DNA of 35,134 nucleotides from a virus: positions 1 to 35,134 of IMG/VR virus record IMGVR_UViG_3300047359_000221. One strand, given 5' to 3'. Positions within the stretch are counted from its first letter, which is position 1; every line of letters begins with the position of its first letter. Under the pieces are notes generated by a model. That model was not told the DNA's origin, made no database searches, and was given only the letters and a program-made list of their open reading frames with translations. A program made the translations under genes and the position numbers. Below are positions 1-35,134 of this stretch, in pieces.

Positions 1-3000
1 TAAAAACTGTATTATTATCAAACACAATACCATGTTCGATACTGCTCAGATTGAATTGACCATATCCCATAGTATCACCAACGTTCAATGTTTTTACTTG
101 GAACTTAGTGTCTAATCTTTCTATTGCTAAATCTTTAGTAGCAATAGGATATAAGTTTTGATTTAATAAAAAGTTATCTTGCTCTACTGTTAATGGTTGA
201 ACAATATCACTATCTTTTTCAACTTTTAAATTTTGTGCTGATGGGTTAACTGTTATTAATGAACCGTTTTCCCAGTTAAACTGAGTCCAATAGAGATACT
301 CACGGATCATTGTAGTCCAATTTATCTCTGCACCATTCTCAATTAAATCAAACTTCATGCCTTTGCGTGTTAGCCATGAACCATAACTTGCTAAAAATTG
401 TGAAAGGGCTTGATATGTAAAAAATTGTGTACCGTATGGGATAATTTTTTCATCTGTTGCAGACTGTGTGTAATCATTTGCAATTTCGACTACATAGTCA
501 TCTACTTCAACTTTACTTTTGCTTCCATTATTAATAGGAGTATCAATTGTAAAGTATGCTTGGTCTTGTGAATTACCAAATACTTTCCAGCCGTTTTCTA
601 CAATCTGAATTATAACACTTGAAAACTTAATTTGATCATTGGGTTGATTATCATGCAACAATACAGAATAACTTTCATCTGGTATTAACAATGATGAATT
701 ATCTGAGTTAGGTGTTGCTTTTTCGACAAAGAATTTTAATAACGTCTTGTCACTAAATCCAGCAAGTCTATAAATTAAACGAACATCTAAGTTGTCTAAT
801 GTAGTTGTGATATCTACAGTTGCATCAACACCTTGTTGTTTTTCATAATCAACAATCCAGTTTATGTAACTTGTTTTTGCAGTGCCATTACCATATATCT
901 CAATATTACTAATGTTTAAATGACTTCGATCATTTACTAGATATTGATTAAATTCAGTGTTAAACTTATAAGTGTCTAAGTCTGCACCTAAGTTAAAGAA
1001 CTGAGCAGGTTTAGTTAACGCAAATATTCGCATTAAGTCAAATGGATAAGATGAACTTCTTCTGTATGAGAATTCTGCCGGAGCGTCATCTCCTACTTTC
1101 CAATCACGTTGTAGTATATTAGAATCATATGCACCTATTATTGAATCAAAAGGAGAACGTAAATCTCCGTGTTCGTCTACTGGAATAATTTTACTTAAGC
1201 CAGGACGTTTTAATTCATCAACAGTAACACTTGTCGTTCCACCTGTATTATAAATAATACCTGCTTCAATATCTCCCCACATAACACCGTTTTCACTTGT
1301 GTATGGGGCAGGACCATAACGACTAGTCCACCAAGTTGGTATCTCAGTAAACCCTAACATTTCCCAAGGTGCTATATTTGGTTGAGATGTTCCATAGAAG
1401 TATTCATATACTCCTCTCCAATAACCTTGATCAATTGGTTTGTTATCTAGTTTATTTCCTGATTGAAAATAGTTCCAACTAAACTGATTGCCTTTTGTAT
1501 ATCCTGTTTGCGTCTTGTAATCAATTCTGTTTTGTCCAGCCCAGTTTAAAAATTGTGAACTATAAATTTTTAAATAGTCTTCTGTTGTATATGTTGACTC
1601 TCTAAAGAATCCAGGTAACACTTCATAACGTTCAATAGGAACAAGTGTACTTAATTTAATATTGTTATAGATTCTAGTTTCAAATTCTAATAATGCTTGA
1701 TCTCTAAAATCAGTAAGTCCTGTCTCTGGTGTATAATCTAATGTATACAAAGATGTATATGATCCATCATGTCCTCTCAACATATATGTTGGCGTTTGAT
1801 AGTTTGGATCTAGTACGATTTCAGGTTTCCATTTAGGATACATACCTAACTTAGTTGGGGTATTAGGTACAAAGTTACCATATGTTTGATTGTATTCTTT
1901 AATAGTAACAACATCGCCTGCTTCTAAATCTTTAGTTACTGTCAACGAAGGTGATGTTGTTGATACAACATAGTCTACGTCTCTGATTAACTGAGATGTC
2001 TGTGTGACGCCTGAAGTTGTTCTTGTTAGATAAACAAGCACACCACTATAATTTGCTTTAGTAAAATCATACGTTTGGGCTAGAGGGTAAATAGACTCTT
2101 GCAATGCGTTTGCAAACGTATATGTATTTGTTTTGTAAGGTGCTTGTGATGGCAACATATCTGACCAGAAGAAAGAATCTTCTTCAGACTTTGCCGATAC
2201 TATTTGTTCTAGTGCTGTGTCTAAGATATAACTAGGTTCAAATCTTCGTTCCCATTCAATGTCATTTACAGTTTTTACAATTTGTTGCTTGTATTGAATG
2301 TATTGATTAGAATTGTATTGTAGTGCATTGAATAAATTATGCTCTGACTTACGTAAGAACACACTAGGCAATACCAATGATGCAGAGTTTTGAATAATCT
2401 TTGTGCCGTACGGTACTAAATTACCTAAATCTCTTAAATTGTTTGATCCAAAGATTGTACCTTCTGAGTTTGGATTGTTAATAAAGATGTCTTGGTATTG
2501 TGATCTAATGTCACCAATGTCTGCAATTTCTAAATCTGTATTAAAAGGGTTGTTGCTTAAATTAATAGGTATGCTATAATAAGCAGACTCAGATGTCTGA
2601 TTACTTAGTATTAAAATTTGTACAGGCGTATCTACTGTTGGAGCAGTATTTAATGTAATCTTTGTTGTGTTGTCAGTTTCTGTAATTGTATATGTAGATT
2701 CTAATTGATATACGTTGTTCACATATACTTGCACACGTGGCCATGAATCATCTGCTTCAGGTATTACAGCAACATCACACGTGAACGAGGCTACGGACCC
2801 TTTACTATATTCTAGTTCAAATACTTGGTACTGAACTGAGGGGGCAAGTGCTGTTTGCCAGCCCAACTCACGTGTTTTGTCGATACGTGTAGAATAATTA
2901 TACACATAACCTGTATTGACTTTCTCGGTTATTGGTGTTGACCCAGTAACATATGAGAATGAGTCAACATTAAGAGAGCAATCAAAACTAATATCACCTA

Positions 3001-5821
3001 CATTGTCTACTGCTGAGTAACGTAGTGGGAAACCAAGTATAGCATCATTGATGCCAGTGCCTCTACCATAAGAAAATAGTTTGTTACCTAAAAATGATGT
3101 ACCTTGATAAATTGTTGCATCACCAAATGACACTCCATCTTTGTCAAAGACATCGAACTGTGGTGCCTGATTAACTGTAAGTTTTTGCTGTGCTTCTTCC
3201 CATGTGACACCATCAAACCAAAAAGTAGAACCTTGATAATTGTATCCTCTAAGTGCTACTGTTTGATCATCTGGTAAACACAGTGAATCTTCTGCTTCAG
3301 TTAAAGTTATGATTGGAGTAGATCCAAATGTAATTGTTGAAAAGCCAACAACATAAATCTTGTTTCTAACTTCTAAATTTGTATCTGCTGTAAAGACAAC
3401 TCTTGCGCCGGAGAACAATTCATAATTGTTTACAGTTATATCACTTCCTACAATTGATACGTTTGCTTGTCCGAGTACTGTGACATTGTTTAACTCAACT
3501 GTTAAAACAGTATTAGTTCCAACTACTTCAATATTTGTAATTTGCGTATTGCTCGGTAATGCAGAGTTAGAGTCTGTTACATACATATTAACATCAAATG
3601 ATGTAAAGATATCTGCTGTAGGAATAGTAATGGTTGTAGATATTCTGTCTACGCCCGGAGTCGGATCTTTTGTTACACCTGCGATTGTAGCAGTGTAACT
3701 TGTATATGTTTCTATGTCAGGATAGTATTGTTGCTTGTTTGCAACTTGGTCAAATACATTCGTTGTTCTTGTGTCTATAAAATCTACAGGCGCTTTTGCA
3801 ATTGTTCCTGCATCAAATAGTTTTAAGTTTGGATAAAACTCAATGATTGGTCGTTTTGCTTTTGCAGACCCTGTTGCATAAGTTGTAACGATTGACGGGT
3901 CATCATTATATTTAGCCGTTGCATTAATAACATCGATGTGAAACCATCTATTAGATCGTGACCATGCATTTTTATTAATAGAATTTCTACCGATCGTAAT
4001 ATAATCTTGGTCGATAGGAATAAACAACTCTGTATCAAAGTTACCAATTGAATATGGTAACGAATCATAAGGAATATAGTTTGTTCCTGTAAAATCTTCA
4101 GGTACTGCTAAGTCTGTTGTAGGAATCAAGTTAATAGATTCACCTACTCCTTGCACATAATACTCACCTGACAAATATTTTGAAGGAATAACATCTCCAT
4201 TGAATTGTACTTTTAATCCGTTTGTAAATACTACTCCATTTGTTGATGTAAATGTTTTTTGACCTAAGATATCTTCGTCAACATCTAAAGTGTTTGTTAA
4301 ATTACTTTCGATTAATTTAATAACACCCACTTTATTTGCATTTGTGCCGTCTTGGTAGTATAATGTATCTAATAATGCTGAGAGATAAGGTACTTTTGTA
4401 ATCTCACCTGCTAATGATCTATAAAAGTCTAAGCCGATGTATTCTGTACCAAATTGAGCAGTAATCTTTTCTTCGGTTGGTATTACACCAGCGGGAATCA
4501 AACGAATTGTTGGGTCTGATGAATCTCCTACATATGTAATTGTATAAAAGTTTTCATTAACATTTGTGTAAAAGCCTTCTTCCCACAAACCTTCATTGAT
4601 GTTTGCTACCATTGAACCTGTATCAGCAACTAATGATAATGTCGGACCATTTAATGTTAATGAAATAGTAAATGATGTTGAATTGATAATATCTTTAACA
4701 TAGTAAATCGTGTCAACATCTAGTCCACCAAGTAATGGATCACTATCAGGTACTGCTGTAAATGTAACTGTTTGATTTGCAACTAAGTCTGTTGTTGTTC
4801 CAGATGACAACTTAAGTTGTGATGTTGTTGTCTCATCAATTGATAAAGTTACCGGAGCAACAATTTCAGGAGATGTTAAATTAACATCATAGTTTGCGCC
4901 GTTTTCATCAAAGAAAGATTGTATGAATCCTACTTCGTTTGGTTCTTCTGTTTGATAGAACATAACAGTAAGACCTTCTAGTGAAGTGACACCATCAATA
5001 TTTCCTACTTGACTAACTGTTAATCCATTGACTTCTGAAAATAGTTTTGTACTTACAACACCTACTGAGTTTTCGCCAGGGAATAAAAAGTCATTTTGTG
5101 CTTCTCTATTAGGAACAGTAAATGTTACATAACCTGTAGTTGCACCGTTGTTATTGACACCCAAGATTTCTCTTGTGTTTTGTGCTCCGTCCATGCCTGT
5201 TACTCCAGGCACACCCTGTATCCAAAACTGAGTTTCTTGGTTTACTGCAAACCTGTATGAACCACCACGTAACAATGTTAGTGTAGGATTGAGAGAACCA
5301 GATGCGGCGCCTAATGCTTTAATGCTATATGCGTTTGATGTGTCAGTAACAATGTAATCAGATTCTGAGAACACAGTAGCACTAGCAACTGTGACTGCTG
5401 GAGGACCATCTGGTATCCAAAAGTACTGATTAAAATTAATTAACTTATCTAAGTCTGTAAATGAATCCCATGAATAAATTTGACTGTTAAACAAACGAGA
5501 ATTATCTAGTGTTACACCGCCTTTAAGTTGCAATGCATCAATAAGTTCTGGGTATGTTAAGAAGTCTTTAGCAGTAGATTGATTTTCGTTTAGAAATGCA
5601 GTGCCAGGTGCTAACTGATAATCTGTTCTTGTTTTGTTTGGCTCTGTTACATAATAATCTTTTGCATTGACACCGTACCCAAACTTACTTCCAACGTACC
5701 CTTGCAACGTTTCTGTTTTGGGTTCGTTTACTAATTGATCTAATGTTGCACCTAAGAATTGTGCGTTGGTAGAGGTTTTAAATATCTCAGGTAGAAACTC
5801 TAATGTTCTGATCTTTGCCAT
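1..5821 (-). CDS. Giant virion structural protein, probable baseplate/tail component in the gp7 position (3' end outside window)
   Basis: The reading frame is open from the ATG at 5821 to base 1, about 1,940 codons, so the C-terminus is missing. The protein starts MAKIRTLEFLPEIFKT. Regions rich in beta-strand-like sequence follow. A later part contains phrases I recognise from large structural proteins of marine T4-like phages: NPNSEGTIFGSNNLRDLGN, GHDGSYTSLYTLDYTPE and, near base 1350, PWEMLGFTEIPTWWTSRYGP. It is the last gene of the baseplate operon seen here, 15 bases after gp6, where T4 has wedge gene 7. A role in the baseplate or its fibre attachment is inferred from that position. T4 gp7 is about 1,030 residues, so this protein is at least nearly twice as long. 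An AAGG sits about 13 bases before the start, so the ribosome site is weak. A TGTAAATA element lies at 5826-5833 on this strand, but so close that it may be chance. The structural family is fairly sure; equivalence to gp7 is not. Confidence 0.75.
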   Translation of the reverse strand, partial: MAKIRTLEFLPEIFKTSTNAQFLGATLDQLVNEPKTETLQGYVGSKFGYGVNAKDYYVTEPNKTRTDYQLAPGTAFLNENQSTAKDFLTYPELIDALQLKGGVTLDNSRLFNSQIYSWDSFTDLDKLINFNQYFWIPDGPPAVTVASATVFSESDYIVTDTSNAYSIKALGAASGSLNPTLTLLRGGSYRFAVNQETQFWIQGVPGVTGMDGAQNTREILGVNNNGATTGYVTFTVPNREAQNDFLFPGENSVGVVSTKLFSEVNGLTVSQVGNIDGVTSLEGLTVMFYQTEEPNEVGFIQSFFDENGANYDVNLTSPEIVAPVTLSIDETTTSQLKLSSGTTTDLVANQTVTFTAVPDSDPLLGGLDVDTIYYVKDIINSTSFTISLTLNGPTLSLVADTGSMVANINEGLWEEGFYTNVNENFYTITYVGDSSDPTIRLIPAGVIPTEEKITAQFGTEYIGLDFYRSLAGEITKVPYLSALLDTLYYQDGTNANKVGVIKLIESNLTNTLDVDEDILGQKTFTSTNGVVFTNGLKVQFNGDVIPSKYLSGEYYVQGVGESINLIPTTDLAVPEDFTGTNYIPYDSLPYSIGNFDTELFIPIDQDYITIGRNSINKNAWSRSNRWFHIDVINATAKYNDDPSIVTTYATGSAKAKRPIIEFYPNLKLFDAGTIAKAPVDFIDTRTTNVFDQVANKQQYYPDIETYTSYTATIAGVTKDPTPGVDRISTTITIPTADIFTSFDVNMYVTDSNSALPSNTQITNIEVVGTNTVLTVELNNVTVLGQANVSIVGSDITVNNYELFSGARVVFTADTNLEVRNKIYVVGFSTITFGSTPIITLTEAEDSLCLPDDQTVALRGYNYQGSTFWFDGVTWEEAQQKLTVNQAPQFDVFDKDGVSFGDATIYQGTSFLGNKLFSYGRGTGINDAILGFPLRYSAVDNVGDISFDCSLNVDSFSYVTGSTPITEKVNTGYVYNYSTRIDKTRELGWQTALAPSVQYQVFELEYSKGSVASFTCDVAVIPEADDSWPRVQVYVNNVYQLESTYTITETDNTTKITLNTAPTVDTPVQILILSNQTSESAYYSIPINLSNNPFNTDLEIADIGDIRSQYQDIFINNPNSEGTIFGSNNLRDLGNLVPYGTKIIQNSASLVLPSVFLRKSEHNLFNALQYNSNQYIQYKQQIVKTVNDIEWERRFEPSYILDTALEQIVSAKSEEDSFFWSDMLPSQAPYKTNTYTFANALQESIYPLAQTYDFTKANYSGVLVYLTRTTSGVTQTSQLIRDVDYVVSTTSPSLTVTKDLEAGDVVTIKEYNQTYGNFVPNTPTKLGMYPKWKPEIVLDPNYQTPTYMLRGHDGSYTSLYTLDYTPETGLTDFRDQALLEFETRIYNNIKLSTLVPIERYEVLPGFFRESTYTTEDYLKIYSSQFLNWAGQNRIDYKTQTGYTKGNQFSWNYFQSGNKLDNKPIDQGYWRGVYEYFYGTSQPNIAPWEMLGFTEIPTWWTSRYGPAPYTSENGVMWGDIEAGIIYNTGGTTSVTVDELKRPGLSKIIPVDEHGDLRSPFDSIIGAYDSNILQRDWKVGDDAPAEFSYRRSSSYPFDLMRIFALTKPAQFFNLGADLDTYKFNTEFNQYLVNDRSHLNISNIEIYGNGTAKTSYINWIVDYEKQQGVDATVDITTTLDNLDVRLIYRLAGFSDKTLLKFFVEKATPNSDNSSLLIPDESYSVLLHDNQPNDQIKFSSVIIQIVENGWKVFGNSQDQAYFTIDTPINNGSKSKVEVDDYVVEIANDYTQSATDEKIIPYGTQFFTYQALSQFLASYGSWLTRKGMKFDLIENGAEINWTTMIREYLYWTQFNWENGSLITVNPSAQNLKVEKDSDIVQPLTVEQDNFLLNQNLYPIATKDLAIERLDTKFQVKTLNVGDTMGYGQFNLSSIEHGIVFDNNTVF

Positions 5822-5836
5822 ATTTTATTTACAACC

Positions 5837-8800
5837 TTATGACTGCATTGTTGCAGGAGTTAGTGCAGGTACAATTACTATATCATTTGTAGTAGCCGCG
5901 TTTACAAATATCTCATACGGTCTACATTTAATTTCATATAAATCACCAAATAATTTTTCTGGATCATCTGAAACAAGTATAACCGAACTCACTAGTTCTC
6001 CTATTTGTTCATGTAGATACGCACTTAATTCTGAGAAGAAGAAAGTATCGCCAAAGTTCCAATTGTTAATATCAAAATAACTATCCATCGCCGCTAATAC
6101 AGAACTTCTGATTTCACTATTAGATGCATTTGTTGATTGTGATTTTACCACTTTAATAGTTGCTCTCAATGATTGATCTGCTTTAGGCCCGAACAATGGT
6201 TTAAATGTAACACTATTTAATATGACTGAATCTGACAGCATTTTAAAATCTTGTACTTTTGGATATGTTGTATTCAATTCATTCAACGTTGGTTGATTAG
6301 GTTTGTTAACAGTGTTTGTTGTATCTTTAATATAATTATTAAATGCCGTATAGTATGATTGTGTTACTACATAAAGATCAACGATATTTGTTGTTGCAGG
6401 ATCAATACGTGTTGTGTTATTAGCATTGTGTCTATATTGATAATCCAGTCCTTGTCTTCCTGACTTAATAGAATAATCTAATTGTTCAGTCATAATATAA
6501 TTAGGAGTTGTTATAGTAGGGTCTTGTATAGACTTATAGAATTTGTTATCAGTGTATGCATAAAATAATTGTCCTTCAGGGAACTCATACTTGACAATTT
6601 CAACTTGATTTTTAGTTCCATAAGTATAAACAATATCTGTACTTGGTACAATTAATTGTCTTGTTAAATTTACTGGATCAGTAATAGTTCTAAAGAATAC
6701 ATACACTCCAATATTTGCGCCATTATTTACATAGCCAGTAATGTCGTTAAAGAAGTCTGGGTCTAATATTAATTGACCGTTGTTTACATCAGTTGCGGCA
6801 ACTTCAACTTGGAAGTCGTTTACATAACCGTCACTTTCAACTGTTTGCCCTAATATATTAACTTTAGTATCTTCTCCTAATGCAGTTGCTGTATTGAATA
6901 CTGTGTTAATACCCAATACATTAATAAAGTCTTGTATGATTTTACCTGTAAACGGATCATATACTAATTCATCTTTGTTATAAGTAAATCTTGTATCAGC
7001 AACACTACCAAAATAGTATGTTAATGATCGATAAGTTACTGTATACCGATTGTTTCCTAAACTAGTAAATTTAACAAAGTAATTTGCATTTGATGCTGAG
7101 CCAATTGACCAACGTTCTTGGTTAATCAATAGTGAGTTGTTAAAGATTAAAGTAAAATCTTGTTGTAATTCAATTTTAAGAATTGCTTCTTGTATGACAT
7201 CACTTGATAAAGAATTATCAAACACCGGAATAAGTTCTGTAAGTATTACGCCGTCAGGTATATAACCATTTACTGTTACTGGACCCTGACCGTTTGCAAA
7301 TGTTCCTTCGCCGTTGTTATTACCATCACCAACAACATTTAATATTGTTGACCATATATAATTTTTTTCTCCGCCAGTGGGTACTCCTGCAACTAAACGA
7401 TTGTCTGCATCAAAATAAAATCCAGTTGGCGCATCAAATTTTAATAATGCTCCTTTAGTTGCATACGTTGCATTAGTAGTAGTAAATGTTCCTATAGGTT
7501 GAGGTCTTTCTATGGTCCCATCAAGTGAGTAAAAATATCCAGTTTCACTTGTTGTGTCAACTGAACTTGTTTTCCAATATAAAGTATCTCCACCGCTTGT
7601 GCCTGGATATGCATAACGTGTATAGTTTTGAATGTAATACTGATTAGCACGATTCAATGCAAGTACTGATGCTAAATCATCAGTGAAGAATTGAATGATG
7701 TCTGATGTGTTGTTCACTTGCAATGTTAAGAAGCCATCTTCATTGTCTTGGTATAACGCTCCGTCATCGCCAAATGAATTTGTACTTGAATACTTTCCAG
7801 TAGGGTCAAGTAAATCTAAATTCTTAGATACGCCAATAGAACTTCTATTGATTGCTTTTGATTTAACAATAGAGTTATATAAAGTATAAGGGAAGTTTGT
7901 GTAGTCTTCTCCGTTTACCATTCGATTTTGTGTATAGTATCTTGTTGGCGCTCTTTGCTTAATCTGTGCTAATGGTTCTCTTGCTTGTGCATTTGTTACT
8001 GCGACAGGTAGTGCAAAATTTATAGACAAAGTTTGTTTACTGCCTACTCTGTCAACATACGTAAGAGAAACACTTACTCCGTTCATTTCCGAAGGATCAA
8101 TAGTATATGTTAATGCATTACTTGATCTTACATATGCTTTAAAGTTACCTACGGGCATCTCTGAGAATACTCCGTCACCGAATACATATGTAACTTGATC
8201 ATTTACACGTGAGTTTACAGAAAATATTTTTTTATCACTTGACTCTGTTTGTAAGTAAGCATCAGCATAAACATTTTCTACTTGTGACCATGCACCTAAT
8301 GTGTTATCTGCACTTATTTGATATAACCAAGTATCAGATTCGTTTACGCCTGTAACATCAATGTTAATTGTTTGATTTGAAATTTGTTGTTGAAAATCAA
8401 AGTTAAATGGAGTCAGTGATCCTTGTTTAAAGAAAAACATAAAGCCTGTATTCGGGCTACCAAAACCTAACTTGTCATTTCTATATAACATATTAATTTT
8501 ATTAGTCGGCGCCGGAGGAATCTCATACACATAGTTTTCATCTAATGACGTTGAACTCACTAATTCAAAGTTCATACCTTTACCGTCTACTTGTGAAGTA
8601 AAGGGTACAATAGGCATTGTACCATCTGGAAGTCTTATTCCATATTCACTTGTTCTAACACCTAAAATTTCAGCACTATTGCTTGGTCGTCCTATTTTTT
8701 GTGAATCAACCATAGCCGCATTGAATATTGCATTCATCTGATCTAACCAATTAGAGTTAGATGGATCATTCCAACTGATCGGAGTGTTGCTTAGATTAAC

Positions 8801-9202
8801 TCCATTTGCATCTTTGACATTTTCAGTTGTTCTAATAGATGTTACTTTCAAGTATCCAGATGCACATGAATTTCTTTTAGGTGTGTAACCAACTAAGTCT
8901 GCTAATTTTACTACAGAGTCTCTGCGTTCGGCCGTGTCGATGAAATTTTCACGTGTGTTTAAATCGTTTCTAAAGGCAAGACCTTGACCCATAAAAGCCA
9001 TAACATCAAGTAGAGCAATGAACTCTGAACTTTCGATATAATCATTGTAAGTTTCAGGATAATAAACTTTAATATAGTCAATAAAACTTTTTCTTAAAGT
9101 TTCATAATCATATGATCGAAAGTCTGCCTCACGAAAGGTTTCGTAGATTGCTTTCCAATCATTTACTCCAAAGAGTCCTGATTGCCTTGAACTTGTAGCC
9201 AT
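5837..9202 (-). CDS. gp6: Baseplate wedge protein gp6 (baseplate J-like)
   Basis: This is a wedge subunit of the T4-type baseplate, the piece that dimerises to form the inner ring and links wedges during sheath contraction. The N-terminus (SSRQSGLFGVNDWKAIYET and DYIKVYYPETYNDYIESSEF, with FRNDLNTRENFIDTA a little later) is the typical start of gp6 in marine T4-like phages, ahead of a baseplate J-like body. The C-terminal part (LFGPKADQSLRATIKVVKS) is a conserved end. At 1,121 residues it is far longer than T4 gp6 (about 660). The start is taken at ATG 9202 rather than the TTG at 9220. AGGGA lies 7-8 bases upstream of this ATG, and the six extra codons run through that ribosome site. A GATAAATA late-type element lies just upstream. 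It sits between gp25 and the giant structural gene in the same operon. Confidence 0.9.
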   Translation of the reverse strand: MATSSRQSGLFGVNDWKAIYETFREADFRSYDYETLRKSFIDYIKVYYPETYNDYIESSEFIALLDVMAFMGQGLAFRNDLNTRENFIDTAERRDSVVKLADLVGYTPKRNSCASGYLKVTSIRTTENVKDANGVNLSNTPISWNDPSNSNWLDQMNAIFNAAMVDSQKIGRPSNSAEILGVRTSEYGIRLPDGTMPIVPFTSQVDGKGMNFELVSSTSLDENYVYEIPPAPTNKINMLYRNDKLGFGSPNTGFMFFFKQGSLTPFNFDFQQQISNQTINIDVTGVNESDTWLYQISADNTLGAWSQVENVYADAYLQTESSDKKIFSVNSRVNDQVTYVFGDGVFSEMPVGNFKAYVRSSNALTYTIDPSEMNGVSVSLTYVDRVGSKQTLSINFALPVAVTNAQAREPLAQIKQRAPTRYYTQNRMVNGEDYTNFPYTLYNSIVKSKAINRSSIGVSKNLDLLDPTGKYSSTNSFGDDGALYQDNEDGFLTLQVNNTSDIIQFFTDDLASVLALNRANQYYIQNYTRYAYPGTSGGDTLYWKTSSVDTTSETGYFYSLDGTIERPQPIGTFTTTNATYATKGALLKFDAPTGFYFDADNRLVAGVPTGGEKNYIWSTILNVVGDGNNNGEGTFANGQGPVTVNGYIPDGVILTELIPVFDNSLSSDVIQEAILKIELQQDFTLIFNNSLLINQERWSIGSASNANYFVKFTSLGNNRYTVTYRSLTYYFGSVADTRFTYNKDELVYDPFTGKIIQDFINVLGINTVFNTATALGEDTKVNILGQTVESDGYVNDFQVEVAATDVNNGQLILDPDFFNDITGYVNNGANIGVYVFFRTITDPVNLTRQLIVPSTDIVYTYGTKNQVEIVKYEFPEGQLFYAYTDNKFYKSIQDPTITTPNYIMTEQLDYSIKSGRQGLDYQYRHNANNTTRIDPATTNIVDLYVVTQSYYTAFNNYIKDTTNTVNKPNQPTLNELNTTYPKVQDFKMLSDSVILNSVTFKPLFGPKADQSLRATIKVVKSQSTNASNSEIRSSVLAAMDSYFDINNWNFGDTFFFSELSAYLHEQIGELVSSVILVSDDPEKLFGDLYEIKCRPYEIFVNAATTNDIVIVPALTPATMQS

Positions 9203-9221
9203 AGTTTTTCCCTGTTTCAAG

Positions 9222-9229
9222 TATTTATC
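9222..9229 (-). promoter_or_regulatory. Late-type promoter element GATAAATA before gp6
   Basis: On the minus strand this reads GATAAATA, close to the T4 late -10 box TATAAATA. Initiation about six bases downstream would give a leader of roughly 14 bases that still contains the AGGGA ribosome site of gp6. AT-rich DNA produces such matches by chance, so only the placement supports it. Confidence 0.4.
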
Positions 9230-9251
9230 TTTATGGAAAAACCGACTTTTT

Positions 9252-9701
9252 TTATGCTATAGCGGCAACATTTGTTTGAGAATCAAAGAATAATGCTAGA
9301 TCTCCAGCATTATTGTATGGAGTAATTGATAGTTGAACTTCTATTAAAATACCATTATCTCTAGGATATGCTTGTATTGTATTGATAGTAAGACGCGGGT
9401 CTAACCCAGCAACTCGTCTGACTTCATTTTGTATCTCAATTTGAACATCACTTGTATTGGGTTCAAATATAAAGTCCCATAATGTAGTTCCATAATTAGG
9501 TTGACCGACTTTTTCACCACGTCTGATATTAAGTGCATTAACTAAATCTTGTATAACAAGTTGTTCATCAGTCAATCTAAACTTTTTACCAAAAACAATA
9601 GGATTAGTTATGCCGTTTGCTTCTCCATCAACAGCAGGTATAGGATTGACAGTACGAGGTTTGTCTGCATTAATTGTTGAGAATCCTATATAAGTTGCCA
9701 T
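9252..9701 (-). CDS. gp25: Baseplate wedge protein gp25 (GPW/gp25 family)
   Basis: This is a small wedge subunit of contractile-tail baseplates, which helps nucleate sheath assembly and belongs to the GPW/gp25 fold shared with type VI secretion TssE. The 149-residue length is normal for the family (T4 gp25 is 132). Family features are the central stretch VIQDLVNALNIRRGEKV, then GTTLWDFIFEPNTSDVQ and IQNEVRRVAGLDPRL, ending in a beta-rich segment. It follows gp5 by 18 bases and precedes gp6. No Shine-Dalgarno sequence is visible before the ATG. A perfect TATAAATA ends five bases before the start codon, so translation may depend on coupling to gp5 or on a leaderless transcript. Confidence 0.93.
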   Translation of the reverse strand: MATYIGFSTINADKPRTVNPIPAVDGEANGITNPIVFGKKFRLTDEQLVIQDLVNALNIRRGEKVGQPNYGTTLWDFIFEPNTSDVQIEIQNEVRRVAGLDPRLTINTIQAYPRDNGILIEVQLSITPYNNAGDLALFFDSQTNVAAIA

Positions 9702-9706
9702 AATAC

Positions 9707-9714
9707 TATTTATA
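9707..9714 (-). promoter_or_regulatory. Perfect T4-type late promoter box TATAAATA before gp25
   Basis: The minus strand reads GGG-TATAAATA-GTATT-ATG. The octamer equals the T4 late consensus. Initiation six to seven bases after it would fall at the A of the gp25 start codon, so a transcript from here would have almost no leader. It could be a real leaderless promoter or a chance match. Confidence 0.4.
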
Positions 9715-9719
9715 CCCTA

Positions 9720-12700
9720 TTATTTTAACTTCCAAGTAGTGCCGTCCCAATACCAACTAAGTCCGGCTGCTCCAGTGCCAGCGGTAATATAGTTCTCGTT
9801 GATAGTAATGACACCACCGACTCCACCGCCACCGGCAGTTTGATCTCCGGCTCCTGTATTATCTGCTGATCCATCTACTGATGTTAGTGGACCATCTCCA
9901 ATATCTTCACCTTCGACACTTTCGACTGTATTTTCGGGCGCCGGATATCCGCTAATAACGGGTGTGTAGTCAGTCGAGTACGGTTCAGATGTAGAAGCAG
10001 AATATTCATTATCTACTTGTGTTTTTCTAATAGTTGCAAGTATGCTTGAGTATGTTGTGTCCATATATTTATTAAGGTCTAAAGTGAGTCCGTCTCTTAT
10101 TCCGTTGAAAAACTCATCAGTGTTGCTGTCGAGGCCGACTTGATTGGCATCAGTCAGTATCCCGAGATCGGAAGTAGGATCGGCAAACGAGTCTCCTCTA
10201 CCTGCCCAGGCGCCGACAGAATATCTCTGGAGTGTGGACTCAATACTATCAAAACGATTTACTAATCCCTGTTGGACGCCGCTTCCACCGGCAGTACCTG
10301 ATGAATATGGGTCATATGTATCACTGGGCACTGAGATACCAGCAAACAGTGCTTCTGCGGCTTCGATTTTGGATACTAAGTTTGCATATGTAGGTGATGA
10401 CGCGGCATCTTCAAATGCCTGTTCGGCTTGTTGAATTTCTAGTGAACCTGCAGGGAATGTTGTTTGTGCTTCAAATAGTGCCGATTGTTTCTCAGCAATT
10501 CCTTTAGATAAAACACTTAATGTTTGTATATCTTTTGACAGTTCTTTTCTTAATGCTAATAAATCGTTAGCCGCACTTATAGCGCCTTGAGGTATTTCTC
10601 CTAATAGATTAGGTTTAGGTATAATTGAGTCTGTTCCACCTAGCACTCCATCAATTAAACTTGTAATACTTGAACGATCATATGTATTAACCGCTACGAC
10701 AGGTAGTTTGATAGTAGACCCGCCACCTGCAGTTAAAGAAGACAATGCAGATTTTAGTGCGGCTGATGCTCCAGGACTTAATGAACCTGAAAGGGCTCCG
10801 CCGGTTATATCACCAGTTAGTTGCTTTGTCATAGCACTAAATGTACTTTTAACATCTCCCAAAATACTATTACCATCAAAGACATTGGCTCCGGGATCTT
10901 CGCCTTTAAACGCCGATCTGCCAATATTACTTAATTTACTTGTAACACTGCTTAAGCCGTCTGCTATTGGATTAACTGCGTTTGGTGCATTATTTAAAAC
11001 TGCTCCTGCTAGTTTTTGTCCACCTGGCAGGTTACTTACACCTGATGCGATAGTTCCTGATATTTTTGAAGATTGTCCTTGCTGTACTTGTCGTGCCGCG
11101 GCACCTAATGTTCCTTGAACTGCTAAGGTTTCTGGTGCAACGCCAGAAGCATTTAAAGCATTTAAAGATTCACTGATTGCGGCTTTGGCTAGATCGTCAC
11201 CTGATGCGGCAATTGCGGCGATGGCTCCTGCTTGACTTGTTAGTGCACCTGTAATTCCGTCAGTAGTGGTATAAATCGTATTGCCTTCCGGGTCAGTTCT
11301 GTTAGTTCTTTGTTCAATGAAAGGAACTGTTCCGTCGCCCAATGCAGTTGCAAGACTTGGATCGATTGAATTTGAAAGTGCCAAATCTAACCCCTTTATA
11401 CCAGCACTTGCTCCGGCTACTCCGGCTGCGGCTGCGCCTGCAGTTGCTACTAAATCAACTGGAACGTTTGCGGGTAAAACAGGGAATGAACTTACAATAG
11501 AGTTAAATGATGATGCCGCCGCTCCTATATTCAAGTCTGCGCCTACGCCCGGTAGGGCAAGACCATCAACAAGACCACTAGTATTAAGTGTATCTAATGC
11601 TGATATAATACCGCCACCTGCACCTGATAAAGCAGATGCTATCATTGCTGATGACCCGCTTTTCATTTTTGATAGTACGTCTCCTTTAGCTCCAGTAGTG
11701 TAACTACTTAAATTGTGTGTGCCGGATTGGTTTACCTCATTGATTAGACCACCTACAGTCTTTACATTGTCTGCTAAATTTCCTTTGTCTGCTAATGTTG
11801 TTACTGTACCTTGTACCATTGCTCCAATACCGCCTGAAGATTCTTTACCTGATATGGCTCCTATTTCTTGTAATGCTTTTTGTCCTTTTTGTAATACTTG
11901 TACTGTAGATTTTGCCTGTGCTCCTGTAGCATTTGTAAATTGCTCTAGTGAGTTGACACCATCTTTTCCGGTAAATGCAGTTGCTGGCATAACCGCCGCT
12001 AATTTATCAGGGTTAATAAAATTCTTACCATTAATAGGATCTACTTCATCTGCTATATTACCTGCATTAAGACCAATTAAAGTATTAACCATAGTGTCTG
12101 CACCGGGTTTAAGAATACCACCTTGAGCCATTTGTGATGGTGTTTGACCAAACGTACCTACGACTGCGGTTGCTCCAGCTCCTACTACTCCGTTAGCAAC
12201 GTCTGTGATCGTTGCTTGAAGTTGTCCACCATCTCCGCCAATACCGAAATCATTAAAAGTGTCTTGTCCTATACTACCTAACATTTGTGATGTAGCATTT
12301 TTATCTAATGCATCACTAATGCCACTTACTTCACTAACTGTTGCGGCTATTGAAGGGTTTGTTTTTTTGTCTCCTCCTAAGTCTCCCGCTAACTCTGAGT
12401 TTAGTTGTTCTACACTAGCCGGTGGTTCTGCTGGAAGTGACCCTTCGGCTGTTGGATCTACTTGTACATCTGCTCCTTGATTTGCATTCATCCAAGGCAT
12501 GTGTGCAGGGGCACGTGAAGTAATACTTGGAAGTTTTGCTAGTGCGGCTGCCCATCCTTTTGAGTCATCAAATAACGTATCTGGATGCATTACAAGTTCT
12601 ATAGGCTCAACTTCATCTGGTGATAAACTAGCGGCTCCATCATTTAAGTGTATTTTTGCGCCTTCATTAAAAATTTCTGAATCAGATTTTATTCCTACTT

Positions 12701-13928
12701 GCCCGGTTGCAGCCAATGCAAATGCCGCATCTGCTTTGAATTTTAAATTTTGTAATGCATATAAACTGTAATCTTCTCCTACTCTTTGCTTAAACACCTT
12801 ATCCGTATTCATTGTGGTATTTTCAGATGCGTTTATGTTTACGTTTTTTGCACTTAAGTTAAGTGTTTCGTCTGCATGTAAGTTAAGATCACCTTGAGTA
12901 CGTAAGTTGATAGAGTTTGTACTAAAGACATCTACTGTGCCTTCTTTACCTAATTCAATATATGATTGACCATTTGAATGTAGGATAGATAACATTTGCC
13001 CGTCATCACTCATCGTTATTTGATGACCTAATGCTGTACGTAACCTAATTAATTGATCTCTACCAATGATGTCTCCATCATCCATAACAAGTGAGTGACC
13101 GCCTCGTCTTGTTACTACTCTGAACTCTTGGGCATCATCTCCTAATTTGCCTGCAATGTCTTCATCTGTTGCACCACCTATATAAACAGGACGTCCTGGA
13201 GTGCTAACACCCCAACCCACTCTACTTGATGCTTCTCTCGTTGCACTTGTGCCTATAGGACCTCTATATTTGTCTCTAAGAACACCTTGTTGTTGCATAA
13301 TAGATGCAGTATAACTATGAACCGGTTTAGCATCTTTTAAATAATTAACACTATCTGCAATACTTTTATTATTTGTATTGATGTTAGTAGTAGGTAGTCT
13401 TGTGGCGCCACCATATGATTCTGCTTCTTTTCCATTAAGAGTTACGTTGTCTGATGCCCCTATCGCAGGAATCATCGATAACGTTTCTGGTTTAGGAACT
13501 GTTCCTATATAAAATCCATAATTAGGATCACCATTAACAAATATACAAATAACTTGTGTTTCTTTATCAGGCGGTGCATTCCATTGTCCATAAGAACTAG
13601 GGTTTTGAGTATATGAACCGTATTCCCCTTCCCCGGGGGTATCTGTAACAGTGCCACCAATATCAGTTTGGCCTTCACCGAAGTTCGGACCTAGCGGCGC
13701 TGTTTGTCCTGCAAACGTTGCAAGTTTGCCTACCCATAACCAGTTGTTAGAATTATATGCATCTTTGTTATTGTTTTCAGAAGGATAAACTGCAATACGC
13801 CCTTGGTGGGTAGGATCGACAGTACTCATTACTGTACAAAGAATAGGTACTTGGATTACAGAGGCTACACCTGCGCCAGGTTGACTCTTTTTTAATTTTC
13901 CTCTGGGTTTAAAAACATCAATCGCCAT
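9720..13928 (-). CDS. gp5: Baseplate central spike/hub protein gp5, without lysozyme domain, with long Ala/Gly-rich extension
   Basis: This protein forms the membrane-piercing needle at the centre of the baseplate. Residues about 25-150 look like the gp5 OB-fold (VPILCTVMSTVDPTHQGRIA, then GDPNYGFYIGTVP). Residues about 275-430 look like the gp5/VgrG beta-helix, with RRGGHSLVMDDGD, GHQITMSDDGQ and a run of short strands such as LNLHADETLNLSAKNVNINA. Between them I see no T4 lysozyme-like segment or its catalytic Glu-Asp-Thr pattern. From about residue 500 to 1,330 the chain is rich in Ala, Gly and Ser, ending in a Gly-rich hinge and a short C-terminal segment with LSWYWDGTTW. T4 gp5 has 575 residues, this one 1,402. 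The start overlaps the previous stop as TAATG, so translation is probably coupled. The Ala/Gly-rich part is more GC-rich than its surroundings. Confidence 0.82.
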   Translation of the reverse strand: MAIDVFKPRGKLKKSQPGAGVASVIQVPILCTVMSTVDPTHQGRIAVYPSENNNKDAYNSNNWLWVGKLATFAGQTAPLGPNFGEGQTDIGGTVTDTPGEGEYGSYTQNPSSYGQWNAPPDKETQVICIFVNGDPNYGFYIGTVPKPETLSMIPAIGASDNVTLNGKEAESYGGATRLPTTNINTNNKSIADSVNYLKDAKPVHSYTASIMQQQGVLRDKYRGPIGTSATREASSRVGWGVSTPGRPVYIGGATDEDIAGKLGDDAQEFRVVTRRGGHSLVMDDGDIIGRDQLIRLRTALGHQITMSDDGQMLSILHSNGQSYIELGKEGTVDVFSTNSINLRTQGDLNLHADETLNLSAKNVNINASENTTMNTDKVFKQRVGEDYSLYALQNLKFKADAAFALAATGQVGIKSDSEIFNEGAKIHLNDGAASLSPDEVEPIELVMHPDTLFDDSKGWAAALAKLPSITSRAPAHMPWMNANQGADVQVDPTAEGSLPAEPPASVEQLNSELAGDLGGDKKTNPSIAATVSEVSGISDALDKNATSQMLGSIGQDTFNDFGIGGDGGQLQATITDVANGVVGAGATAVVGTFGQTPSQMAQGGILKPGADTMVNTLIGLNAGNIADEVDPINGKNFINPDKLAAVMPATAFTGKDGVNSLEQFTNATGAQAKSTVQVLQKGQKALQEIGAISGKESSGGIGAMVQGTVTTLADKGNLADNVKTVGGLINEVNQSGTHNLSSYTTGAKGDVLSKMKSGSSAMIASALSGAGGGIISALDTLNTSGLVDGLALPGVGADLNIGAAASSFNSIVSSFPVLPANVPVDLVATAGAAAAGVAGASAGIKGLDLALSNSIDPSLATALGDGTVPFIEQRTNRTDPEGNTIYTTTDGITGALTSQAGAIAAIAASGDDLAKAAISESLNALNASGVAPETLAVQGTLGAAARQVQQGQSSKISGTIASGVSNLPGGQKLAGAVLNNAPNAVNPIADGLSSVTSKLSNIGRSAFKGEDPGANVFDGNSILGDVKSTFSAMTKQLTGDITGGALSGSLSPGASAALKSALSSLTAGGGSTIKLPVVAVNTYDRSSITSLIDGVLGGTDSIIPKPNLLGEIPQGAISAANDLLALRKELSKDIQTLSVLSKGIAEKQSALFEAQTTFPAGSLEIQQAEQAFEDAASSPTYANLVSKIEAAEALFAGISVPSDTYDPYSSGTAGGSGVQQGLVNRFDSIESTLQRYSVGAWAGRGDSFADPTSDLGILTDANQVGLDSNTDEFFNGIRDGLTLDLNKYMDTTYSSILATIRKTQVDNEYSASTSEPYSTDYTPVISGYPAPENTVESVEGEDIGDGPLTSVDGSADNTGAGDQTAGGGGVGGVITINENYITAGTGAAGLSWYWDGTTWKLK

Positions 13929-15991
13929 TATGTCTCACCGTTTCCTTCTTCATTTTCACTTTCTCCTTCCTCTCTTGTGCCTGCTTCATCACCGGATGTT
14001 GATTCTGGTTCAGGGTCTGCGAATGTATTAATTGCACAAGACAACTCTTGTGTGAATTTTCCTTCACTAAAGGTACTATCTATAGTTATGATTTTGTAAC
14101 TTACTCCTTTAATTGTATTTTCTAACGCCGATGGATATCTAAAAAACAAAATAGATTCATTAAGATCCATTACTCCTGTTTCACCATTGTAATCGATGGC
14201 TTCTTTAAAATCAATTTCGATAAAGACTTGACCGCCGTTTGCAGTTACTCTAAATCCATCGTCTCCGTAAAATCTTTGATAAACACTATCTGTTGCCCCT
14301 CCTCGATGTTCTTGCACTAGAAAATCAGGATCTCCTAATATTTTAATTTTTGCAGTAGCATAAGAATCAGGAGAATAAAGACTTGTTACATATTCATTTT
14401 GTGATGATCTACCTCCGCCTACAGCATTTAATGCAGGCATAGATGTACTTTTGTTTGTTGCAACTGGAGTTTGTGCGGCGCCACCTGAGCCTCTACCTTT
14501 TTGATCGTTGTCTTCATTATTTAAATTTGCATTGCCTAATACTTCATTGTAAAACAAATTATCTAATTTCTGTGAGTATTCTAAAATCTCTCTGTTTTCT
14601 CCAGTCCACCAATATTCATATCTTTTATGAGGACCATAATAATCCGTCGACGGGTTTGTAACACTCGTAGTAACAATAGGTGTTTCATATTTTTCTATTC
14701 TAAATATTGTTTCGTATGCCCAATCAACTACGATACTATCCCATTTGGCTTTTTGAATAACCGGTGTTACTTTATACCAAGCAACTTTTGTATTACTGCC
14801 CGGATCTTCTTGTGGTTGTTCTCCTGTTGTTAAGTCAGGAGTGGCTTGACTTTTATAAATGGCTTTTAATGCATCATACATATAACCGCTACCTTTAAGA
14901 ATTTCATCAAAGATTTCTATGAATGTAGTGTCACCGTTAAATATTATTTTTCTATGTGCATCGTCTGGCACTGCTGTTGCGGCTTCGGCGTCTGTTGCTT
15001 GATCTATGTCTAATGCACCGCCGTCTGGGCCACACCATTTGCTTTTATCTGTATCAGTAGGCAAAATAAGTCTGGCATCTTTAATAGCATCTACACCATC
15101 TCCTATATATTCTACTGTATATACATTTGGAAATTCTGCTTCATCCTGATCAAATTTTTGCTGTTCTATGGCATTAAGTTGCGTAAATAATCCTACACCT
15201 GGTATCTCGTTGCCATCGGCATCTGTTGATCCTCCCTGCAGGGCTTGATCAAACGTTTGTCCAGAAACTGTTTTGGTTGAATCTATTCTACCTCTTTTTG
15301 TACCAAATGCTTTCCCAGGAGATAATGCTACACCTGATAATGCATATCTTGTTGCACCACCCTCAATTGAAAATTTAATACCTGTAATACTAATATCGTA
15401 ATATGTTTGAAAGATAGAATTACCATCTGCATTTGGATCTAAGACATCACCTTCAAAATCTAAGTCACCTCTTATTAAATCACCACTTGCATCATAACCT
15501 AAAAATCTAACACCTATAATAAAAAATTGTCTACTTGGATTTTCAATTTCCCCATCACCTGAATATCCTGTTTCATTATAATATGCTTGTAGTTGATCAC
15601 TGGCTCTTTTTAATTTTGTGTTAAAAGAAAATCCATATGGCTCTATGATATCGAATGATACAGAATACATATTAGTAGAAGATTGAGTGGCTGCACCATT
15701 GATTGCTTGTTTTAATTTAAAATTATCTATATAATAATCTAAATCAAAGCCAGGTGCTCTCTGAGATTCATCGTTATTGACTCCACCTGATTGTGCAATT
15801 AAATATGCACCACCGGTATTTTCTTCTCCGGATGCTTCTGCTAATGCATTAATTGATCTTCTTCCTGTTGCATTAAAAGCATCATATGCATCTGGAGTAA
15901 TCATATACAAACTTAATTGATATGTGTATGAGGATAACGCTCCAAGAGGGTTTTTTAATCTTCTGCCAGGTGCATCTGTTGGGCTAGTCAT
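13928..15991 (-). CDS. Virion structural protein in the baseplate-hub (gp27) position
   Basis: The protein has 687 residues. The N-terminal part (NPLGALSSYTYQLSLYMITPDAY, then MYSVSFDIIEPYGFSF) resembles a structural-protein family I recall from marine T4-like phages, where 'ASYTYQISL' and 'FDIIEPFG' recur. The C-terminus is strongly acidic (a run of Glu, Gly and Asp). It sits between gp53 and gp5, where a hub protein that binds gp5 would be expected; in T4 that is gp27 (391 residues). Equivalence to gp27 is an inference from position only. Start and stop both overlap neighbours as TAATG, so synthesis is probably coupled to gp53 and gp5. An alternative is a wedge or tube-associated structural protein unrelated to gp27. 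Confidence 0.7.
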   Translation of the reverse strand: MTSPTDAPGRRLKNPLGALSSYTYQLSLYMITPDAYDAFNATGRRSINALAEASGEENTGGAYLIAQSGGVNNDESQRAPGFDLDYYIDNFKLKQAINGAATQSSTNMYSVSFDIIEPYGFSFNTKLKRASDQLQAYYNETGYSGDGEIENPSRQFFIIGVRFLGYDASGDLIRGDLDFEGDVLDPNADGNSIFQTYYDISITGIKFSIEGGATRYALSGVALSPGKAFGTKRGRIDSTKTVSGQTFDQALQGGSTDADGNEIPGVGLFTQLNAIEQQKFDQDEAEFPNVYTVEYIGDGVDAIKDARLILPTDTDKSKWCGPDGGALDIDQATDAEAATAVPDDAHRKIIFNGDTTFIEIFDEILKGSGYMYDALKAIYKSQATPDLTTGEQPQEDPGSNTKVAWYKVTPVIQKAKWDSIVVDWAYETIFRIEKYETPIVTTSVTNPSTDYYGPHKRYEYWWTGENREILEYSQKLDNLFYNEVLGNANLNNEDNDQKGRGSGGAAQTPVATNKSTSMPALNAVGGGRSSQNEYVTSLYSPDSYATAKIKILGDPDFLVQEHRGGATDSVYQRFYGDDGFRVTANGGQVFIEIDFKEAIDYNGETGVMDLNESILFFRYPSALENTIKGVSYKIITIDSTFSEGKFTQELSCAINTFADPEPESTSGDEAGTREEGESENEEGNGET

Positions 15992-16308
15992 TAAATACTC
16001 AGTACTCTTTTAAGAGTATTCATAGTAGGAACAAATATTTGTGCTCCTGATTTAAAATTAAAATACGGATCAGGACCTAACAAATTAGGATTGCGAGATG
16101 CAAATACCCACCATAAACGTGAATCATTGTATAAGTGGTCCGCTAACATATCAGGTCTAAATTCATATTGCGGTGTGATAGTAAAAGATGCGTCTGACTG
16201 CAATCTAGGTATTGATGGATATGTTTCCATAAATCCTAAATATTTGCCATCAGTTATTTCTGTCCTATTATAAGGACTTGTTTTTGGATATCTATTATTT
16301 GTAGCCAT
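15991..16308 (-). CDS. gp53: Baseplate wedge protein gp53
   Basis: This is a wedge subunit of the T4-type baseplate. The 105-residue chain has the gp53 core: YEFRPDMLADHLYNDSRLWW, then ASRNPNLLGPDPYFNFKSG and a final IFVPTMNTL. The last part resembles a LysM-like segment, as in the gp53 family. T4 gp53 has 196 residues, and short versions are usual in marine T4-like phages. The ATG at 16308 is preferred over the TTG at 16314. It forms a TAATG overlap with the stop of the upstream gene, matching the next two junctions in the operon. Confidence 0.85.
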   Translation of the reverse strand: MATNNRYPKTSPYNRTEITDGKYLGFMETYPSIPRLQSDASFTITPQYEFRPDMLADHLYNDSRLWWVFASRNPNLLGPDPYFNFKSGAQIFVPTMNTLKRVLSI

Positions 16309-17066
16309 TACCAAACACCCGGTTTGTTATTTTGTGAGCCACGCAACAACTTGCCTGTTGCATACTCTTTGACACTAAAGTCATTACTAATCGTATTTCT
16401 ACTAACAACGGGTACGCATGTAAGTGTTATTGTAATTTTTGTTGGCACATATGTAATTGCCTGATCTGCTGTATCTACAAATGTTGCTGGTGGCCTATTG
16501 CCTCCTGGTTGCAGTTGACCGCCTATTAAATTAAGATTAGATGTTGAAGAGCCATCATCAGTATTCGTTGCTCTAATATAGTCAACATTATTAGGCAAGT
16601 TATAAGAAAAGTTTGTAATAACGACAGGATGATTGTCTAATTGAAATGCGCCCAATCCAAAAAAGAACCCTAGTGGGGGAGGTGTACCATTTGTTGGGTT
16701 TTCATCTTGTCCATAAAACATTTTAGTCATTGCTTTAAAAAAATGAATCGATGCTAATAAGTAGTTTGCTTCAAAAGTGTCTTGTGCTGTAAAGTCCGCA
16801 GTTATATTTACTTGTTCTACTGCACTGTTCATATACTGTTGAATTCTGTAGTTTGTGTGAGTTGGCAATACACCATCATAATTTGCTATATATGAGGTAT
16901 TAATTGTAGGTGTATACGGAAAAACAACTCCGTCTGTTTTTACTAGAGGAGCCATGATGCCGGCCGGATCAGCCTTATACAAGTAATTAGCCGTTGATGC
17001 CAACGACATACGAACTCTCCAGTCTGCAAGCCTTACATCATCAGTTTGTGGGGCAGGATCTGTCAT
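16308..17066 (-). CDS. Tail-tube cap/initiator-like baseplate protein (gp48/gp54 type)
   Basis: First gene of the baseplate operon, 252 residues. The start is taken at ATG 17066 (MTDPAPQTDDVRLADWRVRM) rather than the TTG at 17081, because GGAG lies nine bases before this ATG. The protein contains NYRIQQYMNSAVEQVNITAD and FSYNLPNNVDYIRA, which fit a tube-like beta-barrel protein sitting at the tube/baseplate junction. T4 gp48 (364) and gp54 (320 residues) cap the baseplate and start the tube. I cannot tell which of the two this corresponds to, and the assignment rests on style and operon position. A GATAAATA late-type element lies about 65 bases upstream. Confidence 0.6.
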   Translation of the reverse strand: MTDPAPQTDDVRLADWRVRMSLASTANYLYKADPAGIMAPLVKTDGVVFPYTPTINTSYIANYDGVLPTHTNYRIQQYMNSAVEQVNITADFTAQDTFEANYLLASIHFFKAMTKMFYGQDENPTNGTPPPLGFFFGLGAFQLDNHPVVITNFSYNLPNNVDYIRATNTDDGSSTSNLNLIGGQLQPGGNRPPATFVDTADQAITYVPTKITITLTCVPVVSRNTISNDFSVKEYATGKLLRGSQNNKPGVW

Positions 17067-17106
17067 ATACACTTTCTCCAAATATTTCCTAAGACTTACC
17101 TATTTG

Positions 17107-17114
17107 TATAAATA
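17107..17114 (+). promoter_or_regulatory. Late-type box TATAAATA facing gp55
   Basis: A perfect TATAAATA on the plus strand lies 137 bases before the gp55 start, in the divergent region. If used, it would let the late sigma factor transcribe its own gene late in infection. Only the octamer supports it. Confidence 0.35.
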
Positions 17115-17130
17115 GTAATCTTACATGATA

Positions 17131-17138
17131 TATTTATC
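17131..17138 (-). promoter_or_regulatory. Late-type box GATAAATA heading the baseplate operon
   Basis: The minus strand reads GATAAATA here, the same variant found before gp6. Initiation about six bases further on would leave a leader of roughly 60 bases before the tube-cap gene, a normal arrangement for a late operon. Confidence 0.5.
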
Positions 17139-17172
17139 TATTGCAAAAACCACTAAATTTTACCCGTTCGAC

Positions 17173-17201
17173 TTGCATTTGGTTAACAAGTCTTGTAGAA
17201 T
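17173..17201 (+). promoter_or_regulatory. Host-type promoter for gp55
   Basis: TTGCAT (17173-17178) and TAGAAT (17196-17201) are separated by 17 bases, with initiation expected near 17208 and a leader of about 44 bases. An overlapping alternative is TTAACA (17183-17188) with a TATATC box 16 bases later. GAGGA at 17241-17245 is the ribosome site of gp55. Confidence 0.5.
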
Positions 17202-17251
17202 AGATATATCGACTCCATACTTGTCGAACTAATTAAACTAGAGGATTATTA

Positions 17252-18205
17252 ATGCCAACACCGCGAAAAACAACAAATTATCTTAATAACAAAGACATTC
17301 TTAAAGAAATCCACAAAAGCAAAACATCTTACTGCTACTTTACAAAGAAAGATTATCATCAGTTTGATTTAATTACTGACCTTGATCTTGCTACTGAAGG
17401 ACAAAGTGGTATAGAAAAGAGTCTAGCATGGGCAGTTAAGCCTGAGCAGATTCAACAAGCAAAAGAAAACAAAGCCGCTCGTCTATCAGCAGAGCAAGGC
17501 TTGACCGGTAAGAACAAAATTGACCCAGCAACTATTGAGACTGACGGTTTAATGTTTAGGGTTATGACTTGGGATCACATTCCTGTTGCTCAAAAACAAC
17601 CTAGAAAAGTTACTAAGAAAAAGAAAGCAGTTGACATTATTGATTTTGAAGATGATCTAAGTGCAAACAAAGATTTGTTTGCCGATATAGAAGACAAGAA
17701 AACAAAGAAAGAAGTTGAAGACTTGGTTCATGTAAAAGTTAACTTCCCTCCTTTTCAGCATTTTAGATTAGATGCTGAAACAATGTCTACTCATTTAGTT
17801 GGCAAGTCACATTGGAAAGGTGGATTGAAGACTGGTAAATTTACTGCGACAGATGGTAACCTCACAGATAAGTTAGCACGTATGTATATTATGCTATGTG
17901 AAAAGTATGCTATGAAGTTTAACTGGCGCGGATATACTTACAATGACGAAATGAGACAAAGTGCTATACTTCAGTTGACTTACGTAGGCTTAAGATTCAA
18001 TGAAGCCAAATCAGCAAATCCATTCGCATATTATACTGCGGCAATTACAAATAGTTTCTGTAGAGTTCTTAACTCTGAAAAACGTAATCAAAATATCAGA
18101 GATGATATTTTAGAAATGAACGGGTTGAATCCTTCATTCACTAGACAGATGAAAGACTACAACGGTTTAGGTTACGAAAAGAAAGCAGAAGCATACTCTG
18201 AGTAA
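17252..18205 (+). CDS. gp55: Late-transcription sigma factor gp55, with a large internal insertion
   Basis: This is a phage sigma-70-family factor that directs host RNA polymerase to late promoters. The N-terminus (TNYLNNKDILKEI) matches the start of T4 gp55 (YNYVNNKELLQAI). The sigma region-2-like core lies at residues about 207-285, with YAMKFNWRGYTYNDEMRQSA, then LRFNEAKSANPFAYYTAAIT and FCRVLNSEKRNQNIRDD. T4 gp55 has 185 residues, this one 317. The excess is about 150 residues at 20-195, starting KSKTSYCYFTKKDYHQFDLI, passing through a lysine-rich and then acidic stretch (KKKKAVDIIDFEDDLSANKD). The C-terminus ends AEAYSE and lacks the hydrophobic clamp-binding tail of T4 gp55 (SLDFLYEANDLE). 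It has its own host-type promoter and a ribosome site GAGGA six bases before the ATG. The late boxes in this window are its expected targets. Confidence 0.85.
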   Translation: MPTPRKTTNYLNNKDILKEIHKSKTSYCYFTKKDYHQFDLITDLDLATEGQSGIEKSLAWAVKPEQIQQAKENKAARLSAEQGLTGKNKIDPATIETDGLMFRVMTWDHIPVAQKQPRKVTKKKKAVDIIDFEDDLSANKDLFADIEDKKTKKEVEDLVHVKVNFPPFQHFRLDAETMSTHLVGKSHWKGGLKTGKFTATDGNLTDKLARMYIMLCEKYAMKFNWRGYTYNDEMRQSAILQLTYVGLRFNEAKSANPFAYYTAAITNSFCRVLNSEKRNQNIRDDILEMNGLNPSFTRQMKDYNGLGYEKKAEAYSE

Positions 18206-18213
18206 CATTTTCG

Positions 18214-18246
18214 GGCAAACAAGGCATCCAAATGTCTTGCTTTGCC
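18214..18246 (+). terminator. Hairpin after gp55, overlapping the gp47 promoter
   Basis: GGCAAA-CAAG-GCAT pairs with ATGT-CTTG-(C)-TTTGCC around a CCAA loop, giving about 14 base pairs with one bulge and one G-T pair. It starts nine bases after the gp55 stop. The U-tract that follows is poor (TACCTTTATC), so it may be a weak terminator or an mRNA 3' end. The -35 box of the gp47 promoter lies in its 3' arm. Confidence 0.5.
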
Positions 18247-18265
18247 TACCTTTATCATGTATACT
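18237..18265 (+). promoter_or_regulatory. Host-type promoter for the gp47-gp46 operon
   Basis: TTGCTT (18237-18242), a 17-base spacer and TATACT (18260-18265) lie 28 bases before the gp47 start. The same TATACT -10 box recurs in the candidate promoter at 22711. Confidence 0.6.
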
Positions 18266-18292
18266 AGTCATTGAATACTGGGAAAACTAATT

Positions 18293-19309
18293 ATGTCAAA
18301 TCTTTTCAAAAAGGCAGCCGTATTCACAGATATACATTTCGGTTTAAAGAGTAATAGTATACAACATAACCGAGACTGTAGTGATTTTGTGGATTGGTTC
18401 ATTGAGAAATCAAAAGAAGAAGGATGTGAAACGTGTTTGTTCTTGGGTGATTGGAATCATCATAGAGCAAGTATCAATATGCACACCTTACAGTTCGGGC
18501 TCAATGCATTAGAGAAACTAAACGATGCGTTTGAGAAAGTCTACTTCATTACAGGCAACCATGATCTTTATTATAGAGACAAACGTGATATTCATTCAGT
18601 CGAATGGGCTAAACATCTAAAGAATGTAGTCATTGTCGATCACTTTATCGAAGAAGGTAACTGTGTTATTGCTCCATGGCTATGCGGTGATGACTATAAA
18701 CTGCTTAAAAAGAAGAAAGGCAAGTATTTGTTTGCTCATTTAGAGTTACCACACTTTTATATGAATGCTATGATAGAAATGCCCGATCATGGAGAGACTA
18801 ATGCTGACCATTTATCTCATTTTGAAAAAGTATTCTCTGGGCATTTCCATAAACGACAAGCAAGAAAAAATATTTGGTATATGGGTAATGCATTCCCACA
18901 CAACTATGCAGATGCAGGTGACGATGCTAGAGGCATGATGGTATTAGAATGGGACAAAGAACCTGAGTTTCATTCGTGGCCCAATCAACCTGTATATAGA
19001 GTATACAAGTTAAGTGAAGTATTAGATAACCCAGAAGGGTTGTTAATTAAGAATGCTCATGTTAGAGTACATTTAGACATCGATATATCTTATGAAGAAT
19101 CAAACTTTATAAGAGAACAATTGATACCACAACATGAGTTAAGAGAAATGTCGTTGATTCCTGTTAAGTCTGATGAACATGCACAAGACTTGGCTCCGGG
19201 TGAAATATCATTTGAAAGTGTTGATTCAATTATTATCGAACAAATTAAAAACATAGAATCTGATTTCTATGACAAGGGTGTATTACTGGAGATTTATCAG
19301 TCTATATGA
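18293..19309 (+). CDS. gp47: Recombination endonuclease subunit gp47 (SbcD/Mre11-like)
   Basis: This is the calcineurin-like metallophosphoesterase subunit of the gp46/47 complex, which resects DNA ends for recombination-dependent replication and helps degrade host DNA. The metal-binding motifs appear in order: D13-x-H15 in FTDIHFG, GDWNHH near residue 50, GNHD in FITGNHDLYYRD, and GHFHKR near residue 184. The length of 338 equals the family norm (T4 gp47 is 339). It has its own promoter, and its stop overlaps the gp46 start as ATGA, so the two subunits are translationally coupled. Confidence 0.94.
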   Translation: MSNLFKKAAVFTDIHFGLKSNSIQHNRDCSDFVDWFIEKSKEEGCETCLFLGDWNHHRASINMHTLQFGLNALEKLNDAFEKVYFITGNHDLYYRDKRDIHSVEWAKHLKNVVIVDHFIEEGNCVIAPWLCGDDYKLLKKKKGKYLFAHLELPHFYMNAMIEMPDHGETNADHLSHFEKVFSGHFHKRQARKNIWYMGNAFPHNYADAGDDARGMMVLEWDKEPEFHSWPNQPVYRVYKLSEVLDNPEGLLIKNAHVRVHLDIDISYEESNFIREQLIPQHELREMSLIPVKSDEHAQDLAPGEISFESVDSIIIEQIKNIESDFYDKGVLLEIYQSI

Positions 19310-21072
19310 TCAATTTAAAACATGTAACTCTCAGAAACTTCTTAAGTGTAGGATCAGTTACACAAGCAATTGACTTACAGAATGAGGAACTAACCCTCAT
19401 CTTAGGTGATAACTTAGATTTAGGTGGAGACGGTGCTAGAAATGGTACAGGTAAGACTACTATTATACAAGCAATCAGTTATGCATTGTATGGTGTCCCA
19501 CTTAATAATATCAAACAAAACAACTTAATCAATAGAACTAACGGCAAAGGCATGATGGTCACATTAGACTTTGAAGCCAATGGTGTTGAGTATCGTATTG
19601 AACGTGGTCGTAAGCCGCATGGCATGAAGTTCTTTATCAACGGTGTAGGTGAAGAAGACAACGAAGCACAAGGCGAAAATAAAGAGACACAACAAGTTAT
19701 CGAAGATATCGTAGGAATGTCTTCAGTAATGTTTAGAAACATTATTGCACTTAATACATATAGTCAACCATTCTTAAGCATGACACAAGGACAGCAACGT
19801 GATATTATCGAACAGTTGCTTGGAATAACGTTGTTATCAGAGAAAGCAGAAAAGATTAAGATAACAATTAAGAACAACAAGGAAGAAATTCAACAAGAAG
19901 AATTCAAAGTACAAGCAATAGAAGAAGCAAACAAACGAATAGAAGAACAAATAGACAGTCTTAAAAAGAGAGCAAGACTGTGGGATAACAAGACAGCAGA
20001 AGACATTGACACATTAAAAAATCAAATTACAAGACTAGAAGAATTAGATATTGACGCCGAATTACTTGGACACAAGCAACTAATTGTATACAATGCTTTA
20101 GTTAAGGATCATGCAGATATCGACAAATTGATTACTAGAACTAATAATGATGTTAACCGAGAAGCAAAGGCTGTCAGTAAATTTGAAAAAGAATTAGAGA
20201 TATTAAAACAGAACAAATGTCACACTTGTGGGCAAGACTTCCATGATGATGTACATACACAAGTGTTAGCAGACAAAGAAGAAAGTTTAGTAGAGCATAC
20301 TAATCACTTAACCGAACTAGCAGAAGTGCAAGTAGAATTAGAAGGCGAGAAGAATTCTTTATTTGAAGTAGGGGAACGTCCTACCTTGTTTTATCAATCA
20401 GAAACAGAGGCGATTGAACATAAAAATAAGATCAAAGACCTTAAGGGGCAAGTGTCTCGTAAAGAATCTGATGAAAATCCTTATACAGATCAAATACTTG
20501 AAATGGAAGAAAGTGCATTACAGGAAGCCAATTTTGACAAAATAAACGAGTTGTCACGTTTAGGAGATCATCAGAAGTTCTTGTTAGACCTATTGACAAG
20601 TAAAGATTCATTTGTACGTAAAAAGATTATTGATCAAAACTTATCATACTTAAACTCACGTTTGACAAATTACTTAGATAAGATGGGTCTACCGCATCAA
20701 GTCGTATTCCAAAATGATTTATCTGTAGAAATTACAGAGTTGGGTAGAGAGTTAGACTTTGACAACTTATCTAGGGGAGAACGTAACAGATTGATCTTGG
20801 GATTATCATTCGCATTCAGAGATGTTTGGGAGAACTTATATTTCCCAATCAATACATTGTTTATTGATGAGTTGATTGACTCAGGTCTTGACACTATCGG
20901 TGTTGAGAATGCTATGGCTATTCTTAAAGATATGACACGTAGACGTAACAAGTCAGTTTGGTTAGTATCACACAGAGAAGAATTAGCAGGAAGAGTTGCT
21001 AGTGTATTACAAGTTATTAAAGAGAACGGCTTTACTACATACAACTCGACAAGGGAGTTGGAGGAGTTGTGA
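19306..21072 (+). CDS. gp46: Recombination endonuclease subunit gp46 (SbcC/Rad50-like ATPase)
   Basis: This is the SMC-like ATPase partner of gp47. The Walker A motif is NGTGKTT near residue 50. The signature motif is FDNLSRGERNRLILGLSF near residue 490, and Walker B is TLFIDELIDSG near residue 525. Two coiled-coil arms flank a zinc hook, CHTCG, near residue 305. T4 gp46 has 560 residues, this one 588. The start overlaps the gp47 stop (ATGA), and the stop overlaps the GTG start of the radical SAM gene (GTGA), so the three genes form one unit. Confidence 0.95.
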   Translation: MINLKHVTLRNFLSVGSVTQAIDLQNEELTLILGDNLDLGGDGARNGTGKTTIIQAISYALYGVPLNNIKQNNLINRTNGKGMMVTLDFEANGVEYRIERGRKPHGMKFFINGVGEEDNEAQGENKETQQVIEDIVGMSSVMFRNIIALNTYSQPFLSMTQGQQRDIIEQLLGITLLSEKAEKIKITIKNNKEEIQQEEFKVQAIEEANKRIEEQIDSLKKRARLWDNKTAEDIDTLKNQITRLEELDIDAELLGHKQLIVYNALVKDHADIDKLITRTNNDVNREAKAVSKFEKELEILKQNKCHTCGQDFHDDVHTQVLADKEESLVEHTNHLTELAEVQVELEGEKNSLFEVGERPTLFYQSETEAIEHKNKIKDLKGQVSRKESDENPYTDQILEMEESALQEANFDKINELSRLGDHQKFLLDLLTSKDSFVRKKIIDQNLSYLNSRLTNYLDKMGLPHQVVFQNDLSVEITELGRELDFDNLSRGERNRLILGLSFAFRDVWENLYFPINTLFIDELIDSGLDTIGVENAMAILKDMTRRRNKSVWLVSHREELAGRVASVLQVIKENGFTTYNSTRELEEL

Positions 21073-22085
21073 GTCTAGCCCTATGGCACTGGCATATTGA
21101 AGTTAGCAGTAAGTGTACATTAAAGTGCCCTCGTTGCCCTAGACAAGAAGTTCCTGATACATTAGTCAGTACCGAACTTAAATTAGATTTTTTTAAACAA
21201 AACTTTCCTGCGTTTTTTATATTAGAACACGTAGAGAAACTAACGTTCTGTGGTGACGATGGCGATCCTATCTATGCACATGACTTCATTGAAGTCATCC
21301 AGTATTTCAAATCTATAAAGCCTAGTATAGCAATCATTATCGTCACTAACGGATCATACAAAAACGAAGACTGGTGGACAAGACTAGCAGAGTTATTAGA
21401 CGAACAAGATCAGATACACTTCAGTATAGACGGCTGGAACCATGAGAGTAATAATATATACAGAATCAATTCTAATTGGTCTAGCATCATCACAGGCGTC
21501 TCTATCATCAACGACAAGTCTAACTGTTACACCGTATGGGACGCAATAGGCTTTAAGTTTAACGAAGATAAGATCGAAGACATGCAAAACTATGCAAGAG
21601 AGTTAGGCTTTGATGCGTTTCAATTGACAAGAAGCACTAAGTTCGGTAAGATATACGAAGACTCTTATGGGAAAGAAGATGCTTTACAACCACGTGATGA
21701 TCTGTTATCATCTAGTCATAGATTTGAAAGAGAAGTGGTTACATTTACAGACAAGACAATTAAAGAACCTTGGATGAAGACAAATATTAAACTGTACGAT
21801 GAATCTAAGTTAGTAGGTAATGAACGTCCTCTATGTCATATAGGCAATAAAGGTAGTTACATTAATGCTAGAGGAGAATTTTATCCATGTTGTTGGGTTG
21901 CAACAAGATACGGGCACAACAATAAATGGAACGAAATTGGCAAGAAATATAATCTCTATGAATTGAGATTACCCAAAATTGTAAAAGATAAATTCTGGGA
22001 AGCCGACTTCATACATGACTCTTACGAGTGTCAAACTAAATGTGCCCATCATCGGGTAGATAAAAATTATGCCACCGAGTGGTAA
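21069..22085 (+). CDS. Radical SAM enzyme with SPASM-like C-terminal cysteines
   Basis: The canonical iron-sulfur motif is C16-x3-C20-x2-C23 (CTLKCPRC), followed by a glycine-rich SAM-binding stretch (FCGDDGDPIYAHDF) and strands IIIVTNGS and IHFSIDG, as in radical SAM barrels. The C-terminal third has Cys residues in RPLCHIG, then FYPCCW and CQTKCAHH, which fits a SPASM or twitch auxiliary cluster domain. Enzymes of this type usually modify peptides or small molecules. No precursor peptide gene is obvious nearby, so the substrate is unknown. The start is GTG, four bases inside the end of gp46, with AGGGAG about eleven bases upstream. Coupling to gp46 suggests early or middle expression. It is an accessory gene relative to T4. 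Confidence 0.85.
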   Translation: MSLALWHWHIEVSSKCTLKCPRCPRQEVPDTLVSTELKLDFFKQNFPAFFILEHVEKLTFCGDDGDPIYAHDFIEVIQYFKSIKPSIAIIIVTNGSYKNEDWWTRLAELLDEQDQIHFSIDGWNHESNNIYRINSNWSSIITGVSIINDKSNCYTVWDAIGFKFNEDKIEDMQNYARELGFDAFQLTRSTKFGKIYEDSYGKEDALQPRDDLLSSSHRFEREVVTFTDKTIKEPWMKTNIKLYDESKLVGNERPLCHIGNKGSYINARGEFYPCCWVATRYGHNNKWNEIGKKYNLYELRLPKIVKDKFWEADFIHDSYECQTKCAHHRVDKNYATEW

Positions 22086-22102
22086 GGAGATAACTACTAA
22101 TA

Positions 22103-22690
22103 ATGCCATCACCATCTAAGAATAAAGGATCAGGATTTGAAAGAGAAGTCGCAAGATATCTTTCAGAAACTTACGAAGAAAGTTTTATCAGAGCGCCTGG
22201 ATCAGGTGCATATGTAGGTGGCAAGAATCAAACACGTACAGAAATTTTACATGAAGGACAGATTAGAAGTTTTAAAGGGGACATTGTTCCTGGCGAAAGT
22301 TTCTATAAATTAAATGTAGAATGTAAATTCTATGCAGATTTCCCCTTTCATCAACTTCTATCAGGCTCATGTAGAGTCATAGAAGAATGGCTCGACCAGT
22401 TAATGGATGTGCATGATGAGGGAGATTTTGATGTACTCTTTATGAAGTTTAATCGTAAAGGTCGGTTTGTATGTGTTCCGAGTAAATACACATTCGTAAG
22501 TGACCAGTTCATTTATTACACATCAGACAAACATGCTGACTGGGTAATCTTTGGTTGGGATCACTTTTTTCAATTCAATAAAGATATATTTAAAGCATAC
22601 GCAGGCGACACAGAGACCAACTCAGAACCCACCGTTGACACCAAGTCACAACTATCCTTAAACACAACCACAACTAAAATAGACTTTTAA
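22103..22690 (+). CDS. PD-(D/E)XK-type nuclease, Holliday-junction-resolvase-like
   Basis: The 195-residue protein has the pattern of small PD-(D/E)XK nucleases: an N-terminal helix with GSGFEREVARYL (E13, E15), D60 in the segment FKGDIV, and E73-C-K75 in NVECKFYADF. A basic N-terminus and a Ser/Thr-rich C-terminal tail flank this core. The fold is shared by archaeal Hjc-type resolvases and many phage nucleases. Its place after gp47/gp46 favours a role in recombination or branch resolution, but the substrate is inferred. AAGGAG is 13 bases before the ATG, a rather long spacing. The stop codon lies inside the -35 box of the promoter that follows. Confidence 0.7.
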   Translation: MPSPSKNKGSGFEREVARYLSETYEESFIRAPGSGAYVGGKNQTRTEILHEGQIRSFKGDIVPGESFYKLNVECKFYADFPFHQLLSGSCRVIEEWLDQLMDVHDEGDFDVLFMKFNRKGRFVCVPSKYTFVSDQFIYYTSDKHADWVIFGWDHFFQFNKDIFKAYAGDTETNSEPTVDTKSQLSLNTTTTKIDF

Positions 22691-22716
22691 CATATAGTAT
22701 AGTCGTAATATATACT
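22687..22716 (+). promoter_or_regulatory. Host-type promoter driving the structured non-coding region
   Basis: TTAACA (22687-22692), an 18-base spacer and TATACT (22711-22716) each match the sigma-70 consensus at five of six positions. Initiation is expected near 22723, with no coding gene downstream on this strand before 24359. Confidence 0.55.
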
Positions 22717-22722
22717 CGACTC

Positions 22723-23151
22723 TCCTTGAGGAACCCATTGTAGTGATGGGCAACGGAACTGGAGTAGTGTCTTACAGACATATAAACCGACAAGGCAATC
22801 GTTATGGTAGCGAACCTTGAATGAGTTCATATCTACTTTGATTTGATGATATGAAACATGCGTTGCTGAGAGATCATGCTCATTAGTATGATTGGCTCAA
22901 CTACAGCCCAGTAAACATTACAGAGCAACCGGTTGCAATTGATTATAGTAACGTAATCGATTGGGGATAATCAACATGGATGACAGGGGGTAATGAGAAC
23001 CTGAACCGTGGTAGTGTTTGATAGCACTACCATGGCTTCTAAAAGGTAATAAGACTTAAACAATAACCTTTTAAAATAATAGATTTACCGTTTAAATAAG
23101 AAATTACGAATGAACGAAGTGAATGAGTAATTGGGTCTTCTTTGAAGACCC
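22723..23151 (+). ncRNA. Candidate large structured non-coding RNA (about 430 nt)
   Basis: No reading frame of useful length exists in this stretch. It is packed with local hairpins: 22734-22750 (CCCAT/ATGGG), 22768-22780 (TGTCT/AGACA), 22826-22855 (8 bp), 22873-22892 (7 bp, one G-T), 22936-22963 (10 bp, one G-T, overlapping the 12-base palindrome GCAACCGGTTGC at 22925), 23003-23039 (14 bp with one bulge and one G-T), 23040-23073 (8 bp) and 23133-23151 (8 bp, TTT loop). A promoter precedes it and a perfect hairpin ends it. It looks more GC-rich than the surrounding spacers. I do not recognise a known RNA class. I looked for tRNA, RNase P and group I/II intron core motifs and did not find them. 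The plus strand is chosen because of the promoter. Confidence 0.55.
23133..23151. terminator. Perfect hairpin between convergent units
   Basis: GGGTCTTC-TTT-GAAGACCC forms eight perfect pairs. Neither strand has a clear U-tract after it, so it may be a structural 3' end for the non-coding RNA, for the gp26 transcript, or for both. Confidence 0.45.
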
Positions 23152-23169
23152 TTAAGAATGTTCTAGTGT

Positions 23170-23400
23170 TTAGAAGAATGGCATTTGAGTTTTCTTAGTA
23201 GTTTCTAAGTGTTCCTCAATTATTTTGTTTATGGCTTTGCGTTCTGATAGGGACATGTTAAGGACATCTTCATATGTGGCACCTCCACGCATGTACCAGG
23301 ATAAAGTCAAGGCGTTTGACTTTAAGCCCTGAGTGTATTCTTCATATTTTTGTATCAACTCCCTTATCCCTTCAGGGTCGAGTGAAAGGAGTCTTAGACG
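23170..23400 (-). CDS. -1 frame extension of gp26 (76 codons), small T4-like hub-assembly domain
   Basis: This frame has no credible start of its own. The only upstream candidate is a TTG at 23358 directly abutting AAGGGAG, too close for a ribosome site. The frame is open back to the slippery site at the end of gp26, and residues upstream of that TTG (RLRLLSLDPEGIRE) look like coding sequence continuing into LIQKYEEYTQG. The core contains LSWYMRGGATYEDVLNMSLS, and the end is TTKKTQMPFF. I recall similar small proteins next to gp26 in cyanophages, sometimes labelled gp51, but am not certain of the name. Expression by -1 frameshifting would give a fusion of about 361 residues (285 from gp26 plus 76). 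Separate initiation is the alternative. Confidence 0.7.
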   Translation of the reverse strand, partial: RLRLLSLDPEGIRELIQKYEEYTQGLKSNALTLSWYMRGGATYEDVLNMSLSERKAINKIIEEHLETTKKTQMPFF

Positions 23401-23406
23401 AAAAAA
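23358..23406 (-). promoter_or_regulatory. Programmed -1 ribosomal frameshift signal
   Basis: On the minus strand the gp26 frame reads GAT TTT TTC GTC TAA. The heptamer T-TTT-TTC (23406-23400) is a perfect X-XXY-YYZ slippery site in the zero frame. After a 7-base spacer, ACTCCTTT (23392-23385) can pair with AAGGGAGT (23365-23358) in eight pairs including one G-U. Inside that, a CCC-TGAA-GGG hairpin can form. The site is three bases before the gp26 stop codon. Confidence 0.7.
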
Positions 23407-24254
23407 TCCGATGCGTTTAATGTAAACGGTTGCTTGTACTCATGTCCACATTCTTCTTTTGATGGATCATCTGAGCCTGCTGTGCATACGATAGTAAGAG
23501 GCTTAATTGTTGATTTCTCTCTAAGTTGCGTGTTATGATCTCTTATAGTTTCATAAGTTTTTGTATCCGCATTCTTTAAAAAATCATGTATATGATTAGT
23601 ATCAGTTACCTCTCCCTCTGGAGTAACAATCTTTACAATTGTTTCAGATAAGATTTCCATTGTTAACACTGTAATGTCTTTTAATGCTTCAGCACTTGCT
23701 AGTGTACGTTCTTGTTGATCTTCAATAGAAGATAGATTTTTATATTTTGCTTGAATATCAAACTGCTTTAGACCTGCTTCATTCATTTCTTTGTACTTTA
23801 GGGGTGCAAAATAAATTTCTAACTCATTCATCCTTAAAGGAGTTTTGTAATCACCAGCACCTAATGATTGTAGCAGAACTTGTAGATTAATACCATATGT
23901 TCCTTGTTCTCCGCATTTTTCGCATTCTGATTCTACATCAATAGTCTCTTGTCCACCTGCGGCTTTAATAGAAATTAATACCGTGTCTAAATCAGTGCTT
24001 AATAGTGCCCAAGGATTTTTGATTGATGGGACACAACTTTTAATAATATCTACCATGGCTGTACCATTAAACAATGCATCTGGCGTCTTTGTCGTTATCT
24101 CATCAATTGCTGTCATAGGATAGACAGGCAATTCTTTGTTTTCAGGCCATTCGATGTCCTCTGGTGCGTAATTCTCTCCACCTGACGGCAAAGTGATGTG
24201 TACTGCCGGTCTACGAAAAAATTGTCGTAGTGGATTATTTTCATTCATGCTCAT
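23394..24254 (-). CDS. gp26: Baseplate hub/assembly protein gp26-like (T4 gp26/gp51 family)
   Basis: The protein has 286 residues. The N-terminal half carries a pattern I associate with gp26 of T4-like marine phages: NPLRQFFRRPAVHITLPSGG, ELPVYPMTAIDEITTKTPDA, then DIIKSCVPSIKNPWALL. Four cysteines, C111-x2-C114 and C257-x11-C269, could bind zinc. The role is hub subunit or hub-assembly factor. T4 gp26 has 208 residues. The start at 24254 has GGGGA six bases upstream. The gene is transcribed away from the tape-measure gene, from an inverted repeat with CTAAATA on both strands. Its last codons contain a slippery heptamer leading into a -1 frame, so a longer fusion is likely to be made too. Confidence 0.82.
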   Translation of the reverse strand: MSMNENNPLRQFFRRPAVHITLPSGGENYAPEDIEWPENKELPVYPMTAIDEITTKTPDALFNGTAMVDIIKSCVPSIKNPWALLSTDLDTVLISIKAAGGQETIDVESECEKCGEQGTYGINLQVLLQSLGAGDYKTPLRMNELEIYFAPLKYKEMNEAGLKQFDIQAKYKNLSSIEDQQERTLASAEALKDITVLTMEILSETIVKIVTPEGEVTDTNHIHDFLKNADTKTYETIRDHNTQLREKSTIKPLTIVCTAGSDDPSKEECGHEYKQPFTLNASDFFV

Positions 24255-24288
24255 ATATGTTCCCCATAATAAAATACGGTATTTTTAA

Positions 24289-24318
24289 ATACTAAATACT
24301 AGTGCATATATTTAGTAT
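24289..24318. promoter_or_regulatory. Inverted repeat with face-to-face late-type promoters
   Basis: ATACTAAAT (24289-24297) and ATTTAGTAT (24310-24318) are perfect inverted copies. Each holds CTAAATA on its own strand (24292-24298 plus, 24315-24309 minus). Initiation about six bases downstream puts both start points near 24303-24304. Leaders would be about 50-55 bases to the tape-measure gene and to gp26. The same CTAAATA precedes gp20 and the prohead core gene. Confidence 0.5.
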
Positions 24319-24358
24319 CCCAAAACCATGCTAAATTAAAAATATAGGACAACACTAG

Positions 24359-27300
24359 ATGGATGATTTTTCACCTGAAGAAATGCGAGAATTTAATGAG
24401 AATTTAAATTCTATGAATGCCTCTTTGGGCACCTTATCTGGAAACCTAGATATTTTATCTCGTACATTGAATGACACTTCTAACTCACTTAATAAATCCG
24501 CAGAAGAATTGGAGAAAACCGCAGAAAGAACATCTATAGCAGAAACAAAGAAAGGCGAGAAAACCGCCCAAGCCAATGATGATATAGAAGCAACTGCTAA
24601 GAAAATGGCAGGAGCATTACGAATTGCTACTGGTGCAGTTGTTAGTTTTTCAGGTGCATTAGTTTCAGGGGTTGAGGGTTTTGACAAATATAGTCAAGCA
24701 GTATCAGGTTTTGGAGACTCAGCAAAACAAACCGGAGACGCATTAGGTGGATTTGGTAAAGTAATAGGCAATGCAGTAAACATAATAACTGAGTTTACAG
24801 TTATAACAATGAAGCAGGCTGATGCACAGAATCAGTTTGCAAAAGAAATGAACAGAATGGGTGCTATAGTTGATACTACCACCCAAGAATTAGCAGAACA
24901 AGCAAGAGCCGCAGGCGCAAGTGCAGGCGATCTGGCTGAAATGTCTGTTATGATCACACAAAGTTCCCAAGCACTAGCATCATTTGGTGCAGGAACATCA
25001 GAAGGCTTATCAAACTTAATGGAAGTCTTTGCATTATCTGATGAACAAGAAAGAACGATGCGTAGATACGGGTATACTCTAAGAGAAGCCCAAGAACAAC
25101 AATTATATTATATAGAACTACAAAGAACATCTGGTATTAATATGCAAGCCAGAGAAATGACTGAACAAGATGTTCGTATTAAGTCATTGCAGTATGCAAA
25201 AACATTAAACACACTATCAGAGTTAACAGGTATTCAAGCCGGTCAACTTAAAGAAGAACAAGCCGCAGTCCAAGCAGACTTACGTAATAAAATTCGTAAT
25301 ATGCGTGATCAAAATGATATTGAAAGACTTAAGAAACAGTTAGATGGCAACATTACTGCTGAAAAAAGAGCATCAATAGAAGCAGAAATAAAAGCAAGAG
25401 AACAAGAAGTACAAGTAAGACTTGATGCTGGTAACCAATTTGCAGGTTTATTAGGCAAAGATATGGCTGCCAAAGTAATGAATGTTATCGGTACCGGTGC
25501 ATTTGACGAGAATACAAAAGAACTAGCAAACTTAGGACTTAACGCCGCAGAACTCAAAGACAGATTTGCAGGCTTAACTGCTGGTTCAGATGAATACAGA
25601 CAAGCAGTTGCTGAAACAACAGGTGAACTAGTAGGTGGTGTTAGACGAAACGTAGATAGGTTCGGTAAGTCTATGGAACTTGCCGCTAATGCAAGTGAGA
25701 TCGGAGCCGCAGTAGGCATCAATGATACAACAACAGACAGATCAATGAAGTTTATGTCTGAAGAGGATGCTGTAAACAGAGTATTAGAAAGTTTTGATGA
25801 AGTAGCAGAATCTACAGAAAAAGGTAAAGATGCACAAAAAGATTTAGCCGCTGAATTACAAGTATTTGAAACTAATGTTAGAACATCCGCAGATGAATTT
25901 TTAAATGCGATTAATCCGTTTACAGGTGCATTAGGATTAGGAACTCTTGCTCTAGGTGGATTTACTTTAGCATTAGGAGTTGCGACAACATCATTATATG
26001 GTATGGCTGGATCTGGCGCAGGAAGTGGCATATTAGATATGTTTACCGGTGGCAAAGGTGGTAAAGTAGGAAGAGGGTTAGGAGCCGCTAAAAACTTTTT
26101 AACAAAAGGTGCAACTAGATTTGCCGCACCACTAGCCGCAGGAATGTCTATATATAGTGGATTCTCAGAAGCAAGTGAAGGACGAGATGAAGCAGATGCC
26201 CAACTTAATGAAGTATTACTTGCAGAAGATTCATCAAAAGCAGAAATACAACGTGCCAAAGAACAGCACGAAATAGACACTAAACAAGCCAATAGAGGTG
26301 GTGCTGGTACAGCAATCGGCGGTACTGGTGGAGCCATTGCAGGTGCGGCCGCAGGTGCAGCCATAGGTTCGTTTATTCCAATCATTGGAACAGCAATTGG
26401 TGGTATTATCGGCGGAGCCTTAGGAGCATACGGTGGAGCCAAAGGCGGAAGTGCAATAGCAGAAAACTATCTAAGTCCAGAAGACTTAAAAATGTATGAG
26501 GCTAGTGATGCTGAATATGCTTTAATGACTGATGAAGAAAAAGACAAATATAATGAGATCAGAGATGCTATTAAGGAACAAACACGATTACAAGAAGAAG
26601 AAGCAGAACGTTTAGAAAAAGCATATAATGACAACTACGAGGAAATAAAGAAGATAGGTCTATATGACAAAGACTTGCTTGGTAATAGTGAAGTAAACTT
26701 TGAAATGCTTGCCCAAATGAGAGACGATGGTTCTCTCTCACAAGAAATGCTTGAGGCTATGCTATATGATAATGATTTAAGTGAAGCAGACACGGCACTA
26801 GTGCAGAAACAGTTAGATTTGATGAAAGCAAATGCTGAAAAAGACGAAGAAAAAGATAAAAAAGAAAAAGAAGTAGCAGAGGTTAAAGAGCCAGACGAAA
26901 ATTCAGGTAGAACATTAGACATGTCTCCTGAAAATCTAGCAAAAATATTTGAAGCAGATTTAAAAGCAACGGCAAAAAGAGATGCAGAAGAACAAGCAGA
27001 AAAAGAAAGAGTTGCAGTCGTAAAAGCAAAAGAAGAAGCCGTTAAAGAACAAATTACACCTGAAGTTGTTGCCAATGCACTTAAAGAAACTGGAACTGGT
27101 GCACCTGAAGGACTAGTCGATACAGAACAACTATTAGCAACAACTAAAGTAGTTGAAGATATGGTAGCAGTTGCTGACACTACTGCAAAAACTTTAGTTA
27201 CATCAGACTTAGAAAAGAAATTAGATGGTGATCAAGGTAGTAAAAAACATGAAGACTTTATGGCAAGGAAAGAAGAAAGACTTGCTAAAAAATTAGAAGA

Positions 27301-27871
27301 AGGTGATTTTAAAAACGACACTCAAAAAGAAGCATTAGAACGACAACTGGCTAAAACTAGAGATATACAGCAAGAAAGAGGATATGCTAGTAATATGCTT
27401 CCTGATGGAGTCACAGTAGACGAAGTAAGTGGTAAGTTTAGAGCAAGTGCCGCACAAGTTGGAGAAGATGGCACACAAGTCATGGCACAACTTTTTGATA
27501 ATTTAGACGAAGCAAAAGAATATACACAATCAGATCCTTATGCTACTGAAGCAGGGCAAGCATTAAGATCAGAATTAGATGCCAACTTTGCTGAGATGAT
27601 GGGCGAAGTAGATGCATCTGGAGCAGCCTTAGGTGCACCAGTCGTTGATATTGCACCTGAACCAACAGAAGATGATGACTTTCATTATCAAAAAGATACA
27701 GGAGACGGTCAACTTGCCCAAACTGATACTGGTAGTGGAGAAATGACTGAATATGAAAAACGTAGTCTAGCACTGCAAGAACAGCAGATTGCGAAACTGG
27801 CTAGGATTGACAATGCGACAACAGAGACAGCAGACGGTACCCAAAAAATTGCAATCAACTCGTCAGTTTAA
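24359..27871 (+). CDS. Probable tail tape-measure protein
   Basis: The 1,170-residue protein has the usual composition of a tape measure: helical, Ala/Glu/Lys/Gln-rich, with little Cys. Residues 1-80 look coiled-coil (FNENLNSMNASLGTLSGNLD). Residues about 190-520 are further helix-rich sequence. A hydrophobic segment lies at about 519-560 (NPFTGALGLGTLALGGFTLA) and a Gly/Ala-rich segment at about 650-705 (FIPIIGTAIGGIIGGALGAY), either of which could insert in a membrane. The C-terminal third is charged. T4's measure, gp29, has 590 residues. Homology to gp29 is not visible, so the call rests on composition, length and position. AGGA lies nine bases before the ATG. It is followed directly by the portal gene. 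Confidence 0.7.
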   Translation: MDDFSPEEMREFNENLNSMNASLGTLSGNLDILSRTLNDTSNSLNKSAEELEKTAERTSIAETKKGEKTAQANDDIEATAKKMAGALRIATGAVVSFSGALVSGVEGFDKYSQAVSGFGDSAKQTGDALGGFGKVIGNAVNIITEFTVITMKQADAQNQFAKEMNRMGAIVDTTTQELAEQARAAGASAGDLAEMSVMITQSSQALASFGAGTSEGLSNLMEVFALSDEQERTMRRYGYTLREAQEQQLYYIELQRTSGINMQAREMTEQDVRIKSLQYAKTLNTLSELTGIQAGQLKEEQAAVQADLRNKIRNMRDQNDIERLKKQLDGNITAEKRASIEAEIKAREQEVQVRLDAGNQFAGLLGKDMAAKVMNVIGTGAFDENTKELANLGLNAAELKDRFAGLTAGSDEYRQAVAETTGELVGGVRRNVDRFGKSMELAANASEIGAAVGINDTTTDRSMKFMSEEDAVNRVLESFDEVAESTEKGKDAQKDLAAELQVFETNVRTSADEFLNAINPFTGALGLGTLALGGFTLALGVATTSLYGMAGSGAGSGILDMFTGGKGGKVGRGLGAAKNFLTKGATRFAAPLAAGMSIYSGFSEASEGRDEADAQLNEVLLAEDSSKAEIQRAKEQHEIDTKQANRGGAGTAIGGTGGAIAGAAAGAAIGSFIPIIGTAIGGIIGGALGAYGGAKGGSAIAENYLSPEDLKMYEASDAEYALMTDEEKDKYNEIRDAIKEQTRLQEEEAERLEKAYNDNYEEIKKIGLYDKDLLGNSEVNFEMLAQMRDDGSLSQEMLEAMLYDNDLSEADTALVQKQLDLMKANAEKDEEKDKKEKEVAEVKEPDENSGRTLDMSPENLAKIFEADLKATAKRDAEEQAEKERVAVVKAKEEAVKEQITPEVVANALKETGTGAPEGLVDTEQLLATTKVVEDMVAVADTTAKTLVTSDLEKKLDGDQGSKKHEDFMARKEERLAKKLEEGDFKNDTQKEALERQLAKTRDIQQERGYASNMLPDGVTVDEVSGKFRASAAQVGEDGTQVMAQLFDNLDEAKEYTQSDPYATEAGQALRSELDANFAEMMGEVDASGAALGAPVVDIAPEPTEDDDFHYQKDTGDGQLAQTDTGSGEMTEYEKRSLALQEQQIAKLARIDNATTETADGTQKIAINSSV

Positions 27872-27878
27872 CTAAATA
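27872..27878 (+). promoter_or_regulatory. Late-type element CTAAATA before gp20
   Basis: CTAAATA begins one base after the tape-measure stop codon and 33 bases before the portal start, in the same context (ACTAAATA) as the elements at 24291 and 30891. Confidence 0.4.
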
Positions 27879-27904
27879 TATAATATAAAGAGAACCTATA
27901 CCAC

Positions 27905-29698
27905 ATGGCATATACAAAGAAATTTTTAAACAAGAGCGGAGTATCAAGTCCGATATCGGGAGGCAACAGTAATCCTGGGTCTTGGAATGGTGTAGGTGCT
28001 TCAGAAGAAGGTTATTCAAATACTGACTTCGGCTACAAGAATTACATGAGTAGACTTCCTGAAGTTTACACAGGACATCCTAACAGAATAGAAAGATATA
28101 ATCAGTACGAGATGATGGATGTTGATGCTGAGATTAATGCGTGTTTAGATATCATTGCAGAATTCAGCACACAAAAGAATGATCATAATCACACACCATT
28201 TAACTTTGAGTTTAGAGATGAGCCTACTCCACATGAGATGGACTTGTTATCTAAGCAGTTACAACAATGGTGTAAGTTAAATGAATTTGATACTCGTATG
28301 TTTAAGATGTTCAGAAACGTCATCAAGTACGGAGATCAAGTCTTTGTAAGAGATCCAGAGAACTTTAAACTCTACTGGGTTGACATGGTTAAAGTCATTA
28401 AAGTTATTGTTAATGAGAGTGAAGGTAAACTTCCTGAGCAGTATGTTATTAAAGACTTAAACATTAACTTACAGAACTTAACAGTTGCACAGAAAACAAA
28501 CACAGATTTTGCCGCTAACCCAACAACAGGATTAGGTGGTACTGGTGGCGGTGGCGGAGCAGGTGGAGGCGGATATACAGTCCCATCTATGCCATACAAC
28601 ACATCAGGTAGTAGATTTACATTAGGACAAGCAGAATCAGCAATCGATTCTAATCATGTTGTTCACTTGTCACTAACAGAAGGCTTAGATCGTTTCTGGC
28701 CTTTCGGACAATCAATCTTAGAGAACATCTTTAAAGTATATAAACAGAAAGAACTATTAGAAGATGCTATCTTAATCTATCGTGTACAACGTGCGCCAGA
28801 ACGTAGAATGTTTAAGATTGACGTAGGTAACATGCCTAGTCACTTAGCAATGGCATTCGTAGATAGAATTAAAAACGAGATTCATCAAAGACGTATTCCA
28901 AGTATTCACGGTGGACAGTCTGTAGTTGATGCTACATATAATCCACTATCAATGAATGAAGATTACTTCTTCCCAGTTACATCAGAAGGTAGAGGATCAT
29001 CTATCGAAGTTCTCCCAGGTGGACAGAACTTAGGCGAGATCGATGACTTAAAATACTTTAATAATAGATTAGCAAGAGGACTGCGTGTACCTAGTTCATA
29101 CTTACCCACAGGTCCTGATGACAACACAACACCTCTAAACGACGGTCGTGTTGGTACTGCTATGATACAAGAATTTAGATTCAATCAGTATTGTGAAAGA
29201 CTACAAAATTATATCTGTCAGAAACTTGATGATGAATTTAAATTATTCTTGCGTTGGAGAGGTTTTAACATCGACACACAGATGTTTGATTTATCATTTA
29301 ATCCTCCTCAGAACTTTGCCGCTTATCGACAAAGTGAATTAGATACAGCAAGAGTTAGTACTTTTGGTGCAATGGAAGCATTTCCTTATATCTCTAAACG
29401 TTTTGCACTAGAAAGATTCTTAGGATTATCTGAAGAAGAAATTAATAAGAATGAAAAACTTTGGGGAGAGGAAAACACTGAAGCACAAGATGCTGATCCA
29501 TCAGGTTCTGATCTTAGAAACATTGGAGTATCTACAGGAGACTTTGATGCAGACATAGAAACTAGTGAAGAAATCGAAGACCAAGAAAACTTAGAAGACT
29601 TTGGAGACATGGACGTTGCAGGACCAGTAGGAACCCCGGGTACAGCAACTGGTTCAGTCGAAGGCGCTGGAGAAGTAGGCGGCACTCAAGGCGTCTAG
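27905..29698 (+). CDS. gp20: Portal vertex protein gp20
   Basis: This protein forms the dodecameric channel at the capsid vertex through which DNA is packaged and to which the neck attaches. The family signature is clear: YNQYEMMDVDAEINACLDII, then MFRNVIKYGDQVFVRD, QSILENIFKVYKQKELLEDA, LIYRVQRAPERRMFKIDVGN and RGLRVPSSYLPTGPDDN. At 597 residues it is slightly longer than T4 gp20 (524). A Gly-rich loop (TGGGGGAGGGGY, near residue 215) interrupts the chain and may be an exposed insertion. The C-terminus is acidic and Gly-rich. The ribosome site is weak (AAAGAGAA). Its stop TAG overlaps the next start by one base. Confidence 0.95.
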   Translation: MAYTKKFLNKSGVSSPISGGNSNPGSWNGVGASEEGYSNTDFGYKNYMSRLPEVYTGHPNRIERYNQYEMMDVDAEINACLDIIAEFSTQKNDHNHTPFNFEFRDEPTPHEMDLLSKQLQQWCKLNEFDTRMFKMFRNVIKYGDQVFVRDPENFKLYWVDMVKVIKVIVNESEGKLPEQYVIKDLNINLQNLTVAQKTNTDFAANPTTGLGGTGGGGGAGGGGYTVPSMPYNTSGSRFTLGQAESAIDSNHVVHLSLTEGLDRFWPFGQSILENIFKVYKQKELLEDAILIYRVQRAPERRMFKIDVGNMPSHLAMAFVDRIKNEIHQRRIPSIHGGQSVVDATYNPLSMNEDYFFPVTSEGRGSSIEVLPGGQNLGEIDDLKYFNNRLARGLRVPSSYLPTGPDDNTTPLNDGRVGTAMIQEFRFNQYCERLQNYICQKLDDEFKLFLRWRGFNIDTQMFDLSFNPPQNFAAYRQSELDTARVSTFGAMEAFPYISKRFALERFLGLSEEEINKNEKLWGEENTEAQDADPSGSDLRNIGVSTGDFDADIETSEEIEDQENLEDFGDMDVAGPVGTPGTATGSVEGAGEVGGTQGV

Positions 29699-30552
29699 TG
29701 AAACTTAAACATATTATCACATCTGGATGTAGTTTCGGTGATGCTTATACTTCATGGACATGGCCTCATGTACTAGAATCACATATCAAATCATTAGACC
29801 CTAATGTAACATTCGATCACAGAGGCATGGGTCATCAAGGTCAAGAACTCATACAAAAGAAAACAACAAATGCTATTATAGATGCAATAGATAATGGTAT
29901 TGATCCGTCTGAAATAGGTGTTGTTGTTTCTTGGAGTGGTAATGATCGAAAAACCTGGTACATAACAAACAAAGATTATATTGGTGATATCAAAGATCAC
30001 TGGAGTACATCCGGTGGAGATATGTGGGACATACAATTTTGTAATCTCAAAAATAATAGAGAAGGCGTTGAAGTAATAGAATATAATAATAAAAACGGAA
30101 ACTATTTTGTTCAATACAATCCTAACGGTGGTTGGTATCACTCTGCATGGAATCATAGAGAACCTAAATTTATCAATGATTATATGATGTTTACTGAACC
30201 TGTTATTGACAGAGATTATGATAAACATAACATACATTCATTGCATCTTGCATTAGAAAATATGATTATGTTGCAAAATACATGTAAAGTACACGGTATT
30301 AAATTTTATCATCAGTATTACATGGATCACACATACAAAGATATTGAAGCCTGTAAAGATCATCCTATCATAGAATATCTTTATAAACAACTAGATCAAA
30401 CGATTAGAGTAAAGCCTGCAATACATGAATATGTTAAACCTTTTGGCATGACAATATCAGAAGAAGATGTGCATCCTAATGAAGAAGGGCATCAGAAATA
30501 CTTTAATGACATTCTAAAACCCTTTTTAGAAGAAAAAAACTTTTTTGAATAA
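29698..30552 (+). CDS. SGNH/GDSL-like hydrolase
   Basis: The 284-residue protein has the catalytic blocks of SGNH hydrolases: S12 in SGCSFGD, a glycine block (RGMGHQGQE), N82 in SWSGND, and D257/H259 near the end in EDVHPNEEGHQKYF. These enzymes hydrolyse esters, for example acyl or acetyl groups on glycans or lipids. It starts with GTG, overlapping the portal stop (TAGTG), so its level should follow that of the portal. T4 has no gene here. The location suggests a late product, either a virion-associated esterase or a cell-envelope enzyme, but no signal peptide is seen. The substrate is unknown. Confidence 0.8.
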   Translation: MKLKHIITSGCSFGDAYTSWTWPHVLESHIKSLDPNVTFDHRGMGHQGQELIQKKTTNAIIDAIDNGIDPSEIGVVVSWSGNDRKTWYITNKDYIGDIKDHWSTSGGDMWDIQFCNLKNNREGVEVIEYNNKNGNYFVQYNPNGGWYHSAWNHREPKFINDYMMFTEPVIDRDYDKHNIHSLHLALENMIMLQNTCKVHGIKFYHQYYMDHTYKDIEACKDHPIIEYLYKQLDQTIRVKPAIHEYVKPFGMTISEEDVHPNEEGHQKYFNDILKPFLEEKNFFE

Positions 30553-30560
30553 ATATTAAT

Positions 30561-30791
30561 ATGAAATTATTTGAAATGTTCGATGCGGCAGTACCAGGAT
30601 ACCAAGAAGTTGGTGATGACAACTCCAAACCTATCTGGAGAACTTCTAGGAAAACAAAATTAACATTAAGTCAAATTAGAAAGTTACGTAAAATGTTAGA
30701 TGTTAGAAATTATGAAAAATCAAAACATTTGACCAAAGTTAGAAATCAATATGGTGCAAAACCAGATCCAGAGGCTGGTCCTAGTATCTAA
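30561..30791 (+). CDS. Small basic protein between portal and prohead core genes
   Basis: The 76-residue protein starts MKLFEMFDAAVPGYQEVGDD, has a basic middle (WRTSRKTKLTLSQIRKLRKM) and ends GAKPDPEAGPSI. I recall a similar small conserved protein at the same place, after gp20, in marine T4-like phages, with no assigned function. A role in head assembly is inferred from position; T4 has the small core protein gp67 here but that one is acidic. There is no clear ribosome site, so it may depend on the upstream gene eight bases away. Confidence 0.75.
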   Translation: MKLFEMFDAAVPGYQEVGDDNSKPIWRTSRKTKLTLSQIRKLRKMLDVRNYEKSKHLTKVRNQYGAKPDPEAGPSI

Positions 30792-30798
30792 TTTTTGT

Positions 30799-30820
30799 AA
30801 TCAGAAATTGTCTGATTTTA
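30799..30820 (+). terminator. Weak intrinsic terminator after the small basic protein
   Basis: AATCAGA-AATTG-TCTGATT forms seven pairs followed by TTA. It begins eight bases after the stop codon. It has few G-C pairs and a short U-tract, so termination is probably partial. Confidence 0.45.
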
Positions 30821-30852
30821 TCTATTCTTACCTCAAAATCATCAAAAACGCA

Positions 30853-30880
30853 AAAAAGTAGTACTTAAATAGTACTTTTT
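30853..30880 (+). repeat. AT-rich hairpin with nested direct repeat before the prohead core promoter
   Basis: AAAAAGTA (30853-30860) pairs with TACTTTTT (30873-30880). The sequence TAGTACTT also appears twice in direct orientation here, eleven bases apart. It sits just before the CTAAATA element and could be a second 3' end for upstream transcripts or a regulatory site. Confidence 0.4.
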
Positions 30881-30891
30881 ATAACTACACA

Positions 30892-30898
30892 CTAAATA
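30892..30898 (+). promoter_or_regulatory. Late-type element CTAAATA before the prohead genes
   Basis: ACTAAATA lies 43 bases before the prohead core start. It is the only late-type element before the gp21-gp22-gp23 run, so it may serve the whole block. AGGAG lies ten bases before the start codon. Confidence 0.45.
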
Positions 30899-30940
30899 TC
30901 TCTACAAAGCCATACTTTATTATATCAGGAGAAAAGTACA

Positions 30941-31753
30941 ATGGAAAACAAGAAATTTGAACAATTAATCGATCTCATTATTAATGAAGACGAAGAACAG
31001 GCGAAAGAACTGTTTCACAACATCGTTGTAGAAAAATCAAAAGAAATCTATGAGTCTATCATGGAAGACGAAATGAAAGACAGTGATGACTTAGAAGAAG
31101 GCATGGGCGGTCAAGTTGGTGATCTTGCTGACGAAGTCCAAGCAGAAGAATCAGGAGTTGCTGAAGATGCTGAAGAAGAAATTGATATAGATTCAGAAGA
31201 AGTTTTCGACATCGAAGGTGATGATGATGTAGATGCTACTTTAGACATCGAAGCAAATTCATCTGAAGAAGTAGAAGATGCAGTTGTAAGAATTGAAGAC
31301 AAACTCGACACATTATTAGACGAGTTTGAAGCAATCATGGCAGACGAAGACGAATTAAAAGGCCGTGATGATGAGATGGATGCAGACTTGCATGACATCG
31401 AAGACGAAATAAAAGACCAAGAAGTAGACGTAGACGTTTCTGTTGATGACGAAGAAGTAGTTGCTGAAGCAATTAATCTTCCTAAAGTCACAGCAAAGAT
31501 GGGAGACAACGGTGAAAACACTAAGTCCCCTGTAGACGCAAATTCAGGTCAAAAAGGAATGGATTCACACCCAGTCGATTTCGACAAAGGTAGTGATGAA
31601 AAAGGACGCCCTGCTCCGACTGCTAAAGACGTAGAAGGTGCTTCTTCATTCCAAAACGTACCTGGAAACAACAAAGGACCTAAATTAAGTCCTGCTCCAA
31701 AGCCCGTGACATCACAGGGTGAAGGTACAAATACTAAATCTGTAATAGATTAA
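30941..31753 (+). CDS. Acidic prohead core protein (gp67/gp68-like)
   Basis: The 270-residue protein is extremely rich in Asp and Glu from about residue 45 to 180, with Ser/Gly/Pro-rich sequence afterwards. The first 40 residues (FEQLIDLIINEDEEQAKELF, then HNIVVEKSKEIYESI) resemble the conserved start of prohead core proteins of the gp67/gp68 type, which pack inside the scaffold and are cut by gp21. The context is diagnostic: it lies directly before the protease gene. No Cys is seen and no fold can be named. The longer acidic part is unlike the 80- and 141-residue T4 proteins. Confidence 0.7.
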   Translation: MENKKFEQLIDLIINEDEEQAKELFHNIVVEKSKEIYESIMEDEMKDSDDLEEGMGGQVGDLADEVQAEESGVAEDAEEEIDIDSEEVFDIEGDDDVDATLDIEANSSEEVEDAVVRIEDKLDTLLDEFEAIMADEDELKGRDDEMDADLHDIEDEIKDQEVDVDVSVDDEEVVAEAINLPKVTAKMGDNGENTKSPVDANSGQKGMDSHPVDFDKGSDEKGRPAPTAKDVEGASSFQNVPGNNKGPKLSPAPKPVTSQGEGTNTKSVID

Positions 31754-31765
31754 GGACTGATACAA

Positions 31766-32407
31766 ATGGCTTTGTATCTTAAAGAACACTTATCATTCGA
31801 CCGTGCCGAAATGATGGTCGAATCGGTAAAAGAAGGTGATTCTAATTTGAAGACTCTTTATATGAAGGGTATCTTCATTCAGGGAGGGGTAAAAAACGCC
31901 AATGAACGTGTTTACCCCGTTTCTGAAATCAAAGACGCCGTAGACACACTCAACGAACAAATACAAGAAGGTAATTCTGTATTAGGTGAAGTGGATCATC
32001 CTGATGATTTAAAAATTAATTTAGATCGTGTTTCACATATGATTACTAATATGTGGATGGATGGACCTAATGGCTACGGCAAATTAAAGATTTTACCAAC
32101 TCCGATGGGTCAGTTAGTTCAGACCATGTTAGAGTCAGGGGTAAAACTCGGAGTATCTAGTAGAGGTAGCGGAAACGTTAACGATTTAGATGGCCGAGTC
32201 AGTGATTTTGAAATAATCACTGTAGATATTGTTGCTCAACCAAGTGCTCCTAATGCATACCCTAAAGCAATATACGAAGGTCTGATGAATATGACCAACG
32301 GACATAAAGTTTTAGAAGTTGCAAGAGAAGCAAGAGGCAATAAACAAGTAGAACGGTTTTTGAAGGACGAGGTAACTCGTCTTATCAAAGATTTAAAAAT
32401 CGACTAA
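31766..32407 (+). CDS. gp21: Prohead core protein and maturation protease gp21
   Basis: This is the serine protease that digests the scaffold and trims head proteins after consensus (L/I)-x-E. The catalytic His lies in VLGEVDHPDDL (near residue 77) and the Ser in GVSSRGSGNV (near residue 131), as in the gp21/U9 family. The start of the domain is seen in MKGIFIQGGVKNANERVYP. The length of 213 matches T4 gp21 (212). AAGGA is nine bases before the ATG and overlaps the previous stop. It precedes gp22 and gp23 in the usual head-gene order. Confidence 0.95.
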   Translation: MALYLKEHLSFDRAEMMVESVKEGDSNLKTLYMKGIFIQGGVKNANERVYPVSEIKDAVDTLNEQIQEGNSVLGEVDHPDDLKINLDRVSHMITNMWMDGPNGYGKLKILPTPMGQLVQTMLESGVKLGVSSRGSGNVNDLDGRVSDFEIITVDIVAQPSAPNAYPKAIYEGLMNMTNGHKVLEVAREARGNKQVERFLKDEVTRLIKDLKID

Positions 32408-32425
32408 AATAGAGGGGAAAACAGC

Positions 32426-33532
32426 ATGTTAGATGCTATCAAACCATTAATTGATTCAGGTCTTATTAATGAAGATGTTGCAAGTGAACTAGAAAGCACT
32501 TGGAGCACTAAGTTAACTGAGGCTAAAGATCAAGTTCGTGGTGAACTTAGAAATGAGTTCGCACAAAGATACGAACATGACAGAAGTGTGATGGTTGAAG
32601 CCCTGGATAAGATGATTACAGAATCTCTCTCAGAAGAAATTAAAGAATTTCACGAGGAGAAGACTGCAATTAACGAAGACCGCGTAAAAGCAAAAATGAA
32701 ACTTAAGGAAAGTGCGAAGAAATTTAATAACTTTATGGTAACTAAGTTAGCAGAAGAAATTAAAGAACTACGTGCAGACCGTAAGGTTCAGTTGGAAAAC
32801 CAAGATAAACTTCAAAAGTTTATCACTCATGCATTGGCTAGAGAGATCAAAGAATTTGCTCAGGATAGACAAGCAGTGGTAGAACAACGAGTCAAGTTAG
32901 TTGCTGAAGGTCGTACACAATTAGAAGCATTGAAAGAGAAGTTTATTTCTGAAAGTGCCGCAAGATTGAGTAAGTCTGTAGCATCTCATCTTAAAGGTGA
33001 GTTATCACAACTTAAGGAAGATATTCAAATTGCTAGGGAGAATAACTTCGGTCGTAAGATTTTTGAAACATTTGCAGGTGAATTCAGCACAACTTATCTT
33101 AATGATAAGGCTGAAACACGTAAGATTGTTTCTGACTTGAACGACAAAGAACAAGAACTAGCCGAGTCAATGGCTAAACTTGCGAAAGCAACGCAAATCA
33201 TTGAATCAAAAGAACGTGAAGTTAACATTATTAAAGAATCTACTCAACGTGAAAAGACTTTAGACAGTTTAGTGTCATCTTTGAACAAAGAGAAGGCTCA
33301 AGTGATGCGATCTTTATTAGAAAGTGTTCAGACGCCAAAACTGAAGAACGCATTTGATAAGTATTTACCAGCAGTATTGAACGAAGGAAGTGAAAAGAAA
33401 TCTGAAAAGGCATCTTTAACTGAATCTGTTTCGACTGCACAAACAGGTAATAAATCTGCCAAGAAAGAACAAGTTAGGGACGAGGATGTTGATAACAACG
33501 TCATCGATCTTAAGCGCCTGGCAGGGCTTTAA
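32426..33532 (+). CDS. gp22: Prohead scaffold protein gp22
   Basis: This is the main internal scaffold around which the capsid assembles, later degraded by gp21. The 368-residue chain is almost all charged heptad-like helix, with repeated phrases such as SLSEEIKEFHEEK, KLAEEIKELRADR and ALAREIKEFAQDR at intervals of about 47-54 residues. The C-terminal third has RSLLESVQTPKLKNAFDKYL, a typical gp22 motif. T4 gp22 has 269 residues. GAGGGGA precedes the ATG. It lies between gp21 and gp23. Confidence 0.92.
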   Translation: MLDAIKPLIDSGLINEDVASELESTWSTKLTEAKDQVRGELRNEFAQRYEHDRSVMVEALDKMITESLSEEIKEFHEEKTAINEDRVKAKMKLKESAKKFNNFMVTKLAEEIKELRADRKVQLENQDKLQKFITHALAREIKEFAQDRQAVVEQRVKLVAEGRTQLEALKEKFISESAARLSKSVASHLKGELSQLKEDIQIARENNFGRKIFETFAGEFSTTYLNDKAETRKIVSDLNDKEQELAESMAKLAKATQIIESKEREVNIIKESTQREKTLDSLVSSLNKEKAQVMRSLLESVQTPKLKNAFDKYLPAVLNEGSEKKSEKASLTESVSTAQTGNKSAKKEQVRDEDVDNNVIDLKRLAGL

Positions 33533-33568
33533 TTTAAACTAGACATAGAAATTTAGGAGAAAATAACC

Positions 33569-34768
33569 ATGTCACAAGTACTCTTAGAAAGCCGTTGGGA
33601 CGAAACAAAAGACGCCCTACTTGAAGGCTTAAAAGGCACTCGCCGATCAACAATGGGTGTTATCCTTGAAAACACTCGCAAAGGTCTCTTAAATGAGAAT
33701 GCTACCGCAGGTAGTACCTCTGCAGGAAATATTGCTACACTTAACCGTGTAATCTTACCAGTAATCAGAAGGGTTATGCCTACTGTTATTGCTAACGAAC
33801 TAGTCGGCGTACAGCCAATGACTGGTCCTGTTGGACAGATTCACACTTTACGTGTACGTTATGCTCAGTCATTGACTGATAATTCAGCAGCCGCTACATC
33901 TGTAACTGCTGGTGAAGAAGCATTATCACCATTCAAAATCGCACAGGCGTACTCACGTACAGCCCAAGGAACTGCGACTGCGAACTCTTATACAGGTGCT
34001 GATACAGCAACTTTAGAAGGTAACGGTGGTAAGCAAATCAGTGTGCAAATCTTAAGACAGGCAGTTGAAGCCAAGTCACGTAAGTTACAAGCACGTTGGA
34101 CATTTGAAGCCGCTCAGGACGCACAGTCTCAGCACGGCATCGATGTTGAAGCAGAAATTATGGCTGCTTTAGCACAAGAAATCACTGCTGAAATCGATCA
34201 GGAGATTTTACTATCTCTTAGAACGTTAGCGGCAACTGAGTTCACTTATAACCAGGCAGCGGTATCAGGTACTGCTACTTATGTTGGTGATGAACATGCG
34301 GCACTTGCTGTATTAATCAACAGAGTTGCAAACTTGATTGCTCAAAGAACACGTAGAGGCGCAGGTAACTGGGCTGTTGTGAGTTCTGCGGCCTTAACTG
34401 TATTACAATCTGCAACTACATCAGCATTTGCACGTACAACTGAAGGTACTTTTGAAGCACCTACTAACACTAAGTTTGTTGGTACGTTGAACGGCGCTAT
34501 GCGTGTTTTCGTTGACTCTTATGCACCTGATACTCAAGCAGTATTAGTTGGATACAAAGGTTCATCTGAAACTGATGCGGCGGCTTTCTATTGCCCATAT
34601 ATTCCATTAATGAGCAGTGGTGTTGTACTAGATCCATCAACATTCGAACCAGTCGTATCATTTATGACACGTTACGGATATGTAGAGTTAACTAACACTG
34701 CATCATCTTTCGGTAACGCGGCTGACTACGTTGGTGAAATCGCAGTTCAAAACTTAACTTTCCAATAA
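33569..34768 (+). CDS. gp23: Major capsid protein gp23
   Basis: This is the shell-forming HK97-fold capsid protein. Recognisable gp23 segments are NRVILPVIRRVMPTVIANEL, VGVQPMTGPVGQIHTLRVRY, then RKLQARWTFEAAQDAQSQHG and a C-terminal SSFGNAADYVGEIAVQNL. At 399 residues it is short compared with T4 gp23 (521) and with most marine versions I know. Candidate gp21 cleavage sites of (L/I)-x-E type are I-L-E at residues 32-34 and L-N-E at 41-43. TAGGAG lies nine bases upstream of the start. A strong terminator follows. Confidence 0.96.
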   Translation: MSQVLLESRWDETKDALLEGLKGTRRSTMGVILENTRKGLLNENATAGSTSAGNIATLNRVILPVIRRVMPTVIANELVGVQPMTGPVGQIHTLRVRYAQSLTDNSAAATSVTAGEEALSPFKIAQAYSRTAQGTATANSYTGADTATLEGNGGKQISVQILRQAVEAKSRKLQARWTFEAAQDAQSQHGIDVEAEIMAALAQEITAEIDQEILLSLRTLAATEFTYNQAAVSGTATYVGDEHAALAVLINRVANLIAQRTRRGAGNWAVVSSAALTVLQSATTSAFARTTEGTFEAPTNTKFVGTLNGAMRVFVDSYAPDTQAVLVGYKGSSETDAAAFYCPYIPLMSSGVVLDPSTFEPVVSFMTRYGYVELTNTASSFGNAADYVGEIAVQNLTFQ

Positions 34769-34771
34769 GCC

Positions 34772-34801
34772 GATTATTATATAATCAACTTATTATAAGT
34801 T
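34772..34801 (+). repeat. Two tandem AT hairpins before the gp23 terminator
   Basis: GATTAT-TAT-ATAATC (34772-34786) and AACTTA-TTA-TAAGTT (34787-34801) are adjacent six-pair hairpins with three-base loops, starting four bases after the gp23 stop. They stand in a row with the terminator hairpin and may protect the 3' end of the capsid mRNA. Confidence 0.45.
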
Positions 34802-34803
34802 TT

Positions 34804-34834
34804 AGGAAGAGTCTTTTAGGCTCTTCCTTTTTTT
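34804..34834 (+). terminator. Intrinsic terminator of gp23
   Basis: AGGAAGAGTC pairs with GGCTCTTCCT in ten pairs (one G-U) around a TTTTA loop, followed by a run of seven T. This is a classic Rho-independent terminator, the clearest in the window. Confidence 0.92.
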
Positions 34835-34861
34835 CTGGCTTCCCAATTTAATAGTAAATAC

Positions 34862-34890
34862 TTGACAATACTAACCAAAGGTTGTATAAT
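34862..34890 (+). promoter_or_regulatory. Consensus sigma-70 promoter
   Basis: TTGACA (34862-34867), a 17-base spacer and TATAAT (34885-34890) match the bacterial consensus exactly. Initiation is expected near 34897. It lies between the gp23 terminator and the next gene and should work with host polymerase early in infection. Confidence 0.88.
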
Positions 34891-34915
34891 AGTAAGATAA
34901 GTTTGGAGAACACAT

Positions 34916-35134
34916 ATGGCAAAAAGAATCTTTAGAATTGAAGCCGGTAGATACGGCGGAGAAACAGTTATCGGAGAAGTCGATAAAGAATTTGTAGAAC
35001 AGTTTATTGATGAAGGAGAAGGTGAATTAATAGAACATCTTACAAGCACAGATGATCTGGATTTTGAGGGTATATTACCTAAGAAAGATTATTACATGTG
35101 GGAGTGTGATGACATCGAACATATAAATTCTGCA
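34916..35134 (+). CDS. Conserved phage protein of unknown function (3' end outside window)
   Basis: The frame is open from ATG 34916 to the window end, 73 codons. The visible protein begins MAKRIFRIEAGRYGGETVIG and later has YYMWECDDIEHINSA. I recall a small marine T4-like phage protein with 'YGGE' near the start and 'DDIEHINGA' near the end, without known function. GGAG lies seven bases before the ATG, after a perfect host-type promoter, so it should be strongly expressed early. It is in its own transcription unit, separate from gp23. Confidence 0.8.
   Translation, partial: MAKRIFRIEAGRYGGETVIGEVDKEFVEQFIDEGEGELIEHLTSTDDLDFEGILPKKDYYMWECDDIEHINSA

Follow-up and report, generated by a model that had tools for sequence, protein, structure and literature searches.

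A conserved structured RNA in a gene-free gap of jumbo T4-like phage genomes

What is encoded in the gap of some 480 nt that follows the resolvase gene of a jumbo phage fragment recovered from a viral sequence collection? The fragment (IMG/VR record IMGVR_UViG_3300047359_000221, labelled G000; its 35,134 nt are referred to below as ‘the window’) is a piece of a jumbo T4-like myovirus. It carries genes for a gp55-like sigma factor, gp47 and gp46, a radical-SAM protein, a PDDEXK_15/RusA-like resolvase and a gp26-like baseplate hub protein, and the capsid protein is 66–69% identical to those of Vibrio phage 2.275.O, Phosso, PA5oct and their relatives. An original prediction, made from the letters of the window alone, had described the gap as free of genes and as occupied by a promoter-driven, hairpin-rich non-coding RNA. 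The first of these statements holds, in that no ORF of 60 aa or more interrupts the stretch from the resolvase stop (22,690) to the point, 23,170, at which a short ORF (‘sORF’) ends. A coding role, including one in translational bypassing, was considered and rejected: the longest sense ORF has a median length of 40 codons and is variable, and the take-off and landing frames are not kept.

Judged by sequence comparison, the gap contains a real structured RNA on the + strand, running from approximately 22,702 to 23,060 and followed by two 3' hairpins that extend to 23,151. Its fold, which spans some 350–450 nt and comprises helices P1 to P9, a junction and two pseudoknots, is conserved and strongly selected, and within a clade of jumbo myoviruses it occurs once per phage, always at the same position.

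The locus and its distribution

Wherever the flanks of a locus reach far enough, the order of genes around the RNA is constant: sigma55-gp47-gp46-(radical SAM)-resolvase-RNA-sORF(-)-gp26(-)-TMP. The radical-SAM gene, which lies between gp46 and the resolvase in the window (21,069–22,085), is present in some of these phages and missing in others. The sORF is without a Pfam or PHROGs match; in Vibrio phage 2.275.O an ORF of 67 aa is found at the equivalent position. Near the 3' end of the resolvase gene (approximately 22,634–22,650), and in its relatives, a DNA word, GACACC(A)(A/C)GTCA (DT[K/T]S in translation), is kept within an otherwise variable C-terminal tail and is repeated in some lineages; it is probably a protein motif, with a role perhaps in clamp binding. 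In one relative (L187), a SegE-like GIY-YIG endonuclease gene (L187:2653-3096, - strand) occupies the position of the PDDEXK_15 resolvase in front of a retained RNA, which indicates that the RNA is independent of that resolvase.

A search with the resolvase protein returned 80 viral loci, and the same gap was present in all of those with enough flanking sequence, alignable down to approximately 66% identity. Further loci were collected through scans of viral sequences with two patterns, one a conserved word and the other the near-invariant 3' hairpin described below, so that all counts are to be read as minima; among the matches listed for the hairpin, the only loci found were ones with the same RNA in the same setting. 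The RNA is present in at least 253 loci of jumbo T4-like phage contigs (some contigs being counted more than once), and no locus holds two copies. RNA-bearing relatives include contigs of 264, 352, 364 and 525 kb, and in genomes of this size range the RNA is single. When a profile of the RNA (‘RNA model R1’) was searched, the window matched with an E value of approximately 1e-49 and three large contigs with values of 1e-45 to 1e-54. The 525-kb contig (G001, IMGVR_UViG_3300027749_002876) also displays two mirror-image tRNA arrays, at 115–126 kb and 417–427 kb, which may represent an inverted duplication or an assembly artefact.

Five related isolates (PA5oct, Phosso, Atu_ph07, SCTP-2 and Vibrio phage 2.275.O) gave no full match to RNA model R1, and at best fragments at the level of chance; in Vibrio phage 2.275.O the gene order is the same, but there is no room for the RNA. 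An exact-pattern scan of approximately 85,000 bacterial species genomes produced eight matches, each limited to the motif itself, and the best of these (L207) was rejected on finding that it sits in a stretch that reads as coding. RNA model R1 had zero matches in 497 genomes of two phyla, an empty result that the strict filters of that search make weak, and a single BLAST search found no match in plasmids. Two scans with distant gp26 proteins yielded few loci. On the basis of these searches, the RNA is a feature of one large phage clade, with no cultured member in the collections searched.

Fold of the RNA

The + strand of the gap folds to -130.8 kcal/mol, which is better than 100 out of 100 dinucleotide shuffles (z = -3.7). 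Because the antisense strand folds nearly as well (z = -3.66), the folding energy indicates structure, and not the strand on which that structure is formed. The fold and the strand are instead addressed by patterns of compensatory change. A core alignment of 55 diverse sequences (‘A1’, covering window positions 22,783–22,979) has a mean pairwise identity of 65%, in phages whose gp26 identity drops to 38% and whose resolvase identity drops to 43%. When 41 proposed core pairs were imposed upon it, 98.5% of cells were paired and 30 of the 41 pairs displayed two-sided compensatory changes; shuffled versions of A1 averaged 81.6% and 22.4 pairs, respectively, and none of 500 reached the observed values. 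Registers slid by one to three columns reduced pairing to 33–39%, and RNAalifold, without prompting, returned the same nested helices.

Pairs were also scored with our own R-scape-like procedure, a G-test with average-product correction for which null alignments were evolved on a FastTree tree. Approximately 16 pairs in the core reached E values of 0.02 or less against this phylogenetic null, and an alignment of the whole RNA (73 sequences) added covarying pairs in P1, P2a, P3, the terminal hairpin and PK2. Covariation on the sense strand exceeds what phylogeny would produce, as expected of a conserved structured RNA. Within the helices, G-U combinations fill 73 cells of the alignment and A-C combinations only five, and this imbalance shows that selection acts on the RNA of the + strand.

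Coordinates of the individual parts are collected in the table below. As read from covariation, the core takes the form of a four-way junction with two pseudoknots as clamps, and it contains about 48 invariant columns. At column pair 22907-22966 of PK2, five combinations occur (UA 42, CG 21, UG 4, AU 3 and GC 2). Helix P2 includes three compensated cases, among them CUCU/AGAG and CUUC/GAAG, and encloses conserved UUGAG and ACGGA strands in addition to P2a; P7, in turn, encloses the near-invariant single strands ACUACAG and UUACAG. Peripheral hairpins are variable in length, as they are in other folded RNAs, and the large insertion in L299 falls exactly in P8 and leaves the core intact.

Table. 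Parts of the RNA and neighbouring genes, in window coordinates
Feature	Position	Strand	Evidence or remark
PDDEXK_15 / RusA-like resolvase (upstream neighbour)	22103..22690	+	Pfam PF24608, E 5.9e-24; phrog_244
P1, 5' hairpin	22702..22720	+	32 distinct arm pairs in 73 relatives; one pair E ~0 against phylogenetic null
P2, CUCC (22722-22725) with GGAG (22761-22764)	22722..22764	+	complementary in 73/73
P2a, hairpin inside P2	22734-22738/22746-22750	+	pair 22736-22748 covaries
P3, variable-length hairpin	22768..22780	+	several covarying pairs; helix of 5-11 bp in 73/73
Core four-way junction	22786..22933	+	P4 encloses P5, P6 and P7; A1 covariation and RNAalifold
P4 (ACCG/CGGU)	22786-22789/22930-22933	+	invariant
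P5 and P5a	22791-22795/22815-22819 and 22799-22801/22811-22813	+	outer pair GC:29 CG:22 UA:4, 100% paired
P6, stem-loop whose loop is one side of PK1	22821..22859	+	9/9 counted pairs covary; six at E <= 0.02
PK1, UUGAUU with AAUCAA	22838-22843 with 22969-22974	+	99.7% paired; two-sided changes in 5/6 pairs; three at E <= 0.01
P7	22862-22867/22924-22929 (span 22862..22929)	+	95.5% paired
P8, variable hairpin inside P7	~22868-22898	+	expansion of ~150 nt tolerated in L299
PK2, CCC (of ACUACAGNCCC) with GGG	22907..22909 with 22964-22966	+	100% paired, E ~0
P9, hairpin	22936..22963	+	two-sided changes in 8/8 pairs; 97% paired
3' clamp strand (3' sides of PK2, 22964-22966, and PK1, 22969-22974)	22964..22974	+	covariation
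Repeat R1, first short direct repeat	22986..22995	+	same-letter covariation with repeat R2
Near-invariant 3' hairpin, GGUAGUG..CACUACC-AUGG	23006..23035	+	matched in nearly all relatives
Repeat R2, second short direct repeat; end of conserved RNA body	23041..23050	+	co-evolves with repeat R1
Two 3' hairpins	~23103-23133 and 23133-23151	+	in the second, pairs 23139-23145 and 23138-23146 at E ~0
62-aa sORF (convergent downstream neighbour)	23170..23358	-	adjoins the RNA in 241 of the 253 loci listed
gp26-like baseplate hub protein (convergent downstream neighbour)	23394..24254	-	PF12322, phrog_150

The 3' domain preserves both the long stem and the 8-pair terminal hairpin that the original prediction had picked out in the window, since each is present and conserved among relatives. 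The second of the two final hairpins is terminator-like, without a T-run, and the two together probably mark the end of the RNA. A further element of the original prediction, a perfect 12-base palindrome (GCAACCGGTTGC) proposed to allow dimerization, did not survive comparison: only 21 of 183 relatives have it in perfect form, and each half is engaged in other pairing, in P7 and P4.

The near-invariant hairpin is flanked by two short direct repeats, R1 and R2, that change together letter for letter. Position 22988 in repeat R1 carries the same letter as position 23043 in repeat R2 (GG, UU or CC), with an E value of approximately 0.02 against the phylogenetic null; in a stricter subset of sequences the letters agree in 66 of 77, and most of the exceptions are, by our reading, register shifts. 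Whole repeats have also changed in concert in several lineages, so that L136 has two copies of CTGCATGT and L152 two of AGCAATAT. Within the RNA, no Watson-Crick partner emerged that would account for this covariation, and a local YCC downstream, considered as a partner for the variable base of repeat R1, was rejected because it pairs in only 39 of 77 sequences. The pattern would be compatible with an outside partner shared by both repeats, with a shared protein or with a base triple.

Transcription and possible function

The original prediction had placed a promoter (TTAACA-18-TATACT) over the end of the resolvase gene, and this part of it was not borne out. The element scores 10 out of 12, yet promoter-like matches in the region number 50, versus 56.9 expected from shuffles; moreover, its ‘-10’ box forms part of hairpin P1, a helix that covaries as RNA, and relatives are without a match. 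Promoters of two types are recognizable in the clade, namely CTAAATA, which precedes gp26, TMP and portal, and sigma70-like boxes, which precede sigma55 and gp47. Upstream of the RNA, neither a CTAAATA box nor a sigma70-type pair is conserved among relatives, so that a transcript of its own would be putative; the RNA may arise by processing of the resolvase transcript or may depend on an unrecognized promoter. The CTAAATA boxes upstream of gp26, TMP and portal genes are seen in many loci (in the window, at approximately 24,286–24,316) and look like the late promoters of the clade, as a variant of the T4 sequence TATAAATA.

We assign a probability of approximately 0.6 to the reading that the locus encodes a large structured RNA that works in trans, and as RNA, while infection proceeds. 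The best fit is a structural RNA that stands alone, or a ribonucleoprotein, by analogy with other RNAs that possess equally conserved single strands and tertiary contacts. Such an RNA would be made either as the 3' part of a sigma55-gp47-gp46-resolvase transcript or from an unrecognized promoter just upstream, and would end at the hairpins near 23,151. It would then fold into a compact body in which the 3' strand clamps two loops, and the folded molecule would work as a stand-alone scaffold or as a ribonucleoprotein. The invariant unpaired strands ACUACAG, UUACAG and UGCG could form a binding or active surface, with the 3' hairpin and the twin repeats R1 and R2 serving as a putative second docking site. 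Control of a downstream gene in cis is not expected, since no further gene is met on its strand until past the convergent gp26 genes; a riboswitch or leader was rejected on the same arrangement, in which both downstream genes are convergent and no same-strand gene directly follows. A more specific version, which we regard as tentative and as less likely than not, holds that the RNA belongs to a new class of phage RNA ‘machine’ (a ribozyme or an RNA-protein particle) that is needed for infection, and that repeats R1 and R2 change together because they share an external partner, be it a protein or an RNA from host or phage.

The constant place of the RNA behind one operon would also suit an element that acts in cis, as the 3' end of the sigma55-gp47-gp46-resolvase mRNA, where it would contribute to stability, processing or termination and block read-through into the gp26 unit. 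That explanation draws upon the spacing in the window, where P1 follows the resolvase stop after only about 12 nt, upon the missing conserved promoter between the two, and upon the conserved 3' hairpins at the point where convergent units meet; the RNA is, in addition, always found at the end of the same operon. However, two pseudoknots, a four-way junction and the many invariant core columns far exceed what a terminator or stabilizer needs, the resolvase is replaceable, and the gap between gene and RNA can exceed 100 nt (as in L032). On balance we consider a cis-acting element rather unlikely.

A ribozyme of a new class, whose double-pseudoknot active site would cleave or ligate RNA and perhaps free the molecule from the resolvase mRNA, is a less probable proposal still. 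A core made compact by two pseudoknots and rich in invariant unpaired bases is what such an enzyme might look like, and a position directly behind a coding gene is one from which release would be needed; but no similarity to any Rfam ribozyme family was seen, even at E values of up to 5–10, and no conserved context for a cleavage site was recognized.

An element that acts at the level of DNA (a replication origin, or a recombination or packaging site, with its inverted repeats extruded as cruciforms) is very improbable: recombination genes do adjoin the locus, and the sign of the GC skew does change 4–6 kb away in two large contigs, but the imbalance between G-U and A-C cells reflects selection on one RNA strand, the pseudoknots are conserved, and the skew change is offset by approximately 5 kb toward the flip in gene direction and lies approximately 30 kb away in a third contig. 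An origin inferred from GC skew was likewise rejected, as the inflection coincides with the change in gene direction and not with the RNA.

Comparison with known RNAs

The size and elaborateness of the RNA, together with short words that by eye recall RNase P (for example, ACAGAG..ACCG), raise the prospect of a highly divergent representative of a known class of large RNA, such as RNase P RNA, tmRNA, a group I or II intron, GOLLD, ROOL or OLE. Searches with Rfam models leave this prospect with almost no credibility. At gathering thresholds, cmscan matched no family, GOLLD and ROOL included, either in the window or in 12 relatives, and a loose search returned only chance-like fragments in the window (E values up to 10) and no match in six relatives (E values up to 5). 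Bacterial and archaeal RNase P models had no match at the same loose thresholds (window, E up to 10; six relatives, E up to 5), and the resemblance seen by eye was discarded, as no model matches and the pattern of pairing is different. Models of group I and group II introns were also without a match, and the RNA sits between complete genes; its pairs lack the P4/P2 knot of RNase P and the P3-P7 core of group I introns. ARAGORN and Rfam found no tRNA or tmRNA at the RNA locus, with neither the tRNA-like domain nor the tag ORF of a tmRNA, and the window as a whole also gave no tRNA or tmRNA, in agreement with the earlier observation that features of tRNA, RNase P and self-splicing introns are missing.

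The same phages possess a separate and recognizable permuted tmRNA (RF04321), another large RNA, but one that is encoded elsewhere and is unrelated in sequence and fold. It was detected in seven of eight large clade contigs searched, with scores of 95–129 bits, or 81 bits in G010 (at L268:1519-1769, L262:2011-2432 and L231:8571-8865, and also in G007–G010); among the five related isolates, only Sinorhizobium phage Phosso has it.

Large structured phage RNAs have precedents in GOLLD and ROOL, to which the likeness is one of style only. Like GOLLD, the present RNA is a large and elaborate phage-encoded molecule of unknown function that is also seen in environmental contigs; unlike GOLLD, it is half the size or less and is fixed behind gp46 and the resolvase. 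It shares with ROOL a phage origin, several pseudoknots and the lack of a known function, but at approximately 350–450 nt it is distinct from ROOL env-120, at 659 nt (PMC12286853), and it displays no sequence or profile match and no tRNA neighbours. GOLLD and ROOL are often found near tRNA islands (PMC12286853); in G001 and G002 such islands are separated from the present RNA by tens to hundreds of kb. GOLLD forms a nanocage of RNA only, and ROOL a homo-oligomeric cage. The palindrome described above, which was the sole self-pairing candidate for ROOL-like oligomers, is not conserved. OLE and raiA-motif RNAs are likewise long, structured and endowed with highly conserved single strands, but those RNAs are bacterial and chromosomal, whereas the phage RNA is without an Rfam match.

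The prohead RNA (‘pRNA’) of phi29 is a phage RNA with a structural role. It differs from the RNA described here in its length (approximately 174 nt) and its occurrence in small podoviruses, there is no similarity between the two, and nothing at this locus suggests packaging.

A search of the literature, which excluded preprints and most subscription papers, found no report of such an RNA, and its status as a new family is firm as far as Rfam 15 and the searched papers go. The central claim of the original prediction, a structured non-coding RNA of approximately 430 nt that falls outside all known classes, has accordingly stood up, at the level of sequence, to examination by synteny, covariation and Rfam covariance search.

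Few large natural RNAs combine a conserved tertiary fold with the lack of a known function, and every one of them has opened new biology. Annotation has overlooked an RNA gene carried by a major clade of jumbo phages, and a deep and diverse alignment, combined with two evolutionarily supported pseudoknots, makes this RNA a ready target for structural work and for a search for its function.
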